Assembly (NCBI RefSeq): GCF_018100795.1
Contig: NZ_JAGJDY010000009.1
Coordinates: forward strand, 1 to 64,000
Direction: 5' to 3'
DNA: 64,000 nt
Source of the DNA: Alteromonas sp. MMG017
GTDB lineage: Bacteria; Pseudomonadota; Gammaproteobacteria; Enterobacterales; Alteromonadaceae
Shown here in pieces: positions 1 through 64,000 of the stretch. Positions within the stretch are counted from its first letter, which is position 1. Each line of letters opens with the position of its first letter. Position numbers and translations under genes: made by a program. A model generated the notes under the pieces. It was not told the DNA's origin. It saw only the letters and a list, made by a program, of their open reading frames with translations, and did not search any database.

Positions 1-13
1 TACTTAAGGAACT

Positions 14-337
14 ATGAACCTATTATTTGTTTGTTCAGAAAATCGTTTACGTAGCCCAACGGGTGAAGAAGTCTTTTCTGAATATGAAGGAATCAACGCA
101 ATCGGGTGCGGCACAAATGCAGATGCCGAAACACCGCTTTCTGGGGATCTTATTGAGTGGGCCGACGCTATATTGGTTATGGAAAAGTCTCACAGAAACA
201 AAGTCGCCAAAAAGTACAGAGATTTACTTAAAGGTAAAAAGTTGGCTTGCTTAGACATACCAGACAATTACGAACGTATGCAGCCAGAACTTGTTCGCCT
301 TTTGGAAAAACGGGTTCCAAAGTTTGTACGGCTGTAA
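14..337 (+). CDS. Low-molecular-weight tyrosine phosphatase-like protein (COG4551 type), cassette gene
   Basis: A 107-residue cytosolic protein that begins with a phosphatase P-loop: Cys7 and Arg13 form the CX5R motif (CSENRLRSP), following a hydrophobic strand (NLLFV), as in the COG4551 family of predicted protein tyrosine phosphatases. It is shorter than the classical 150-residue LMW-PTPs. The start is supported by an AAGGA Shine-Dalgarno a few bases upstream. An attC site begins 10 bases after the stop, so this is a cassette gene whose left boundary lies outside the window. Family membership is inferred from the P-loop; activity and substrate are not shown. Confidence 0.75.
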   Translation: MNLLFVCSENRLRSPTGEEVFSEYEGINAIGCGTNADAETPLSGDLIEWADAILVMEKSHRNKVAKKYRDLLKGKKLACLDIPDNYERMQPELVRLLEKRVPKFVRL

Positions 338-346
338 TTGGCACCT

Positions 347-454
347 ACATAACAAAAAAATTAAGTCACTCACTTCGTTCGTTGGGACGCATACATGCAG
401 GGCGGCTTCGCCATTATGCCCCACGAGCCTGCGCCCGTTATTGAAAAGTTAGAA
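347..454 (+). repeat. attC recombination site 1 of the integron array
   Basis: R'' box ACATAAC at 347-353 and R' box GTTAGAA at 448-454 bracket an imperfect palindrome containing CTTCGTTCGTTGGGACGC and GGGCGGCTTCGCCATTATGCCCC arms. Length (108 bp) and layout match the other attC sites in this window. It separates the phosphatase cassette from the next one. Confidence 0.85.
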
Positions 455-467
455 GCCAAGGAGAATC

Positions 468-923
468 ATGGCTCGTCGTTCAGAGTTCAAGGGAATTGTA
501 AGAAACTTTGCTCATATGCTAAATAATCGCAATAACGATCATCTTGGTTACTGGGCTATCGGACAATTATGCTTACTTGCTCAGCAAGAAAACAACTCTT
601 CTATCTCAATCAATCTGTTAGAAGTAGAACATAACTGTGTTAAAAATTGCCTCGAACCACTCGCTAAAAGCATCCGCAAATTGCTTATTAAAATGCTGAA
701 CTCTCATAAAATTCCCTCATCATGGTTAAAGTCAGCCAATGTTACTTTTAGTTTTAATGAGCAATATCAAAAGCGGTATCACTATTGGCGTTCAGCTCTG
801 GGTTCACCTTATCTAATAACATTGGAAATCACTTCAGATTTAGGCATGGTGTATAAACAAACATTTGGTGGTAATGTAAATCCACACGATCCTCGTAGGG
901 AACAACGGCGTGCAGGCTTCTAA
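468..923 (+). CDS. Hypothetical cassette protein, 151 aa
   Basis: A 151-residue protein I do not recognise by family. It is basic, soluble and without signal peptide or membrane segment; the C-terminus is rich in Arg (PHDPRREQRRAGF). The start follows a good AAGGAG Shine-Dalgarno at 459-464, directly after the R' box of attC 1. The stop codon TAA lies inside the R'' box of the next attC, typical of a compact integron cassette with no promoter of its own. Expression would depend on read-through from upstream. Function unknown. Confidence 0.75.
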   Translation: MARRSEFKGIVRNFAHMLNNRNNDHLGYWAIGQLCLLAQQENNSSISINLLEVEHNCVKNCLEPLAKSIRKLLIKMLNSHKIPSSWLKSANVTFSFNEQYQKRYHYWRSALGSPYLITLEITSDLGMVYKQTFGGNVNPHDPRREQRRAGF

Positions 924-1026
924 CAAACAAATTAAGTCGTGTGCTAAAGCACACTGGGACGCTAACACGCAGGGCCGCTTCGCTATTATGCCCTACGCGT
1001 TATCGCCCCTTATTTAAAAGTTAGGT
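918..1026 (+). repeat. attC recombination site 2
   Basis: R'' TTCTAAC at 918-924 and R' GTTAGGT at 1020-1026 flank a palindromic body with GTGTGCTAAAGCACAC and GGGCCGCTTCGCTATTATGCCC. The preceding gene's stop overlaps the R'' box. Same subfamily as sites 1, 5, 8 and 9, ending in CCCCTTATTTAAAAGTTA. Confidence 0.88.
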
Positions 1027-1033
1027 GTTACGT

Positions 1034-1420
1034 ATGGATACGTTAGTAAATTTTAAGTCCGAAATGTTCAAACCATTTTTACCTGATGATTCTCAGGTTA
1101 ACCCTGGGGTTTTTGGGGCTGAATTAGCATTTTGGATAAGTAAGAAGTTGGCACAAAAAGGTATCATTACTTCCTATCCAGAATATGAGGATTGGGGCTG
1201 GTATGTTGAGTACTGTCTGGACGACAACGAATACCGATTATGCTGTGGTAACGTAGAAAGTTCGCAAACAGAGTGGCAGTGTTTTCTCGAACCATATGCC
1301 AAAGGTTTTTTCGACAGAAATAAAGCTCCTATTGAGTTGGCTAGGGTACTTTTGAATGCCGTTAGAGAGGTTTTAGAAGAAACTGATGGCATTGATGATA
1401 TTAAGTGGTCTTGCAGGTAA
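1034..1420 (+). CDS. Hypothetical cassette protein, 128 aa
   Basis: An acidic soluble protein of 128 residues rich in Trp, Tyr and Cys, without signal peptide or membrane segment and not assigned to a family. I chose the ATG at 1034 over a GTG at 1025 because the GTG overlaps the R' box of attC 2. Downstream, a 33-codon open frame (1438-1539, MLQLALMKSDG...) lies between this gene and the next attC; it may be a second tiny cassette gene or chance. The long tail before the attC is unusual for a cassette. Confidence 0.65.
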   Translation: MDTLVNFKSEMFKPFLPDDSQVNPGVFGAELAFWISKKLAQKGIITSYPEYEDWGWYVEYCLDDNEYRLCCGNVESSQTEWQCFLEPYAKGFFDRNKAPIELARVLLNAVREVLEETDGIDDIKWSCR

Positions 1421-1551
1421 CAGCAAGATCCAAATCTATGCTGCAACTTGCACTAATGAAATCAGATGGCCTTCTAGAAGCTAAGCAAATCAATGGTTTT
1501 TCAGATGAGCTACAATGTTTTATTAATAGCCATGACTAACTTATCAGTACG

Positions 1552-1646
1552 GCCTAACAACCCAATTAACACACTCACTGCGTTCGCTGGAGAGCTCCCC
1601 CTATAAAGTAGACACCTAACCAAATATCAGGTAAGTGCAAAATGGC
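1552..1646 (+). repeat. attC site 3, right half lost, with a 45-50 bp insert
   Basis: R'' GCCTAAC at 1552-1558 and a normal left arm (CACTCACTGCGTTCGCTGG) are followed by an insert at about 1591-1635 (CTATAAAGTAGACACCTAAC and on), then AAAATGGC and an abrupt change into a decayed IS30 gene. The block 1578-1646 is nearly identical to 5658-5726 inside attC site 6. No R' box is seen, so this site should be inactive. Confidence 0.65.
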
Positions 1647-2055
1647 TACTTAGTGACCTTAACGGAACGGATAACAAAGTTCTTATTGACCTGTCGCGTT
1701 AAAACAAGACGGAAAAATTAGTCTCTAAAGCCATTAAAGCCTTTTAGCATATGTGTCATAGTATCACTTTTTATAATGGCGGTGAATTTGCAGGCCATCA
1801 AAGCATTGCCAAAGCACTGAAACGTAAAACCTATTTTGCTAATCCTTATCACTCATAGCAGCGAGGCCTCAATGAAAATGTAAATGGTCTGCTGAGATGT
1901 TTTACCCTAAGGCGCTTGCCATAGGTCAGCTCACCGATCAGAAAATTGCAGACACACAAATGTTAATCAGTTTAATGCCTAGAAAATTGCTAAACTACCT
2001 CACTCCAATTGAAGTATTATTAAATGAGCGTGTGTCACTTATTTTTGATATATAG
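1647..2055 (+). pseudogene. IS30-family transposase C-terminal relic
   Basis: Translation gives fragments characteristic of the IS30 DDE transposase C-terminus: LNGTDNKVLIDLSR, ITFYNGGEFAGHQSIAKAL, TYFANPYHS and QRGLNENVNGLLR. Several in-frame TAA/TAG codons (for example just after DLSR, after KAF and after PYHS) and frame changes near the end show it is dead. The diagnostic Asp of the catalytic region (normally FDNG) is Tyr here (FYNG). No intact N-terminal half or clear inverted repeats were found. It interrupts attC site 3. Confidence 0.8.
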
Positions 2056-2131
2056 GAATTATCTACACTAAATTAGTATTAACGATAGGAAATTATAAAA
2101 ATTTACAGAGTTATATAAAACAATGAGATGT

Positions 2132-3169
2132 TTAATGCTTTTTAATTATTCCATACTCAATTAAACTTTCTGCCGTGTCCTTTATAATTTTTTCTTTATT
2201 AATAGGTGTCCAATTGAATGTGTTCTTTACTTTTTTATTTGATAAGATTTTTATTTTTCCCACTTGTGACGCGACATTTTTTAGTTCAGGTTTAAATATA
2301 GACAATAATTTAACTAACCAATTAGGTAGCACTTTAGTGGTGACCTGTGTTGAAAATTTATTTTCATGAGAATGAAGGATTTGAGCGATTTCTGGCAAAG
2401 AAATAGAGCTATCGCCGGTTAATAAGAAGCGTTCACCTTTAGCTTTCTCATTACTCATTGCTTTAATATGAATATCAGCAACGTCACGAACGTCTACAAT
2501 ACCAAAATGTACGTTTGGTACGGCAGGTATCTTTTTATTAAGTAACTGTTCCACTAGTTGAACTGAGCTAGATAGATTTTTCCCTAAAATAGGTCCAAAA
2601 ATACCGACGGGGTTGATTACGGTAAACTCTAAATTCCCACCTTCTGATGTTATAAAATCCCAAGCTGCACGTTCTGCTAATGTTTTTGATCTAATATAAG
2701 TCGTATTTTCATCTTCTGGGTTGGTCCAGTCTTTTTCTGTAAAAACATAATTACTTTCCTTATTACTATAGCCTATTGTGGCAAAAGAAGACGTCATTAC
2801 AACTCTTTTTACATTAGCATCACGTGCGTGCTTTAATACTCTTAATGTACCTTCTATTGCAGGAATCAATAATTCATCTGGATTTTCTGGATCTTTAGCT
2901 GGAAATGGAGAAGCAACATGTAAAACATATTGACAATCCTTTACTGCTTTACTCCAATTTTTATCATCAGTTAAATCTGCCTCAATAAAAGAAATAGCAT
3001 CAAGATCTGTAGCTCCCTCATTTTCAAGTATTTCAATTATTCCATATTTTTTGTTTAAATTACGAATAGTCGTTTTTACGGTATAACCTCTTTTTAATAA
3101 ATTTAGAATTATGTGTATGCCAACAAAACCAGTCCCACCTGTTACTAACACTTTTTCTTTATTTTTCAT
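2132..3169 (-). CDS. NAD(P)-dependent epimerase/aldehyde reductase-like protein (extended SDR)
   Basis: A 345-residue extended short-chain dehydrogenase. The N-terminal Rossmann motif is VTGGTGFVGIH (residues 9-19); the catalytic-type Tyr-Lys is in the TYIRSKTLAE stretch (YxxxK), with upstream MTSS. This matches the dihydroflavonol/aldehyde reductase branch of NAD-dependent epimerases, acting on small carbonyl substrates in the cytosol. Codon use is strikingly AT-rich (Ile, Lys, Asn) compared with core genes here, and it lies on the minus strand in an otherwise plus-strand cassette array, which suggests transfer. It sits 35 bases downstream of an ArsR regulator in the same orientation and is probably co-transcribed with and controlled by it. 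Substrate not predictable. Confidence 0.85.
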   Translation of the reverse strand: MKNKEKVLVTGGTGFVGIHIILNLLKRGYTVKTTIRNLNKKYGIIEILENEGATDLDAISFIEADLTDDKNWSKAVKDCQYVLHVASPFPAKDPENPDELLIPAIEGTLRVLKHARDANVKRVVMTSSFATIGYSNKESNYVFTEKDWTNPEDENTTYIRSKTLAERAAWDFITSEGGNLEFTVINPVGIFGPILGKNLSSSVQLVEQLLNKKIPAVPNVHFGIVDVRDVADIHIKAMSNEKAKGERFLLTGDSSISLPEIAQILHSHENKFSTQVTTKVLPNWLVKLLSIFKPELKNVASQVGKIKILSNKKVKNTFNWTPINKEKIIKDTAESLIEYGIIKKH

Positions 3170-3204
3170 TATGATATCTCGCTGTGTAACTGTTTATAAT
3201 TATT

Positions 3205-3501
3205 TTAATCTAAGTCAATAAAGTTTTTGATAATTTTTAATGTGTCTTTATTGATAGTAGCTATTAAGAATTTTCCATTTTTTGTCGTCGTTATTAAATT
3301 TGCATTTGATAGCTCTTTCAAATGATGAGAAATAGTGGGAGCTCCAATTTTCATGAAATTTAACATCTCTAAAATTGAGCACTCGCATTTTTTTTCATAA
3401 TCAACATTATCTAACTTGGCAATTTCTTTATAAATTTCTAACCTATTTTCATTACCTAGTGCTTTAAAAACTTTCGCCATTTTTTTTGTATTCATAATCA
3501 T
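3205..3501 (-). CDS. ArsR-family winged-helix transcriptional regulator
   Basis: A 98-residue ArsR/SmtB repressor: FKALGNENRLEIYKEI (helix 1-2) and the recognition helix region GAPTISHHLKELSNANLI are diagnostic. Cys residues in KKCECSILEML could form a metal or redox site (CxC in the position of the ArsR alpha-3 motif ELCVCDL), which is suggestive of metal(loid) sensing. A longer frame reaches 3555 with a TTG start, but a palindrome at 3511-3528 lies immediately upstream of the ATG at 3501, so I place the start there with the palindrome as operator. AT-rich like its neighbour, the epimerase gene it likely regulates. Confidence 0.85.
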   Translation of the reverse strand: MIMNTKKMAKVFKALGNENRLEIYKEIAKLDNVDYEKKCECSILEMLNFMKIGAPTISHHLKELSNANLITTTKNGKFLIATINKDTLKIIKNFIDLD

Positions 3502-3510
3502 ACTTTTACA

Positions 3511-3528
3511 ATTCGACATGTATCGAAT
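3511..3528. promoter_or_regulatory. Candidate ArsR operator palindrome
   Basis: Perfect 6-bp arms ATTCGA and TCGAAT separated by CATGTA, 10 bp upstream of the preferred ArsR start codon. A related half-motif, GATGTATCAAG, recurs at about 3555-3565, with TATGAA-N2-TTCATA between. Position and symmetry fit autorepression by the ArsR protein; binding is inferred. Confidence 0.5.
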
Positions 3529-3604
3529 TATATTGGTATGAATTTTCATAGTCAAGATGTATCAAGTTGCTTCATTAGTTATGATCGTATTGTAAATCCC
3601 TCAC

Positions 3605-4015
3605 ATTGATCTCAACCCGTTAAGAGCAAAAATCAGCCAAACGCCTGAGACCTCAGAATTTAGCAGTGTACAAAAACGAATTGTTTCCGCAAGGCATCAA
3701 AGACAACCGAAACTGCTTTATCGTTTTGTTGGTAACCTCGGAGATAACATGACTGATGGTCTGCCTTTCAAATTGACTGACTACCTTGAGCTGCTTGATA
3801 TGGTGGGGCGTATCAACCGAGAAGACGAACGAGTTTCGATAGACGCTTCCTTGCTACCGATTCTTCAGAGGCTTAATATTTCGTCCGAAAATTGTTGTGT
3901 ATTGCTACTGAATTTGGAGCAAGAACAGGTAATGTGGTGGGTAATGAGCACTCAATAGCGTATTACTGCGAGTCAAACCATCGACACCGAACCCACGCCA
4001 GCAAGGTGTTAAGCT
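3605..4015 (+). pseudogene. Y1 (IS200/REP-associated) transposase C-terminal relic with frameshift
   Basis: From 3605 the translation reads IDLNPLRAKISQTPETSEFSS, then GLPFKLTDYLELLDMVGRINREDERVSIDASLLPILQRLNISSEN, the familiar C-terminal half of REP-associated tyrosine transposases. Around 3890-3900 the homology moves to another frame (CIATEFGARTGNVVGNEH), so at least one frameshift is present. The N-terminal catalytic HUH and Tyr region is absent. It forms the right flank of the AT-rich epimerase/ArsR insert. Confidence 0.75.
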
Positions 4016-4617
4016 ACTCATCTAAATTTATTTTTTCTTCTATATGTTTCTATCAAGATATCGATAATCTGGTCGATTTTCTTCACCTTCAATTAGCCTA
4101 AAAGTACATTTCTTTCTAGTTTTTCTGTTTTACTAGATGAAGAAGTTGTTTAAAAAGTGGTTTTTGAATTAATTTTTATTGTCTAAAAATGGATCGTACT
4201 TGTTGCAATACTGGTGTGTTAGAACGTATTTTGAAGTGGGTGTATGTTAAATATTGTGGATTTATATTAATTAGGTAGGCTGAGAATAGAGAAATTCTAC
4301 AGACTCGTTATGTGTAAGTAATAAATCAAAACTAATAACATGGAAGCCATGTATTTCTTAGCCTTCTGTTGTTGGTGGTAACCAAAATAGACTTGTATCA
4401 GTTTCATAATGAGACAATAGAAGTACGTAATATGCTTTCGAGAGAAATCCACATTGTATTTTCTGGTTTGTCTTTTAGTAAAGTGGTATTTTAAAGTAGC
4501 ATTTATTGGCTAGTAAAAAAGAAATAGTTATTTGCAATCCAATCTGTTTTACGCTCAGTAATGTTTATGATCCGTTTTTGTGTTGGCGGTGCGGTGGGAG
4601 GTGTATTCTTTAATACC
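4016..4617. other. About 600 bp without a recognisable gene
   Basis: AT-rich, no long open frame with a Shine-Dalgarno on either strand, no attC left boundary. It probably represents decayed cassette sequence attached to attC site 4. I see nothing else supportable in it. Confidence 0.5.
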
Positions 4618-4692
4618 ACATAACAAGTCAATCAACTACGCAGCTTCCGCGACGGACGCAGCAAAGCTGCGCCGGTTATTGAAGCGTTAGTT
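4618..4692 (+). repeat. attC site 4 (short type)
   Basis: R'' ACATAAC at 4618-4624 and R' GTTAGTT at 4686-4692 with a compact stem CGCAGC...GCTGCG. At 75 bp it is shorter than and different from the 105-115 bp sites of this array, so its cassette came from another source. Confidence 0.75.
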
Positions 4693-4728
4693 CGCACTTA
4701 AATTTCGTGGAATGGCAAAGTTCAATAG

Positions 4729-5274
4729 ATGAAAGTAGTAGCAATAAATGGCATATCCGGAAGTGGAAAAACTTCCCTTATTAACAAGCTGTCTAATTCT
4801 CTGTCGTGTCCGTCTATTCTCTTTGATAACTTTGTAGATAAACATACATATCCAAAAGACATGAAGAGATGGCTGCTTGACGGTGCTAATATCTCAGATA
4901 TTAAAACACCTAGAATGGATAAAGCGTTACTGGATTCAGTATCAAACTCGAAAGCTGAGTACATCTTTGTAGAAGAACCATTCGGGAAATGCAGGGCGCC
5001 CATTTCTACACTAGTAGACAAAGCAATATTGCTGGATATGCCTATTGATATTTGCCTTTCTCGCATTATTTCCAGAAATATAGCGCAGTCAGATGGAGGC
5101 GCATCTGAAAATATAAGTCAGTACTTGGACAAATATAATGAGTTTTTAAGAGATATTTATATTGAGACGAACATCCAAACACGTGGCACGAGCGATTTAA
5201 TTATTAATAAAGTGCAATCTGTTCAGAGGTTAGAGAATGTTGTTATTCAGTGGCTCAAAGCAGGTGCGAACTAA
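4729..5274 (+). CDS. P-loop nucleoside-kinase-like cassette protein
   Basis: A 181-residue protein with a Walker A loop GISGSGKT at residues 8-15 after a hydrophobic strand (KVVAIN), and a later strand-Asp/Glu region (YIFVEEPFGK). The scaffold resembles uridine kinase/shikimate kinase-type small P-loop kinases; the Arg pair in LSRIISRNIAQ could be the lid. Substrate unknown. It starts 37 bases after attC site 4 and its stop overlaps the R'' box of attC site 5, as expected for a cassette. An opposite-strand frame (4722-5066) is a shadow. Confidence 0.75.
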   Translation: MKVVAINGISGSGKTSLINKLSNSLSCPSILFDNFVDKHTYPKDMKRWLLDGANISDIKTPRMDKALLDSVSNSKAEYIFVEEPFGKCRAPISTLVDKAILLDMPIDICLSRIISRNIAQSDGGASENISQYLDKYNEFLRDIYIETNIQTRGTSDLIINKVQSVQRLENVVIQWLKAGAN

Positions 5275-5376
5275 CAATACGCTCAAGCCACTCCCTTCGG
5301 TCGCTGGGACGCCTATACGCGGGGCGGCTTCGCCATTATGCCCCACGCATCAGCGCCTCTTAGCTTAAAGTTATGT
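5269..5376 (+). repeat. attC site 5
   Basis: R'' AACTAAC at 5269-5275 and R' GTTATGT at 5370-5376, with GGTCGCTGGGACGC and GGGGCGGCTTCGCCATTATGCCCC in between. Same subfamily as site 1. Confidence 0.88.
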
Positions 5377-5382
5377 AGCACG

Positions 5383-5613
5383 ATGAGAATTGAACTCCAA
5401 GAACTGAAAAAAGAAATGATTGCTCGTGGCGTGAACGAGTCAATCTATGCAATAGACACCCTTCCGTCTTACGAAGGCTTCTGTATCTATGATGCACGTA
5501 GTGAAATTGAAGTATTCTATTTTGAGCGTGGAAATCGCTTTGAACTAAAAAGTTTCAAGGATGTTCAAGCAGCAATAACATGCTTCAAGCAAATGGTTTT
5601 TAATGAAAAGTAG
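5383..5613 (+). CDS. Hypothetical cassette protein, 76 aa
   Basis: A 76-residue soluble protein (MRIELQELKKEMIARG...) with no family I recognise. The ATG at 5383 is taken because upstream in-frame codons belong to attC site 5. The pattern (amphipathic N-terminal helix, central beta-rich YEGFCIYDAR...EVFYFERGNRFELK, final helix) suggests a small compact alpha/beta fold. The next attC begins 19 bases after the stop. Function unknown. Confidence 0.65.
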   Translation: MRIELQELKKEMIARGVNESIYAIDTLPSYEGFCIYDARSEIEVFYFERGNRFELKSFKDVQAAITCFKQMVFNEK

Positions 5614-5631
5614 GCTGTATTGGGCTGTGCA

Positions 5632-5778
5632 ACATAACAACTCTATAAACTCACTCACTTCGTTCGCTGGAGAGCTTCCCCTATAAAGTAGACACCTAAC
5701 CAAATATCAGGTAGGTGCAAAATGGCATGCTTCGCATATTGTGCCATTCCGTCACTGCCCTTTAGCTTAAAGTTAGGC
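5632..5778 (+). repeat. attC site 6 carrying an internal insert
   Basis: R'' ACATAAC at 5632-5638 and R' GTTAGGC at 5772-5778 are intact. The body is 147 bp because about 45 bp (5671-5715) is inserted after TTCGTTCGCTGG. The remainder, with AATGGCA/TGCCATT arms, is a normal attC right half. The insert includes an imperfect hairpin (CACCTAACC...GGTAGGTG) and is shared with attC site 3. Confidence 0.75.
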
Positions 5779-5793
5779 ACCATGGAAGGAACA

Positions 5794-6126
5794 ATGAAAA
5801 ATTTTACTTCAAATGCAATATTTGCAGCACTTTTAGGCGCAATTGTTTGGTTCTTGTCTCCTTATATAACTGGCGAAGTAGAGCCTTGGGATGCTTTCCC
5901 TCTATTCTATTTAGTATCTTTGATCATCGTGGGTTTTTTAGCTGCTATCCCTAAAACCGCTTCGTTAGCTAGCATCTAAGTTGGTACTATTGTTGGTCAG
6001 TTTCTTTATATGCTAGTTTTCTTACCTAGCGGTCCTCTTATACTGGTGGGTGTATTTAGTTTAACTATTTACAGCTTACTCACGTTAGTTGGGCCCCTTG
6101 TAAAACGAAGGCTCAATGATGCCTAA
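5794..6126 (+). pseudogene. Small membrane protein gene interrupted by an in-frame TAA
   Basis: Reading from ATG 5794 (or 5782) gives two hydrophobic segments (AIFAALLGAIVWFLSPYI; FPLFYLVSLIIVGFLAAI), then TAA at 5977-5979. The same frame continues without another stop through VGTIVGQFLYMLVFLPSGP and LILVGVFSLTIYSLLTLVGPLV to KRRLNDA and a TAA at 6124-6126 that sits in the R'' box of attC site 7, exactly where a cassette gene should end. I infer a four-helix protein of about 110 residues broken by one nonsense mutation. The truncated 61-residue product may still be made. Function unknown. Confidence 0.65.
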
Positions 6127-6228
6127 CAAGCCAATAAACAACGCACGCTCGGCGTGCTCGGACAATTCCTCGCTGGCGGCAGCGCCATTTTCGCCAGCAA
6201 GAAATTACCAGTTATTGGGGTGTTAGTT
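6121..6228 (+). repeat. attC site 7
   Basis: R'' GCCTAAC at 6121-6127 matches the RYYYAAC consensus exactly; R' GTTAGTT at 6222-6228. The body has ACGCTCGGCGTGCTCGG and CGCTGGCGGCAGCGCCATTTTCGCCAGC stems. A different subtype from sites 1, 2 and 5. Confidence 0.82.
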
Positions 6229-6250
6229 GCAATAAGGATGTTTATAAATT

Positions 6251-6754
6251 ATGTATTGCCCTAGAACGAAAACACCTCTTAAAAAAGTCAATGTTGGCAG
6301 GGTATCCGTATATGTAAGTGAAGCTTGTGGCGGTGTACTTTTCGAAAATCAAACTCTCAAAAATTTTGAATGCCCGAGCGACAAACGAGGAAAGGCTTTA
6401 GCGAACCATTTAAGTCAATTCCATAATGAAGTAGCTGATCTTACGCAGAGAGTAAGTTGCCCTGTGTGCTCAGACACAGTAATGCTACGACGTTTCTATA
6501 GTCCATTACATGCTGTTGAAATAGATGAATGCCCAGGTTGTGGTGCAATATGGCTGGATACTGGCGAACTTGAAAAGTTGCAGTCTTTGATGCTCAGCGA
6601 AAAGGATCGAGCAATTCTTCGTCACGAGTTGATGAAAGAACACGAGAGAATCGAAGTTAAAGGTCTTCCTCATAAACATGACAACTGGCATAGACGAAGC
6701 GACAAGGTAGACGCACTTTTTGACCTTGCTTCATATATTACCAATGGTTGGTAG
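6251..6754 (+). CDS. TFIIB-type zinc-ribbon (zf-TFIIB) cassette protein
   Basis: A 167-residue protein with a zinc ribbon in its middle: CPVC (around residue 75), then CPGCGAIWLDTGELEKL about 30 residues later, the signature of the zf-TFIIB family. An N-terminal degenerate copy (MYCPRTKTPL...SEACGGVLFE) has CPRT and a single later Cys, so the first ribbon has probably lost zinc binding. Role is unknown; such proteins are presumed nucleic-acid or protein binding. Starts 22 bases after attC site 7. Confidence 0.8.
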   Translation: MYCPRTKTPLKKVNVGRVSVYVSEACGGVLFENQTLKNFECPSDKRGKALANHLSQFHNEVADLTQRVSCPVCSDTVMLRRFYSPLHAVEIDECPGCGAIWLDTGELEKLQSLMLSEKDRAILRHELMKEHERIEVKGLPHKHDNWHRRSDKVDALFDLASYITNGW

Positions 6755-6763
6755 TATCATTGC

Positions 6764-6868
6764 GTATAACAAAACGCTATTGTCACTCACTTCGTTCGCT
6801 GGGAAGCAAACACGGGGCCGCTTCGCGATTATAACCCCGTGCCTGCTCCCCAAAACTTAGTGTTATGT
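6764..6868 (+). repeat. attC site 8
   Basis: R'' GTATAAC at 6764-6770 and R' GTTATGT at 6862-6868; body contains CACTTCGTTCGCTGGGAAGC and ACGGGGCCGCTTCGCGATTATAACCCCGT. Confidence 0.85.
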
Positions 6869-6884
6869 TTCAAGTGGATGTCAG

Positions 6885-7619
6885 ATGAAATTTCTCTTTA
6901 TTTTTGTTCTTTTAGGGAGTGTAGCCTGCACGTCGTTGGACGCTGAAAAAAATGATGTAGAAAGCAATTTCTTTGTAGGCATCCAAAATGACGTTTTAGT
7001 ATACGAAGGGTCGATAACTAAGTCTTCGAACTTAGCGATTTTTCAAGCATTTGAAAAGTCAAAGGAAAAGCCAAAAATACTTATTATTTCAAGTTCAGGT
7101 GGAGAAATTAGTGCAGGGATGGACCTCGGTGAGTGGATACACAGCAATAAGCTAAATATAGAAATAAAAAATCTCTGTTTATCCTCGTGTGCAAACTATG
7201 TTTTACCCGCAGGTAATATTAAATACTTGCATAAAGACACAATTTTAATGTGGCACGGAAGTGCTTGGCAGAAACAGTGGGATACCACAGATTCTGACGA
7301 ATCATTTTATTCTAGCTATTTACCCAAAATGAGAAAAAGAGAAGCTGCATTTTATCATAGAATAGGAGTCGATAATCTTATTACTGTGTACGGACATAAT
7401 GAAATGACCATGTGGGATAAATTAACATCTCTTTTTGGCAATGATTTAATAGGATGGGATTACAGCTTAGATGATTTAGAACGATTTGGCATATCGAAAA
7501 TTATTCTCATAGACAATCATTGGAATTGGCGCGAATATCAGCCTAAAGCTCGCAACGCGATAAAACGGATTACATTAAAAGGGAATTATTCATTTATGCT
7601 TCATAGGTTTGAAACATAA
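6885..7619 (+). CDS. ClpP/crotonase-fold periplasmic lipoprotein (COG3904-like)
   Basis: A 244-residue lipoprotein: signal peptide MKFLFIFVLLGSVAC with lipobox GSVAC (Cys15). The mature part has ISSSGGEISAGMDLGEWI (residues 68-85), the oxyanion-type Gly-Gly loop of ClpP-fold serine proteases, then NLCLSSCANYVLPAG, where Ser100 between Cys98 and Cys102 is in the position of the nucleophile, and MWHG, whose His could complete the site. The family is known as predicted periplasmic ClpP-like proteins; proteolysis is inferred. The stop lies in the R'' box of attC site 9, so it is a cassette gene. Confidence 0.75.
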   Translation: MKFLFIFVLLGSVACTSLDAEKNDVESNFFVGIQNDVLVYEGSITKSSNLAIFQAFEKSKEKPKILIISSSGGEISAGMDLGEWIHSNKLNIEIKNLCLSSCANYVLPAGNIKYLHKDTILMWHGSAWQKQWDTTDSDESFYSSYLPKMRKREAAFYHRIGVDNLITVYGHNEMTMWDKLTSLFGNDLIGWDYSLDDLERFGISKIILIDNHWNWREYQPKARNAIKRITLKGNYSFMLHRFET

Positions 7620-7728
7620 CAAAAAATTTAAGTTCGCCCGCAACTCGGGCTGGGACGCAAACATGTGGGCTGCTCACTTCGTTCGGATTTTAGCCCACAC
7701 GTCTACGCCCCTTATTTAAAAGTTATAT
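7614..7728 (+). repeat. attC site 9
   Basis: R'' ACATAAC at 7614-7620, R' GTTATAT at 7722-7728; body GCCCGCAACTCGGGC and GTGGGCTGCTCACTTCGTTCGGATTTTAGCCCAC; ends CCCCTTATTTAAAAGTTA like site 2. Confidence 0.85.
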
Positions 7729-7760
7729 GCTTCTTGGGAACTTCATCAATAAGGATTTTT

Positions 7761-7949
7761 ATGAATCTAAATGCAACGTTTTGGGGACAAGCACTATTCA
7801 TTCTCGCGTTAGTTGTAATTTTCTTTACCATCAAATTTGCTAAAGGCAAGGCTGACAATATCGGGTTGGTTGCCATTTATGCCGTCTTGCTCAACTTCTT
7901 GATTCCGCCCGTTGGGTGGTTTTATTGTTACCGATGGGCAAATAAATAA
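7761..7949 (+). CDS. Small two-helix membrane protein, cassette gene
   Basis: A 62-residue protein with two hydrophobic segments (FWGQALFILALVVIFFTI; IGLVAIYAVLLNFLIPPVGWFYCY), predicted in the inner membrane. The ATG at 7761 follows AAGGA with good spacing and lies after the attC R' box, so earlier in-frame codons are discarded. Function unknown. The tail of about 85 bases before the next attC is gene-free. Confidence 0.65.
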   Translation: MNLNATFWGQALFILALVVIFFTIKFAKGKADNIGLVAIYAVLLNFLIPPVGWFYCYRWANK

Positions 7950-8033
7950 TGACTTAAAACAAATAACATCCACTTTGTAGCTAGGATTATTTTTATTATA
8001 AAGTGGGTTTGTAAAAAGTTTAAAATTGTACGC

Positions 8034-8081
8034 ACATAACAACCCAATCAACACACTCACTTCGGCCGCTGAAGGCTATAT
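8034..8081 (+). repeat. Degenerate attC site 10 with deleted right half
   Basis: R'' ACATAAC at 8034-8040 and left arm CACACTCACTTCGGCCGCTG are typical, but the sequence jumps to GAAGGCTATATGC, where GCTATAT may be a mutated R' box. At under 50 bp it cannot fold like the other sites and is probably inactive. It marks the start of array decay. Confidence 0.55.
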
Positions 8082-8084
8082 GCA

Positions 8085-8387
8085 ATGAATGGTTTGAACT
8101 TTGTCATAACTTTAGCAATCGTTTTTTTAGTGCACATTGCTCTAGCAAGCTCGATATCATTTCAATTTTCAAAAGTAATATCCAATCTACAACATAAAAA
8201 GAAAAACAAATTCACAGCACAGAAAATTAGTGAATTAAAAGCTCATAAGCCTTTGGTTTTGTTAGTTCCGGTCATAGGCCCCATAATTGGTTTTGGAATA
8301 ATTAAAGGGTTAAACACTGGTATCCCAGAAAAAGGACTTTTGGTTAATTCACCAGGAAAAACAGATATTAGCTCGGATGGTGATTAG
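8085..8387 (+). CDS. Hypothetical membrane protein, 100 aa
   Basis: A 100-residue protein with an N-terminal membrane helix (FVITLAIVFLVHIALASSI), a basic central segment (LQHKKKNKFTAQK) and a second hydrophobic stretch (PLVLLVPVIGPIIGFGII). No family recognised. It begins immediately after the damaged attC site 10, without an obvious strong Shine-Dalgarno, so expression is doubtful. Confidence 0.5.
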   Translation: MNGLNFVITLAIVFLVHIALASSISFQFSKVISNLQHKKKNKFTAQKISELKAHKPLVLLVPVIGPIIGFGIIKGLNTGIPEKGLLVNSPGKTDISSDGD

Positions 8388-8450
8388 AGGTTTGCATGTC
8401 TTAGCCTGCTGTTTAATCGATATCTGTAAAAAGATTCATCGAGAAAATAT

Positions 8451-9140
8451 ATGACTCATAGTGAAATACATCGCTCATAACGCGTAGGTTGGTTACGTGC
8501 AGCAGTACTTGGTGCAAATGACGGAATTGTATCTACTGCAAGCCTTATTATTGGCGTTGCAGCTGCTAGCACTTCTCATGATGGGATTCTTCTCGCAGGT
8601 GCTGCAGGTTTAGTGGCTGGGGCTATGTCTATGGCTGCTGGAGAATATGTTTCGGTTAGTTCTCAGTCAGATACTGAAAACGCCGACCTCGCCATTGAAA
8701 AAAAATCGCTGGAACAGAATTTCGAGTCTGAAATAGAAGAACTTGCAAAGATATACGAAGGAAGAGGCCTGAATCCCGCTCTAGCTGAACAAGTTGCTGA
8801 GGAGCTAATGGCTTACGATGCTCTTGGCGCTCATGCCAGAGATGATATCGGAATTTCACAAAGCGTTAATGCTCAGCCCATTCAAGCGGCATGCTCTTCG
8901 GCAGCTGCTTTCACTATAGGTGCTGCACTTCCTTTAGCAGTTGCCTGGGTAGTACCTAGTAAGCAACTTATACCTGCTGTCGCAGCTTTATCTTTACTAT
9001 TCCTTGCCGCTCTGGGCGCTACTGCCGCACGGGTTGGCGGAGCATCTATTACAGTAGGTGCCATCAGAGTGACATTCTGGGGGGCGCTTGCAATGGCATT
9101 AACAGCAGTTGTAGGTCGAATCTTTGGCGTGGTTGCATGA
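8451..9140 (+). pseudogene. VIT-family (VIT1/CCC1) iron/manganese transporter broken by a nonsense codon
   Basis: From ATG 8451 the frame reads MTHSEIHRS, then TAA (8478-8480), then RVGWLRAAVLGANDGIVSTA, the conserved start of VIT1/CCC1 vacuolar-type iron transporters. It then continues unbroken to 9140 with the second helix (MAAGEYVSVSSQSDTE), the metal-binding acidic helical region (residues about 75-140) and three C-terminal helices. The stop replaces one residue between HRS and RVGW. Internal initiation at 8613 would lose the first membrane helix, so the transporter is probably dead unless recoded. No attC was seen next to it. Confidence 0.75.
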
Positions 9141-9467
9141 CAATGGGTTTATCTAGGATAGCTGCTTATTTAAAAGTAAGTTGCTATTGGCTATAAAAAA
9201 TATCCGCTCCGCAAGCTGGAGTAATTACCTGTTACCGACTCCCCTATTCGCGCCCACAAGTAGTTGCGCTCTAATAACTGCTTAGGCTTTCATGTAAGGA
9301 TTGGAGTAAATTGAAAATATGAGTTAAGAGAAAAAAATACGTTTTAGAGTTGGGAAAAGAAACTATCAACAGTGTGTGAAATGTCTTGTAACAATCTGCT
9401 GTAGCCGCTCAACGCTAGTTGGGTGTTATATTTCTCGTTAATTTAATCAGGGACGTTATATTAAAAG
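9141..9467. other. Gene-free stretch with possible attC debris
   Basis: GCTTATTTAAAAGTAAGTTGC at about 9163-9183 resembles the right end of the array's attC sites, with a damaged R' box. GTAACAATCTGCTGTAGCCGC...GTTGGGTGTTATAT (about 9389-9431) could be another shrunken site. No gene seen. This is probably the eroded right end of the cassette array. Confidence 0.35.
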
Positions 9468-9746
9468 ATGGACAATATTGATGCTGAATTAGCTTTACAA
9501 AAGATAACTAAAATTCAGAACTTAGAGAAAAAATTCTCTCGTGCCTACTACGTCCCCGGTTTTGCGTTTCTATTCGTTGTAATTTTTATTCTCATCAACA
9601 ACGTATTTATCTCCCCTATTGGTAATGGTTATCTAGCCATTTTATTGGCTTCCAATATCTTTGTAACAGGAAATGCCGCAATACAAAGAACAGAGTACCT
9701 AAGACAAATAATCGCGCTGAAGGAAAGCGAGTGTATTGCACGTTAA
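9468..9746 (+). CDS. Hypothetical two-helix membrane protein, 92 aa
   Basis: A 92-residue protein with a charged N-terminal helix (DAELALQKITKIQNLEKKF), two membrane segments (VPGFAFLFVVIFILINNVFI; GYLAILLASNIFVTGNAAI) and a short charged tail. No family recognised. It may be the last cassette-type gene, following the possible R' GTTATAT at about 9425. Only a weak AAAAG Shine-Dalgarno is visible. Confidence 0.5.
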   Translation: MDNIDAELALQKITKIQNLEKKFSRAYYVPGFAFLFVVIFILINNVFISPIGNGYLAILLASNIFVTGNAAIQRTEYLRQIIALKESECIAR

Positions 9747-9780
9747 TATTCTTTGCGAATTAGTTAGATAAACAAGGCTA

Positions 9781-10221
9781 GTGGAACACTTGAAGTTTAT
9801 ATTTATCGTTCTCATTTTCATATTTATTGGTGGCTGTACCACGGGTAAGCTCTACTACACCGACAAAAGTGGCAAGCGCAATTTAGGCTGTGATGTAGCG
9901 TTTACTGGCTTGCCCAGCGTAGATAAATTTGCTGTGGAGTATGCGCTTAGCTTGTGCGCGAAAAACTTTATTGCTAAAGGCTATGCTATCGATGATGAGA
10001 ATGAATACCTGATTGGCGTAAACACCTCAATCCCGCAGCCACCTTGTGACAAAAAATGGGATCATTCAGTGGCCAAAGCAAAATTCAAACAAGGCTTACT
10101 CTCAAAAAAAGAGTACGGTTATATAGTGGCGCATATTGATCTTGGTTTGGCTGAGATAAACCAATGCGAAGATAACAATGAGATTGAAACATTAAAGCTA
10201 GGGTGCAAATATGGGCGCTGA
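9781..10221 (+). CDS. Putative lipoprotein, 146 aa
   Basis: Signal peptide KFIFIVLIFIFIGGC with lipobox IGGC, followed by a soluble domain with five further Cys residues that may pair in the periplasm. The first possible start is GTG at 9781; a TTG at 9790 would also serve. No known family recognised. It is followed about 55 bases later by another small lipoprotein in the same direction, so the two may be co-transcribed. Confidence 0.6.
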   Translation: MEHLKFIFIVLIFIFIGGCTTGKLYYTDKSGKRNLGCDVAFTGLPSVDKFAVEYALSLCAKNFIAKGYAIDDENEYLIGVNTSIPQPPCDKKWDHSVAKAKFKQGLLSKKEYGYIVAHIDLGLAEINQCEDNNEIETLKLGCKYGR

Positions 10222-10277
10222 TTCGTATTTTAGCGCTTCTATTTTACCGCTTTATACTTACAAAATAAGGGAATTAA

Positions 10278-10517
10278 ATGAAAACTAAATTAATCGCTGT
10301 TTTGATAGCGTCAGCCATTTCGTCAGGGTGCGCATCCACCTCTAATAAAACGGTTAGTGATTTTCTTGACGGGGCATCTTCTAGCGCAGAAAAAAGAGAA
10401 CAAGAAGAATCAAACGTAATGCACGCTAAAAAGAATTCACCCGAAACCGATGCCATAGAAGACAGTATGTCAGGTGTATTTACCGCCCTTTTTCGTGGCA
10501 TATTTGGCTCAGAGTAG
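10278..10517 (+). CDS. Small lipoprotein, 79 aa
   Basis: A 79-residue protein with signal peptide MKTKLIAVLIASAISSGC and lipobox SSGC, then a charged linker (SAEKREQEESNV) and a hydrophobic C-terminus (SGVFTALFRGIFGSE) that could be amphipathic. The start follows AAGGGAATTA. Unknown family; a membrane-anchored peptide in the cell envelope. Confidence 0.6.
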   Translation: MKTKLIAVLIASAISSGCASTSNKTVSDFLDGASSSAEKREQEESNVMHAKKNSPETDAIEDSMSGVFTALFRGIFGSE

Positions 10518-10558
10518 CGCCAGTATTCACTAAATATATTGCATATAAAAAGTACGAG

Positions 10559-10945
10559 ACAGGGTTTTGCCAGAAACATATCCTAAAACAAGTTCAAAGT
10601 GATGGCGCAATTGTGAATGTATCTTCGATTGCATCTCGTACAGGTGCCCCGTTTGAATACGTAGACTATGCAGCATCGAAAGGTGCTATGGATTCACTCA
10701 CCACAGGTATGTCCTTAGAGCTTGCCGGCCAAAATATTAGAGTCAATAGCGTTCGCCCTGGCTTCATTGCCACTGATATTCATGCAGACGGAGGGGAGCC
10801 CGACCGCGTAAATCGCCTTAGCTCACAAATCCCAATGGGGCGCGGTGGTAGTGCCCAAGAGGTTGCTGATGCTATTGCGTGGTTATTATCAGGTGAAGCG
10901 TCTTACGTGACAGGTTCATTTATCGATATTGCTGGTGGCAAATAG
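10559..10945 (+). pseudogene. C-terminal fragment of a short-chain dehydrogenase (SDR)
   Basis: Reads GFCQKHILKQVQSDGAIVNVSSIASR, YVDYAASKGAMDSLT (YxxxK catalytic pair), NIRVNSVRPGFIATDIH and SYVTGSFIDIAGGK, the second half of a classical SDR. The Rossmann GxxxGxG half is missing; upstream sequence joins directly to the preceding lipoprotein's tail. A GTG at 10613 could start a 110-residue product, but without a cofactor site it cannot be an oxidoreductase. I interpret it as a deletion relic. Confidence 0.75.
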
Positions 10946-11128
10946 TAAAATACATCTAACAATAATGGTTGAACCTATTTCAGGTTCTGGCTTATCGACT
11001 AGAAACTCAGTCGGTTTATTAACGAATTAGCCTTGTTAGCCGTATTAGCAATGAACGCTATTTGTATTGTAATATGGCAAAACTCACTAAACCGAACAAA
11101 ACTGACTTCAACTTTTTAGGCTGTTCAT

Positions 11129-11407
11129 ATGAAATCTAAAATACATTACCTATTTTTGATAACAGTATTTGTTTGCCACTCGGGGACAGCATCGGTAACA
11201 AACGCTGAATTTGTTCCCTGTAAAGAACTGGCAGTTGCTGTTCTGACTCAATGTTTGGATGGAAATAAAAGTCAATGCTGGGAGGAATCCGAAGCACAAT
11301 ACCATAGTTGTCGAGATAAAGTGACTCGAAGGCATGGCCATATTAGTGAGCGAGTCGATGCAGAAAAAAAAACCGTTGATAGCAAGACAAAAGCCGAGAA
11401 ATCATAA
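11129..11407 (+). CDS. Periplasmic small protein with twin CX10C motif
   Basis: A 92-residue protein: signal peptide MKSKIHYLFLITVFVCHSGTASVTNA, then CKELAVAVLTQC and, eight residues later, CWEESEAQYHSC. Each pair is C-X10-C in a predicted helix, giving a helical hairpin that two disulfides could clamp, similar in logic to the CHCH (twin CX9C) fold. The tail is highly charged and Lys-rich. No bacterial family was recognised. It stands alone, with intergenic sequence on both sides. Export and disulfide formation are inferred. Confidence 0.6.
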   Translation: MKSKIHYLFLITVFVCHSGTASVTNAEFVPCKELAVAVLTQCLDGNKSQCWEESEAQYHSCRDKVTRRHGHISERVDAEKKTVDSKTKAEKS

Positions 11408-11956
11408 CTATCAGTTTATTTAAAGTTGACGCTTTATTAGCGCACGGCTGTTACCGCCTTTTTTTCGCCAAGTGCAAGCTAACGATAATGGCCAAGGTTA
11501 TCCGCTTCTACTATTAACCTTCCACAACCTAACTTGCTCGCTTTCAAATGCCATCATAGCGCTTTCAAAAGCCTTTTCGAGTTTTACTACCCCGTTGGCA
11601 AGCGCACCGTTACTATTATTTTGCACACTGGATGCACTTCAATATACCAATACATATTTATAAAAAACTTGTTTGTATTAACTCGTTTTACTGATGATTA
11701 AATAGAAGCTCAATAATGCTTGATAGATAAAAGCTATCTCCAATTACTATTGCTAACTGTAGCCAAATCTTTAATCTGTAATTGTTATATTATCACATAA
11801 CAAAAACATAAATTATTAATCAATATTCGACATTTTTTATGTAGTAACGAAGTGTGAAAACGGTGCCGGCGTTTTGCGCAAATGCCCAAATCGTTTTAAA
11901 ATTTGGTAACCAGCTTTAAGGCCAACAAAAGATATTTTAAAGGAGAGGTATACATT
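11408..11956. other. 550 bp intergenic stretch
   Basis: AT-rich, with only a 63-codon frame of atypical composition (11472-11663) that I reject. The region just before 11957 holds the Shine-Dalgarno AAAGGAGAGG of the next gene and presumably its promoter. Nothing else supportable. Confidence 0.4.
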
Positions 11957-12421
11957 ATGTTTACTAAAGAGATGGTGCATACGGCACTACAAACTTGGTG
12001 CGACAATGTAGTAAAAGTTGGAAAAGTTCATACCGAAGGTGGAGACGTTCAAGCGTTTTCTCTTCAGGTACTTTCTGACAGCTATGATTATGACAATGGT
12101 CATGTGTTGTTTAAGCCTACTTTGACGTTTGGTCAGCAAACGTTCCGCCCGACTAAAGAAGGCGCGCTTTCGTATTTTGTAGGTGGAAACAGCGACTACC
12201 CCGACGACAATGGTTTCAAGCTCAAGCCTTGGGTTAAAGTGTGGTACAGCAAAGAAGATTTTATTTTAAATGGTGAACTAGCCATTGTGCAGTGCAATGT
12301 TCACTTTATTGGCGAAGACGACAGTCACATTTTTGTGAACAAAAGTTTTGTCTTTAAGCAATGTGAAGATGGCAAAGTGCGTATTATTTTGCATCAATCT
12401 TCATTGCCTTATCGGCCGTAA
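11957..12421 (+). CDS. Conserved hypothetical protein, NTF2/SnoaL-like, 154 aa
   Basis: A 154-residue soluble protein whose N-terminus (VHTALQTWCDNVVKVGKVHTEGGDVQ) and alternating helix/strand pattern resemble the cone-shaped NTF2/SnoaL-like fold, used by many small enzymes and binding proteins. No catalytic residues can be assigned. Start ATG 11957 has a strong AAAGGAGAGG Shine-Dalgarno 7-8 bases upstream; earlier in-frame codons are disregarded. Homologues are common in Alteromonas-type genomes as hypotheticals (from memory). The fold call is tentative. Confidence 0.65.
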   Translation: MFTKEMVHTALQTWCDNVVKVGKVHTEGGDVQAFSLQVLSDSYDYDNGHVLFKPTLTFGQQTFRPTKEGALSYFVGGNSDYPDDNGFKLKPWVKVWYSKEDFILNGELAIVQCNVHFIGEDDSHIFVNKSFVFKQCEDGKVRIILHQSSLPYRP

Positions 12422-12489
12422 GGGGCTTATTGAAGATTAACCCATCGCGTTGCATTTCATAATAAAGTAAATGCAACGCGATATTGGTA

Positions 12490-12819
12490 CTAACGATTGC
12501 GTCTATTATCTTCCAACTCACTTTCAATCATGTCTTCACGCTGATTGACCGGAAGCATTTGCTGGTCAAAATCACTATGAGGATTGGTTTCACTATAAGC
12601 CAGCGGTTCATTCTCGCAATTGAGCTTGTTCGTTAAAACTGCAACACAAACTGGCTTCTCGGCTTCAGCACGAGGATCATGACTAAACGTACAAGCAGAC
12701 AGTGTGGACAATGCGCCCAGTGCCACTAGAAATAAAGCTGAGCTTTTTATAACTGAGCTTTTTATAACTGAGCTTTTTATAACTGAACTGGTTTTCGTCA
12801 TACCACCATGTTTAAACAT
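12490..12819 (-). CDS. Lipoprotein with repeat-expanded signal peptide n-region
   Basis: A 109-residue lipoprotein. The hydrophobic core ALFLVALGALSTLSAC ends in lipobox LSAC (Cys43). The n-region contains three copies of SSVIK encoded by a perfect 15-bp tandem repeat, so the signal peptide is unusually long. The start at 12819 has AGGGA upstream; an ATG at 12801 (MTKTSS) is an alternative. The mature part is short, acidic at the end (MIESELEDNRRNR) and has two Cys. Function unknown. Confidence 0.65.
   Translation of the reverse strand: MFKHGGMTKTSSVIKSSVIKSSVIKSSALFLVALGALSTLSACTFSHDPRAEAEKPVCVAVLTNKLNCENEPLAYSETNPHSDFDQQMLPVNQREDMIESELEDNRRNR
12738..12782. repeat. Three perfect 15-bp tandem repeats inside a lipoprotein gene
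   Basis: Unit CTGAGCTTTTTATAA at 12738-12752, 12753-12767 and 12768-12782, followed by a partial degenerate copy. Copy-number change would keep the reading frame and alter only the signal peptide n-region. Confidence 0.9.
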
Positions 12820-13094
12820 TATAAATCCCTAAATTAACTAACGTTACTTACCACTTGGCAATGCACAACTTAGTGCTCTAACTGCACAATACTATTTTTA
12901 AACTGAACGATAAAGCGTTTGGAACTAACCAGCATGTAATATAGATTTAGGGTCACCAATGAGCGCGAATCAATGTTAACGTTAAGTCACTCGCTTTCTT
13001 TACGACAAAACCATATCGGTTATAACCACAAAGTGATTAACAATGGATATATTTTCCATTATATTCAATTAAGGCTATACGTACCCCACTCTCA

Positions 13095-13919
13095 ATGGAA
13101 ATGGATGGAATGAACATAGAATCAAAAGGATCTTTGGTAGTAGTTGGTACAGGTATTACTGTATCTGGCCAAATGACCTTAATTACGGAAAGCCTACTTA
13201 AAACAGCCGATATCGTATTGAGCGTTGTAACAGAGTCAGCGCTTGTGAATCTGCAAATGATTAACTCGAATGTGGTGTGTTTACGCCACCTTTACGAGCA
13301 AGGCAAGTCTCGGGCACTCACCTACCAAAAAATGACCCAACGCATTGTTGATGAAGTCAAAGCAGGAAAAAAAGTGGTGGCGGCGTTTTATGGTCACCCA
13401 GGGGTATTTGTTAATCCCTCACATGAGGCCATTAAACAATTAAAAAGCGAAGGGTATGACGCCGAAATGCTACCGGGGATTTCTGCCGAAGACTGCTTAG
13501 TAGCAGATTTAGGGCTAGACCCCGCACATTATGGATGCCAGTCTTATGAGGCAACTCAGTTTCTGCTAAGGCAATATACCTTAGATCCTCATATGATGCA
13601 GATTATCTGGCAGATTGGCAGTATTGCCGATTTCACGCATAACAAAAATCGTACATCGCACCCAGGCTTAACGCAGCTAAGAAACGAATTGTTAAAGTAC
13701 TTTTCTCCTGAGCACACCATTATTGTTTATGAAGCCTCTACTATCCCCATTGCCGCACCTCGAATAGAATATCTTGAACTTAAAGATTTGGCCGCTGTAA
13801 TACCAAAACCTATTACTACGTTGGTTATCCCCTCTAAAGGGTTACCAGATTTTGATATGAAGTCGATGGCAGAACTAGATTTAACCCCTGCCCTTTTTGA
13901 ACAAAAGCTATTTGGCTAA
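13095..13919 (+). CDS. Borosin-type peptide alpha-N-methyltransferase (split borosin, SonM-like)
   Basis: A 274-residue SAM-dependent enzyme of the tetrapyrrole-methylase superfamily. It should methylate backbone amides of the peptide encoded next door. Visible motifs: GSLVVVGTG (12-20), Tyr67-Arg73-Tyr77 in HLYEQGKSRALTYQKM with the spacing of the fungal OphMA catalytic Tyr66/Arg72/Tyr76 (numbers from memory), YGHPGVFVNPSHEAI (99-113), LPGISAEDCLVADLGLDP (126-143) and GCQSYEATQFL (147-157). These are borosin hallmarks rather than of cobalamin or siroheme methylases. No precursor is fused at the C-terminus, so it belongs to the split class. First gene of a probable three-gene operon, 40 bases before the precursor gene. 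Alternative: another peptide-modifying methylase; unlikely. Confidence 0.9.
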   Translation: MEMDGMNIESKGSLVVVGTGITVSGQMTLITESLLKTADIVLSVVTESALVNLQMINSNVVCLRHLYEQGKSRALTYQKMTQRIVDEVKAGKKVVAAFYGHPGVFVNPSHEAIKQLKSEGYDAEMLPGISAEDCLVADLGLDPAHYGCQSYEATQFLLRQYTLDPHMMQIIWQIGSIADFTHNKNRTSHPGLTQLRNELLKYFSPEHTIIVYEASTIPIAAPRIEYLELKDLAAVIPKPITTLVIPSKGLPDFDMKSMAELDLTPALFEQKLFG

Positions 13920-13959
13920 AAACCTAAATTTCTAACCACATAAAATAAAGGAATAAAAA

Positions 13960-14169
13960 ATGAATGATTTGTTGGTAAAGTTTTTAATCGCTATGGATAA
14001 AGACGAGACATTAAAACAGCAGTATGTAAGCGATCCTAAAGGCACGGCTAAAGCATTTGGTCTATCTGATGAAGATGTTCAAATATGTGCTAAAAACGAT
14101 GTTAATGCGATAAAGAGCCGATGTGAGGCTGAAGGCGCAGATAACCTAGAAATTAGTCACTCGAAATAG
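13960..14169 (+). CDS. Split-borosin precursor peptide (SonA-like, LigA-fold leader)
   Basis: A 69-residue peptide. Residues 1-55 form a helical leader (FLIAMDKDETLKQQYVSDPK, AKAFGLSDEDVQICAKND) like the LigA-type borosin-binding domain, where GLSDEDVQ matches the usual GL(T/S)xEx helix. The C-terminal tail GADNLEISHSK is the likely core: Leu63 and Ile65, two residues apart, are candidate N-methylation sites, the same spacing I recall for Shewanella SonA. The core is very short and no protease gene is nearby. Shine-Dalgarno AAAGGAAT. It lies between its methyltransferase and a hybrid histidine kinase. Precursor identity is inferred from context plus leader; the product is unknown. Confidence 0.85.
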   Translation: MNDLLVKFLIAMDKDETLKQQYVSDPKGTAKAFGLSDEDVQICAKNDVNAIKSRCEAEGADNLEISHSK

Positions 14170-14198
14170 GTTGATGCTGGCTAGATGGATATAATTTC

Positions 14199-16988
14199 AT
14201 GAGATTGTTGCGCCTTTTGTGGGTAGTGCTTTTAGCACTGCCCAGCTTTCCTGTGTTTTCTCAAGACGCAACGGTTGATATTGATAAGGTATTACAAACT
14301 GCCGATAAGAATGTATTCGTTAACCCCACCCTCGCAAAGAAGCTTCTTACCCAAGCCGAGAGGTATTTAGCAGACAAAGACCTTCCGGCCTATGAAGCTC
14401 ACTTGCTTAATCTAAAAAGTCATTCGTACATTCTGGAGGGTAACTATCAACTTGCCTACGAAAAGGCAACACAGGCAAAAAAGCTAGCCACAGAAGCTGG
14501 TAACCAATTGCAACTTGCCGAAGCGTTAAGACGACAAGGAATAATAACTTATTTCTTTGATTTATACGGTGAATCATTAGAGTTACTACTTAATAGCCTG
14601 AGTATTCATCAGTCGTTAGACACCACCTACATACAGAATACGCTGCAAGCCATAGGAAATTTGTATGCGAAATCGAATCAATGGGCAGATAACCTAATAA
14701 ATACAGGTGAACAACTGGTTGCTGAATCAATTAAACGCGGCAACGCCTATTATGAAGAGCAAGGGTACGGTTTTATTGTATCGGGCCTGTTGGCTAAGGG
14801 AGAAATAAAACAAGCGAAATCATTGATTGACCAAGTAAATACTGATCCCGATAAATTTGCTCCCATCTTAAATTTCTATCTGGCAAAAACCCTCCTTCAA
14901 TTAGGTAGCCATGAAGAAGCGCTTGCGGTTACTGAAGATATTATAAAGTATGCAGTTACTGGAAAACACCGCCAACGAGAGCTTGCGGGGCTTGCGTTGC
15001 GGTCAGAGGTTTTACTCAAGTTAGAACGTATTGATGAAGCCACCCAAACGGTGTTGAAGTTCTTATCAATTGCACAAGATTTAGATATTACTGAATATCA
15101 GTATGAAGGCTTAAAGATACAAGCCAATATTGCGCTACTTCAAGGCCAATATCGTGATGCCTACCAATTTCTTTTACAACATTCAGAATTAAAGCAGCAG
15201 GTTTTTGATACGCGTCAATCAGAGCAATTAGCGTTTAATAGAGCCCGTTTGGAAACCGATCAAAAGATACAAAAAATTACTGAATTAGAACTTAGTCAGC
15301 AACTGTCAGAACAAAATAGTACGTTTCAAGTGTACATCATTGTTACTATTTGCTGCGTAGCTGTTCTTTTATTCTTTATGTTTGTTATCACACTTAAACA
15401 GAAGCGAGAATTGCGAGAGCTTGCGTTAAATCTACAAAAAGCCACCGACGCGAAGTCAGAATTTTTGGCCCGTATGAGCCACGAAATTAGAACGCCCGTG
15501 AACGCGATAGTGGGGCTTACCAAGCTGACACAAAAATCTGTCGTTAATGAAGAACAGAAAACCAACTTAACCCAAATTGAACAGTCGTCTCAAACCCTGC
15601 TAGGGGTAATAAACGATGTGCTAGATTTTTCAAAAATTGAAGCGGGTAAACTTGATATTGAATCTGAGGCATTTGAACTCGATAAACTGGTTGAGCAAGT
15701 CATTCGGTTGCACGGGTTAAATGCCAGAGAGAAACGTATTGAATTATTACAGTACGTGGCAAGAGATGTTCCCTTGCAAGTCTCTGGTGACGCTCTGCGT
15801 ATTGAGCAAGTGCTGAATAACCTGCTAAGCAATGCGATTAAATTTACCGACGAAGGCATGGTGTTCGTATCGGTTAATAAAAAATACTCTGAACACGGTG
15901 TTTTACTTGAGTTTTCAGTAAAAGATACAGGCATTGGCCTATCAACAAATCAAATAGAATCGCTGTTCGATGCCTTTACGCAAGCTGACGAATCGATTAC
16001 CCGTAAATATGGTGGAACGGGGTTAGGTTTATCAATTTGTAAGCACCTTGTCTCGCTAATGGGCGGGGAAATATGGGTAGAGAGCAAGCTGGGTCAAGGC
16101 GCTACTTTCTTCTTTACGGTGTTGGTTGAAAAGCATAATCAAATGCCACAATCCACTACGCTAGGAAACTTAACCTTATCCGATTTAAAAGTGTTGGTGG
16201 TTGACGATGTTATGCTTTCAAGACAGGCAATAGCGGAAGCCTTGTTGCGTATTAATATAAACCCAGACTTGGCCACTGGTGGTAAAGAAGCGTTAATGTA
16301 TCTGCGCACCGCTATGGCAAGCAACGCACCGTATGATTTAATTATTATTGATTGGAAAATGGCGGATATTGATGGCATCGAATTAGCCTCAATTATTAAC
16401 CAAGAGTTCAGCCAAGGTAAGCCGAACATAGCGATGCTATCAGCTTATGATATCGAGTCACTTAAGACCCTTGGCCGCCCTGTGGGTGTGGAATATTATC
16501 TGCAAAAACCCGTTAATAGCAGCTCATTGCAGAATTGCTTATTGAAAATGTCTACCAAGGGTAAACCTCAAATGGCGACATTAGAAAGCGATGCCAATGT
16601 GCCACCCGATTTTTCTGAGAAAAACATCCTGCTTGTAGAAGATGATGCGATTAACCGTAAAGTTGCTAAGCTATTTTTAGCCGATACAAAGGCAAAAGTC
16701 AGTGTTGCAGAGAATGGCTTAATTGCTTTGCAAATGTTGGAGCAAGAAAACGTCTTCGATCTTGTTCTAATGGATATGCAGATGCCAGTAATGGACGGGT
16801 TAACTGCAGCTCAAAAAATTCGAGAAGAATTAAAATTAGACATTCCAATTGTGGCGATGACAGCTCACGCCATGCAAACAGAGATAGAAAAAAGCTTCGC
16901 CGTGGGTATGAATGCACACATTGTAAAACCCGTTAAGCCAGAATATTTGTATCAGGTATTAAATGAGCAGTTTGTAAAAGAGGCTTAA
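14199..16988 (+). CDS. TPR hybrid histidine kinase with two receiver domains
   Basis: A 929-residue sensor: signal peptide (1-21, ending FPVFSQ), periplasmic TPR-like helical repeats (about 30-375), one membrane helix (about 378-398, [20 protein letters not shown]), HisKA with phospho-acceptor His428 in [12 protein letters not shown], an HATPase domain ([29 protein letters not shown]), receiver 1 with Asp718 (IIIDWKM) and receiver 2 with Asp859 ([12 protein letters not shown]). No DNA-binding or Hpt domain, so phosphate must pass to a partner in trans. It follows the borosin precursor by 29 bases with no terminator between, implying operon membership. The periplasmic TPR could bind peptide or cell-wall ligands; that link is speculation. 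Confidence 0.9.
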
Positions 16989-17042
16989 ACCTGACGCTCT
17001 TAAAAAGTCAAAGCTAAAGCCTTAATAGACTTAGCTTAATAG

Positions 17043-17083
17043 CTTTAATAGACTTAGCTTTAATAGACTTAGCTTTAATAGAC
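17043..17083. repeat. 15-bp tandem repeats downstream of the borosin operon
   Basis: Unit CTTTAATAGACTTAG at 17043-17057 and 17058-17072, with a partial third copy to 17083 and degenerate copies before it (from about 17020). Non-coding. Confidence 0.8.
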
Positions 17084-17156
17084 GAAATAGCGGTGAGTTT
17101 GATAACACAAATAGATACGAAGCTAAGAACTCAGTTAACAACTAAACTAAAAAAGA

Positions 17157-17194
17157 AAAAAGCGGCTAACCTGTTAGGTTAGCCGCTTTTTTTT
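17157..17194. terminator. Strong bidirectional rho-independent terminator
   Basis: A 12-bp perfect stem AGCGGCTAACCT (17161-17172) / AGGTTAGCCGCT (17176-17187) with loop GTT, preceded by an A-run and followed by eight T. It ends the borosin operon on the plus strand and can also end the convergent metalloprotease gene. Confidence 0.9.
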
Positions 17195-17271
17195 ATGTTT
17201 ATGTGCTAGCTGTTGCGCTGTAGCTGCTAGTAATAAATGTACACGTAACATTCAACGCTTTTAACGCGAAG

Positions 17272-19737
17272 TTAGATAGGTGACCCCGGAGGTAATGGCT
17301 TCACATCAAACGCGCCAGACCAGTGCCCTGATTTCCAGTAAGTATCGAAATACGTGTGCAATACTTCGTCAGCATCTCTGTCACTGTCATCATCTAGCCA
17401 TTCATCAAACTCAAGCAAAGCACTGTGCATGGCCATTTTAGCTTCAGGCGCTAGTGCTGGGTTTGTTACGGCTTTCATGATGGCATTCAATGCAACTAAT
17501 TGTAGGCGGGTAGCAACTAAATCCCCTTTACCGCCGCGTTTGTGTTTCGCACGATACCAATGTACGTTCAATATTTGACGTACAAGCCCTTCCACACCAA
17601 TGAGTTCTTTTGTGCGGCTACTTTGCCACGCCAAGCGGTTTAAACGTTCTGGATGCAATAACAAAGACAATGCAAAATCACTGGCAGATGCAGCTGCAGA
17701 TACTGGGTCGAGCATTAGCCCCATTTTTCCTTGAAAATGCTCGCGGGTAACATCGTCACCATAGGCAGTGGGTGGTATAAGTGCCAATACGGCTTCAGGA
17801 ATAGCTAAATAAGGTACGGTAGTAGCCGTTATAAGCTGCTGCATGGCACGTTGCTGTACTTGTGGCGCTACGTCTTGCTGGCCCTGAGGCGTAGTGTAAT
17901 CTCCCTTACGCTCGTATTCGTATATTAAGCCGCCCACTTGCTTTGCAACCGCTTCTAGTTGAAAACGATGCAGTAAATAAATGGGCACTAACGCATTCTC
18001 CAATGAAGACAAGCTAGCATTGGGCTTTAAGGTATCCATTCCCAATTGATCAAGCGCATGACGTCTAACCGCAGAGATTTCATCAAAAGCATCTAGCGGA
18101 TCGGCGCCATTTTCCCACATGTGCCCGTTAGCTGAACTATGACGAGAACTACGCGTGTCTGAATCAGATTTAAACGCCAGGCCTTTATTACGGGTTTTAA
18201 CAATTTGCTTAGCCAAGCCTTCGGTTTCTTCATTAGTTGAACCAAACTCTTGATAACCATAAACAATAGCGTGTTTGTCCCATGCGCCTATGCCCTTATC
18301 ATAAGCCCCTTCAAGGCTTACTTTTCCATCTTTTAAAGTAATTCGAGGGTGTGGATAATCCATCACTGAAGCCATTTCGTTTTCACTGGCAGCAAAGTTG
18401 TGCGCTATACCTAGGGTATGGCCTACTTCATGAGCCGAAAGCTGCTTAATGCGATCTAACGCCATAGCTTCTTGTTCTGGTGAACTCGCATTGTCACCTG
18501 AAAATGGGCTGGTAAGCCCTAGTGCGATTAAATAATCTTGGCGGACACGCAGTGAACCCAGCGTCACATGGCCTTTTATAATTTCACCGGTGCGAGGGTC
18601 GACCACAGATGAACCATAAGACCAGCCACGGGTAGCGCGATGCACCCAATTTATCACGTTGTAACGTACATCCATAGGATCGGCATTTTCAGGCAACACT
18701 TTTACCTGGAATGCATTTTTGTAGCCTGCTGCTTCGAAAGCTTGGTTCCACCAACTTGCGCCTTCTTTCAATGAGGACATCACCGGCTCTGGAATACCTG
18801 GGTCTAGGTAATACACAATAGGTTCAACCGCTTCGCTCATAGGTGCATGTGGTGATACCTTGGCTAAACGGTGGCGGGTGATAAAACGCTGCTCAGTAGG
18901 CTCGTTAATTGCCGTTGAGTAATCAAAATAGCGGAATTTCCAGTACCCTGAGTAGGGATGATAAGCACGCGGTGTATAACCATCGTCAGGCAATGCAACA
19001 AATGAATGATGAAGGTGTACGGAAAGGTTCTCAGGATCTGGCGTGACATCAGATACATAGTTACCAGGCTTGCTGCCAGCGAATGTGACTAAGGCTTCAA
19101 GCTCGGTGTTTTTCTCAAAACCCTTTGTGCGTGGTAAATACACCCCGCTGCGGTTTTTGTCTGCTTTAAAGCTGCCTTGTTTTTTAGCTGACAACCGGTT
19201 GCCGATACCATGAATATCGCTGAATAAAAAAGGTGTGTAGTCGATTAAATTAGCGCTATCACTTTTTGCCACTATGACAAAGCCGGCTAATACCGAACTA
19301 GCAAAGGCCTCATTAATACTCTGTTTTTCAGCTGCGCTACCATGGGCTGCGCGGTACTTGGTATTTAACTGCTTCAGCATAAGCTTATTGCCAAAGCGTT
19401 CGAAGGTAATTAAGCGAGTGCGTCCTAACTGGCCTCTATCTAAGCCAATGTCGTTAGAGCCTACACCGTAGGGTAAGCTGCTTTGAAATAAAAACTGTTG
19501 CTCATCGTTGGGTATCGATAAATACACTTTGTCAGTTTCATCATCATAATAGACGGGGATAAGCCCATCTTTGGCGGACATCTCTTCGGTGAATTCGCTG
19601 ATAGTAGGTAAGGCTGCCCATACCGGTGTCGCGAAAAAAGCGGACACGACGACAATCATTAACCACCGAACAGCGCTAAATGAGAACGGCTTCTCACCCT
19701 TCGCCTTTTTATTACCTTGTTTGTTTTCGACCAACAC
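17272..19737 (-). CDS. Secreted zinc metalloprotease (DUF5117/DUF4953 type)
   Basis: An 821-residue protein with an N-terminal membrane/signal segment (WLMIVVVSAFFATPVWA), a DUF5117-like beta region (GLIPVYYDDETDKVYLSI; GLDRGQLG) and the extended zinc motif HEVGHTLGIAH: His436, Glu437, His440 and His446, followed by the Met-turn MDYPHP. This is the metzincin-like family of large exported proteases frequent in Alteromonadales and Bacteroidetes. It should act in the periplasm or outside the cell; the natural substrate is unknown. Single gene, ending close to the terminator at 17157-17194. Confidence 0.88.
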   Translation of the reverse strand: MLVENKQGNKKAKGEKPFSFSAVRWLMIVVVSAFFATPVWAALPTISEFTEEMSAKDGLIPVYYDDETDKVYLSIPNDEQQFLFQSSLPYGVGSNDIGLDRGQLGRTRLITFERFGNKLMLKQLNTKYRAAHGSAAEKQSINEAFASSVLAGFVIVAKSDSANLIDYTPFLFSDIHGIGNRLSAKKQGSFKADKNRSGVYLPRTKGFEKNTELEALVTFAGSKPGNYVSDVTPDPENLSVHLHHSFVALPDDGYTPRAYHPYSGYWKFRYFDYSTAINEPTEQRFITRHRLAKVSPHAPMSEAVEPIVYYLDPGIPEPVMSSLKEGASWWNQAFEAAGYKNAFQVKVLPENADPMDVRYNVINWVHRATRGWSYGSSVVDPRTGEIIKGHVTLGSLRVRQDYLIALGLTSPFSGDNASSPEQEAMALDRIKQLSAHEVGHTLGIAHNFAASENEMASVMDYPHPRITLKDGKVSLEGAYDKGIGAWDKHAIVYGYQEFGSTNEETEGLAKQIVKTRNKGLAFKSDSDTRSSRHSSANGHMWENGADPLDAFDEISAVRRHALDQLGMDTLKPNASLSSLENALVPIYLLHRFQLEAVAKQVGGLIYEYERKGDYTTPQGQQDVAPQVQQRAMQQLITATTVPYLAIPEAVLALIPPTAYGDDVTREHFQGKMGLMLDPVSAAASASDFALSLLLHPERLNRLAWQSSRTKELIGVEGLVRQILNVHWYRAKHKRGGKGDLVATRLQLVALNAIMKAVTNPALAPEAKMAMHSALLEFDEWLDDDSDRDADEVLHTYFDTYWKSGHWSGAFDVKPLPPGSPI

Positions 19738-20078
19738 GACTGATTTCCTTTTAAATAACGCGTACGCTGTATTTTACTTTTTATATCATCACAACTTATA
19801 CCTCTTCTACCCTATCGTAAGTGATTGATTATGCATATGGCTATTCATCGAAAAACACTGTGAATTAAGGGAATTTTTAATAGGTGAGGTGCTAGCCTAG
19901 CCACTGGTAACTAATACTTGTGTGCATTGCTATTAAAGATTGCGTCTAGCACCGCTATTGATAATGACTACACGTTAACGCTACCTGCTTTTGTTATTAG
20001 GTATGGCGACTTTGTTGGTAATTAGGTTTGCACAATTGATATAGTACTGGGCATTGTCACCCCACGTTGTAATAAAGC
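19738..20078. other. 341 bp divergent intergenic region
   Basis: Lies between the starts of the metalloprotease (minus) and the aminotransferase (plus), so it must hold both promoters. No convincing operator, repeat or RNA structure was identified. Confidence 0.4.
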
Positions 20079-21287
20079 ATGTTGAAGTACGCTACACGAG
20101 CCACCACCCTATCTCCTTTTTTAGCCATGGCCTATGGTGAAAAAGCCACTGCGCTTAGCAATCAAGGGCACGATGTTATTCGGTTAAATTTGGGTGAGCC
20201 CGACTTTGGCGCGCCCATACCGGTTGTTGAAGCCATGAAGCAGTCGCTGTCTCAGGCTGATTACCCGTATACTTCAGCGCTAGGCTTGCCTGAACTTCGC
20301 AGCGCCATAGCCCAGTTCTATAAAACACAGCACAACGTTGATATTCCAGCTTCGCGCATTGTGGTTACCGCTGGCGCATCTGCGGCTTTGTTATTAGTGA
20401 GTGCAGCGTTAGTTGAAAACGGCGATAAGGTGATACTTGGCGATCCCTCATACCCCTGTAACCGTCGATTTTTAAACACCTTTGGCGGCGAAGTTACATT
20501 AGTGCCTACTTCAAGCGAGCAACAATTTCAGTTAACGCATAACGATGTAACGCACCACTGGGATAGTAAAACCAAAGGCGTCCTCATCGCCAGCCCCGCT
20601 AACCCAACCGGCACCGCTATTGCTGAAAATGAATTATATAGTATTGGTGAAACCTGTAAGCAAAACGATGGTTTTCTTATTGTTGATGAGATTTACCTAA
20701 ACTTAGATTTACGTGAAGGCTCGCCTTCTACTGCAGAACAACCTACCCCACTAAACACAGTGTTGGCGAATGAGAGCCTTCATAACAATACCATTGTAAT
20801 TAATAGCTTTTCCAAATACTTCGGTATGACGGGATGGCGTTTAGGTTGGTGTGTGGTACCCGAAGGCATGACACAAGTTATGGAGCGATTAGCGCAAAAT
20901 TTATTTATTTGCCCTTCTACCCTTGCTCAGCAAGCGGCGCTCGCCTGCTTTACACCAGAATCACTGGCCCAATGTGAACAGAAGAAAGCACTATTGCGCA
21001 CCCGCGCTACGTTTGTGATGCAAGCCATTGCAGACATGGGCTTGAGTATTGATGCCACACCAGACGGCGCGTTTTATGCGTATATCAATATTGAACCCAC
21101 TGGCCTTACCGCCATTGAATTCTGTGACCGTTTATTGGAAGAAGAATATGTGGCATTAACACCCGGTGATGACTTTGGTGAACACAATGCCACCCGTTAT
21201 GTGAGGTTATCGTTTGCCACAGAGATAAGCCGGTTAAAAGAAGGCTTAGCCCGGATAAAACGATTTGTTGAAACATATACTGGCTAG
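20079..21287 (+). CDS. PLP-dependent class I/II aminotransferase
   Basis: A 402-residue fold-type I aminotransferase in the aspartate/aromatic aminotransferase branch: LNLGEPDFGAP near the N-terminus, the YTSALGLPELR segment, ASPANPTGTA, the Asp-containing IVDEIYLNLD, and the Schiff-base Lys246 in SFSKYFGMTGWRLGW; Arg near the C-terminus (YVRLSFA) binds the substrate carboxylate. It is cytosolic and complete. Substrate specificity cannot be read from sequence. Single gene, with short tandem repeats after it. Confidence 0.9.
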   Translation: MLKYATRATTLSPFLAMAYGEKATALSNQGHDVIRLNLGEPDFGAPIPVVEAMKQSLSQADYPYTSALGLPELRSAIAQFYKTQHNVDIPASRIVVTAGASAALLLVSAALVENGDKVILGDPSYPCNRRFLNTFGGEVTLVPTSSEQQFQLTHNDVTHHWDSKTKGVLIASPANPTGTAIAENELYSIGETCKQNDGFLIVDEIYLNLDLREGSPSTAEQPTPLNTVLANESLHNNTIVINSFSKYFGMTGWRLGWCVVPEGMTQVMERLAQNLFICPSTLAQQAALACFTPESLAQCEQKKALLRTRATFVMQAIADMGLSIDATPDGAFYAYINIEPTGLTAIEFCDRLLEEEYVALTPGDDFGEHNATRYVRLSFATEISRLKEGLARIKRFVETYTG

Positions 21288-21322
21288 CCGTTATTTTTTT
21301 GCTTTTAGCTATGTCGATTTAC

Positions 21323-21364
21323 CTGTTTTGCTTTATCTATTTTGCTTTATCTATTTTGCTTTAT
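21323..21364. repeat. Three 14-bp tandem repeats
   Basis: CTGTTTTGCTTTAT at 21323-21336, then two identical CTATTTTGCTTTAT units at 21337-21350 and 21351-21364. Non-coding, between two plus-strand genes. Confidence 0.85.
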
Positions 21365-21529
21365 CAATTTAAGGAAGAGTGCGCATTTTATACTGGTAGT
21401 GAATTTCATTTGTATTCACACCCAAATCAATACTCAATTATTACCTAAAAAAATAATTTAAGGTTGATGGATTGCGTATATTGGTTGCACATAAGTCTTC
21501 CATGAAAAATAAAATAGGACACGATATTT

Positions 21530-22705
21530 ATGAGCGATCAACGGGAATTTGATGTTGTAATTTTTGGTGCCACAGGCTTCACAGGTAAATTGGTAGCTGA
21601 GTATTTTCAACGCCAATATGGCAGCGACAGTAGCGTAAAATGGGCTGTTGCCGGTCGCAACGAAGCTAAGCTTGCCGATGTTAAAGCCGAATTGGGCATT
21701 AGCGATGCGGTAGTAAGTATTGTTGCAGATGGTGATGACGACGCAGCACTAGATGTGCTGACTAAGCGTACTTCAGTCGTACTGACCACTGTAGGGCCTT
21801 ATCAAATTTACGGTGAGAAACTACTTTCAGCCTGCGTTGACAACGGCACTGGCTACACCGATTTATGTGGTGAGCCTGCGTGGATGCACCAGATGATCAA
21901 CAAGTACGAAGCCAAAGCAAAAGAGACTGGTGCTAATATTGTGTTCTCGTGTGGTTTCGACTCTGTACCTTTCGATTTGGGCGTTCACTTTTTACAAGAA
22001 CACGCTAAAAAGCAAACTGGTGCAGCGATTGAATATGTTAAAGGCCGTGTAAGAAAAATGCAGGGTACGTTTTCTGGAGGTACAGCAGCCAGCTTAAAAG
22101 CGACTATGGTAGCGGCACATAAAGACAAATCAATCATGTCTGCACTTATTAACCCGTTCTCACTTGCCGATGCTAACCAAAGTCACCCACAACCCGATGG
22201 CACCAAGCCATACTACGACGAGTCTTTAGGTTCGTGGGCTGCGCCTTTTATTATGGCAGCTATTAATACTAAGAACGTACACCGTTCTAACTACTTGGCG
22301 AACTTCGCCTACGGTAAAGCCTTCCAGTATGATGAAATGATGCTTACTGGCCCGGGCGAGAAAGGCGAAGCGATGGCGAACCACGTTGCCCAAGACAAGT
22401 CATTAGGTGGTGAGGGTGGCCCTAAGCCGGGTGAAGGCCCAAGTAAAGAAGAACGTGAAAATGGGTTTTACGATGTTATGTTTATTGGTGAGGCAATTAA
22501 TGGCGAGACCCTGGCGGTATCGGTAACCGGTGATAAAGACCCAGGTTATGGCTCAACCAGTAAAATGATTTCAGAATCTGCCCTTTGCCTTTGTAAAGAT
22601 GTGTCACTTTCTGGCGGATTCTTTACACCTGCATCTGCGTTGGGCGATAAGTTAATTTCTCGTCTCACTGAAAAAGCAGGGCTTACTTTTAACGTCGAGA
22701 AATAA
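21530..22705 (+). CDS. Saccharopine dehydrogenase-like NAD(P)-binding oxidoreductase
   Basis: A 391-residue protein with Rossmann motif GATGFTGKLVAEY (residues 13-25) and the conserved DLCGEPAWMHQMI and FSCGFDSVPFDLG stretches. These place it in the saccharopine dehydrogenase NADP-binding family, specifically the trans-acting enoyl-reductase-like branch related to mycobacterial polyketide-lipid enzymes. The true substrate is unknown. Preceded by an A-rich AGGACACGATATT leader and followed by a terminator, so it is monocistronic. Confidence 0.85.
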   Translation: MSDQREFDVVIFGATGFTGKLVAEYFQRQYGSDSSVKWAVAGRNEAKLADVKAELGISDAVVSIVADGDDDAALDVLTKRTSVVLTTVGPYQIYGEKLLSACVDNGTGYTDLCGEPAWMHQMINKYEAKAKETGANIVFSCGFDSVPFDLGVHFLQEHAKKQTGAAIEYVKGRVRKMQGTFSGGTAASLKATMVAAHKDKSIMSALINPFSLADANQSHPQPDGTKPYYDESLGSWAAPFIMAAINTKNVHRSNYLANFAYGKAFQYDEMMLTGPGEKGEAMANHVAQDKSLGGEGGPKPGEGPSKEERENGFYDVMFIGEAINGETLAVSVTGDKDPGYGSTSKMISESALCLCKDVSLSGGFFTPASALGDKLISRLTEKAGLTFNVEK

Positions 22706-22730
22706 TCTACTGCTATAACACTACGTCTTT

Positions 22731-22771
22731 AAAACGCCGCTGTGAGTCACTTTTCACGCGGCGTTTTTGTT
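22731..22771. terminator. Rho-independent terminator
   Basis: AAAACGCCGC and GCGGCGTTTTT form a stem extended, with a bulge, by GTGA/TCAC, followed by TTTTTGTTTTTT. It ends the saccharopine dehydrogenase-like gene. Confidence 0.88.
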
Positions 22772-22773
22772 TT

Positions 22774-23040
22774 TTACACACTTGCATCTCCCTCCTCAGT
22801 TAGCCTTTTTTCCTTAAGTCTTATCACTCTCCCTATTCCTTCATGCTTATGCTCACCTATCTTTTGCATAGCAGATAATTGCCAACAAAGTGTAAAGGTT
22901 TGAACAGATTTCGTCTTATTCACTCCTAATCTTTGAACAACAAGATGCCTGCCCCCTCGCCGATCCTTGCCCTCGGTATGCAAATGGATGAAGAAATCGG
23001 TACTAGCCACATAGGAACACGTGGGGCTTATTCCGCACAT
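22774..23040 (-). CDS. Possible hypothetical protein, 88 aa
   Basis: An open frame of 88 codons ending three bases from the terminator at 22731-22771, which could serve it too. Composition is plausible (basic, with HLHTEGKDRRGGRHLVVQRLG) but no family, signal peptide or convincing Shine-Dalgarno was seen. It is the only sizeable frame in a 470-base gap. It may be spurious. Confidence 0.3.
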   Translation of the reverse strand: MCGISPTCSYVASTDFFIHLHTEGKDRRGGRHLVVQRLGVNKTKSVQTFTLCWQLSAMQKIGEHKHEGIGRVIRLKEKRLTEEGDASV

Positions 23041-23175
23041 TAGCTCATTAACTCTTATTACCTTTCACCTATCAGTGCACCAAAATTGCCAAGTTGAAGT
23101 ATACAAAGTAAGGCTAAATTATTCTTATCGGCTTTTTGCTACCTACCGATGAGAAAATGAGTAAAGGAGATAACC

Positions 23176-23439
23176 ATGGCCAAGCAACACGCTGCGCAGA
23201 TCAAGAACGACGACACGTATGAAGCACTTCGGGATAAAGGCTACAGCAAAGAAAAATCAGCCAGAATTGCCAACGCACAAGCCAACGATGCGCAATCGCC
23301 CTCGAAAAAAGGCGGTGAAAGTAAAAAGTATGAAGAACGTACGAAGCAAGAACTGTACGACAAAGCAAAAGAAGTCGGTATTTCGGGTCGCTCAACCATG
23401 AGCAAAGGTGAGCTAATTGACGCGTTACGACACCATTAA
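23176..23439 (+). CDS. Small Rho_N/SAP-like domain protein (DUF7218 type)
   Basis: An 87-residue basic protein. The N-terminal half (YEALRDKGYSKEKSARIANAQ) matches the short helical motif of DUF7218 proteins; the C-terminal half (RTKQELYDKAKEVGISGRST, SKGELIDALR) is a Rho_N/SAP-like helix-extended-loop-helix that usually binds nucleic acid. A linker of Ser/Lys joins them. Strong AAAGGAGATAACC Shine-Dalgarno, consistent with high expression. Probably a nucleoid or stress-related protein, by analogy only. Confidence 0.75.
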   Translation: MAKQHAAQIKNDDTYEALRDKGYSKEKSARIANAQANDAQSPSKKGGESKKYEERTKQELYDKAKEVGISGRSTMSKGELIDALRHH

Positions 23440-23524
23440 TAGCAAATTGAGCGCAATAATAAATAACAAGCGTATGTAATGCTATTGTGTGTCGGTCTAG
23501 GCTATATCAAGGCTACATAAAAAG

Positions 23525-23580
23525 CCGGTGATTTTGCTGTTGTTAGAACCAATTAAGCCAACAACAAATTCACCAGCATT
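23525..23580. terminator. Long imperfect hairpin between convergent genes
   Basis: GGTGATTTTGCTGTTGTT pairs imperfectly with AACAACAAATTCACC across a 17-18 base loop. It lies between the ends of the convergent Rho_N-like gene and Tat aminotransferase gene; A-rich on the left, T-rich on the right. Terminator function is likely but the stem is bulged. Confidence 0.45.
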
Positions 23581-23622
23581 TAGTCTTTCTAATATCTTAC
23601 CGGCCTTAAAGACCTTTCGGCA

Positions 23623-24807
23623 TTATGCTAACACTGTTTTTAATGCTTTTACGCACGCGTCAGTTTCTTCAGGAATACCTACACTAATTCGCGACCATGT
23701 GTCGTAGCCAGGCCATGTGCGACCAACCACTTTAATACCTTGCGCTTTCATTAACTTTGCAAACTCGTCATGTGGCATACCGGTATCCATGTAGATGAAG
23801 TTGCCTTGCGGGTTTTTCGCATAAGCCTGCCCAAGTGATTCAGCTGCGGCCGTTAGCTTCTCACGCTCAACCTTTACCCGCGTGCGCATGGTATTTAGGT
23901 TTGCATGATCTTCCATGCTGGCCATACCCGCAACTAATGCTAAGTAGTTCACACCACCCATGCGCAACATACCACCCATCTTCTTAGCTTGTTCCGCTGG
24001 TAAAATGGCATAACCTAAACGCTGGCCTGCCATGGCGTGAATTTTAGAGAAAGTACGGCAGATAACGACATCGTGCCCTTCTGCCACTAACTTTGATTGT
24101 ACGTTAGCAGGATAAGCATCTGACATTTCAATGTAAGCTTCATCGATAAATACCTGCGCCTTTTTAGATACGCGCTTTGCAAACGCGGTAAGCTTAGCAG
24201 CATCTACCACTGTGCCCGTTGGGTTATTAGGGTTACAGATATACACGGCAGTAGTGTCTTCAGTGACAGCAGCTTCAATCGCGTCTAAATCGAAATTCAT
24301 ATCTGCATCTAGCGGAACGTAAGTTACATCAGCGCCCATGAATTCAGCGCCACGAGGTACACCCTCGTAAGTAGCCATTGAAGTTACCAGTTTATTACCG
24401 TTTTTTGTAATCCAATCGGCGTAACCAAATAAGATTGGAGAAGATCCATTAGTAACAATAATTTGATCTTCAGATACCCCTTCTTGTGCAGCAATTTTGC
24501 TTTTAAGCACATCCACCGTTGCATCTGAGTAGCGTGCTAAGTTGAATAATTCACCTTGCATGGCATCTACTGCTTTAGCTGAAGGGCCAAAGGCGTTTTC
24601 ATTTGACGATAAACGAACAAGGCCGTCACTCACATTAGGGGTAGCAGTAGGAAAATGATCCGTTTTCATACCTGCTGCGCTAAGTTCTTTAACGCTAGAG
24701 TCTACACATGCTGTTAGCGCAACTGCGCCAGCACCTAGACCAACTGACTTCAACCATTGACGACGTGATGAGTTAACTGATGGATTATTTTTTAATTCTT
24801 GTTTCAT
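23623..24807 (-). CDS. Tat-exported lipoprotein aminotransferase (HisC-like)
   Basis: A 394-residue fold-type I aminotransferase resembling histidinol-phosphate aminotransferase (LSSNENAFGPS, NPNNPTGTV, VFIDEAYIEM, Schiff-base Lys255 in CRTFSKIHAMAGQRLGY). Unusually, it begins with a twin-arginine signal SSRRQWLKSVGLGAGAVALTAC whose end is also a lipobox (LTAC), so it should be folded with PLP in the cytosol, exported by Tat, and lipidated. A periplasmic aminotransferase has no place in histidine synthesis, so its substrate is probably an envelope or external amino compound. Monocistronic. Confidence 0.88.
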   Translation of the reverse strand: MKQELKNNPSVNSSRRQWLKSVGLGAGAVALTACVDSSVKELSAAGMKTDHFPTATPNVSDGLVRLSSNENAFGPSAKAVDAMQGELFNLARYSDATVDVLKSKIAAQEGVSEDQIIVTNGSSPILFGYADWITKNGNKLVTSMATYEGVPRGAEFMGADVTYVPLDADMNFDLDAIEAAVTEDTTAVYICNPNNPTGTVVDAAKLTAFAKRVSKKAQVFIDEAYIEMSDAYPANVQSKLVAEGHDVVICRTFSKIHAMAGQRLGYAILPAEQAKKMGGMLRMGGVNYLALVAGMASMEDHANLNTMRTRVKVEREKLTAAAESLGQAYAKNPQGNFIYMDTGMPHDEFAKLMKAQGIKVVGRTWPGYDTWSRISVGIPEETDACVKALKTVLA

Positions 24808-25413
24808 TTGCCACTAAGCCTTATATGTACACCGAATTTTAGACTAATAGGTAACAACCGGGCATGCAAGCGAGAATTTTAAGTAACCCACTGAATTCAT
24901 TGCACTTATTTAGTGCGCGCAATGCTCAAAAATGTACATTGGTAATAAATAGCTAAATTGTGTTTTTAATTCTTCCTTACATAAGCTTTCGTAGAATCCA
25001 CATATAAGGCGGTGAAACTCTGGTATTTAGGTATAGGGGAACATGGCATTGTGCAACGATAGAATGTCGCCCGTTATCTGGCAAGAAGAGGGATTAGTGC
25101 CGAAATTTCATCTCTCGTGTTTTGACTATTATCTTAGAAATTAAGAGAAAATAGCCTAAATTAGCAGCATAGTTATTATCACCCTGGTTATAGGTATTAC
25201 ACGCTTTTATAAAACTATTGGGGCTAAAAGGCGAATAAAAGCATGAGTTGTAATGGTCTTGTTTGTCATCATTTCCTTTTCAAGTTGCTCAAATCACAAA
25301 TTCATTGAAGTGCACCGAATACGATAAAAATCATGCTGTGATTTGGTGCATATTGGTGCATGTCGAGATCAAAAAAAATAGGTGTTTTTTTATTCTTTCA
25401 CCATTTTAATTTG
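24808..25413. other. 606 bp intergenic region with TGGTGCA repeats
   Basis: Contains the promoter of the Tat aminotransferase gene at its left end. Near the right end (25311-25375) are TGCACC and two direct TTGGTGCAT copies one helical turn apart. A 33-codon frame at 25043-25144 with AGGGGAA upstream is possible but unsupported. No RNA gene was identified. Confidence 0.35.
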
Positions 25414-28400
25414 TCAGTCCTTAGGCAATATCTCCAATGTTCTAAGGCTCGACAAATTCGTAATTAGCATGGGTAGCACGCCTAGTACCGCCGCTAATGT
25501 GGTAATAATAGAGTCGAAGGCAATATTGGCACTGAAAATCACTAACAGAAATAATAGCCCCACCAGCATAAATAATGGCGGCCGCAAATTATGCCAAATA
25601 CTAGAACGTGTTTCTGTAAGCCATACTTCAATGTGCTTCGCAGACTCTGCGCTCATGACAAACTGCCTAAAGCTCTCATTCACCAAGTGCCATCCGCAAT
25701 CTCGATAAATAAGACCTCTTCGTTGTAAATGCCCAACAATTTCAGCACTGGCTGGGTTTAACTTAGCACCTTGAGCGAGCTGTAACAGAATAAGCCGCTC
25801 GTTCGTTGTGCATTGCTCCCACCGCATGCGATAAGCAGGCCGGGCATGGTGAACAAAAAACTCAACTATTTGCTGAGGAGACCAGAAATCGTCCAGTCTA
25901 AGTGCGTGTTGCACCTCTTTTAGGTGAGTCACATTAACGCCATTAAGCGCCGACAATACTGCATCAATATTTTCTGCTGAGCGCTTTAGTTTTATTTCTA
26001 GGTGGTAAACTAAAAACGCCCGTTGCACATCGAGTAAATCGGGCCAATGTGTAGATTCATGCGCCAGTACCGAAATGGCGGTAGGCGATGTGGTGAGGGT
26101 ATTTTTCTTACTGGCCACCCAATAATAATGTATAGAAAAACTGCGAAGTAATTTGCTCCACTGCCATAGCTCGTTTTTACTCGGTAAATGTTCAGTTTCA
26201 AACGCAGGGAAGCTCTCGGCGTGGCTAAGTAACTGCATCGGCGACATTTCAGATACTAATATCAAGTGACACTTGTGTTTTTGAAGAGTTTGAATAAGCT
26301 CAAATGCGGCATCCCGTTCGGCATGATCAAGCAGTGCTTTGTTTAGCCCTTTTAAAATAATGGTTGGCGTGTTCTCAAGTTCATCTATTTTAGTTATTTT
26401 ATTGAAATCGGGTTCTTTCACCCGAGTGAGCCAATCTTGAATGTCACCTACTTTATTCTCGAAAATTGTATGTTCGTGGGCTAAAAATGCGTTTTCTAAG
26501 TCAGATTGGCTGAGTTGACTGATAAATTGCACCTGCATACGTGTAGAATTTTGTGGCGTCAATTGCTTCCAAATATACTCGCTTTCTTCTGCTTCAGAGG
26601 GTGGGCGCAAGCGATAGCTGTCAAAGATATGCTCACCTAACAGCTTGCGACTAATCAGCAATAGGGCTGCACAAAACACACTGAATACGAAAACAGCAGT
26701 AATCACTAGCACAGGTAAAATATAAAAGGCACTGGATGCTCGCATGAAGCGTTGTGAAGAGTAATGGAGTATGTGGTTACTGGTTGTTTTTATATCGGTA
26801 CCCGCTTTGAATCGATACTCGGCTGCAGAATCCGTTTGCAACGCTAAACTACTGACAATAGCGTTAATAAAAGTATCAGTGTTGTTGTTCAATACCGATG
26901 AATAGTCTTCAGCTTTATCTAATGTTACCCAATTCTCTCGTTCTAATGCTGGGAATATAGTCTTGAAGGGGATCTCGGGGTTAGCAGCGGGTAGCCCTTC
27001 TCTTGAGCTCAATGGCTCTTGATACATTAATGCTCGATACTGCTGGCTTTCCAATGAAACATGTTGCTGCATCTCTAATAGATGTTGGTTCTGGAAGGTT
27101 GCCTGCCCTTCTAGCATGTAGCTGTTTACGCTATTCACTAATATAACCGTAGGTACCACCGTAATAAGATAAATACATCCCGCTAAATACCAAATGTAGC
27201 TGTTCGGCACGCGACTGCTCAGCTCAGACAACGTACTGGGCTTTTTATTTGGTTGAACAGCAATTCCCTCGCGCACAGACTTCATCCACATCAAATAAGT
27301 ACTAAACAAAAATAGTCCTATTCCGATTAGTGGAAAAAGTAACGACTCGAAGTTTGAATGCGATACATGGCTGTTTTCAGTGTTTGCGAAAACTCCCGAT
27401 AAAAGCAGTAAAGACAGCATGACGAAGCAAACCAACGGAATAAAGAACGGCATTCGAACTAATAAACTAGGCGTGCTTACGTATCGCCATGCTAAAGCCT
27501 TTAATGATAACTTCTTACCCTCTACTTCAACGGGCACAAAGATAAATTGCAAAATGATGAGCATGAAAGTTAACGTAAAAGACAAAAAGGCCAACCGTGG
27601 AATAACGGTATCGATAATGCCAATGGTGAAAAGTTGCATAGCGCAGGCAGACCAAATCCATAAGGCCAACCAGCGATAGGTTTTACGCTCTCCCCCTATG
27701 ACGTTTGCGTTAGATGTGGTGCTATTTTCATCATCGTACTGATAATGAAACAAACGCGCCCACACACCTTGCGAGCTAACATATCGGCTTATAAGTACTA
27801 AGGGAATTAAAAGTATTAAATAAAGGATAACCGCTAGAAACACCAGCAGCATATTAACTTGCGACGCTTCTTCTTGGTTGTAGAACACCACAAGCGCCCA
27901 TTCAGGTATAGTAGAGTGCAATGGCCCAATAACCATGCTGTGTTCTTCTCCGCGATAATCTAACTGTAGCTGCGCGGGCTGGTAAACGTCTATATTCTGT
28001 AAGTTGGATAGCGTCGTTAAAAGCTGTAAATCGTGTCCGTTTTCAGCCACGAAATTCTCCACTAAACTTCGCTCTTCGTTACTGTGGTAGAGCACTTTCC
28101 CCACTTGGTCGATAACGGCATACCCTATATTTTTCGGCATTATGCGCTGATTTAAGCTGGTCAGTAGCGTACCTATAGAGCTTATACGCTTGGTTATTTC
28201 GCCTGTGCCATTTTCACCTTCTTTATCGATATGTTCGAAAACCAATTGGCTATTAAACCTTGCATCATCGATATTGCGTATTCGCTCAATGAAAAATTGC
28301 TGAGGTGTGGAGTTAGTAGATTCAAGCAATTGTTCACAGCAAACTTTTCGCCCTGTGGTTTTATAGTGAAATTTACCAACAAGCTGCGTGTCTAAGCGCC

Positions 28401-29826
28401 ACATACCTTCATTCCACCCTCGTTTGTAGTACTCCCGTTCATTCAAAGGTGTTTTTTTAAAGTTATGGAGGTTTTTATGCGGACGAAAAATCATGTCAGG
28501 CCTATTCTCTTTATAGCGACTCACCACACCGCTTTTGCCGAGCAAGAACCAGTTTTCAATAAAATAAGCGCTGGTATCAGCGACTGATTGCTCATTGATA
28601 AGTGAGCAATTCAAGAAACCAGTAGCGTTATCACTCTTTTCGCTACCGCCTGAATCTACACAGCCTGAAATGTCTTCACTTTTGCTTCTCTTAAAATAAC
28701 GAGAATCTAATAGCAACAGTTCCGATAACTCTTTATCGAAATCTGAACTTATCATTTTATGTATATGTGCAGAATCTAACGTCTTTTGTTGAAGCCAATA
28801 TCTAAAAAAGAGCTGATCACTTATCGCTATCGTGGCAACCCCAAGTAAAATAAATAATCCTAAAATACATTGGGTAACATCAGAACGCGTATAGCTATAG
28901 GTGGGAGCGCAGTATTGAATTTTAAGAATAGGAAGTGTAGCAACGAGCAGTGTTAAAAAAAGTACTATCCATAACGCCGTATTGTTACCAATTTTAAGGT
29001 TATTGAGGACCACTTCTTTTTTTTCTACGAAGGCTAACAGGTAGAGAGTCTTCGAATCGTCTGTACCTCCAGCATTTAGGCCAGTTATTGTAATGGGTTG
29101 CCGATAAACCCGAAGGTATAGCCCAGCAATTTGCCTATCTACAGAATCACTCGCCTTTAGATTACCTTTAGCACCCGTTTCATTATTTTCCTTTTCGCCG
29201 AGTAATTCTTCTACGTTTGAAAAGCGAAGATCAGATAGCGCTTTCGCGAAATTACTATGTCTTTTTTCCGCAATGACCTCTCCATTCTCATCACTGATGA
29301 CAAGCAATGGAAACGGGCTTAAATGATTCGAGATAAGGTCAGCGATGGGCACTGTTACCGTGTTATGCGCTACATGAACTTTAAAAATACGAGACTTTGC
29401 GTCAAATTCGCCATTTTCTTTATTTGCTTCGACCTTGGCGGGTTCTTCAGTACTAACATCATTTTCTACTTCATTTTTAGTGATACTATTCACTATCACA
29501 AGGTGTTTAAAGTTTTCATTCGAACTAATACGCTTTTTAAACTCACTGACCTTTTCATTTCTATTTTCGCTCTCATTTCCACTTTCGTTTTTAGTTTCTT
29601 GAGGCTTAAACTCTTCTTTCACGCTTGTTAAAAGCATATCAATAGACTGCTGTAGGCTCTTGCCCGCCTCGTTTAACTGTCGCAGGTAACCATGGTTTTG
29701 CTGAATTTCATTCTGTTGAATTCGAAGAAAGTAGTATGCAGAGCCCACCAAAATAGCAATGAGCAAAAGTAGGCTGTAACGTTTGAGGGCTTCATGTCTG
29801 CCTGTGTGCATAATCCATACATCCAT
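25414..29826 (-). CDS. 1470-aa polytopic membrane protein: Cache-like sensor, ATPase-like and winged-helix-like regions
   Basis: I do not recognise the family. Layout by hydropathy: membrane helix 18-35, a first extracytoplasmic domain, helices at about 281-301 and 311-331, a second extracytoplasmic domain (340-655) with dCache-like features (ERIRNIDDARFNS, YAVIDQVGKVLYHSN, WALVVFYNQ), helices at about 657-680, then five more to 898. A third small outer domain and a helix at about 1025-1058 follow. The cytosolic region (1060-1400) contains ATPase-like text (TIILKGLNKALLDH, CHLILVSEMSP) without a Walker A, and a winged-helix-like segment (ERLILLQLAQGAKLNPASAE). Two C-terminal helices end it. 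Monocistronic. Probably a receptor; output unknown. Confidence 0.8.
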   Translation of the reverse strand: MDVWIMHTGRHEALKRYSLLLLIAILVGSAYYFLRIQQNEIQQNHGYLRQLNEAGKSLQQSIDMLLTSVKEEFKPQETKNESGNESENRNEKVSEFKKRISSNENFKHLVIVNSITKNEVENDVSTEEPAKVEANKENGEFDAKSRIFKVHVAHNTVTVPIADLISNHLSPFPLLVISDENGEVIAEKRHSNFAKALSDLRFSNVEELLGEKENNETGAKGNLKASDSVDRQIAGLYLRVYRQPITITGLNAGGTDDSKTLYLLAFVEKKEVVLNNLKIGNNTALWIVLFLTLLVATLPILKIQYCAPTYSYTRSDVTQCILGLFILLGVATIAISDQLFFRYWLQQKTLDSAHIHKMISSDFDKELSELLLLDSRYFKRSKSEDISGCVDSGGSEKSDNATGFLNCSLINEQSVADTSAYFIENWFLLGKSGVVSRYKENRPDMIFRPHKNLHNFKKTPLNEREYYKRGWNEGMWRLDTQLVGKFHYKTTGRKVCCEQLLESTNSTPQQFFIERIRNIDDARFNSQLVFEHIDKEGENGTGEITKRISSIGTLLTSLNQRIMPKNIGYAVIDQVGKVLYHSNEERSLVENFVAENGHDLQLLTTLSNLQNIDVYQPAQLQLDYRGEEHSMVIGPLHSTIPEWALVVFYNQEEASQVNMLLVFLAVILYLILLIPLVLISRYVSSQGVWARLFHYQYDDENSTTSNANVIGGERKTYRWLALWIWSACAMQLFTIGIIDTVIPRLAFLSFTLTFMLIILQFIFVPVEVEGKKLSLKALAWRYVSTPSLLVRMPFFIPLVCFVMLSLLLLSGVFANTENSHVSHSNFESLLFPLIGIGLFLFSTYLMWMKSVREGIAVQPNKKPSTLSELSSRVPNSYIWYLAGCIYLITVVPTVILVNSVNSYMLEGQATFQNQHLLEMQQHVSLESQQYRALMYQEPLSSREGLPAANPEIPFKTIFPALERENWVTLDKAEDYSSVLNNNTDTFINAIVSSLALQTDSAAEYRFKAGTDIKTTSNHILHYSSQRFMRASSAFYILPVLVITAVFVFSVFCAALLLISRKLLGEHIFDSYRLRPPSEAEESEYIWKQLTPQNSTRMQVQFISQLSQSDLENAFLAHEHTIFENKVGDIQDWLTRVKEPDFNKITKIDELENTPTIILKGLNKALLDHAERDAAFELIQTLQKHKCHLILVSEMSPMQLLSHAESFPAFETEHLPSKNELWQWSKLLRSFSIHYYWVASKKNTLTTSPTAISVLAHESTHWPDLLDVQRAFLVYHLEIKLKRSAENIDAVLSALNGVNVTHLKEVQHALRLDDFWSPQQIVEFFVHHARPAYRMRWEQCTTNERLILLQLAQGAKLNPASAEIVGHLQRRGLIYRDCGWHLVNESFRQFVMSAESAKHIEVWLTETRSSIWHNLRPPLFMLVGLLFLLVIFSANIAFDSIITTLAAVLGVLPMLITNLSSLRTLEILPKD

Positions 29827-30005
29827 GTCGAATTAAGATAAATAAGTATGGCTCACACAAACAAATTTGTACATTTTTTAAACAGATAATTTACGATGAC
29901 TTAAGCTATAAAGAGAGATTTAGCCCGTTTTGATCCATATCAACGCTATTTTGCCTGACATAAACCACACTACATCTATCCTTAAACCATTATGACAATG
30001 TGTGT

Positions 30006-30422
30006 ATGCTCTCGTTAGTAGACAACAGCAATACAAACCACGACATTCGTGCCGAACATCATGGCTTGTATAAACTTAGCTTAACGCGTAATGCGGATAT
30101 TGCGGTTGCGAGCAAGCCGGTCTTTGGTGCGAGTATTACTTTTCACACAGACCTACTTACTTACGACAGCTTCATTGTTAAACCTGACAATTTATTAGGA
30201 TGGGTAGATATGGGGGGATTGGTTTATTTTAATATTTGTTCAGGTCAGCATCCCCTTGGCATGGATAATGTGAAAGGCAATACTGCCACCACACTACCAT
30301 CACAATTTATTAGCGCGGAAAATGGAATATTACGCTTTACGTCGGCGCTTCGCATATACCTGCTAGCGAAAACGCCCAGAGACATTCAAGAATATGGATT
30401 ATGTTACTTTACCCCTGTGTAA
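30006..30422 (+). CDS. Hypothetical protein, 138 aa
   Basis: A 138-residue soluble protein with a beta-rich pattern (LYKLSLTRNADIAVASKPVFGASITFHT; LGWVDMGGLVYFNICSG). No signal peptide, no family recognised. ATG 30006 is preferred over an in-frame GTG at 30000; Shine-Dalgarno is weak. It is flanked by the minus-strand giant membrane protein and by recD, so it is transcribed alone. Confidence 0.55.
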   Translation: MLSLVDNSNTNHDIRAEHHGLYKLSLTRNADIAVASKPVFGASITFHTDLLTYDSFIVKPDNLLGWVDMGGLVYFNICSGQHPLGMDNVKGNTATTLPSQFISAENGILRFTSALRIYLLAKTPRDIQEYGLCYFTPV

Positions 30423-30476
30423 TTAATAACATATAGCCGTGCGCAAATAGGTGAGCAGGAGCCGTTAACCTACCTG

Positions 30477-30532
30477 CGTCTAGCGTTTAGCTTTTAGCGT
30501 CTAGCTTTTAGCGTCTAAGTTTTAGCTACTGG
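30477..30532. repeat. Degenerate 14-15 bp tandem repeats
   Basis: About four copies of GCGTCTAGCTTTTA with small changes, between the hypothetical gene at 30006-30422 and the end of recD. Non-coding. Confidence 0.7.
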
Positions 30533-30548
30533 CGTTTCGTCTGAGCTT

Positions 30549-32609
30549 TTAACTGGGAGTGGTAACACGTTCTTCATCTTCTAACACACGCATTTTAATT
30601 GCCTCTGACAAACCTGAAAAACGCTTATCTCGCCGCTCTACCATTGCGCTAAATGTTGTGGTGTTCGCTATAACCAAACACCCATCTTTCGCCCGTGTTA
30701 GGCCAGTATAAACCAGCCCTCTATGAAACAAACCCGCTGCTTTTTCGCTTTCAGGCCTAGGCAGTAACAACACCACGTATTTAAACTCTGAGCCCTGGGA
30801 TTTATGTATTGTCATTGCAAATACCGTTTCAAACGCAGGCACCCGAGATAACGAAATTGAACGTAGGCCGCCATCTTGAGTTTCAAACCAAGCCAATAGT
30901 TTACCGTTAGTATCAGGCCAGATAATTCCCACCTCACCGTTTGATAAGCGCTGTGGATGATTGTTTTTCACAATCATAATGGGTTGGCCTTGGTAGAAAA
31001 AACCTTCTCGGCGTTTAATATTGTGTTTGATTGCATCGAACACCAATATATTTAACCCCTCAACGCCCATGTCGCCTCTTCGAACTGGGGTTAACCATCG
31101 CACGCGATTGAGCAAACTAAGCGCTTCTTTGGCGCTTTGCGCTTTAAACACGGGTTCGTAGCTTTCTTGTGCCAGTTTTTTTAACGCACTGGTTGTAAAC
31201 CGGCTTTCAGGTTGAATAAATACACCATCGTGTAGCCAGTGTTTTTTCTCGCTTGGGCTTTTGTCTACGGGAGCCTCTGAATGCATAGCATCAAGCGCCT
31301 GTTTACTTTTTCCGGCCTGGATAGCGCTAGCAACTTCAGCCACCTGCCCTTTAAATCGCTGAGGCGCTTGCAAGGTATGTACCCAGGTTTTGGCATTCTC
31401 GTTCACGGGCAGCAAAGGCAGATGTGGGCAAAGAGTTGCGATATGCTGGCGTAGCTCACTAGTGACTGCGCCTAGGCTATGACTATTGTCATGTATACCT
31501 GTTTCGGCAAATTCTGCTTCATCGCTATCGTGTACAAGTTGCTCAAGTACGTTACCTAGCTCTACAGCAGGCAGCTGATCGGCATCACCAATAAAATACA
31601 AACGAGCATGAGGCGGTAAAGCGCGAATAATTCTAGCCATTAGCGCCAAGTCAACCATGGACGCTTCATCCACAATAAGCACATCGAGCATAAGCGGGCT
31701 TTGCTGATTGTAGCGCGTAGCAATGGTGTGTTCCCGTAATCCTAATAACCTATGAAGCGTAACCGCATCAGTAGGTACACTGTTTAACAGGTTGTCATCA
31801 ATTTTACCCCTTAAGGTTTCCAAATTACTCACGATAGATTCGGTCATGCGCTGCTGCGCTTTTCCGGTTGGCGCAGCCAGTACTACGCGCTCATTCTGGT
31901 TACATGCTTGCAGCGCTAATAGCAGCCTGAGTACGGTGTAGGTTTTCCCTGTGCCAGGGCCACCGTTAATAACACTAAATTGCTGCACTAAACTTTTCGC
32001 CACCGCGATTTGTTGCCAGTCTTGCTCATCAGTGGTGTTAGTTGGAAACATAGCTGGCCATAGCCCCTTAACCCGTGATAGACCGTCTTCGCTTAGCGCT
32101 GTTACATGCGTTCTATTTGCAATACTGGCAGCAATCTCTTGTTCAAAGTTATAGTAGCGGCGGCTGTACAATTTGCCTGATTGATAGACAAATAGCGGGA
32201 ATAGCTTGTTATTCTTGTCACCTTTTTCACTGCCCAGTGCCTTTTTAATCACACTGATCATTTCGGTCAGGCCCGGAAATGCGTAGCCTAATTTGCGAGA
32301 TGATGTATCTGTACTTGATCCTATAGGATCAGGTTCTGCTTGTGACTGAATAACAGTGCCGGGTTCAAGTTCGGGCTCGTTCTCTGGATTGCTCTCGAGC
32401 TCAACAAACAGACGAGTTCCTGCGATTTCAGTCAGTAACAAGCAACTGTGGCCGCTGCGCTGCATAAACGACAACGTCACCAGCAAATGTAACCAAATGA
32501 CCTGCTCAGCGTCAGTTAGCCTTTCGCAATGCGCGAATTCCAGTGCGACAAAACGATCAATTGCTTCAATACCGAAAAGTTGTTCTAAATACTCGTTACT
32601 GTTTATCAT
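30549..32609 (-). CDS. recD: Exodeoxyribonuclease V subunit RecD (5'-3' helicase)
   Basis: The 686-residue fast 5'-3' helicase subunit of RecBCD, which processes double-strand breaks up to Chi. Walker A GGPGTGKT lies at about residues 215-222, followed by the helicase motifs IVDEASMVD, FIGDADQLPAVE, and, at the C-terminus, MTIHKSQGSEF and VYTGLTRAK. Somewhat longer than the E. coli protein (about 608), mainly through internal linkers. The ATG overlaps the recB stop (ATGA at 32606-32609), so the two are translationally coupled. Last gene of the operon. Confidence 0.97.
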   Translation of the reverse strand: MINSNEYLEQLFGIEAIDRFVALEFAHCERLTDAEQVIWLHLLVTLSFMQRSGHSCLLLTEIAGTRLFVELESNPENEPELEPGTVIQSQAEPDPIGSSTDTSSRKLGYAFPGLTEMISVIKKALGSEKGDKNNKLFPLFVYQSGKLYSRRYYNFEQEIAASIANRTHVTALSEDGLSRVKGLWPAMFPTNTTDEQDWQQIAVAKSLVQQFSVINGGPGTGKTYTVLRLLLALQACNQNERVVLAAPTGKAQQRMTESIVSNLETLRGKIDDNLLNSVPTDAVTLHRLLGLREHTIATRYNQQSPLMLDVLIVDEASMVDLALMARIIRALPPHARLYFIGDADQLPAVELGNVLEQLVHDSDEAEFAETGIHDNSHSLGAVTSELRQHIATLCPHLPLLPVNENAKTWVHTLQAPQRFKGQVAEVASAIQAGKSKQALDAMHSEAPVDKSPSEKKHWLHDGVFIQPESRFTTSALKKLAQESYEPVFKAQSAKEALSLLNRVRWLTPVRRGDMGVEGLNILVFDAIKHNIKRREGFFYQGQPIMIVKNNHPQRLSNGEVGIIWPDTNGKLLAWFETQDGGLRSISLSRVPAFETVFAMTIHKSQGSEFKYVVLLLPRPESEKAAGLFHRGLVYTGLTRAKDGCLVIANTTTFSAMVERRDKRFSGLSEAIKMRVLEDEERVTTPS

Positions 32610-35600
32610 AGGTCCAACTCCCCTTGTACTGCATCGGGTGACGGGCCATTTGAGGCTTGCTCGTCTAAAAGCTTTTCGCTTGAAGCTTCGTTATTTAAAG
32701 GCTTCTGGGCTGAGGGCTCTTCTGATGAAGCCTCGTCTTCTGAAATCACCGGGCCTAAAAACAAGTTATCTAAAGCCTGCAGCGTTACCGAATCTATGGG
32801 CGTGTAAAAGACGCCCTCCCCGTTCGTATTGCTTGGGTGCATGCCCCGTAAATACAAATAATACACGCCTCCAAAATGCGCTTCCGGCGTATAGTCAACG
32901 ATGGCATTTTTAAGGTATCTGTGCAGTGCTAAGCAATAGATTAAATACTGTAAGTCGTACAAATGATGCTGATTATTGGCGTTTAATGCCTGAGGCATAT
33001 AGTGCGATACGCTATCGCCCAGCCACGTAGATTTATAATCGGCAACATAGTACTTACCTTCATGGGTGAATATTAAGTCGATAAATCCGTGCATCATGCC
33101 TTCAAGAGCCGACATCATTAAAGACGGAACAGGCTCTGCTGGAAGAGCCTCTGATATCGATAAACTGGTATCAGATTCGCCACCGTTATCTAATGCAAGC
33201 TGCTTTGCCACAGACTTTCTATGCTCAAACAATATGTGTTTTAGTTCACTCCATTTACTGTCGTTCATTGGAAAATAAAACTCCGCTTCCCGAAGGGTTT
33301 GCCCCAGTGAAAGATCCGACAGGGTTAAATGACTTGGCGACTGGTTTGTACCCAGTGGCGTAGCCAGTACTTCGTCTAACCAGGTATATAAATCTTCAGT
33401 ACGCGATGCTTCTAACCCAAATCTAACGGCAAGTTCAGCCCCATTTTCATTCCAATTGGGCGCTGAAAAATCGTTAAGCTCAAGTAAGTCATGCAGTAAA
33501 TTACCGGCGCTCGCCCCTTTTTGTAAGGTAAAGCGTATTTGGTTCTCAGAAACAACCTCAACCGAGGTAACCGCAAAACCATCATCTGATGTTATCTCCT
33601 CGTCTCGCATTGTTTGCATAACAGGAATGCTGGGTACTGTTTGGCTAACCTCTTTTGCTGCTTGGCCTGCTGACATTACCGTCATGCGGCTAATGGCCGA
33701 GAAAGAATATAACCGCCAATCTTCGCTACTTGTCCCTTCAAAAGTTAACGTACTTAAGGGAACAACCACTTCTGTGCTGTCAAAGCTTGAATACTCATGC
33801 GCTAGCGAATCGGCACTAATGTGAGTGGCGTGAGCATCGGTTTCATTAGCAATGGCGTCTAGCATAGTGCCCCAATCACGGCCTTCATCGTCATTGATGT
33901 TAAGTGCATGGGCCAAGGCGCTTTTTTCATGCCCGTCTAATGGCAATACGCCCATATAACATCGATGGGCAGCTCGGGTAACGGCGACATAGGCTAATCG
34001 CATTTCCTCTGCGTCGCCCTCTTTGCGTACCCGTTCAATTGCCGTATTAGTGCGGCCCAATTGCAGCTGCAATTCTTGGCTCTGTTCATCGTAGTAAGTA
34101 AATATTTGCGAGTAAGACTTTCCGCTTTTCGCTGGATCACGGTAACCTGTAGCAAAGGGTACGAACACAATGGGATACTCTAGGCCCTTAGACCCATGCT
34201 GAGTCACCAAGCGTATTAACTGGCTGTCACTTTCAAGCCTAAGGGTCATTTCTTCATCGCTTTCAGGCTGATGAATTTGCTTGTGTAGCCAATCAAGTAA
34301 CTGCTCTGGGCGCTGATGCGTTGCCCCCGCTTTTTCTAAGGTTTCCGCTAGATGCTGGTAATTAGTAAGCGCACGCTCTACTTCAGAACCATATGGCGTG
34401 TAATTCTCTTGCATCAGGTGCAGCAATACGCTCATACAGCCTTTTTGCAGCCACATATCACGTAGTGAGGTGACCTTGTCGTAAGCCTCATCCCATAGCG
34501 CATCGTCTTCGTGATACAACAAGTTAACGAGGGTTTGCGGAGTGTATCCCCATAAAGGTGAAGCCAAACTAGAGGCCACCTTGCTAGTATCAGTATTGTG
34601 CCACACGCCATTGAGTAATCGCAGTACATCTTTAGCCTCGGGGGTAGCAAATAAATTACTTCTATCGCTTAAATAAACGCAGGCTAACCCCTGTTGCTGT
34701 AATACATATTTAATTACCGAGGCTTCATTACGGTTTTTTACCAATATGGCAATATCGGCAGGTTTTACTGGCCTAGCGGGTTCCTTTTCATCTACAAAAG
34801 TCACCTCGTTAAACAAACGGTAAATCTCTTGCGCTATCCACTGCGCTAACCCACGACGCAGCGTATTCGCATCACTTTTTTCATCTAAACTAAAACTCAC
34901 GTAATTCATTGCATCACGCTCAGCATTAGGATCGTGAAGTGGGTGCGTTGCTGCCGCGGCTTTGGGTGTAAATTCCACCGGATTATATTGAATATTAAAG
35001 CCAAACACATTTCTAGCGCTAGACTCTTTTGGAACTGACGCATGCGAGCTTGGTTCTTGTAGGTCGGGCTCTTGTAGCACAGGCGTTTGCGGAACCGGCG
35101 CGCCGTAAAACAACCGGTTATAGGCCTTCACCATGCCGGCCACCGAACGCCAGTTGGTGTTCATTACCCAGCGATAATCCGCCTGCTGCCCTGCTTTTAA
35201 ATAAGTAAAAATGTCGCCGCCCCTAAAGCGATAAATCGCTTGTTTAGGGTCGCCAATCATGAGTAGCGCGTTGTCACTGTTTCGCTTGCCTGCTCTTGAT
35301 TCAACGCCAGCATCTTTTTCGAAAGCTAAGCCGGGTTCGAAGCCCGTGTCTTCTGGAGCATTCACATCGACGACACTAGCGTCTGCGTTGGGGTAGACCG
35401 CATCTAAAATAGCGTATTGCTTGGCATCGGTATCTTGAAATTCATCAATTAAGGCAACGGGGAATTTCTTTCTAAGCTCGGGCACTAAGCTGTTATTAGG
35501 CTTAACCACTTCATCGGCGAGCATACGAATAAGGTCGTCAAAATCGATAACCCCAAGTTGCTGCTTTTGCGCCGCCACATTGGCTTTAATAAAACTAATA

Positions 35601-36739
35601 GCATCGTTAACCAGAGTAAAAACAGGAATTTTATCGAGGTTATCTTGCTTTTCTTTGCATGCCGCTAATATGGCATCGGCAAAGCCTTTAATCGGCGCAA
35701 GAATTTCTTTTACCCCAGACTTGTTTCGTCCAAACCGGCGGCCATCAAGAAACGCGGCGCCCTCTGGCGGTAACGGCTCATATTCAGCGCTTTCAAGCCA
35801 AGACTTGAGTGCAGCGAGTTCAGGCGTGCGCACGGCCTTATGATCAGGCTTTTTAAGTAATTGCTCATGTATAAGCGTTTCGTTATCCACAATATTATTA
35901 AAATGGAACGTAAACTGTGCGGGCGCAGTACTCTCGTTTTCGTGCAGGCTAGCGGTAAAAGCCTTCTCTATGGTTTCTTCATCTAACAAAACCGGTGTAA
36001 GCGCGCTTCTTACACTTGAAGAAAATTCATTTAATAGGCTGTCTGGCACATGCCAGCCTTGTTCAGCCAACAACATGAAGTCGGCTTCATTCTGCGAGAC
36101 TTTTCTTATCCAATCTTGCGCCGCTTGCAAATAAAGGTCGCTAGTGTCTTTACTTAAGTTCAGCGCCATTGCAAAACCACTGTTAAACGCTAATTGCCCA
36201 ATCACATGCTGGCAAAAGCCATGAATAGTAAAGACAGATGCATCATCGAGTTCAAGTTGCGCGGCTTTTAGCAGAGCCAAACTGTCTTTAGGTGAACAGG
36301 CCCGATATAAATGGGCATAAACAGGATCGGTACTGTTTAATAGCGCAGCTAAGTCAGTGTTTTCATTTAAACCGAGAGCGCTATTGTCATTCTCATCAGT
36401 TGTACTGCTAACACTTGTATCAGAGTCATCGACTTCCAAACACGCTTCCCAAAACGCGGAGGCTTCTCGTAGCGTTTTGGCCACACGGCCTTTAATTTCT
36501 TCGGTGGCCGCTTTGGTGAAGGTCATCACCAAAATCTCTTTTACGTTAAGTTTTTTCTCTAACAATAAGCGTAAGTATAAACGAGTGATGTTATAGGTTT
36601 TACCCGTGCCCGCACTGGCTTCAATTAAATGCCGTCCTTTTAATGGCATGGCTGGCACGTTTAGCAATTGGGCTTCTTTTGTGGACGAGGCTCTTGTAGA
36701 CAAAGCACTTGTGGATGCTTCACGGTTAGAAAAGCTCAT
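32606..36739 (-). CDS. recB: Exodeoxyribonuclease V subunit RecB (helicase-nuclease)
   Basis: The 1377-residue 3'-5' helicase and nuclease subunit. Walker A ASAGTGKT is at residues 41-48; other UvrD-type motifs include VMTFTKAATEEI, LIDEFQDTD, GDPKQAIYRFRG and LVTQHGSKGLEYPIVF. The C-terminal nuclease carries HGFIDLI and VADYKSTW (catalytic Asp and Lys). I start at ATG 36739, which forms an ATGA overlap with the recC stop, rather than 25 codons earlier inside recC. It exceeds E. coli RecB (1180 aa) through acidic, repeat-rich linkers such as PVLQEPDLQEPSS and the Glu/Ser-rich C-terminal tail. Confidence 0.97.
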   Translation of the reverse strand: MSFSNREASTSALSTRASSTKEAQLLNVPAMPLKGRHLIEASAGTGKTYNITRLYLRLLLEKKLNVKEILVMTFTKAATEEIKGRVAKTLREASAFWEACLEVDDSDTSVSSTTDENDNSALGLNENTDLAALLNSTDPVYAHLYRACSPKDSLALLKAAQLELDDASVFTIHGFCQHVIGQLAFNSGFAMALNLSKDTSDLYLQAAQDWIRKVSQNEADFMLLAEQGWHVPDSLLNEFSSSVRSALTPVLLDEETIEKAFTASLHENESTAPAQFTFHFNNIVDNETLIHEQLLKKPDHKAVRTPELAALKSWLESAEYEPLPPEGAAFLDGRRFGRNKSGVKEILAPIKGFADAILAACKEKQDNLDKIPVFTLVNDAISFIKANVAAQKQQLGVIDFDDLIRMLADEVVKPNNSLVPELRKKFPVALIDEFQDTDAKQYAILDAVYPNADASVVDVNAPEDTGFEPGLAFEKDAGVESRAGKRNSDNALLMIGDPKQAIYRFRGGDIFTYLKAGQQADYRWVMNTNWRSVAGMVKAYNRLFYGAPVPQTPVLQEPDLQEPSSHASVPKESSARNVFGFNIQYNPVEFTPKAAAATHPLHDPNAERDAMNYVSFSLDEKSDANTLRRGLAQWIAQEIYRLFNEVTFVDEKEPARPVKPADIAILVKNRNEASVIKYVLQQQGLACVYLSDRSNLFATPEAKDVLRLLNGVWHNTDTSKVASSLASPLWGYTPQTLVNLLYHEDDALWDEAYDKVTSLRDMWLQKGCMSVLLHLMQENYTPYGSEVERALTNYQHLAETLEKAGATHQRPEQLLDWLHKQIHQPESDEEMTLRLESDSQLIRLVTQHGSKGLEYPIVFVPFATGYRDPAKSGKSYSQIFTYYDEQSQELQLQLGRTNTAIERVRKEGDAEEMRLAYVAVTRAAHRCYMGVLPLDGHEKSALAHALNINDDEGRDWGTMLDAIANETDAHATHISADSLAHEYSSFDSTEVVVPLSTLTFEGTSSEDWRLYSFSAISRMTVMSAGQAAKEVSQTVPSIPVMQTMRDEEITSDDGFAVTSVEVVSENQIRFTLQKGASAGNLLHDLLELNDFSAPNWNENGAELAVRFGLEASRTEDLYTWLDEVLATPLGTNQSPSHLTLSDLSLGQTLREAEFYFPMNDSKWSELKHILFEHRKSVAKQLALDNGGESDTSLSISEALPAEPVPSLMMSALEGMMHGFIDLIFTHEGKYYVADYKSTWLGDSVSHYMPQALNANNQHHLYDLQYLIYCLALHRYLKNAIVDYTPEAHFGGVYYLYLRGMHPSNTNGEGVFYTPIDSVTLQALDNLFLGPVISEDEASSEEPSAQKPLNNEASSEKLLDEQASNGPSPDAVQGELDL

Positions 36740-39700
36740 AACTGCTCCTCTGATGAAATGTTGACGACCAAAGCAAACACTAAAAATGCGTGTGTGGCTG
36801 GCACATCTTCCCAACTCACGCCATCAGGAAATAACCATTTAACATAAGGGTTACTCGCGATATCAGCGGTAAATTGCCCCGATGACTGTAGCCAATTTTT
36901 AAGTATGCGCTGGGCATCATCACTGGCAAAAAATGCGCGTATATCAGGTATGAGCGACTTGCTGAGTTCCTCTGTGTTTTCGGTATCAACACTACCTTGT
37001 TCACCAATATCTTCTATACCTTGTATACCGTGGGCCTCAAGGCTAGCAAGAAATGTGGGTAAGGTGACTTTGTTTGCCAAAAGGGTGCCAGGTGATTTCT
37101 TAGTACCACTTACAACAGAACTCATTAATGAGCTATACACGGGCGTTGGGGCGCTTAATATGCCAACGAATAATGATTCAATACTTAACAAAATTTGGCG
37201 GGCAGTGTTTTTGTCCACTGCTGGAAACGTGCGCTTCATTAACTTGGTTTCACCTTTTACCCAATCGCAGTAAAAGATATCTAGCGGGTATTGAGTGTGG
37301 GGTGTTACTTCATCGCTTGCGCTAAACACCAGCTGGGTCATAAAGTACCCTAAGGCTCTTATATCATTCACCTTACCTGCGCACGGCTGCATTAGGCTGT
37401 TTCCGCCTTCAAGCGCACTGGCAGTAAAGGTAAAGTGGTTGCCTGCAAATTGCGATCGTTTAGGTTCGGCGTCATGGGGGCCCATCGCTTGGGTAAGGGC
37501 TACCGCGCTTTCCTTCCACAGCTCTAGCTCCTCTTGAGCCACAGGGTTATTGGGAATATCACCACGAAGCGCGGCGAATTGCACTACTCTATCGCTGTGC
37601 TGAAGGGTTGCCGCATTCGCATCATCAAATGAAGCACTGGAAGAAAACATAGCATCGAGTACTTGGTATCGCACTAGCGCATTTGTTTCAAAAGGTTCGC
37701 TATTGTCTAACAAGGTGAATGACTGGGATAAGTTTACCCCTAATCGCTGCTGCGAAAAGAACGCTAGTGGATCGCGAAACGCGCGTGCCACCTGCATACA
37801 CTGAAAGCTGGTATTTTCAGGAGTGCTGTCTACCGCCAAAGGCGTGAGTGAACTTTCTATTTCAGGGCTTTCTATTTCAGGGCTTTCGGTTTCGGCGGCA
37901 GTCGAAACAGCATCACGTAGTGATTGGGCTAAGCGCAACCAGCCCGTTTCATAGCTAGGAAGTGTGCCGGTAAACGCACTTTCACTGAACGGGTGCAATG
38001 GCGCATGTTTTAAATAATGGCCAATATTTACCTGATAGCCCGTATCTAACATATCCAGAAATTCGCCCAATACTAAGCTAGGCTGACGCTCACTGTTATT
38101 TTTTACATCGTTACCTTGGTAGCTTAAATACAGGCTTTCTCTGGCCGAAATAATCGCTTCTAAAAACAGATAACGGTCTTCTAAACGACGGGAACGGTCG
38201 CCTACTCTTCTATCAGGCCCCGCCATTAAATCGAGGCCTAACGGTGTAGACTTACGAGGAAACTCGCTATCGTTAAGCCCTAATATGCACACTTTTTTAA
38301 ACGGGATACTACGCATAGGCAGCATAGAACACACCGTGACTTGCCCCGTCATAAAGTGGTTACCTGCATCGGGAGACGAGAAACGACTTAGCAGTAATTC
38401 CCTCACCTGACGTAAACTTAAATCGTAGGTATAACCTGCTTCTTCACATCGAGCAGCCAAATCAGCGGCTACCTTAGCAATAAGATCCCAGCTGTGCTCT
38501 TGCTCTTTGGTTGGGGTAAAGCAGGTATCACGCAGTGCTAATAAATCGGCACCCCACGCATTCGGGCTTCGCGGGGTATTAAGCTCAGTAGCAAATCTGC
38601 CAAGCAGCTCGATAACATGGATAAGCTTACCTAGAGTTACCGTCGACTGCCCCTCCACATCGGGAATGGTCAGCATGTCATCGATAATACCTTCGCTATC
38701 AGGCGCTAACATACCTAACAATAAACGCCTAATTCCCCACCACCAGCTGTAAGTGTTTTCATGGGTGGCCCCTGCCGATACATTGGCTTTGTGGCTGCCG
38801 TCTAACCCCCAGTGAATATGAGCTTGCTTAAGCCATACTGTCATTTGGTCAATATCATCTTGCGCAATACTAAAGCGCTTTTGTACCGCATCTAGTTGCA
38901 AGTAATCGACAATATCTGATACACCAAAACGGCTATCTGGCAAATGAAGGAGTGTCATGTAAGCAGCAATAAGAGGCTCTGCATCCATTGGGCTTCTATC
39001 GGCAATAGAACATGGCAAGCGCACTGGTCCATTGCCCCCTAGCGGTTTGGTTCCCACACGATGAAATACCGTGTCTACAAATGGGGCGTAGTTTTCTATC
39101 GCGGGGCACATCACCAGCACATCAGATGGCGTTCGTGAAGTGTCTTGCGATAACCAGTGCAGTAAATGATCGTGCAGCACCTGTACTTCACGTAGCGCTG
39201 AATGGGTACACATAATGGTGACACTGTCATCAGTGTTTTCACAGGCGTCTGCTTCTGTGCTTTTTATACTTGCGAAAGGCGTTGCCGGTAACGCTTCCAA
39301 TATATCGTTATGAATTTGGTTCAGTAATAAGATTTCACCGCTTTCACTATCAGCTGGAATGGGGGCATCGAAGGCACTGACTTCAAACGTATCTAAATCG
39401 GTGAGCAAATTAAAAAGCTCTCTGCCCTGCTGGCCCAAATTACCTAATAACGGGTTACTTTGATCCGTCTGCATCCATTTCTCTAGCCCGTCCATGCGTA
39501 GCTGCCTTGCGAGTTCGCTATCGCTTTTCGCATCGCCCCAGTAATTAACACTGGGGTTCAAATGAAAAATATGAATATCGATGTGCGCCGCTAGCGCATC
39601 GAAAAAGGCAATCAACTGCGGCGCCATGGTGTTAATAGCAAACACCACAATACGGTTGGGTAATTCGCTAACGCCGCTTTCAAGATGACCGTCGTTATTT

Positions 39701-40290
39701 AACGCGGTAAGGGTAAGTTGGTGCAGCCTTGCGGGGTGCAAAGGTTCTTGCTTGGCTAGATGACGCCATATTTCACTTTGCCAAATTTCAGACTCATCAT
39801 TCGTTTTGCGCTGGTTTTCTTCCCACGCAAACAACCAATCTGGGCGATATAATAAGTACTGCTCGAATACATCGGCTAATGCGGTTGCCAATTGCAATCG
39901 CTGTACGCCCTGCTCTTGCTCACTTCCCGCTTGTAACCAGTATTTATTAACCTGCTCAAACGCTGTTGTAGATTGTAGAGATGGTTCCTGTAAAAGTGCA
40001 TCAATGCGCCATGCAAGCACTTCTCGTCGGTAAGGCGACTGCTTAGGTACTTTATCTTTACCCAACACTAACCTTGCCGTGTTCCACATAAAGCGAACCG
40101 GTAAAGGAAAATCAAGGTTCATCGCCACGCCTTGCTCTTTAGCAAGTTGCATACTTACCCAATGCTGCATGCCTGGGCTTTCTACCAGTATGGTTTCAGG
40201 GGTAAAAACGCCATTAGGTTGATGCTTGATTAGCGTAGTAAGAAGGAAGCTGAGGTGTTCAAGTTTGTTCGATGGATAAAGCGCGAGCAA
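36736..40290 (-). CDS. recC: Exodeoxyribonuclease V subunit RecC (Chi recognition)
   Basis: The 1184-residue RecC scaffold, which holds an inactivated helicase fold and reads Chi. The N-terminus LALYPSNKLEHLSFLL is typical. The start codon is TTG at 40290 with AAAGGA eight bases upstream; no ATG fits. A 15-bp repeat in the linker (37853-37882) encodes ESPEI twice. The first gene of recCBD here, unlike E. coli, where ptrA lies between recC and recB. Its leader contains the candidate small RNA at 40440-40570, so read-through or an internal promoter below it must drive the operon. Confidence 0.96.
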   Translation of the reverse strand: MLALYPSNKLEHLSFLLTTLIKHQPNGVFTPETILVESPGMQHWVSMQLAKEQGVAMNLDFPLPVRFMWNTARLVLGKDKVPKQSPYRREVLAWRIDALLQEPSLQSTTAFEQVNKYWLQAGSEQEQGVQRLQLATALADVFEQYLLYRPDWLFAWEENQRKTNDESEIWQSEIWRHLAKQEPLHPARLHQLTLTALNNDGHLESGVSELPNRIVVFAINTMAPQLIAFFDALAAHIDIHIFHLNPSVNYWGDAKSDSELARQLRMDGLEKWMQTDQSNPLLGNLGQQGRELFNLLTDLDTFEVSAFDAPIPADSESGEILLLNQIHNDILEALPATPFASIKSTEADACENTDDSVTIMCTHSALREVQVLHDHLLHWLSQDTSRTPSDVLVMCPAIENYAPFVDTVFHRVGTKPLGGNGPVRLPCSIADRSPMDAEPLIAAYMTLLHLPDSRFGVSDIVDYLQLDAVQKRFSIAQDDIDQMTVWLKQAHIHWGLDGSHKANVSAGATHENTYSWWWGIRRLLLGMLAPDSEGIIDDMLTIPDVEGQSTVTLGKLIHVIELLGRFATELNTPRSPNAWGADLLALRDTCFTPTKEQEHSWDLIAKVAADLAARCEEAGYTYDLSLRQVRELLLSRFSSPDAGNHFMTGQVTVCSMLPMRSIPFKKVCILGLNDSEFPRKSTPLGLDLMAGPDRRVGDRSRRLEDRYLFLEAIISARESLYLSYQGNDVKNNSERQPSLVLGEFLDMLDTGYQVNIGHYLKHAPLHPFSESAFTGTLPSYETGWLRLAQSLRDAVSTAAETESPEIESPEIESSLTPLAVDSTPENTSFQCMQVARAFRDPLAFFSQQRLGVNLSQSFTLLDNSEPFETNALVRYQVLDAMFSSSASFDDANAATLQHSDRVVQFAALRGDIPNNPVAQEELELWKESAVALTQAMGPHDAEPKRSQFAGNHFTFTASALEGGNSLMQPCAGKVNDIRALGYFMTQLVFSASDEVTPHTQYPLDIFYCDWVKGETKLMKRTFPAVDKNTARQILLSIESLFVGILSAPTPVYSSLMSSVVSGTKKSPGTLLANKVTLPTFLASLEAHGIQGIEDIGEQGSVDTENTEELSKSLIPDIRAFFASDDAQRILKNWLQSSGQFTADIASNPYVKWLFPDGVSWEDVPATHAFLVFALVVNISSEEQL

Positions 40291-40439
40291 TCGGAAAATC
40301 CTTTGTCGTATTCAGCGGGCGTTATGATATTGAGTGTATCGTAATTCAATGAAGAGGTAAGCTGAATTTAAACAGATTTAAGCGATATTATTAAAGGAAA
40401 GCGTTTAGTTGATGACTACTAGGAAGAGACAATAAAAAG

Positions 40440-40570
40440 AAAAAAACCCATACAGGCCTCAGGACACGAAAAACCTGTATGGGTAAGGTTTACGGGTTAC
40501 CCAGTAGCAACGTGAATAAGCGTTGCCTGGCGCTCATTCACGTTAGCGCTACTGCATAACACAGTTAACA
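40440..40570 (-). ncRNA. Candidate RpoN-dependent small RNA of about 130 nt
   Basis: Minus-strand transcript predicted from a sigma-54 promoter (next entry). It begins about 17 nt before a long hairpin: AGTAGC/GCTACT (40503-40508 with 40548-40553), ACGTGAAT/ATTCACGT (40510-40517 with 40536-40543) and AGCG/CGCT. It ends with a terminator stem ACCCATACAGG/CCTGTATGGGT (40446-40456 with 40474-40484) followed by seven U on the minus strand. A single-stranded linker of about 18 nt separates the two hairpins and could be the pairing region. It lies 150 bases upstream of recC, so it could instead be an attenuated recCBD leader. No known RNA family was recognised. Confidence 0.6.
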
Positions 40571-40580
40571 AAAATGATTT

Positions 40581-40598
40581 TGCAGGTTAAGTGCCAAC
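40581..40598 (-). promoter_or_regulatory. Candidate sigma-54 (RpoN) promoter
   Basis: Read on the minus strand: TTGGCACTTAACCTGCA. The -24 element TTGGCAC is perfect, the -12 element CTGCA has one mismatch to TTGCA, and GG to GC spacing is exactly 10. Predicted start near 40570, pointing into the hairpins of the candidate small RNA. Confidence 0.65.
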
Positions 40599-40666
40599 TT
40601 TTAATTCAAATAAAATCAACAACTTAATTAAACCTGTGTTTTATATAAGTCTTTCCTTAGGTTACT

Positions 40667-40696
40667 AATGGTGCAGGTGCACCATTTATGCACCAT
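40667..40696. promoter_or_regulatory. Palindrome, possible enhancer-binding site
   Basis: AATGGTGCA-GG-TGCACCATT is a perfect 9-bp-arm palindrome (40667-40686), followed by another half-site TGCACCAT (40689-40696). It lies about 75-100 bp upstream of the -24 element at 40594-40595, the normal distance for a sigma-54 activator site. The half-site resembles the NtrC half-site but the arms are everted. Confidence 0.5.
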
Positions 40697-40862
40697 GAAT
40701 TCAGCCCGTGTTTCGGACTAAACCTGCAACAGCATTACCTTAAATAAGTCATCAATAAACATTCACTGACTCTTCGCATTGCAGTACAATTTCCTCAATT
40801 AGAAATTAGGCTTACCGCAACGTAACGCTTAATTTGATAAAGACATCGTTTTAGGAATAATA

Positions 40863-41516
40863 ATGCTTACACAACAACAACTTGCCACCATGCTCGCACT
40901 ACAAGACAAAATGAACACAAAAGTTAATCCCGATTGGATTAATGCAGGCTACGGTTATTTGCGAGCCGCTATGGTGGAATCTGTTGAAGCGATTGAACAC
41001 CACGGCTGGAAATGGTGGAAAGCACAGCAAAAAGATTTGCCACAACTGCAAATGGAATTGGTCGATATTTGGCACTTCGCGCTATCTGCGTGCATCATCG
41101 ATTCTGAAGGTGAAGTCAGTACTGCTGCTGAAAGCATTGCCGCACAATTAGCTTTAGGTGATGTAACCGTTACTTTCGACGGTAGAGACTACCAACCAAA
41201 ACAGCAATCGCTGTTAGACAACTTAGAATTGATGACAGGGCTTTGTGCCGCTAAACGTTTTAGTGTGCCGCTTTTCATGGAAATTGTTGAGCAGTGCGAT
41301 ATGCATGCCGACGAACTTTATCGTCAATACGTGGGCAAAAACGTTCTAAACTTTTTCCGTCAAGATAACGGTTATAAAGAAGGCACCTACAAAAAAGAAT
41401 GGCAAGGACGTGAAGATAACGAACATTTGGTTGAAGTCATGAATGACTTAAACCTATCAGACGCTAGTTTCAGTGACAACGTGTATAAAGGGCTTCAGGC
41501 AAGATACACAGCCTAA
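40863..41516 (+). CDS. Dimeric (all-alpha) dUTP diphosphatase
   Basis: A 217-residue all-alpha NTP pyrophosphohydrolase of the dUTPase_2 family, hydrolysing dUTP to dUMP and keeping uracil out of DNA. Seen: the N-terminal helix LALQDKMNTKVNPDW, metal-ligand helices MVESVEAIEHHGWKWWK (ExxE) and QMELVDIWHFALSA (ExxD), and the later KNVLNFFRQDNGYKEGTY. Unrelated in fold to the trimeric Dut. Monocistronic, ended by the terminator at 41564-41593; divergent from the small RNA and recC. Confidence 0.93.
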   Translation: MLTQQQLATMLALQDKMNTKVNPDWINAGYGYLRAAMVESVEAIEHHGWKWWKAQQKDLPQLQMELVDIWHFALSACIIDSEGEVSTAAESIAAQLALGDVTVTFDGRDYQPKQQSLLDNLELMTGLCAAKRFSVPLFMEIVEQCDMHADELYRQYVGKNVLNFFRQDNGYKEGTYKKEWQGREDNEHLVEVMNDLNLSDASFSDNVYKGLQARYTA

Positions 41517-41563
41517 TTTAACTGACATTGGGCTATTCGCTTTTACCTAGCTGCACTTACAAA

Positions 41564-41593
41564 AAAGCCGAGCATAATAATATGCTCGGCTTT
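41564..41593. terminator. Bidirectional rho-independent terminator
   Basis: AAAGCCGAGCATA and TATGCTCGGCTTT form a perfect 13-bp stem with an ATAA loop between the convergent dUTPase and acyl-CoA ligase genes. Confidence 0.92.
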
Positions 41594-41622
41594 ATCATTA
41601 TTTACGCTACTAACTTATTGAG

Positions 41623-43302
41623 TTAAGCATCTACCCATACTAATTTTTCTTTGTATTCACCTTGAATTACACCGTCAAAACGCTCTTCAAGCACATGGCG
41701 TTTCACTTTAAGCGTTGGCGTAAGCAAGTCGTTCTCAATACTCCACTCATTTTTCATGATAACCACACGATCCATCACTTGGTGGCTTTCCAGCTTCGCA
41801 TTGATATGTTCGAAAGTCTTTTTAAGACTAGCTTCAACACTGGGCTTATCATGCTTTTGCGCATCTTCACTTAGCACCAACAAAGCCACAGGTTGAGGAA
41901 GATTATTCCCCGTTACACAAACCTGTTCTACGATTGGGTTTTCCATGAATTTAGCTTCAATAGGCGCTGGTGCGACGTATTTACCCTTAGCTGTTTTGAA
42001 AATATCTTTCAATCGGCCGGTGATCTTAACGTAACCGTCTGCATCAATAACACCTTTATCGCCCGTGCGAAGGTACTTATCTTCAGTGAAAACTTCTGCT
42101 GTTTTATCTGGCTCAAGATAGTATTCCAGCATGTTACATGGCGCTTTAACTTGAATCTCGCCTTCTTCTGAAATGCGAACATCTACGCCCTGATAAGCTT
42201 TACCGATACAACCAATTTTGTCGTGGCGGAAAGGCACGCTACTCGTACCGTAGGCACTGTTTTCCGTCATACCCCAACCTTCTGAGATATAAACACCAAT
42301 TTTAGCAAACCACTCAATAACAGCAGGTGCTAACGGCGCTGAACCACTGGCCCATAGACGTGCGCTGTCGATACCAATACCTTTACGTACTTTCTTCGCC
42401 ACCAACTTATTGATAATAGGAATTTTCAGTAAAGTATCGAGTTTCTTCTGTGGCATTTTAGCCAGTACGCCCATCTGGAACTTAGTCCAAAGACGAGGCA
42501 CAGAAATAAACAGAGTAGGCTCACAATGAAGCACATCACGTTGGAACGACGATAGCGTTTCGACAAAGTGAATTTTGCCGCCACTGTAATAGCTTGCTAG
42601 TTCAACGAGAACGCGCTCGGTAATATGCGCGAGAGGAAGATAGCTTAAAATCCTGTCGCTACTGTCAACGCTAAGTTGCTCTAACGATTGCTGTGCGGCC
42701 CAACAAATAGTGTAGTAACTATGTACTACCCCTTTCGGTTGCCCAGTACTACCCGACGTATAAATAATTGTCATGATGCTGTTCATATCTTGAACAGGCG
42801 AATCGTCTATGGGCGAACAATCGATAAACTCTTTCCATTGCTGTTTGGTATCAATATTCGGATATGGAAAGGCAACCGTATTATATTCAGCTGGAATTGA
42901 CGCTACTTGCTCTGCAGTATTGTCTAACTTACCTACGAATAATAATTGAACGTCTGCGTGTTTGAGAACGTATTGTACCGTGTCAGGTCCGGCAGTAGAG
43001 AAAATCGGCACTGAGATGTGCCCTGCCATCATTATACCTAAATCGGCAATAAACCATTCGGCGCAGTTTTTCGAGAAAATACCGATACGGCTGCCTGCAG
43101 GCAATGCCATTTCTTCAAGTCGTTTCGCTACGCGGCGAGCAAGGTTACCCACTTGCTTCCACGTATAATCTTGATATTCACCATTAACAGGCTGAGTAAG
43201 GAAAACGTCGTCCCCACTGGTTTGCTCCCAGTGGTACAACATACTTAATGGCGATTTAATCACTTCAGTGCTGTTTGCGTTTGCTGTCATGTCTAGCGGC
43301 AT
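41623..43302 (-). CDS. AMP-dependent long-chain acyl-CoA synthetase
   Basis: A 559-residue adenylate-forming enzyme. The P-loop-like AMP motif is IIYTSGSTGQPKGVVHSY; SEGWGMTENSAYGT is the A5 motif; RTGDKGVIDADGYVKITGRLKD holds the A7-A8 hinge, and TPTLKVKRHVLEERF the catalytic Lys region. It activates fatty acids to acyl-CoA through acyl-AMP. The length and the N-terminal LYHWEQTSGDDVFL resemble FadD-like/FAA1-type synthetases rather than short-chain ones. No lipid gene is adjacent, so its pathway is not set by context. Confidence 0.93.
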   Translation of the reverse strand: MPLDMTANANSTEVIKSPLSMLYHWEQTSGDDVFLTQPVNGEYQDYTWKQVGNLARRVAKRLEEMALPAGSRIGIFSKNCAEWFIADLGIMMAGHISVPIFSTAGPDTVQYVLKHADVQLLFVGKLDNTAEQVASIPAEYNTVAFPYPNIDTKQQWKEFIDCSPIDDSPVQDMNSIMTIIYTSGSTGQPKGVVHSYYTICWAAQQSLEQLSVDSSDRILSYLPLAHITERVLVELASYYSGGKIHFVETLSSFQRDVLHCEPTLFISVPRLWTKFQMGVLAKMPQKKLDTLLKIPIINKLVAKKVRKGIGIDSARLWASGSAPLAPAVIEWFAKIGVYISEGWGMTENSAYGTSSVPFRHDKIGCIGKAYQGVDVRISEEGEIQVKAPCNMLEYYLEPDKTAEVFTEDKYLRTGDKGVIDADGYVKITGRLKDIFKTAKGKYVAPAPIEAKFMENPIVEQVCVTGNNLPQPVALLVLSEDAQKHDKPSVEASLKKTFEHINAKLESHQVMDRVVIMKNEWSIENDLLTPTLKVKRHVLEERFDGVIQGEYKEKLVWVDA

Positions 43303-43569
43303 AGGTCACTCATATGTTGTTATAATGTAGCTTATTTTTACAATCATTTCACAGATCTCTAATAAGCCTTATTTTCAGATGAATAACAAGCTTTTTAAAC
43401 GGACGTTTACATTTCATGCGATGAATGACGTGGCGTAGCGCCTGCAATTTAGATTTCTTATAGTTTAGACTTAACTTCTATGATGATCTAATACGCGTTA
43501 ATTTTAAGCAAATACCTATTAGTCCACCATTTTAGAAGATAACGGCGCACTTAAATTAGTACGCTTCAT

Positions 43570-46500
43570 TCACCATTGCTTAAACAGATAGGAGGAAAGT
43601 TCACCGTTTGGCATAGGTTTAGCGTAAAAGTAGCCTTGATGTAATACACATCCTTTTTCAGACAAGCTCAACGCCTGCTCTTCGGTTTCTACGCCCTCAG
43701 CAACACTCAACATATTTAAGCTGCTAGCAAGGGTTATCGTGGTCGTTACCAAAGCATCGTTAGCATTGCCTGGTGCCATATCGTTAACGAAGCTTTTATC
43801 AATTTTAAGTACCGATAGCGGGTAACGCTTAAGATAACTTAGTGAAGAGTACCCAGTGCCAAAATCATCTAATGCTAAAATGAATCCTGCATCAACGAAG
43901 CGCTCGATTTGACGCAGTGCATTGTCGCTATCATCCATCAATACACCTTCCGTGATTTCAAAACGAAACGCTTCTTTTGGCAGATTGAATTCTTCTAATA
44001 AGGAAAAAACACCGTCTAAATCAAACTCGGTTTTAAAATGAAGGGCAGATAAATTGATTGAGACAAACCCTCTAAAGCCTTCTTCATACCAAATAGCTAA
44101 ATCTTCGGCAGCCCTACGCATGGCAGCCCGAGTCACCTCAATGATATACCTTAGCTCTTCTAGAACGGGAATAAATACGTCTGGGTAAATAGGGTTACCA
44201 TCTAGCTCACCACGCAATAACAACTCAACCCCGATGGTGGTTTTGTCGTGAGTATTAATAATGGGCTGATAGTGATTAAAGAAACTTTTTTCTGAATAAG
44301 CCCGCTTTATCAAGTTTTCTGTAATGAGCCTATGTTTCGCTCTGTCGTTCATGTCTTTTGTGAAGTATGTGAAACCACTCAGGGTGTCTTTCTTTGCAGA
44401 ATACATGGCCACGTCGGCTTGTTTGATAAGCTCGGCGGGCTCTGTGGCATCGTCGGGGTAAAAGGCAATACCCACACTGCATGATACCCGAAGCACTTCG
44501 TTAGCCAGCGAAATAGGGGTTTCAACCGACTCGATTAACTGCGCCACAAAAGAAGTAAGCCCATCGGTGGTTTCCATATCTTCAATAACAATCACAAACT
44601 CGTCGCCGCCCAATCGCGCTACGGTACCTGCATCAGAGGCTAGATTACGCATCCGATTTGCCACCACTTTAAGTAGCTTATCGCCATAATCATGGCCAAG
44701 TGAGTCGTTAATACCTTTAAAGCGGTCCAGATCAACAAACAATACTGCTACATGAGTGTTTTGTTGACGCGCGCCTGCAATGGCATGTTCTAATCTGTCC
44801 AGCAGCAAACTGCGATTAACTAACCCTGTTAAACCATCATAATTAGCTAATTTGAGCAGTTTCCGTTCCGCATTTTTTTGTTCAGTAATGTCCGATACTA
44901 CTAGCAAATAATGGTCAGCTTCGTTGCTTTTTTCACTTCCTTTAACGGCACTAATATCTATAAGTACGTCGTACTGCTTAGTGTCAGCGCCCTCAATAAT
45001 TGCTTCGTCCTTCCAGAACTCTCCCCCTTTGAGATCACTGAGCTTGCCAGATAGCTGCCATTCCAATGTAGGGTAACGAGTGAAAAGCCTGTCAATCTGC
45101 TTTGCTAACGATTCTTTGGCGTTAAAATCAAATACGTTTTCAAATGCGGGGTTTGCAGCTACAGGCACTTTATTTTTATCAAAAATAAGCACCCAGTCGC
45201 GGGTTTGGCGAAACGCATCGTTGAAAAGTAACGCTTGCTGCTGCGCTTTTTGGAGTCGATGTAAATGACGCTGACGTGAAACCACGTACGCAATAATCAT
45301 CAGTAGTATCAAGGTGAAATACATTGCATAGGCAAAGGGCGAGCGCCACGGGACATAAGGCATATCAAACGTTAACGTGGCGGGTAAAACGGTATATTCT
45401 ACACTGCTGGCAAGAGGGCCTACGGTAAAGTGATAACGGCCTGGCTCTAAGTTAGTTAAGGTAATTTTATCGTCTTCAGACACGCCATCACTAACCACTT
45501 GTTTGTTGCGCAATAAGGTGTAGTGATACTTGGCTTTACCTACTCCATTCATCGACAAGGATGAAAAATGGATAGTCATTCCGTAGTCTTGATAATCTAA
45601 ACTGATATTCTGCCCGTTTAGATTGCCTAATGGGAGCATAAGCTCACGTGAATCGACACTCACATCAGTAATTGCTGTTTGTCTGGAAACGAGGTTCGAA
45701 TTGCTGCCAATTTGTTTGAGCAACGCGGGAGAGAAAACCACAACACCTGATGTTGAGCCGTAAGCGAGACGCCCATCAATAAGTTCAAGTGATGCCCCTT
45801 GATTAAACTCCGACACTGATAATTCTCGGCCGTAAATAAAGTTTTGTACTTGCGCTGAGGCTGGCGAATATCGGTGCAGTCCGGAATGCGAACTAAACCA
45901 AATATCCCCGTTACTGTCTTTTTGTAAGCCGTAAACGATGTTGGAGAGCAGCAAGTTACTTTCGTTTAATTTATAAAGCGGTTCAAAGGTATCGGCATCT
46001 ACACCGAATAACCCATAACCACTAAAAGCTAGCCACAATACACCGGTATTATCGATAACCCACGACGTTATCGAACGCTCGTTAGCGCGTTGTTTTTCTG
46101 AAAAGCGATATACCAACTCATGCTCTAAGGTATTGGGGTCGACCAACCATAGACCGCCAACCATGGCGAGAAACAGACGGTTATCGTGATAAGGAGAGGC
46201 ACCTAAAAAGCCAATGGAAAAATTAATATCGAAGATATCCTCGTCCAAATCGATTATATCTAATTTTTCCGCTTCTAAGTTGTAGCGGTAGTAATGATTA
46301 CCGACAAAATATAAGTCGCCGTCAGCGCCTATAGTAATACTTGAATTCCACGCATTGAACACATCGCTATCAAACGATGATTGCAATGGTGGTATGGATA
46401 ATTTTCCTGTACTGGGGTCGAACAACCGGATCCCCATGTAAGTTTGCACAAACAACCTGCCATCGCCTGTGGGAACTAACTTTTCAATTAGCCATTCTCT

Positions 46501-47751
46501 TTCGGCCACAAATTCACTATCAGAGGTAATGAATTGTTCCGATGTGCGCGCTTTGAGGTTGAATCGATTCAACCCGTTTTCGGTACCAATCCATAACACG
46601 TCTTTATCGGTTTGGGTTAGAGACCAAACCACACTATCACTTAGGGTGGTACTCTTGTCATTTCGGTTGTTTTGAATAGCATAAATTTCGGCGCTTTTTA
46701 CGCCAAAATACAATGCCCCCGCGTAAACCGAACTTAACCATAAATTACCGGCATAATCGGTTTCAATATCAACAATGCGTTTGTTAGAGAGCTCGGTTCT
46801 GCCGTTATGAGGCTCAAGGATGTGTTCACTTAGCCACTTGTTTTGACTAAGTTGTAATTCAAATAGACCTTCGTTGGTGCCAAACCAAAATGCGTTGTCG
46901 TCACGCTGTTCCATCGTCCAGATATTGCGGCTTCTGACTATTTGCCGGAACCCCGAGGGCTTATCGCTACCCACATGAGACAATAATTCAACTTTCGTGG
47001 TTTGAAATAGCCCATTAACCGTACCTACCCAAATCCTACCTTCCGTGTCGTGCATCAGAAATTTAGTGTTTAGGTTATCAACATCGGGCTCAACGCCACT
47101 CAGGTAATTAACGGAAATGGTTTTTGCATCAGCGTTGGATAAATCGAGCGCATCTAATCCATCACTGGTGGCCAGTAATAGCCAGCCGTCTACAACGATA
47201 ATATCTCGAATGAAATGCCGTTGTGCAATGAGTTCGTCACTTAGTGTGAAAACCGTCTCGTAAGACATGGTGTGAGTATCAAAACGGACAACTTGTTCAG
47301 GCATGGCAATAAACAAGGTAGCTTCATCTTGCCAATAAAACTGACTCACATCCTGAAACCAATCTTCTTGGGTTGAAAACGGTAATGCCACTTGTTTGGT
47401 GATAGCTTGGGTGCTGAAATCAAGGCGGTAAACACCCGATGCGTATGTGCTTATCCACAGTGCTTTGTCAGTTTCTAAGCTAATTTTGTTTATTGAAGCA
47501 TTGACGAAAAGGTCGTTGGGACCCTTTATAATTTTTGTTCTTACGCCGTCCCATCGCGCCACGCCGCCATCAGTGGCTATCCATACAAAGCCATCTTTAT
47601 CTATCGCAATATCGTTCACAACATCTTGTGGAAGCCCATTTTTAGTGGACAGCGATTGGAATACTGGATTTGAAAGACGGGGAGACTCAGCGTAGCTAAC
47701 AGTGCTAACGAAACAAACAGCAAATAAAACTGAGATTAGGTACCAGCGCAT
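43570..47751 (-). CDS. Two-component-type propeller, PAS, GGDEF and EAL protein
   Basis: A 1393-residue c-di-GMP protein. Signal peptide (MRWYLISVLFAVCFVSTVSYA), about 14 Reg_prop propeller repeats (for example LWIGTENGLNRF, IWFSSHSGLHRYS), a Y_Y_Y domain (about 720-795), a membrane helix (FAYAMYFTLILLMIIAYVV), a PAS domain, GGDEF at 1048-1052 (intact, no RxxD inhibitory site) and an EAL domain. The EAL signature reads ELLLR; the FEITEG and ALDDFGTGYSSL motifs are intact. Both cyclase and phosphodiesterase could be active. Periplasmic ligand unknown. Monocistronic. Confidence 0.93.
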   Translation of the reverse strand: MRWYLISVLFAVCFVSTVSYAESPRLSNPVFQSLSTKNGLPQDVVNDIAIDKDGFVWIATDGGVARWDGVRTKIIKGPNDLFVNASINKISLETDKALWISTYASGVYRLDFSTQAITKQVALPFSTQEDWFQDVSQFYWQDEATLFIAMPEQVVRFDTHTMSYETVFTLSDELIAQRHFIRDIIVVDGWLLLATSDGLDALDLSNADAKTISVNYLSGVEPDVDNLNTKFLMHDTEGRIWVGTVNGLFQTTKVELLSHVGSDKPSGFRQIVRSRNIWTMEQRDDNAFWFGTNEGLFELQLSQNKWLSEHILEPHNGRTELSNKRIVDIETDYAGNLWLSSVYAGALYFGVKSAEIYAIQNNRNDKSTTLSDSVVWSLTQTDKDVLWIGTENGLNRFNLKARTSEQFITSDSEFVAEREWLIEKLVPTGDGRLFVQTYMGIRLFDPSTGKLSIPPLQSSFDSDVFNAWNSSITIGADGDLYFVGNHYYRYNLEAEKLDIIDLDEDIFDINFSIGFLGASPYHDNRLFLAMVGGLWLVDPNTLEHELVYRFSEKQRANERSITSWVIDNTGVLWLAFSGYGLFGVDADTFEPLYKLNESNLLLSNIVYGLQKDSNGDIWFSSHSGLHRYSPASAQVQNFIYGRELSVSEFNQGASLELIDGRLAYGSTSGVVVFSPALLKQIGSNSNLVSRQTAITDVSVDSRELMLPLGNLNGQNISLDYQDYGMTIHFSSLSMNGVGKAKYHYTLLRNKQVVSDGVSEDDKITLTNLEPGRYHFTVGPLASSVEYTVLPATLTFDMPYVPWRSPFAYAMYFTLILLMIIAYVVSRQRHLHRLQKAQQQALLFNDAFRQTRDWVLIFDKNKVPVAANPAFENVFDFNAKESLAKQIDRLFTRYPTLEWQLSGKLSDLKGGEFWKDEAIIEGADTKQYDVLIDISAVKGSEKSNEADHYLLVVSDITEQKNAERKLLKLANYDGLTGLVNRSLLLDRLEHAIAGARQQNTHVAVLFVDLDRFKGINDSLGHDYGDKLLKVVANRMRNLASDAGTVARLGGDEFVIVIEDMETTDGLTSFVAQLIESVETPISLANEVLRVSCSVGIAFYPDDATEPAELIKQADVAMYSAKKDTLSGFTYFTKDMNDRAKHRLITENLIKRAYSEKSFFNHYQPIINTHDKTTIGVELLLRGELDGNPIYPDVFIPVLEELRYIIEVTRAAMRRAAEDLAIWYEEGFRGFVSINLSALHFKTEFDLDGVFSLLEEFNLPKEAFRFEITEGVLMDDSDNALRQIERFVDAGFILALDDFGTGYSSLSYLKRYPLSVLKIDKSFVNDMAPGNANDALVTTTITLASSLNMLSVAEGVETEEQALSLSEKGCVLHQGYFYAKPMPNGELSSYLFKQW

Positions 47752-47863
47752 GACAACTCGTATGAATGAATCGTTATTATTATTTTTTATAGTGTATCAG
47801 AATGTTTGAGTAAATTGCAGCCAGTACCATTAAGTTACTGAGTCGCGCTTGCGTTAAACTTTA

Positions 47864-49234
47864 TTAAACTTGTTGAACAGGAATTCGCCCAGTATTAATA
47901 ACTTGCCGTCGAATGCTTGGTTGAGGCGCTAGCCGATACAAGTCACCGTTTTGCCCCACATAGTGTTTTTTTACACCACATTCTTTAGCAATCATGGCGT
48001 GAGCTTTAAGGTGCACCTCTTCGCCATGCACAGGAATAGCAATTTGAGGTTTTACCCAGTGATACATGAGTTTGAGTTCTTCGGCGCATGGGTGTCCGCT
48101 TGCATGAATGGGCAGTTGGCTATCTTCGCTCATTATAACCTTAACGCCTCTAGCACTAAGCACACTGTTTACTCGCTTAATACTGTCTTCGTTACCCGGT
48201 ATGGCAATAGCGGAATAAATAACAGTGTCCCCTTTGTCTAGCTGCAAATGAGGGTGACTGTCATTAGCCATGCGAGAAAGGGCGGTATTTTTCTCTCCCT
48301 GACTACCAGTTGCCACGCCGAGCACTTCATTTGGTGGCAAGTAGCCTAAATGAAACGCATCTGCCACGGGCAAGTCTACAGGCCAAATTCCTTGTTGGCG
48401 GGCAATGCTGTACATATTGATAAGTGAGCGCCCGTACAAAGCAATATAACGCCCGGTTTTTTGGGCCACCCTAGCAAGGGTAATTAATCGCGCGATATTA
48501 CTGCCAAAGCACGTCACAACGACCCTGCCCTGCAGTGGTTTAACTGTGCTTAACAAACCGTCGTAGCAATTGCGTTCAGAGATAGAAAAACCTGGTTTTG
48601 TTGCGTTGGTAGAATCTCCAACCATAGCAAGAATGTTTTCATCTCCTAGTGCGCGATAGGTATTACTGTCAAAAGGCTTACCGGTAATTGGCTGCGCATC
48701 AATTTTCCAGTCGGCAGTATGTAAAACCGTGCCCGCTGACGTGGCTATTTTTAACGCATAAGGTTCGGGCAGCGAGTGGGTTACCGACAACCAGCTCACA
48801 TCAAAGGGTCCTAATGTCAGCGTTTGCTCAGAGGCTATCTCTACTATGGGTACTTTATTAACTAATTTGGTTTGCGCAAGTTTACGACGTAATACTTCGG
48901 CAGTAAAAGAAGTGGTATAGATGGGGCACTGAAAACGCGCCCATAAATACGGCAATGCGCCTACATGGTCTTCATGCGCATGGGTGATAACAATGCCGGC
49001 AATATTTTCCTTTTGCGCCGCAATGAAGGTGGGATCTGGCGCCACCACCCTGTGATGGGTTTGCTTGGTTGTGCCAGTATAGCGATAAGGAGGTATAAGC
49101 GGTTCATCGAACGACACGCCACAATCTACCATCAACCACTTGCCATCATGCCCATACAGGTTCAGGTTCATGCCTATTTCCCCAGTTCCCCCTAACGGCA
49201 AAAACCAAAGCTCCTCTTTTTTCGGCGTTATCAA
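47864..49234 (-). CDS. RNase J-like metallo-beta-lactamase-fold hydrolase
   Basis: A 456-residue MBL-fold protein. The N-terminal LPLGGTGEIGMNLNLY is the RNase J signature; metal ligands are THAHEDH (His85, His87, Asp89, His90). The beta-CASP segment has GDSTNA and CFGSNIARL, then IHASGHPCAEELKLM and PVHGEE. It lacks the C-terminal domain of Bacillus RNase J (about 555 aa). Such short forms occur in gammaproteobacteria; RNA cleavage is likely but not established. Single gene, divergent from yceH. Confidence 0.88.
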   Translation of the reverse strand: MITPKKEELWFLPLGGTGEIGMNLNLYGHDGKWLMVDCGVSFDEPLIPPYRYTGTTKQTHHRVVAPDPTFIAAQKENIAGIVITHAHEDHVGALPYLWARFQCPIYTTSFTAEVLRRKLAQTKLVNKVPIVEIASEQTLTLGPFDVSWLSVTHSLPEPYALKIATSAGTVLHTADWKIDAQPITGKPFDSNTYRALGDENILAMVGDSTNATKPGFSISERNCYDGLLSTVKPLQGRVVVTCFGSNIARLITLARVAQKTGRYIALYGRSLINMYSIARQQGIWPVDLPVADAFHLGYLPPNEVLGVATGSQGEKNTALSRMANDSHPHLQLDKGDTVIYSAIAIPGNEDSIKRVNSVLSARGVKVIMSEDSQLPIHASGHPCAEELKLMYHWVKPQIAIPVHGEEVHLKAHAMIAKECGVKKHYVGQNGDLYRLAPQPSIRRQVINTGRIPVQQV

Positions 49235-49337
49235 ACCTTAACCACTCCTTTAACTGCTTTCAGGTTAGAATATAAAACTTCCATGAGAGTTGTTACTATA
49301 CTTTCATACGTAAATACTTAAAGACCGAATATTTATC

Positions 49338-49991
49338 ATGACCACGACTTTATCTGATATGGAAGCACGTGTTATTGGTGTACTACTTGAAAAGTCGGTG
49401 ACTACGCCCGAACAGTACCCGTTATCGCTTAATGCGCTCACCAATGGATGTAACCAAAAAAGTAACCGATTACCTGTCACTCAGTTAACCGAAGACGAAG
49501 TCATTAAAATACTTGATGGATTGAAAGGTAAACGAATTGTTCAAGCTTCATCAGGCTATGGTAGCCGAGTAGACAAATATTCCCACCGTTTTTGTAATAC
49601 CGAATTTGGAGATATAAAACTTAGCGATCATCAGCAGGCCATTATTACTGAACTCTTACTGCGCGGCCCTCAAACACCCGGTGAATTGCGAGGCCGATGC
49701 CAGCGTTTAGCGCAATTTGCTGATATCAGCGATGTAGAAGCAACCATCAGCAGCTTACTTGCTTACCAGCCAGATGCACTTATTTACTCACTACCAAGAG
49801 AGTCGGGTAAAAGAGAGATACGCTACAACCATACATTTTGTCAGCCAAATGCGAATAACAATAATGGCGAAAGTGAAAGCACAAGCGAAAGTGCTGATAC
49901 CGTTGAAACACTAAAGGCGGCTTTACTAGAAGTAAAAGCCACCCTTGCCGATTTAGAATCAAGAATTAATGATTTATCGTCAGGCGACTAA
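49338..49991 (+). CDS. yceH: YceH family protein (DUF480)
   Basis: A 217-residue protein made of two winged-helix-like domains of the DUF480/YceH family: LSDMEARVIGVLLEKSVTTPEQYPLSLNALTNGCNQKSNR is diagnostic, and LLLRGPQTPGELRGR begins the second domain. A C-terminal coiled coil (TLKAALLEVKATLADLESRI) follows a Ser/Asn-rich linker. Role unknown in general. The stop overlaps the end of the convergent DUF2789 gene by four bases. Confidence 0.92.
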   Translation: MTTTLSDMEARVIGVLLEKSVTTPEQYPLSLNALTNGCNQKSNRLPVTQLTEDEVIKILDGLKGKRIVQASSGYGSRVDKYSHRFCNTEFGDIKLSDHQQAIITELLLRGPQTPGELRGRCQRLAQFADISDVEATISSLLAYQPDALIYSLPRESGKREIRYNHTFCQPNANNNNGESESTSESADTVETLKAALLEVKATLADLESRINDLSSGD

Positions 49992-50218
49992 TGCAAACGT
50001 ACGTTGAGTTGGTCGATAATTTCAGCCCAATCAGCGTCATCTTCAATAGCCGTTTTCAAGAAAGCCGCTTGGCTTTCAGACCAAAACGGCGCTTCGAAAA
50101 TATGTTGGCTCTTATTTAATCCTTTGTGCGTTTCAATAAAACTGTCTATCGCTTCATCGCTACTATCTAGCCCTAACTGTTCAAACAAACTGTTCATAGT
50201 CGGTTGTTCAGTAAACAT
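49988..50218 (-). CDS. DUF2789 family protein
   Basis: A 76-residue helical protein: MNSLFEQLGLDSSDEAIDSFI and the aromatic APFWSESQAAFLKTAIEDDADWAEIIDQLN are the DUF2789 hallmarks. Function unknown. Start has GAGGAG at a short distance. It lies with DUF2750 and the HdfR-like gene in the same orientation. Confidence 0.88.
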   Translation of the reverse strand: MFTEQPTMNSLFEQLGLDSSDEAIDSFIETHKGLNKSQHIFEAPFWSESQAAFLKTAIEDDADWAEIIDQLNVRLH

Positions 50219-50283
50219 GGTAGCTCCTCTTCAATCATAATAATCCGTTAATATTGAAACGCTAAAATCAAATGATGGGATCA

Positions 50284-50634
50284 TTAAATTTGCTGTGCAA
50301 ATTCCTCTGGTTCCATCACTTCACCCTCCTCTCCTGGTACCGGACAAACCATAACCGTAAGGTTATCTTGCGTCATGCCGCCCACCCATTTGGTAAGAAA
50401 GTCTTTGGTAGAAATTTCCATTGCTTCACAGTCTGACCAATCTTCAGTTGCCCATAGCAAAGCTAGAGATGATTCCGGCCATACTGGAATGCCATCTTCA
50501 TCATCTGTCGTTAACATCACGCAACCATGTTCATCTTTAAGAATGAAAAGTTTGCCCGAGGTTTTAATTAATTCAACGCTAGCTTCTAGGCGTTCGAACG
50601 CGTTCATTTGTAATAATGGGTGTTGAGTTGTCAT
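50284..50634 (-). CDS. DUF2750 family protein
   Basis: A 116-residue acidic protein; the pattern ASVELIKTSGKLFILKDEHGCVMLTTDDEDGIPVWPE with later WATEDW matches DUF2750. Probably cytosolic; function unknown. It begins 16 bases downstream of the HdfR-like gene's end and may be its operon partner. Shine-Dalgarno AGAGAA. Confidence 0.88.
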   Translation of the reverse strand: MTTQHPLLQMNAFERLEASVELIKTSGKLFILKDEHGCVMLTTDDEDGIPVWPESSLALLWATEDWSDCEAMEISTKDFLTKWVGGMTQDNLTVMVCPVPGEEGEVMEPEEFAQQI

Positions 50635-50650
50635 AATTTTCTCTTTGCTA

Positions 50651-51487
50651 TTAGGCAGGGTGTATGGTCGATACGCTGGTAATTAAGGCTTCTAGCCCTA
50701 CACGCCTGACTTGTTTCATGGTGTGAAGATAAACTTTCATGGTTATACCTTCTAAAGGCTGTATTAGTGAAATAGTGATAGTTGGATCAAGTTGATTTAC
50801 AGCACCTTCAGGAAGTACAGCAACGCCACCTTCATATTGTAGGTTATTAAGGGCTAAGTTAAGCGAGTTCGTACGTAATTTAGCATCACGAAGTTGAGGG
50901 TATAACGTAAGCAATAAATCTCTGGCTTTGCTGCCCCAATCAATGGCCACAAACTCTGCCGCGTCTACTACATCACTGCCTTCACCAATTCGGTATAACC
51001 CTAACTGGTTCTCTAATAACACTTCACTTTTAACTTCTTCTGACTTTAGCGGTTCGGTTGAAAAAGCCAAATCGGTTACACGCTCGTGCAATTGACGGGA
51101 CAAACCATCGAGAGAAAGTACTTCTGCTTTAACAGACCAATCAGGAAATGTGTTGTGAAGGTGACTTAAAGTGGTAGGCAACATTAATTCACTGGCTACC
51201 TGCGTTGCCCCGCACACCACATATTCAGAAGACTGAATTTGCAGTTCTTGCTTGGCTTCATTTAGTGTACTGCAAAGCTGGCGTGCATACGGCAACAGCT
51301 TCTCACCCGATTGGGTTAGCTGAATACTATTGCGCTGGCGTATGAAAAGCGTGGTATGAAAGTATTCTTCTAGCAACTTGATCCGCGCACTTACCGCAGA
51401 TTGCGTTAGATAAAGATTTTCAGCTGCTTTGCCAAAATGTCGGGTTTTTGCAACTTCAATAAATGTGGTGAGAAAGCGTATATCCAT
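50651..51487 (-). CDS. hdfR: HdfR-like LysR-family regulator
   Basis: A 278-residue LysR regulator with N-terminal winged helix MDIRFLTTFIEVAKTRHFGKAAENLYLTQSAVSARIKLLEEYF, very like E. coli HdfR (TRHFGRAAE, YLTQSAVS, RHRN). The ligand-binding domain follows. ATG 51487 is chosen; an earlier frame to 51559 adds a non-conserved hydrophobic stretch. In E. coli hdfR and maoP are divergent neighbours; here the same pair is kept with one small gene between. The symbol is by similarity and synteny. Confidence 0.82.
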   Translation of the reverse strand: MDIRFLTTFIEVAKTRHFGKAAENLYLTQSAVSARIKLLEEYFHTTLFIRQRNSIQLTQSGEKLLPYARQLCSTLNEAKQELQIQSSEYVVCGATQVASELMLPTTLSHLHNTFPDWSVKAEVLSLDGLSRQLHERVTDLAFSTEPLKSEEVKSEVLLENQLGLYRIGEGSDVVDAAEFVAIDWGSKARDLLLTLYPQLRDAKLRTNSLNLALNNLQYEGGVAVLPEGAVNQLDPTITISLIQPLEGITMKVYLHTMKQVRRVGLEALITSVSTIHPA

Positions 51488-51561
51488 GCTTCTTACAAAA
51501 CCGATAAATAAGTGATTGTAAACTGTCACAGATAATACGGCATGTAAACACAAAAGCACAG

Positions 51562-51590
51562 CAACGCACTGCTATTAAAGCAGTGCGTTG
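51562..51590. terminator. Stem-loop terminator between hdfR and the small upstream gene
   Basis: CAACGCACTGC/GCAGTGCGTTG, an 11-bp perfect stem with a TATTAAA loop. T-rich on the plus-strand side (TATTTATTTT), less so on the minus side. It separates the 55-aa gene from hdfR on the minus strand. Confidence 0.7.
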
Positions 51591-51615
51591 TATTTATTTT
51601 CAACTAAGAAGCGTA

Positions 51616-51783
51616 TTAACTGCCTTCGTGCATTAAACGGCGCTGTTTTTCTCGACGTTGTAAGTCACGATTCTGTTTATTCTTTACGCTTTGGTGGCGC
51701 TTAGTGCCCACCTTCTTGGTGTGAAAGTCTTCCTCTTCTACCGAGTCCAATTCTTCACTTTGGTAACGATAGTCTTTACTCAT
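51616..51783 (-). CDS. Small charged protein, 55 aa, upstream of hdfR
   Basis: The minus-strand frame from ATG (51783) reads MSKDYRYQSEELDSVEEEDF, then a basic half HTKKVGTKRHQSVKNKQN and RREKQRRLMHEGS. An acidic N-terminus and Arg/Lys-rich C-terminus suggest a disordered nucleic-acid or ribosome-associated peptide. Too short for usual gene-calling cutoffs, but the composition, the clean placement between hdfR and maoP, and its own terminator support it. The Shine-Dalgarno (AGAG) is weak. No family recognised. Confidence 0.65.
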   Translation of the reverse strand: MSKDYRYQSEELDSVEEEDFHTKKVGTKRHQSVKNKQNRDLQRREKQRRLMHEGS

Positions 51784-52171
51784 GTCTATCTCTAGGTTAT
51801 TGCCACTTCGTCATTATTATCTTGGCACCAAAAATAGAAAACGAATTTTTATCATCGTTGCGACAATAATTTTTTGTAGTGGGTTTGGGTCATGTAATTC
51901 GCTTCGTTGCCTCAATCCTCCTAGACCTGAGCGCTTTTTCATTGTCACATCTCGAAAACCATAAAACCAATTAATTATCAATCACTTAAAGGGATTAAAA
52001 AGAAGCGATATTTGCAAAACCACGCTTTTCACACCCTATAAATTTGTACATTTTTGCGCGTTATATTTTCCAACAAAATTTTTTATTGAGAAGAAAAAAA
52101 TGTTTTGTTTTATGTTCTGATTCTTTTGTCTTAAAAGTTCGCTTGAAGACAACTCAATGCTGGGTACAACC
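51784..52171. other. Divergent intergenic region between the 55-aa gene and maoP
   Basis: 388 bp, AT-rich toward the right (TTTTGTTTTATGTTCTGATTC). It must hold promoters for both directions. A 60-codon plus-strand frame (51782-51964) is rejected. In E. coli the maoS element lies in the equivalent maoP upstream region; I could not identify it here. Confidence 0.4.
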
Positions 52172-52531
52172 ATGAAAAATTTATCAATTCGCGTTTCTCA
52201 AAAACCTTTTATAGACAGACAAAAATTTCCTTATGGCTTTCGAAAATCTGGCGACTTCAGTATTGGTGAAGCAGATATACTAACCGGTTATGGAAAGACC
52301 CTACTGGCACTAGAATGCGGGGAGCTATCACCAGAGACAGATGATGAGCGTCATTTTCTAGACTTTATTAGTGGTAAAGTGGAAGCTGAAAACGCTCTAG
52401 AGCGCACTTGGGCCAAGTACGTACGCTTATCTCGAGGCAAGAAACACTTCTACACATTGCATAGCAGCGCTGCGAGTAACCAATCGGATTACGATGAAGA
52501 TTACAGCGATGAAGCATTCGATGTAGCCTAA
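52172..52531 (+). CDS. maoP: MaoP (macrodomain Ori protein, DUF413)
   Basis: A 119-residue protein of the MaoP/YifE (DUF413) family: RQKFPYGFRKSGDFSIGEADIL, LECGELSPETDDERHFLDF and ERTWAKYVRLSRGKKHFYTL match the E. coli protein, which with the maoS site constrains the Ori macrodomain. The acidic tail (YDEDYSDEAFD) is also conserved in style. ATG 52172 is preferred; an ATG at 52157 would add five residues. Followed by a stem-loop terminator. Confidence 0.88.
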   Translation: MKNLSIRVSQKPFIDRQKFPYGFRKSGDFSIGEADILTGYGKTLLALECGELSPETDDERHFLDFISGKVEAENALERTWAKYVRLSRGKKHFYTLHSSAASNQSDYDEDYSDEAFDVA

Positions 52532-52551
52532 TTTTGCATTCGACCTACTAA

Positions 52552-52581
52552 CAACCAGCCCGGAGCAAATCGGGCTGGTTG
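52552..52581 (+). terminator. Stem-loop terminator after maoP
   Basis: CAACCAGCCCG/CGGGCTGGTTG forms an 11-bp perfect stem with loop GAGCAAAT. The following T-tract is weak (CCTATATTTG). Confidence 0.75.
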
Positions 52582-52800
52582 CCTATATTTGTGATATTTC
52601 CCTCGCTATTCTTCTGTTTGTTGATCCATATCTAGATTGTGCCCGAACAAATCTTTGCATATTTGTAATGTTCAAACAGATGGTTCTATATTAATAACTT
52701 AGCATTGTGAAATTGCTATTTTACGCAAACCACGCTGTTGGAAAATAGTAGAACAATATCTAATGAATTACCCAAGCCTGAAGGCAAAGGAGGCGCAGCG

Positions 52801-53544
52801 ATGATGGTGTCATATAAACAGATTAAACATTTTTCAATTCATGCTACCGATAAGGACATAGGCGGCGTACGAGATATACTTTTCGACGATAAAGATTTCG
52901 TTGTTAGATACGTAGTTGCCGATACGAATACGTGGCTTCCCCTTAGCAGGAAAGTGGTGATCTCACCTATCTCGGTGACCCGTGTTGATCAGGAAGAAGA
53001 AACCGTTGACGTTTCCATGACGGCAGACACGCTTAAAAACAGCCCATCAATTGACGAGCACAAACCAGTTTCAAGAGAGTTCGAAGAAACGCTGTTTCGT
53101 TACTTTGGTTATGGCTATTACTGGATTGGCCCTGGCGCGTGGGGCGATTTCGCTCACCCAAATGAACTAGCCGATCCTGAGCTAGCAGCCATGGGTAAAG
53201 AAGAGTTAGATAATAAACCTGAGAATCACTTAAGAGCTTGTGGCGAGGTTAGTGGCTACGAAGTGGCAACCCAAGACGACAACGTTGGGCATATTAGCGA
53301 TTTTGTGTTTGATACTGATGGCTGGAAAATTCAGTTGTTAGTGGTAGATACAAACAACTGGTTACCGGGTGGTAAAAAGCTGGCGGTACTGCCCTCAGAC
53401 ATCAAAAGTATCGATTGGTCTTCTCATAATGTCTCGGTCAACCTCACCCACGAGGGATTGATGGCTAGACCGGAAGTTGACCTTGATAAGTTGGGTGATA
53501 TTGCATACGTAGAGGCGTTGATAGCGAATGCGAAGCTTGTCTAG
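52801..53544 (+). CDS. Double PRC-barrel domain protein
   Basis: A 247-residue protein with two PRC-barrel domains: residues about 5-85 (GGVRDILFDDKDFVVRYVVADTNTWLPLSRKVVISP) and about 140-225 (GHISDFVFDTDGWKIQLLVVDTNNWLPGGKKLAVLP). The linker carries aromatic YFGYGYYWIGPGAWG. PRC barrels serve as protein-interaction or stress-related modules; no enzymatic role is implied. I start at ATG 52801 because AAAGGAGG lies seven bases upstream; the frame extends to a TTG at 52738. Monocistronic. Confidence 0.88.
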   Translation: MMVSYKQIKHFSIHATDKDIGGVRDILFDDKDFVVRYVVADTNTWLPLSRKVVISPISVTRVDQEEETVDVSMTADTLKNSPSIDEHKPVSREFEETLFRYFGYGYYWIGPGAWGDFAHPNELADPELAAMGKEELDNKPENHLRACGEVSGYEVATQDDNVGHISDFVFDTDGWKIQLLVVDTNNWLPGGKKLAVLPSDIKSIDWSSHNVSVNLTHEGLMARPEVDLDKLGDIAYVEALIANAKLV

Positions 53545-53614
53545 CTAAGTCGAGTAGCATTTGAGCAAGAGCGATTAACTGCCTTTGAGTAAGTTAGATT
53601 TACGTCAACTAAGG

Positions 53615-53950
53615 TTAATCGTTCTGAGCGCAAAAAAACTTGTGGAGCAGACCAATGGTTTGCTTCACTCTTTCGTCGGCTAGTCGATAGTAAATGGTTT
53701 GTCCGTCCCGGCGTGTGGCCACCATCTTAGATTCTCTTAATAGGGCCAAATGTTGTGAAATCACAGGCTGAGAAACGTCTACATGGTCTAACATTTGGGT
53801 TACAGATAGCTCTTTGTCCACTAAAGAGCATAAAACCATTAAACGGGTTTTATTCGCCAACTGCTTTAGATAAAGCTCAGCTTCCATTGTATATTGAGCC
53901 ATTTCGCTCGTATCTACAGATAGATTATCAACGGCTAGATTATCAGTCAT
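53615..53950 (-). CDS. ArsR-family persulfide/redox sensor (SqrR/BigR/YgaV-like)
   Basis: A 111-residue winged-helix repressor: LKQLANKTRLMVLCSLVDKELSV, DVSQPVISQHLALLRES. It has only two cysteines, Cys41 and Cys107, the same numbers and positions as the dithiol pair of Rhodobacter SqrR (from memory) and equivalent to the BigR pair, which form a disulfide or polysulfide bridge and release DNA. Divergent from a rhodanese gene, whose product handles sulfane sulfur. It therefore likely senses reactive sulfur species and represses itself and the rhodanese. Confidence 0.85.
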   Translation of the reverse strand: MTDNLAVDNLSVDTSEMAQYTMEAELYLKQLANKTRLMVLCSLVDKELSVTQMLDHVDVSQPVISQHLALLRESKMVATRRDGQTIYYRLADERVKQTIGLLHKFFCAQND

Positions 53951-54000
53951 AACAACTCACTTTTAAATTTACGTAGACGAGCTACCAACCCGCCTTCTTA

Positions 54001-54014
54001 TACTAAAGTATACT
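54001..54014. promoter_or_regulatory. Candidate operator between SqrR-like gene and rhodanese
   Basis: TATACT-AA-AGTATA, a perfect 6-bp-arm AT-rich palindrome in the 188-bp divergent region. It could overlap a -10 element. BigR/SqrR operators are AT-rich palindromes of this kind. Confidence 0.5.
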
Positions 54015-54138
54015 ACTATAGCGGCGAACGCCAAAACTCAATGTCATTTTTTTATAAAATATATAATGAAAATACGTGCTAGAAAACATAGCAATTTCCT
54101 TATATAGTAAACTCATCATTATTTTTCAAGGTGTTTTA

Positions 54139-54489
54139 ATGTTAATTGATATCACTACTAGACTCGCTAATATCCCTTTCCCGCTGCGTTGTATTACGGC
54201 TAAAGAAGCGATGCAGGAAATATCTTCTAATCATGGTTTATTACTTGATGTTCGTGAGCCCGCCGAGGCTGCATCTAGCCCTGTAGAAGCCGCATTAAAT
54301 ATTCCTCGTGGCGTGCTCGAAATGAAAGTTATCGAAAAATGTAAAGATGCTAAGTTTCCAATCTATATTCATTGCGCCTCGGGCATTCGCGCTAAATTGG
54401 CAGCCGAACAGCTAATGAACATGGGGTATGACAATGTGAGCGTGGTAACCTGTTCAATAGGCGATATTAAGCAAGCCACCGACGTATAA
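54139..54489 (+). CDS. Rhodanese-like sulfurtransferase
   Basis: A 116-residue single-domain rhodanese. LLLDVREPAEAASSPVEAALNIPRG is the CH2A/CH2B region and the active loop HCASGIRAK supplies the persulfide Cys (CxSGxR). It transfers sulfane sulfur in the cytosol. Start ATG 54139 with AAGGTG upstream is preferred over an extension to 54076. Divergent from the SqrR-like regulator and probably under its control; the loss of sqr or ETHE1 partners suggests a minimal sulfide-response unit. Confidence 0.88.
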   Translation: MLIDITTRLANIPFPLRCITAKEAMQEISSNHGLLLDVREPAEAASSPVEAALNIPRGVLEMKVIEKCKDAKFPIYIHCASGIRAKLAAEQLMNMGYDNVSVVTCSIGDIKQATDV

Positions 54490-54561
54490 GCGCTGACAGC
54501 CTCTGGCCGCTTGTGGTATAACCGCTCTATACAGTGACAGAATAATCAATTAGAGCTCGCG

Positions 54562-55497
54562 ATGTTAAAATCTACGTTAGAACAATGGCGCATGTTTAAA
54601 GCTGTGGTAGATGCTGGAGGCTTCAATCAAGCTGCCGCATTGGTTCACAAAAGCCAGTCTAGTGTGCATCACGCGGTTCAAAAATTAGAAAATGCCATTG
54701 GCGTTGTGTTGTTCGAAAACAGTGGACGCAAGGTAAAACTGTCTCCTCAAGGGGAGTTGATGTATCGTCGAGCAGCGTTCGTTTTAAATGAAGCTCAAAA
54801 GTTAGAGGCGGTAGCGGCTAGTTTACAAGCGGGAACTGAAACTCTTCTTCGTATCGCCGTTGATATTATTTTTCCATCAGACTTACTCTATAACGTACTG
54901 AGCAAAGTGTCTGAAGAATTCCCGCTGCTACGTATCGAAATTGAAGAAACCGTATTAAGCGGGGCAAACTCCCTACTTGATAGTGGTAATGTCGATATCG
55001 CGATTTCACCTTTCCCCTACCCCGGCGGATTCAGTGAAGATTTATGCGAGATAGACTTTGCCGCGGTGGCACATGTCGATCATCCTCTGCACGCACTTGA
55101 CCGCGCGTTAACGTTAGAAGATCTAAAGTCGCATCGTCAAATAGTAGTAAGAGATTCATCGGCTGAACGTAAAGTTGATGCAGGTTGGCTTGGCGCCGAG
55201 CAGCGCTGGACGGTGAGCCATATTAGAACCTCGGTAGATATGATTTCTCAAGGGCTTGGGTTTGCTTGGCTCCCTATCGCTATCATTAAAAAAGAACTAG
55301 AAGAAGGGCTGTTGCTTCCGCTTCCTATTGATAGCAACAGTGGATTGCGTCGCGCTATGCTTTATCTCACATTTGAAGATGGTGACGGCCTTGGGCCCGC
55401 AGCAAGAAGCTTTATCGGTGAACTTAGATATCAATCGATGCAGCTTCCCTCTGCTGATGGCATGCTTGATCAATGCATAGAGTCTCTGCATCGATAG
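54562..55497 (+). CDS. LysR-family transcriptional regulator
   Basis: A 311-residue LysR regulator: N-terminal winged helix LEQWRMFKAVVDAGGFNQAAALVHKSQSSVHHAVQKLENAIGVVLFENSGRKVKLSPQG, then the periplasmic-binding-protein-like effector domain. The ATG at 54562 follows GAGCTCGCG. It is transcribed after the rhodanese, with a 72-base gap, and probably has its own promoter. Effector and targets unknown; no neighbouring operon suggests a target. Confidence 0.92.
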   Translation: MLKSTLEQWRMFKAVVDAGGFNQAAALVHKSQSSVHHAVQKLENAIGVVLFENSGRKVKLSPQGELMYRRAAFVLNEAQKLEAVAASLQAGTETLLRIAVDIIFPSDLLYNVLSKVSEEFPLLRIEIEETVLSGANSLLDSGNVDIAISPFPYPGGFSEDLCEIDFAAVAHVDHPLHALDRALTLEDLKSHRQIVVRDSSAERKVDAGWLGAEQRWTVSHIRTSVDMISQGLGFAWLPIAIIKKELEEGLLLPLPIDSNSGLRRAMLYLTFEDGDGLGPAARSFIGELRYQSMQLPSADGMLDQCIESLHR

Positions 55498-55646
55498 CAT
55501 AAGCTGTGGCAGTTTAATTAAAGCAGAGTGTTATAGCTAAGCTGTAGTTAACGCAAAGCCTAAAAAGCAAGAACTCGGGTATCTAACGAATATCTAATTT
55601 GCCCGATATTAAGTTTAGCCAGCGCTTAGTTTACCCAATGCTTAAG

Positions 55647-56252
55647 TTACCCAATCCCTAATGCTATCTGTTGGCCGCCATACAAGAAACCAAATAGAGC
55701 AATGGATAGCCCAAAGAGTGCTACAGCGCCGTCATCCGTTGCCATACCTATAGCCATAATCAATACCGCAAACGCCGGTATTAACCCCATAAAGGGTACT
55801 AATTCTAGTGGCACCATCAACAATCCACACGCCGCACAGCTAAGCGCAATCAATGAGCGAAACACAGGCTGGCGCATAAAAAACCACCGTGGCATTAAGA
55901 ATCGGTCACATCGCACCGCCACAGGTTTCATTTTATTAACCAAAAATTCAATTCGATCAGCGTCCATTTCAATTTTCATAATGGTAGCAGGAAGCCACGG
56001 ATGACGGCGACCGAGTAAAATTTGCATTGCGATAAGTAAAATTGTCACACCGGTTATGGTAGGTACACCAGGAATGGCACCTATGGGGGTTGCTGCAATA
56101 AACGCAGGCAAAGCCAACATAGGTCCAAACCCCCTCTTTTCCATGGCATTCCAGAACTCGGAAAACGCCATGACGTCGGTGGTGTTTTTGGGCTGCATCT
56201 TGCCCAACAACTCATAAAGTGTCATTGACCTTGCGCCAGTTTCCTCAAACAT
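55647..56252 (-). CDS. ExoD-family membrane protein
   Basis: A 201-residue protein of the ExoD family: N-terminal LYELLGKMQPKNTTDVMAFSEFWNAMEKRGFGPML, then GVPTITGVTILLIAMQILLGRRHPWLP and three C-terminal membrane helices (LIALSCAACGLLMVPLE; FMGLIPAFAVLIMAIGMATDDG; ALFGLSIALFGFLYGG). Named after a Rhizobium exopolysaccharide gene; its molecular role is unclear. Single gene. Confidence 0.88.
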   Translation of the reverse strand: MFEETGARSMTLYELLGKMQPKNTTDVMAFSEFWNAMEKRGFGPMLALPAFIAATPIGAIPGVPTITGVTILLIAMQILLGRRHPWLPATIMKIEMDADRIEFLVNKMKPVAVRCDRFLMPRWFFMRQPVFRSLIALSCAACGLLMVPLELVPFMGLIPAFAVLIMAIGMATDDGAVALFGLSIALFGFLYGGQQIALGIG

Positions 56253-56830
56253 TTTTATTCCCTATTTATGGCTTAAGGCTTATGCCTAATTTCCATTGAA
56301 ACCTATGCGTCTTGGGTGATAGCGAAGCGCAATACGCTTTGGGTATTCCATCAAAAATTAAATTAATTCAGTAGTATCACCGTACATAACGCTTATATTT
56401 TGCGCTGACCCGTAAGTAAAAATCTGAGATAAATTTTTCAGAAAAATACGCACAAGCGCTGAATTTTTGCGTTCGGTTACAAAGCTACTATGAGATTAAT
56501 AATGCGATAACTGTGCCACTGAAGTGGGTCAGCGTTCAAATTTGCGCTTTTCTGGTAGCAATCGGCACAATATGTGCTTTATCAGCTAAAGATATGTCAG
56601 TGTGTGGATTATATTTAGCTAGCCCTCTTTTACATGATGCGAGGATCGCATCTTGAGGTCAGCCCCAAGATATTGCTGCCTTATTCAACCAAAGTTGAGT
56701 ATGAATGCGACAACGTCTACGTTTGAATGTAATAATGCACAAATAATTATAAAATCTGGTCAACTTACCCACCCAATGTGCTGAGACAAGCTATCAGGAA
56801 GTGGTTGGTCAATAAAAAAGGGATATTCAA
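56253..56830. other. 578 bp leader and promoter region of the response regulator
   Basis: Contains CGCTGACCC at 56404-56412 and its inverse GGGTCAGCG at 56526-56534, plus GGTCAGC at 56657-56663. A hairpin GATGCGA-GGA-TCGCATC sits at 56636-56652. CGGCACAATATGTGCT at about 56563-56578 resembles a sigma-54 promoter (GG to GC spacing 10; elements imperfect). A start near 56589 would give a 240-base leader. Confidence 0.4.
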
Positions 56831-58162
56831 GTGTTAACTGTTTTGCTTGTAGATGATGATGCCGAGTTTACCGAGGTGGCCTGCACTATTATTGAGTTTC
56901 TCGGTCACGAAGTCCTAACTGCTGCCACATTAGGTGAAGCGAGAGACTGGTTAAAGAAAGAAACCTTTGATCATATATTACTTGACTTCATGTTGCCTGA
57001 TGGCAGCGGTGCACACTTGTTCGATGAACTTAACGCACTTCCCAAACGTCCACGCATTACCCTTATTACCGGACACCCATCGGTAAAGGGTGTCATTAAA
57101 GGTTTATGCGGCCCCAATATTGATTACCTTGTTAAGCCTATTCAACGTGAAGACATTGAAGCAGTATTAACGGGGAAACCTAAAGTTGCTGAAGATACCA
57201 GCGAAAAAATCGAAAAGCATTTCGACTTGCTTATTGGCGAATCTGCGCCAATGAGAGAACTCTACAAATTAATTGAAAGAGTAAGCAGAACAAGCGCGAA
57301 CGTTATGCTACTTGGCGAAAGTGGTGTAGGTAAAGAGGTAGTTGCAGCCGCCATTCACCGCGCTTCACAAAGTGAAGGCCCTTACGTAGTGACTAACTGT
57401 GGTGCCTTTTCAAAAGAATTGATTGGTAGTGAATTATTTGGCCACGAGAAAGGCGCATTTACAGGCGCTGTTGGCCGTAAAGAAGGTGTTTTCGAACAAG
57501 CTGAGGGCGGATGTTTGTTCTTAGATGAAATCACTGAAATGCCTATCGACATGCAGCCAAACTTACTGCGCGTATTGGAAAACAAAGTGGTTATCCGTGT
57601 TGGCGGTACTAAAACTATTCCGGTTAACTGCCGCGTAGTGTCAGCGACCAACCGAACCATGGAAGAAATAGCACAAAGCAAAGTGCTGCGTGAAGATATC
57701 TATTTCAGACTTGCGGTGTTTCCAATCACCATACCCACTTTGCGCGAACGCAAAGAAGATATTCCTTTATTAGCAAAAACCTTTATTGAAGAGTTTAATA
57801 AAGATAATGGCTCTAAATTTAGTTGGCAAGAAAGTCAGCTAAACACATTACAAGCCTACGATTGGCCAGGTAATGTTCGTGAATTACGCCACTTTGTTCA
57901 TCGTGCTGCCATTATGAGCGACCCGACAAAACAGGTCATAGAGCTTCCTAAAACGATTGAATCGCCTTTTGCTAAAAAACAAAGCACAGCACCAGCACTT
58001 CAAGCAGGACGTACTATTGAAGATGTTGAAAAAGAACTTATTTATGCCACGCTTGAGAAGGTTAATGGGAATAAAACCATGGCCGCTGACATGCTGGGCA
58101 TAAGTACCAAGACCCTATACAACCGACTTCACGCGTATGGCGATTTGGTCAAAGAAGACTAG
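56831..58162 (+). CDS. Sigma-54-dependent NtrC-type response regulator
   Basis: A 443-residue activator: receiver domain (Asp52 in LLDFMLPDGSG), AAA+ domain with Walker A GESGVGKE (162-169), GAFTGA (208-213, contacts sigma-54), Walker B GGCLFLDEITEMP, and R-finger region; a Fis-type helix-turn-helix at the C-terminus (NKTMAADMLGISTKTLYNRLH). It activates RpoN promoters when phosphorylated. The first gene of the phosphorelay cluster, 18 bases before the small DHp-like gene. The GTG start follows AAAAAAGGGAT. Its targets may include promoters upstream of itself and of the YqjD-like operon. Confidence 0.95.
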   Translation: MLTVLLVDDDAEFTEVACTIIEFLGHEVLTAATLGEARDWLKKETFDHILLDFMLPDGSGAHLFDELNALPKRPRITLITGHPSVKGVIKGLCGPNIDYLVKPIQREDIEAVLTGKPKVAEDTSEKIEKHFDLLIGESAPMRELYKLIERVSRTSANVMLLGESGVGKEVVAAAIHRASQSEGPYVVTNCGAFSKELIGSELFGHEKGAFTGAVGRKEGVFEQAEGGCLFLDEITEMPIDMQPNLLRVLENKVVIRVGGTKTIPVNCRVVSATNRTMEEIAQSKVLREDIYFRLAVFPITIPTLRERKEDIPLLAKTFIEEFNKDNGSKFSWQESQLNTLQAYDWPGNVRELRHFVHRAAIMSDPTKQVIELPKTIESPFAKKQSTAPALQAGRTIEDVEKELIYATLEKVNGNKTMAADMLGISTKTLYNRLHAYGDLVKED

Positions 58163-58180
58163 TAAAGCAGGACAAAAGTT

Positions 58181-58405
58181 ATGACTGAAGATGAGTTTGC
58201 CCGATTGAGCACCTATGTACACGATGCACGCAAACCGCTGAATCGCATTTCGATGCAAGCTGAATTGGTAAAAATGGCGCTTAATGGTGAAGTTCCCGCC
58301 CAAAAAGCGATGGCAGCATTGGATAAAATAATTTCCAGTGCTAAAGACTGCAGTGACTCCCTTTCTGAAATGACTTCAGATTTTGGCGACACATTATTGG
58401 ATTGA
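58181..58405 (+). CDS. Stand-alone DHp (HisKA)-like phosphotransfer protein, 74 aa
   Basis: A 74-residue helical protein resembling only the dimerisation/phospho-acceptor part of a histidine kinase: STYVHDARKPLNRISMQAEL, with His14 at the H-box (cf. HDLRNPLNAI), and a second helix (KAMAALDKIISSAKDCSDSLSEM) that would complete the hairpin. There is no ATPase domain. Between an RpoN response regulator (18-base gap) and a full kinase (4-base gap), it could act as an Hpt/Spo0B-like phosphotransfer protein or as an inhibitor. Both ideas are inferred. An open frame of its own, Shine-Dalgarno AGGACAAAAG. Confidence 0.75.
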   Translation: MTEDEFARLSTYVHDARKPLNRISMQAELVKMALNGEVPAQKAMAALDKIISSAKDCSDSLSEMTSDFGDTLLD

Positions 58406-58409
58406 TGTA

Positions 58410-59924
58410 ATGCTAAACAAAGTTTTGTCTTCGCTATACAGCTGGGTAATCATGGTGGTATTCGTGATTGCTATTATCACTGCGAATTCATTTTATGTAG
58501 TGCAAACCCTTGATGACTTATCGGCCCTAGAAGCGCGCTTGTTTACCACCAGTCGCGTAATAAGTGCGGTAAACAAGCTGCACGTGGCCGTTTTGCGCGC
58601 CGAATCAGGGCAACGTGGTTTCCTTCTTACTGAAGATGAAGCTTATCTGGAGGAGTACACACAAACACTGAATAACTTCACTGCCCTTGCTGATGAAGTT
58701 GAAGTGAGTGCTTTGGCGTCTGATTTGCCGGAACAATCAGAGCGGATAGAAAAGCTACTCGCCCTTACTCGCGTTAAAATTAACGGTATGGTGCGAATTG
58801 TAGAGCTAGTAAGAGTAGGTGATATAGAGCAAGCCTTCACGTTGCTTGAAAGTGACAGAGGTCTAGATTTATACAACGACTTCGAAAATATGTTCGAGCG
58901 CATCGATTCCTCTGAAAGGGATATTCAAGGTACGCACTTAGCCAGTTTAATGAAGCTAAGACGTGACTCAGTGAATACTTTATTAATTTCTTCAGGTACC
59001 ACCCTGTTTCTTATTATCTCGATTTTCTTGTTGTTAAAAGCCAACATTCGAGAAAATGAAAAACACAAAGATACGCTTGTAGATGTTAATGAAGACCTAG
59101 AGCATAAAATTTCAGAACGAACCCAAGAATTACGTATTTATTCAGATGAGTTAGCCCGCAGTAACCGAGAACTCGAGGATTTTGCTTTTGTAGCGTCTCA
59201 CGATCTGCAAGAGCCACTTCGGAAAATTCGCGCCTTTGGTAATCGATTAGACTCGGGCTATAAAGATGTAATGGACGAACGTGGGCAAGACTTTCTCGCC
59301 CGTATGCTTAATGCGGCAGAGCGTATGTCTATGTTGATATCTGATCTTTTGTCTTTTTCTCGCGTGTCTACACGGGGTAAAGATTTTGAACAGGTAAACG
59401 TTAGTGAGGTTATCGATGGCGTGTTAGGCGACTTAGAAATAGCTATTGAAGAAAAAGGCGCCAAAGTGATTGTGCAGGACATTCCGACTATTCGCGCAGA
59501 CAAATCACAAATTGATCAGCTGTTTCTAAACTTGCTGTCTAACGCGCTAAAATTTCAAACCGCCGACAAAGAACCCCTTATTGAAATTACGGCGATACCA
59601 CCAAGTGAAGCTGATATGAAAGACATATTGTTAGCTGACGAGTATGACTGGATTAAAATCCAAATCTCAGACAACGGTATTGGCTTTGAACAAAGTTTTG
59701 CAGAAAAGATTTTTGCCCCGTTCCAACGCTTGCACGGACGAAGCGAATACAAAGGAACAGGGATTGGCCTAGCGGTATGCCGACGCATTGTTGAACGACA
59801 CAATGGTCAAATTTCGGCAAAAAGCTCGCCAGGTGAAGGCGCAACCTTTACTATCCTTCTGCCAACAAACAGCGAGCCTTTTGGCTCTCTAAATAATAAT
59901 GGAGATACCACACATGACGCGTAA
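58410..59924 (+). CDS. CHASE3-type sensor histidine kinase
   Basis: A 504-residue kinase: membrane helix (12-32, WVIMVVFVIAIITANSFYVV), periplasmic CHASE3-like domain (about 35-190, LHVAVLRAESGQRGFLLT is its signature), second helix (TLFLIISIFLLL), coiled coil, HisKA with His264 in VASHDLQEPLRKI, and HATPase (NLLSNALKFQ; DNGIGF; GTGIGLAVCRR). It resembles the kinase partners of Rcp1-type receivers. ATG 58410 is four bases after the previous stop. It overlaps the receiver gene by 11 bases, so translation is coupled. Confidence 0.93.
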   Translation: MLNKVLSSLYSWVIMVVFVIAIITANSFYVVQTLDDLSALEARLFTTSRVISAVNKLHVAVLRAESGQRGFLLTEDEAYLEEYTQTLNNFTALADEVEVSALASDLPEQSERIEKLLALTRVKINGMVRIVELVRVGDIEQAFTLLESDRGLDLYNDFENMFERIDSSERDIQGTHLASLMKLRRDSVNTLLISSGTTLFLIISIFLLLKANIRENEKHKDTLVDVNEDLEHKISERTQELRIYSDELARSNRELEDFAFVASHDLQEPLRKIRAFGNRLDSGYKDVMDERGQDFLARMLNAAERMSMLISDLLSFSRVSTRGKDFEQVNVSEVIDGVLGDLEIAIEEKGAKVIVQDIPTIRADKSQIDQLFLNLLSNALKFQTADKEPLIEITAIPPSEADMKDILLADEYDWIKIQISDNGIGFEQSFAEKIFAPFQRLHGRSEYKGTGIGLAVCRRIVERHNGQISAKSSPGEGATFTILLPTNSEPFGSLNNNGDTTHDA

Positions 59925-60366
59925 ACAAACCCAACCAATTAATATCCTTATGGCAGATGACGATGAGGACGATCGTCTATTAACCGTGGACGCACTGAAA
60001 GAAAGCCGTGTGTTAAACAACTTATTTTGTGTTGAAGATGGCGTGGAATTACTTGAATTTTTACGTCATGAAGGCAAATACACAGATGCCAGCAAATTCC
60101 CCCGCCCTAGCTTAATTCTGTTAGACCTTAACATGCCACGTAAAGACGGCAGAGAAGCGCTGCAAGAATTGAAAACTGACCCTAAACTACGTGGGATCCC
60201 AGTAGTCATTCTTACTACCTCCAAAGAAGAAGAAGACATGCTTCGCGGATACGATTTAGGCTGTGCTTCCTATATCACCAAACCTGTGAATTTCGAGGGA
60301 CTTGTCGAGCTTATGCGCGCGCTAGGTCGCTACTGGATTGAGTTTGTAGAATTGCCCCACGATTAA
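59914..60366 (+). CDS. Single-domain Rcp1-like response regulator
   Basis: A 150-residue receiver-only protein: acidic cluster ILMADDDEDDRLL, phospho-acceptor Asp71 in LILLDLNMPRKDG, VVILTTSKEEEDML (Thr switch) and SYITKPVNFEG (Lys). This is the Rcp1 subfamily, the usual partner of the CHASE3/phytochrome-type kinases with HDLQEPL. The start at 59914 overlaps the kinase stop. With no output domain it must act as a phosphate shuttle or by protein contact. Confidence 0.94.
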   Translation: MTRKQTQPINILMADDDEDDRLLTVDALKESRVLNNLFCVEDGVELLEFLRHEGKYTDASKFPRPSLILLDLNMPRKDGREALQELKTDPKLRGIPVVILTTSKEEEDMLRGYDLGCASYITKPVNFEGLVELMRALGRYWIEFVELPHD

Positions 60367-60513
60367 TCGCCCTTTTCATCCGATTTAACGTGTTATGAGT
60401 CAATATTGATGGGCTCAATAAAGTGTTACTCAAGTTGTACGGCGCTAATTATTAGGGCCGTAATGTTTTAAAGTGCTGGGTATTCAGCGCTAAGTTTTAC
60501 GGCTAAATGTTTT

Positions 60514-62511
60514 ATGGAGCGCACAGTGACCGAAGTTATCCGGGTTTTACTGATTGAAGATGACGAAGATGATTATTTCCTAACATCGGATTATTTACTT
60601 CAATGTGAAGAACCCCGTTTCCAGCTTACCTGGGTAACCAACAGTGCTGACGCCATAGACGCGTTACAGCGTCGAAATTTCGACTTGTGCTTACTCGATT
60701 ATTTGCTAGGTGCTGAAAATGCAGTAGATGTGTTGGAAGTACTAAAATCGAATCAGTTCAACCTTCCTGTTGTTATTCTAACTGGTCAGTCAGACTCTCA
60801 AGTTGACGAATTGGTAATGCGAGCAGGTGCAGCCGATTACCTACAAAAAACAGAAATTGAGTCGCCACGTTTCATGCGAACCATTCGTTACGCCATGGTT
60901 CGACGAGAGATAGAAAACGAACGATTAGAAAGACATAAAGTTGAACAGCAAAATAAAGCGAAAGATAAGTTTTTGGCCCACTTAGGTCACGAACTTCGCA
61001 CCCCGCTTACGTCTATTCTAGGTTATACAGAACTACTATTAGACGACAAAGGTAATGATCCTCTCGCGCAAGAGCTTTCTATTATTCATTCCAACGGAAA
61101 ACATTTACTAAGCCTGTTAAATGATTTGTTGGACATGTCTCGCATTATGGCAGACAAACTTGAGCTTAATATCAAAGAGGTACATTTAAGCCCTTTCCTC
61201 ACTGATATTCACTCATTGATGCGATTGGCCGCCAAAGATAAAGATCTTATTTTCGACGTTATTGCAGAAACCAAGATTCCAGAAGTGGTTAAAACTGACC
61301 CTACCCGTTTGCGCCAGGTGTTAATCAACTTAGTCAGCAATGCCGTAAAATTTACCGATACCGGAAAAATTACCGTCACAGTAGAGATTCGTCCACCCGC
61401 GCCTGGCAAAACGAATGAGCGATTACACTTTATTGTTGAAGATACTGGTATTGGCATGCCACCAGATAAGCTAGATAAAATTTTTCAACCTTTCGAACAA
61501 ATCGAAGATATTATGCGCGCGAACCATGGCGGAGCTGGATTAGGTTTAGCGATAAGCCGTGAGCTTGTCACTAAGCTAGGTGGTAGCATTAGTGTTGATT
61601 CCGTGTTTGGCAAAGGCAGTCGATTTTCATTTTCCATCGACCCTGGTGATATTAGTGAGCAAAGTCGCGCTCATCTTACGCTTAAGCCACCTAGCAAAAC
61701 AGAATCGAACAATTTGGATTTACAAGTCACCGGCAAAGTACTAATTGTTGATGATATCCGCGAGATTCGCCGTTTAACTGGTCATTTAGTCAGTCAATGT
61801 CACGCTACTGTAGCTTATGCTGAAAACGGGGTTAAAGCGTTAGAGGCAGTACTACAAGCCGAAGAAGATAACGACCCTTTTCATTTAGTTTTGATGGATA
61901 TTCATATGCCTGTAATGAATGGCATTGAAGCGCTTCATGCAATTAGGCGACACAAGAGCAACGTACCTGTTGTGGCCGTCACAGCCGCTAGCCGTAAAGG
62001 ATTAAAACAGTCTTTAATGGATGACGGATTTAATAATGTTATTGGTAAACCTATTGAGCGAGCAGCGCTTACTGAAGTGCTCGACCAATATTTGGTGCGC
62101 TCTCAAGGACCAGCCGTGTCGAAAATAGAAACCGTTAAAACAGTCACCCAATGCACTCAACCTCAACCAACCTCAAAGAAAGTATTAGTAATAGAAGACG
62201 ATGAGGATGCGGCTGAGTTATTGCAATTATTTTTGGTTCATCAAGGGCATGATGTTATTACGGCAAATACGGGCGCGGATGCTATCGAGCGTATGAACGA
62301 AGTAGTATTTGACCATGTATTGATGGATTTAACGCTTCCTGATTACCATGGATATGACCTAGCCGCCGAGTTGAATCAAATTCAACCCAAAGCGAAACTG
62401 GTTATTGTGAGTGGCAACGAGCCGGATAAAGATACTATGAAGCATTTAGGCGTGAGTCAGTCACTTCTAAAGCCTGTTAGTAAAGAAGATTTAATTAGTG
62501 TGGTGTCTTAA
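60514..62511 (+). CDS. Soluble hybrid histidine kinase with three receiver domains
   Basis: A 665-residue protein laid out receiver 1 (Asp62 in CLLDYLLG), coiled coil, HisKA (His159 in LGHELRTPLTSIL), HATPase (LINLVSNAVKFTD; DTGIGMP; GGAGLGLAISREL), receiver 2 (Asp462 in VLMDIHMPVMNG) and receiver 3 (Asp605 in VLMDLTLPDYHG). No membrane helix, so it should be switched through its N-terminal receiver by upstream phosphodonors. There is no Hpt domain in it, which makes the small DHp-like protein at 58181 a possible relay partner. Gap of 147 bases after the Rcp1-like gene. Confidence 0.94.
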   Translation: MERTVTEVIRVLLIEDDEDDYFLTSDYLLQCEEPRFQLTWVTNSADAIDALQRRNFDLCLLDYLLGAENAVDVLEVLKSNQFNLPVVILTGQSDSQVDELVMRAGAADYLQKTEIESPRFMRTIRYAMVRREIENERLERHKVEQQNKAKDKFLAHLGHELRTPLTSILGYTELLLDDKGNDPLAQELSIIHSNGKHLLSLLNDLLDMSRIMADKLELNIKEVHLSPFLTDIHSLMRLAAKDKDLIFDVIAETKIPEVVKTDPTRLRQVLINLVSNAVKFTDTGKITVTVEIRPPAPGKTNERLHFIVEDTGIGMPPDKLDKIFQPFEQIEDIMRANHGGAGLGLAISRELVTKLGGSISVDSVFGKGSRFSFSIDPGDISEQSRAHLTLKPPSKTESNNLDLQVTGKVLIVDDIREIRRLTGHLVSQCHATVAYAENGVKALEAVLQAEEDNDPFHLVLMDIHMPVMNGIEALHAIRRHKSNVPVVAVTAASRKGLKQSLMDDGFNNVIGKPIERAALTEVLDQYLVRSQGPAVSKIETVKTVTQCTQPQPTSKKVLVIEDDEDAAELLQLFLVHQGHDVITANTGADAIERMNEVVFDHVLMDLTLPDYHGYDLAAELNQIQPKAKLVIVSGNEPDKDTMKHLGVSQSLLKPVSKEDLISVVS

Positions 62512-62532
62512 AAAAACACATCACATGAATCA

Positions 62533-62558
62533 GTTAGCTACTACAAGTAGCTAACTTT
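62533..62558 (+). terminator. Stem-loop after the phosphorelay cluster
   Basis: GTTAGCTACT-ACA-AGTAGCTAAC is a 10-bp perfect stem followed by TTTCCCT. Placed 20 bases after the hybrid kinase stop; weak T-tract, likely terminator. Confidence 0.7.
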
Positions 62559-62710
62559 CCCTCCGCGTTATTTGTTAGATGCTCACCGATTACGAAATTA
62601 TTACACGGCCTACCTTGCAACTCTTACGTTAAATTCAACTTAAGAATAACCCTTAAAACTCACCAAGAAATAAAAGACATATAAAACAAGAGCTTAAATA
62701 TTTTTCCATG

Positions 62711-62727
62711 TTGGTATAAGCGTTGCA
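62711..62727 (+). promoter_or_regulatory. Possible sigma-54 promoter of the YqjD-like operon
   Basis: TTGGTATAAGCGTTGCA: GG and GC are 10 bases apart, TTGG and TTGCA match, but the -24 element has TAT in place of CAC. Predicted start at about 62738, 29 bases before the ATG at 62767. Confidence 0.4.
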
Positions 62728-62766
62728 ACTCTCTATGTGCAATCTAGCAAACTTAAGGAGAGTACT

Positions 62767-63084
62767 ATGGCAACACAAACTACTACGCCAAAAACAGCGA
62801 AAGTGAATAGCGTAACCGAGCCTAGTCACCCAGTCACGGATCAGTTAAAAGAAACACTTCATTCGTCAGTTGATAAACTGGCTGATAGTGCGGCCGTAGC
62901 TGAGGACAACATTCGTAACACGGCAAGCCGTTCTGCGGACAATATGTCTGAACGAAAACGTTTAGCTGAGCAAAAATGGCAAGCCTCTGGTGTACGTAAG
63001 TATGCTATCGAGAACCCATTAGCAACTGCTGGTATGGCCTTCGCAGCAGGTATGTTAGTTACTTCACTATTTCGCAAGAAATAA
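62767..63084 (+). CDS. YqjD/ElaB-like (DUF883) membrane-anchored protein
   Basis: A 105-residue protein with a long helical charged region (LKETLHSSVDKLADSAAVAEDN...MSERKRLAEQKW) and a C-terminal membrane anchor ENPLATAGMAFAAGMLVTSLFRKK, the layout of YqjD/ElaB proteins, which tether ribosomes to the membrane in stationary phase. Start ATG 62767 with AAGGAGAG upstream. It heads a three-gene set like E. coli yqjD-yqjE-yqjK. Confidence 0.88.
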   Translation: MATQTTTPKTAKVNSVTEPSHPVTDQLKETLHSSVDKLADSAAVAEDNIRNTASRSADNMSERKRLAEQKWQASGVRKYAIENPLATAGMAFAAGMLVTSLFRKK

Positions 63085-63087
63085 AGC

Positions 63088-63600
63088 ATGCAGCCTTTAC
63101 CAGATTTTCGTAGTGCCACATACACGCTGAGCAGCGAAAATCCGTTTCGTCTGACTTCTCCGAGAAGTCAGGCGACATTTCGCATTCACCAGCAACGTAT
63201 AAACGGCGCTTCATCCGAGTCGTCTAACGACATTCCCCCAGACATTGCTTTTGAAGAGGCGCTTTCTTCTTTTAAAGCGCTTTTCACGCAGAAAAAATAT
63301 CAAGGTTATGCCTTAATCGACTTGGTTAACGCTGAACTTCAACTCATTACCAAATCTATTTTTGTCAGCATATTTGGCGCACTTACCGCATTTGCGTTAG
63401 GAGGTTTTTGCTGGATTTTGCTCAATTCATGTATTGGGTTAGCGATGCACCATGCTGGCATGCCGGCATTACTTATTATGGTTATATTGTTACTGGTTAA
63501 CAGTGTATTGAGTGTTATCGCATTTATGCATGCGCAAAGTGCATTCCGCTTTATCAATATAAAGCGGCTTAGTACGTTAATGCAGTCTTTAACCAAATAG
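63088..63600 (+). CDS. YqjE-like two-helix membrane protein (holin superfamily III type)
   Basis: A 170-residue protein. After a disordered N-terminus (1-65) comes YALIDLVNAELQLITKSIFVS, then two helices (FGALTAFALGGFCWILLNSCI; ALLIMVILLLVNSVLSVIAF), as in YqjE/phage-holin-superfamily III proteins. The N-terminal extension (SATYTLSSENPFRLTSPRSQ) is longer than in E. coli. Starts three bases after the DUF883 stop, so they are co-translated. A phage origin is not implied. Confidence 0.78.
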   Translation: MQPLPDFRSATYTLSSENPFRLTSPRSQATFRIHQQRINGASSESSNDIPPDIAFEEALSSFKALFTQKKYQGYALIDLVNAELQLITKSIFVSIFGALTAFALGGFCWILLNSCIGLAMHHAGMPALLIMVILLLVNSVLSVIAFMHAQSAFRFINIKRLSTLMQSLTK

Positions 63601-63656
63601 CAGCAAACTAATTACGGGATTGCCGTCCGTCTGTGTAAAACTAAGGAGCACTTATC

Positions 63657-63914
63657 ATGAATATTTTTCTGAAAAAGAACTTGGAGGACATTAGGCAGTG
63701 CCAGCATAATTACCTAGCCCAAAAACATCACGCTGAAGAATCACTTGAAGAGGCAAAGCGAGACTGTCGACTGCTAATGGGCAAACCTGAAGTATTATTG
63801 GGTATTGTTGCTGCAGGGGCTTACAAGGGCATAAAAACTGACGCCCCCAAGAGCAAAAGAAATCAAGCTATTATGACCTTTGTGCGCACCACCGCACTTT
63901 CGTTCCTAAAATAA
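63657..63914 (+). CDS. YqjK-like small protein
   Basis: An 85-residue protein with a charged N-terminal helix (LEDIRQCQHNYLAQKHHAEESLEEAKRDCR) and a short hydrophobic segment (PEVLLGIVAAGAYKGIK). By position (third after DUF883 and YqjE-like genes), it is the counterpart of YqjK, although sequence resemblance is weak. Shine-Dalgarno AAGGAGCAC. Probably membrane-associated and expressed with the operon. Confidence 0.65.
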   Translation: MNIFLKKNLEDIRQCQHNYLAQKHHAEESLEEAKRDCRLLMGKPEVLLGIVAAGAYKGIKTDAPKSKRNQAIMTFVRTTALSFLK

Positions 63915-63944
63915 TAGTCACTACAATTAATACTAGGAATTACC

Positions 63945-64000
63945 ATGCGCCTACCAACAAAAATGAAAATAGCGGCTTTAGCATGCAGTTTATTTGTTAC
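63945..64000 (+). CDS. Start of an exported protein gene, cut by the window edge
   Basis: The frame from ATG 63945 begins MRLPTKMKIAALACSLFV, which looks like a signal peptide, with TAGGAAT as Shine-Dalgarno. Only 18 codons are visible, so identity is unknown. It follows the YqjK-like gene by 30 bases and probably belongs to the same operon. Confidence 0.6.
   Translation, partial: MRLPTKMKIAALACSLFV

Follow-up and report, generated by a model that had tools for sequence, protein, structure and literature searches.

The window, a 64,000-nucleotide stretch from the 4.73-Mb, 84-contig genome of Alteromonas sp. MMG017, carries three consecutive genes on the forward strand, predicted to encode a methyltransferase, a small precursor peptide and a hybrid histidine kinase, with intergenic gaps of 40 bp and then 29 bp (Table 1). 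Two of these open reading frames, those of the methyltransferase and the 69-aa peptide, had been proposed in a reading made from the nucleotide letters, and both were recovered where that sequence-only reading had placed them. A three-gene operon is part of the explanation that we favor below. The promoter-like site upstream is weak, because such matches are no commoner in this region (8 found) than in shuffled sequence (11.7 expected). Convergent with the kinase gene, on the reverse strand at 17272-19737, lies a gene for a large Met-zincin-type protein (Pfam DUF4953/DUF5117), which we place outside the cassette because it is kept only in L064 and L065 among the compared loci.

Table 1. Features of the borosin cassette in the window, and core-coding remnants in two related genomes
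Feature	Position	Strand	Basis
Promoter-like site TTAACA-17-TATATT	13037..13065	+	Consensus match only; 29 bp 5' of the methyltransferase ORF
SonM-type borosin alpha-N-methyltransferase, 274 aa	13095..13919	+	SonM match, Pfam TP_methylase, conserved catalytic residues, tree
SonA-type split borosin precursor, 69 aa	13960..14169	+	SonA by single sequence and profile; five-helix model
Leader/borosin-binding domain, residues 1-58, five helices	13960..14133	+	AlphaFold2 model, mean pLDDT 80
Core NLEISHSK, residues 62-69	14143..14166	+	SonA alignment
Predicted N-methyl sites Leu63 and Ile65	14146-14148 and 14152-14154	+	SonA alignment; SonA sites from PMC8429565
TPR-sensor hybrid histidine kinase, 929 aa	14199..16988	+	Pfam, hydropathy, conserved neighbor
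Predicted periplasmic TPR sensor domain, residues 28-314	14280..15140	+	AlphaFold2; PDB neighbors LGN, Rap, NprR
Terminator-like element, strong 19-bp stem and T tail	17154..17194	+, scored on - strand too	3' of the kinase gene
Core-coding remnant, G054	L145:6360-6484
Core-coding remnant, G033	L146, just upstream of kinase 1224-4544	reverse

Among solved structures, the methyltransferase matches SonM of Shewanella with E = 1e-57 and fungal borosin enzymes with E-values from 2.8e-51 to 1.9e-44. The Pfam label TP_methylase would also suit a cobalamin or siroheme methylase lying beside an unrelated small ORF, but this superfamily name is common to borosin enzymes as well. Such an identity is vanishingly improbable: the best tetrapyrrole enzyme among the structure matches, siroheme synthase, reached only E = 7.9e-4, NCBIfam tetrapyrrole models scored far under cut-off (best 45 bits of 525), and the partner peptide is SonA-like. 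The enzyme tree opposes it too. In this tree of 116 rows, built by a quick method with SH-aLRT support only and rooted on the two siroheme/tetrapyrrole methylases of the host genome, a branch with support of 100 separates these two from the other 114 rows. The sequence-only reading had named grouping with cobalamin/siroheme methylases as the outcome that would overturn it, and because of this branch it passed that test. Two near relatives of the window, L064 and L065, were left out of the tree, as was L072, and partner labels were set by hand for the window (hybrid kinase, by Pfam), for L070 (hybrid kinase) and for L075 (hybrid kinase, from a truncated sensor). In Alteromonas lipotrueae, of the same genus, the enzyme is 95% identical to that of the window.

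The proposed borosin motif set was located in the enzyme at residues 99-110 (YGHPGVFVNPSH), 126-135 (LPGISAEDCL) and 147-153 (GCQSYEA). By manual count on the alignment, Tyr67, Arg73, Tyr77 and Tyr99 correspond to SonM Tyr58, Arg67, Tyr71 and Tyr93, and the first three are spaced by 6 and 4 residues compared to 9 and 4 in SonM. Of the OphMA-like spacing suggested earlier, the Arg-Tyr step stands, since R72 and Y76 of OphMA, named in PDB titles, are also 4 residues apart; the Tyr step depends on OphMA Tyr66. Mutation of the four SonM residues lowers activity (PMC8429565). As relatives L021 and L026 start at Met6 (13110), this later start is just as likely for the window enzyme.

On its own the precursor matches SonA weakly (E = 0.0097, single-sequence search), and a precursor-family profile lacking Shewanella rows matches it with E = 9.7e-11; this profile, A5, retains 18 of 23 rows, one Shewanella row and four divergent rows of A2 having been removed. 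Pfam LigA matches it under cut-off. The AlphaFold2 model consists of five helices followed by a floppy tail, in agreement with the helical leader and NLEISHSK tail described earlier, and in a Foldseek search of the PDB all of ranks 1-28 were SonA chains, with probability up to 1.00 and weak E-values (best 0.092). Values of dN/dS for the precursor were 0.09, 0.03 and 0.03 against three relatives and 0 against the nearest, and were not computable for two, which indicates that the gene is under purifying selection. The enzyme-precursor pair is thus more than a chance juxtaposition, because of the SonM match (1e-57) and the low precursor dN/dS. Five of the six closest genomes have an identical core, and that of the sixth departs from it at one residue.

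These comparisons and models confirm the pair as a predicted split borosin of the SonM/SonA, or type IV, kind. Enzyme and precursor are encoded by separate adjacent genes; the enzyme belongs to the SonM/OphMA family and has the core-binding Tyr/Arg/Tyr/Tyr residues, with roles as given in PMC8429565; the precursor has a predicted five-helix borosin-binding domain; and hydrophobic Leu63 and Ile65 occupy the SonA methylation positions, as had been suggested and as the alignment with SonA bears out, the methylated SonA residues being Leu63 and Ile65 in that paper. The likeness to SonM-SonA of Shewanella oneidensis (PMC8429565) lies in the separation of enzyme and precursor, the five-helix leader, the Tyr/Arg/Tyr/Tyr active site and the C-terminal L-x-I-S-H with Leu63 and Ile65. 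The window's proteins differ in a side-clamp loop 3 residues shorter than that of SonM and in Glu64, where SonA has Val64. Fungal OphMA is a homologous methyltransferase (E = 2.5e-48) with alike R72/Y76 spacing, but in OphMA enzyme and precursor are fused, whereas the window has two separate genes.

The third gene encodes, in order, an N-terminal signal sequence (by eye), a TPR region, a transmembrane segment, HisKA, HATPase and two receiver domains. Pfam recognizes HisKA, HATPase and both receivers, the TPR matches falling under cut-off, and hydropathy shows one hydrophobic peak at about residues 378-399. No Hpt domain was found by Pfam in the window kinase; two relatives have one, and the host genome has 10 Hpt matches elsewhere. 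An AlphaFold2 model of residues 1-400 (mean pLDDT 88) predicts a TPR solenoid between the signal sequence and the membrane helix, and because of the signal sequence, judged by eye, and the single transmembrane segment we place this domain in the periplasm. Its structural matches include Rap with competence factor (Z 24.5) and NprR-NprX (Z 24.5), the best being eukaryotic LGN (up to 27.7). The modeled solenoid is a generic fold that binds many things, and the likeness to Rap and NprR, of the RRNPP group, is probably a fold analogy rather than membership. Rap and NprR are cytoplasmic Gram-positive proteins that read unmodified peptides, whereas the window sensor belongs to a membrane kinase and is predicted to be periplasmic. 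The GGDEF-sensor profile found 4 places in the host genome, with the window kinase best and three others close behind, among them one with a HisKA motif and one with a GGDEF motif; these near-equal matches rule out a TPR sensor special to borosins.

Kinase and pair stay together across relatives. Of the 29 clade loci scanned by tblastn, 28 have a kinase core no more than 4.5 kb from the methyltransferase gene, and in the 29th (L075) the contig ends inside the sensor. The scan covered 51 further loci, of which only L120, itself a clade member by the tree, has such an adjacent core, and the 31 GGDEF-type loci from Alteromonas have none. Across 14 representative loci, a further flanking ORF of at least 100 aa was common to only 2 of 91 locus pairs; because flanking genes are otherwise hardly shared, the kinase linkage is more than inherited synteny. 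None of the other ORFs at 1025-29826 of the window was kept beside the three genes in L066-L092. On the enzyme tree, enzymes with a hybrid kinase partner form one clade of 28 rows, the window included (SH-aLRT 97), and the kinase partner needs a single change of state. Two of the loci examined, L087 and L088, have two tandem borosin enzymes followed by one precursor and one kinase.

An adjacent sensor was found within 2.5 kb of the enzyme in 110 of 129 loci (31/31, 30/30, 31/50 and 18/18 in four sets), many of which are circular because each of the sensor profiles A3 and A4 drew on 17 loci, which match it by construction. Evidence independent of A3 and A4 comes from the tblastn kinase scan, the GGDEF motif scan and the order-wide loci. 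Sensor matches further off numbered only 10 in about 1960 kb of the same loci; the adjacent matches in L117 and L130 were marginal. Of the 19 loci (among the 50) that had no adjacent sensor, 12 are outside Gammaproteobacteria and 7 within, some on short contigs, and L093, counted among those without, has a GGDEF protein just past the distance limit.

The output module is a kinase in the window's clade. In the sister clade, to which Shewanella belongs, it is for the most part a diguanylate cyclase (GGDEF), and the 69 rows of this clade on the enzyme tree comprise 60 with GGDEF, 4 with none and 5 not examined. Its Alteromonas members form the third Alteromonas group, where a motif scan found all 31 loci to have a downstream GGDEF protein of about 570-600 aa. 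Seven GGDEF partners scanned with Pfam all had the GGDEF domain, and four had TPR matches, all under cut-off; compared as profiles, the N-terminal 400 residues of the GGDEF partners and the kinase sensor share an alignment of 373 columns (hhalign E = 8e-32). Across the order, 18 of 18 SonA-like loci, picked by hand among 53 matches, had an adjacent TPR sensor (17 are independent, L178 repeating L120), with outputs of 11 GGDEF, 3 kinase and 4 without a recognized output in the same frame. The last include L167, with GGDEF in a separate frame; L179, with a GGDEF-like end that lacks the motif; L181, with a sensor that ends after the membrane helix; and L174, where a SonA-like precursor and enzyme adjoin a tandem array of four TPR-only proteins, each of about 355 aa (L174:417-5221), that have neither a C-terminal membrane helix nor an output domain. 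The precursor of L168 has about 87% identity to SonA over the 62 residues compared (manual count), and the GGDEF ORF of that locus starts directly after it. The third gene is a hybrid histidine kinase in the window and a TPR-GGDEF gene in SonA-like L168 and the Shewanella loci L139 and L142. What stays constant seems to be a unit of methyltransferase, precursor and TPR protein, with a swappable output.

The persistence of the kinase beside the pair in many relatives points to a signaling role for the modified peptide, with the sensor as its reader. We estimate a probability of roughly 55% that the cassette is a peptide-and-receptor signaling unit whose output module has been exchanged between clades. 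By analogy with SonM/SonA, the enzyme would very probably bind the five-helix leader and methylate two backbone amides, that of Leu63 and then that of Ile65. Some peptidase would then free a short C-terminal peptide that reaches the periplasm, a step that we propose tentatively and at slightly less than even odds. There the TPR domain of the neighboring hybrid kinase would bind the freed peptide, and the peptide-bound kinase would alter phosphate flow through its two receiver domains; we consider the chances of these two events evenly balanced. We infer that the N-methylated tail is most likely the ligand of the neighboring sensor. The four tandem TPR-only copies in L174 could also point to a self-protection protein or carrier whose task is to keep a harmful N-methylated peptide bound within the periplasm, with the outputs reporting its load. 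We find this improbable, since 31 of 31 and 29 of 30 loci of two Alteromonadaceae sets have an output domain and we know of no toxicity of SonA-type peptides.

Several observations count against signal reading by the sensor, namely the breadth of the sensor family, genomes that have the kinase alone, the 19 of 50 loci without an adjacent sensor, the generic fold and the compartments involved. Three of 59 genus genomes (G014, G033 and G054) have no enzyme match, yet their kinase frame is intact and its surroundings are the same, so the kinase can outlast the methylated peptide. Both this and the broad sensor family in the host genome favor an alternative in which the locus is an ordinary type IV split borosin, the kinase is an expression switch sensing something else, and the peptide is a secreted metabolite; genes for regulators are, moreover, common neighbors of RiPP pathways. 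Against this, the sister clade has in the kinase's position a GGDEF enzyme, which is unusual as a local gene switch, and in L174 that position holds TPR-only proteins without output. The core, the same in five of the six closest genomes and one residue off in the sixth, is unlike a diversified metabolite. We therefore regard the expression switch as unlikely, at about half the weight of the signaling unit or a little less. A broader version of the signaling reading, in which the split borosins found in these Gammaproteobacteria are Gram-negative pheromones, each a C-terminal peptide N-methylated on its backbone under guidance of the leader, with a cognate periplasmic TPR receptor and an exchangeable output, and kinase-only genomes are receptor solos, is possible, and we lean slightly against it.

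One common deletion in G033 and G054 removed nearly the whole enzyme gene and the leader. The last 19 precursor codons, core included, remain as an open frame upstream of the kinase, and by manual count the two remnants differ in 6 codons in sense and in 2 silently, with an identical core. We read this remnant as a probable decaying relic. No clade enzyme without a kinase was found among 30 loci. Some clade enzymes may themselves be decaying, because the L072 gene has an in-frame stop and the L089 gene a changed, shorter end. In L146, which has lost the enzyme, the gene immediately behind the kinase (207-1112, - strand) encodes a PAS-GGDEF protein, a possible tie to c-di-GMP within the kinase clade as well.

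Transport is the weak point of the signal model. Enzyme and leader have no signal sequence and should therefore be cytoplasmic, and the TPR domain is predicted to be periplasmic. According to PMC8429565, N-methylation favors membrane passage, an effect that may help the tail reach the periplasm. Among the compared loci, no gene for an exporter or peptidase is conserved next to the cassette. Pepsin-like PF00026, the only peptidase family searched for, gave no match in the host genome, in a search whose built-in controls matched nowhere and which was positive in 2 of 6 other genomes of named loci, Shewanella atlantica and Aliiglaciecola sp. M165. The family is probably absent from the window's genome, yet the match in Aliiglaciecola sp. 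M165, a kinase-clade genome in which the protein lies away from the borosin locus, argues that it is not absent from the whole clade. The pair had been described as a self-contained N-methylation system; this part of the sequence-only reading is not supported, because a TPR-sensor kinase belongs to the same conserved cassette and no PF00026 peptidase was matched in the genome. Pepsin-like PF00026 proteins are encoded directly upstream of the borosin enzyme at L142:7791-9332 (Shewanella atlantica) and L041:2779-4059 (Alteromonas) and are candidate leader peptidases. Shewasin A reportedly cleaves a borosin precursor.

Within the literature searched, which covers part of the borosin papers, we found neither a link between borosins and kinases nor a TPR receptor with exchangeable output. 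The GGDEF part of the link is at least partly known, because a figure legend in PMC11395268 names a GGDEF domain. The enzyme-precursor pair is thus of an already known kind, and its conserved tie to a TPR receptor, here a hybrid kinase, is apparently new within that literature. As of 2021, no split borosin pathway had been tied to a final natural product according to PMC8429565, and a 2023 title cited in PMC10885120 announces one bacterial borosin product. With a conserved receptor next to the pair, the role of borosin peptides becomes directly testable as binding and signaling. If the signaling reading is correct, backbone N-methylation would be a means by which Gram-negative bacteria produce a ribosomal peptide signal, and a phosphorelay or c-di-GMP would carry the output.

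Borosin enzymes are present in 52 of 59 genus genomes, at 61 places (E <= 1e-20), and fall into three groups. The first, of the window's type, occurs in 6 genomes; the second numbers 19, with enzymes about 50% identical and tails such as IRVISY; and the third has 36 places, with enzymes 36-44% identical and precursor candidates that are seemingly unrelated, none being called at L034 and L043. A second Alteromonas borosin class, L033-L063, has a GGDEF partner in 31 of 31 loci and precursors with a leader such as SAIELLEKLG and a tail that is acidic and proline-rich or contains Cys. An order-wide search of 247 genomes located SonA-like precursors in 44 of them, at 53 places (E <= 1e-5). In the family search of 295 genomes, 25 contained enzyme matches at E <= 1e-60, a threshold that captures close relatives only. 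Among 72,556 plasmid records, 22 carry a distant enzyme relative, all below 60% identity. A 471-aa borosin enzyme at L046:3672-5084 is apparently fused to an acetyltransferase-like domain, and separate GNAT genes adjoin the borosin enzyme in L041 and L142.
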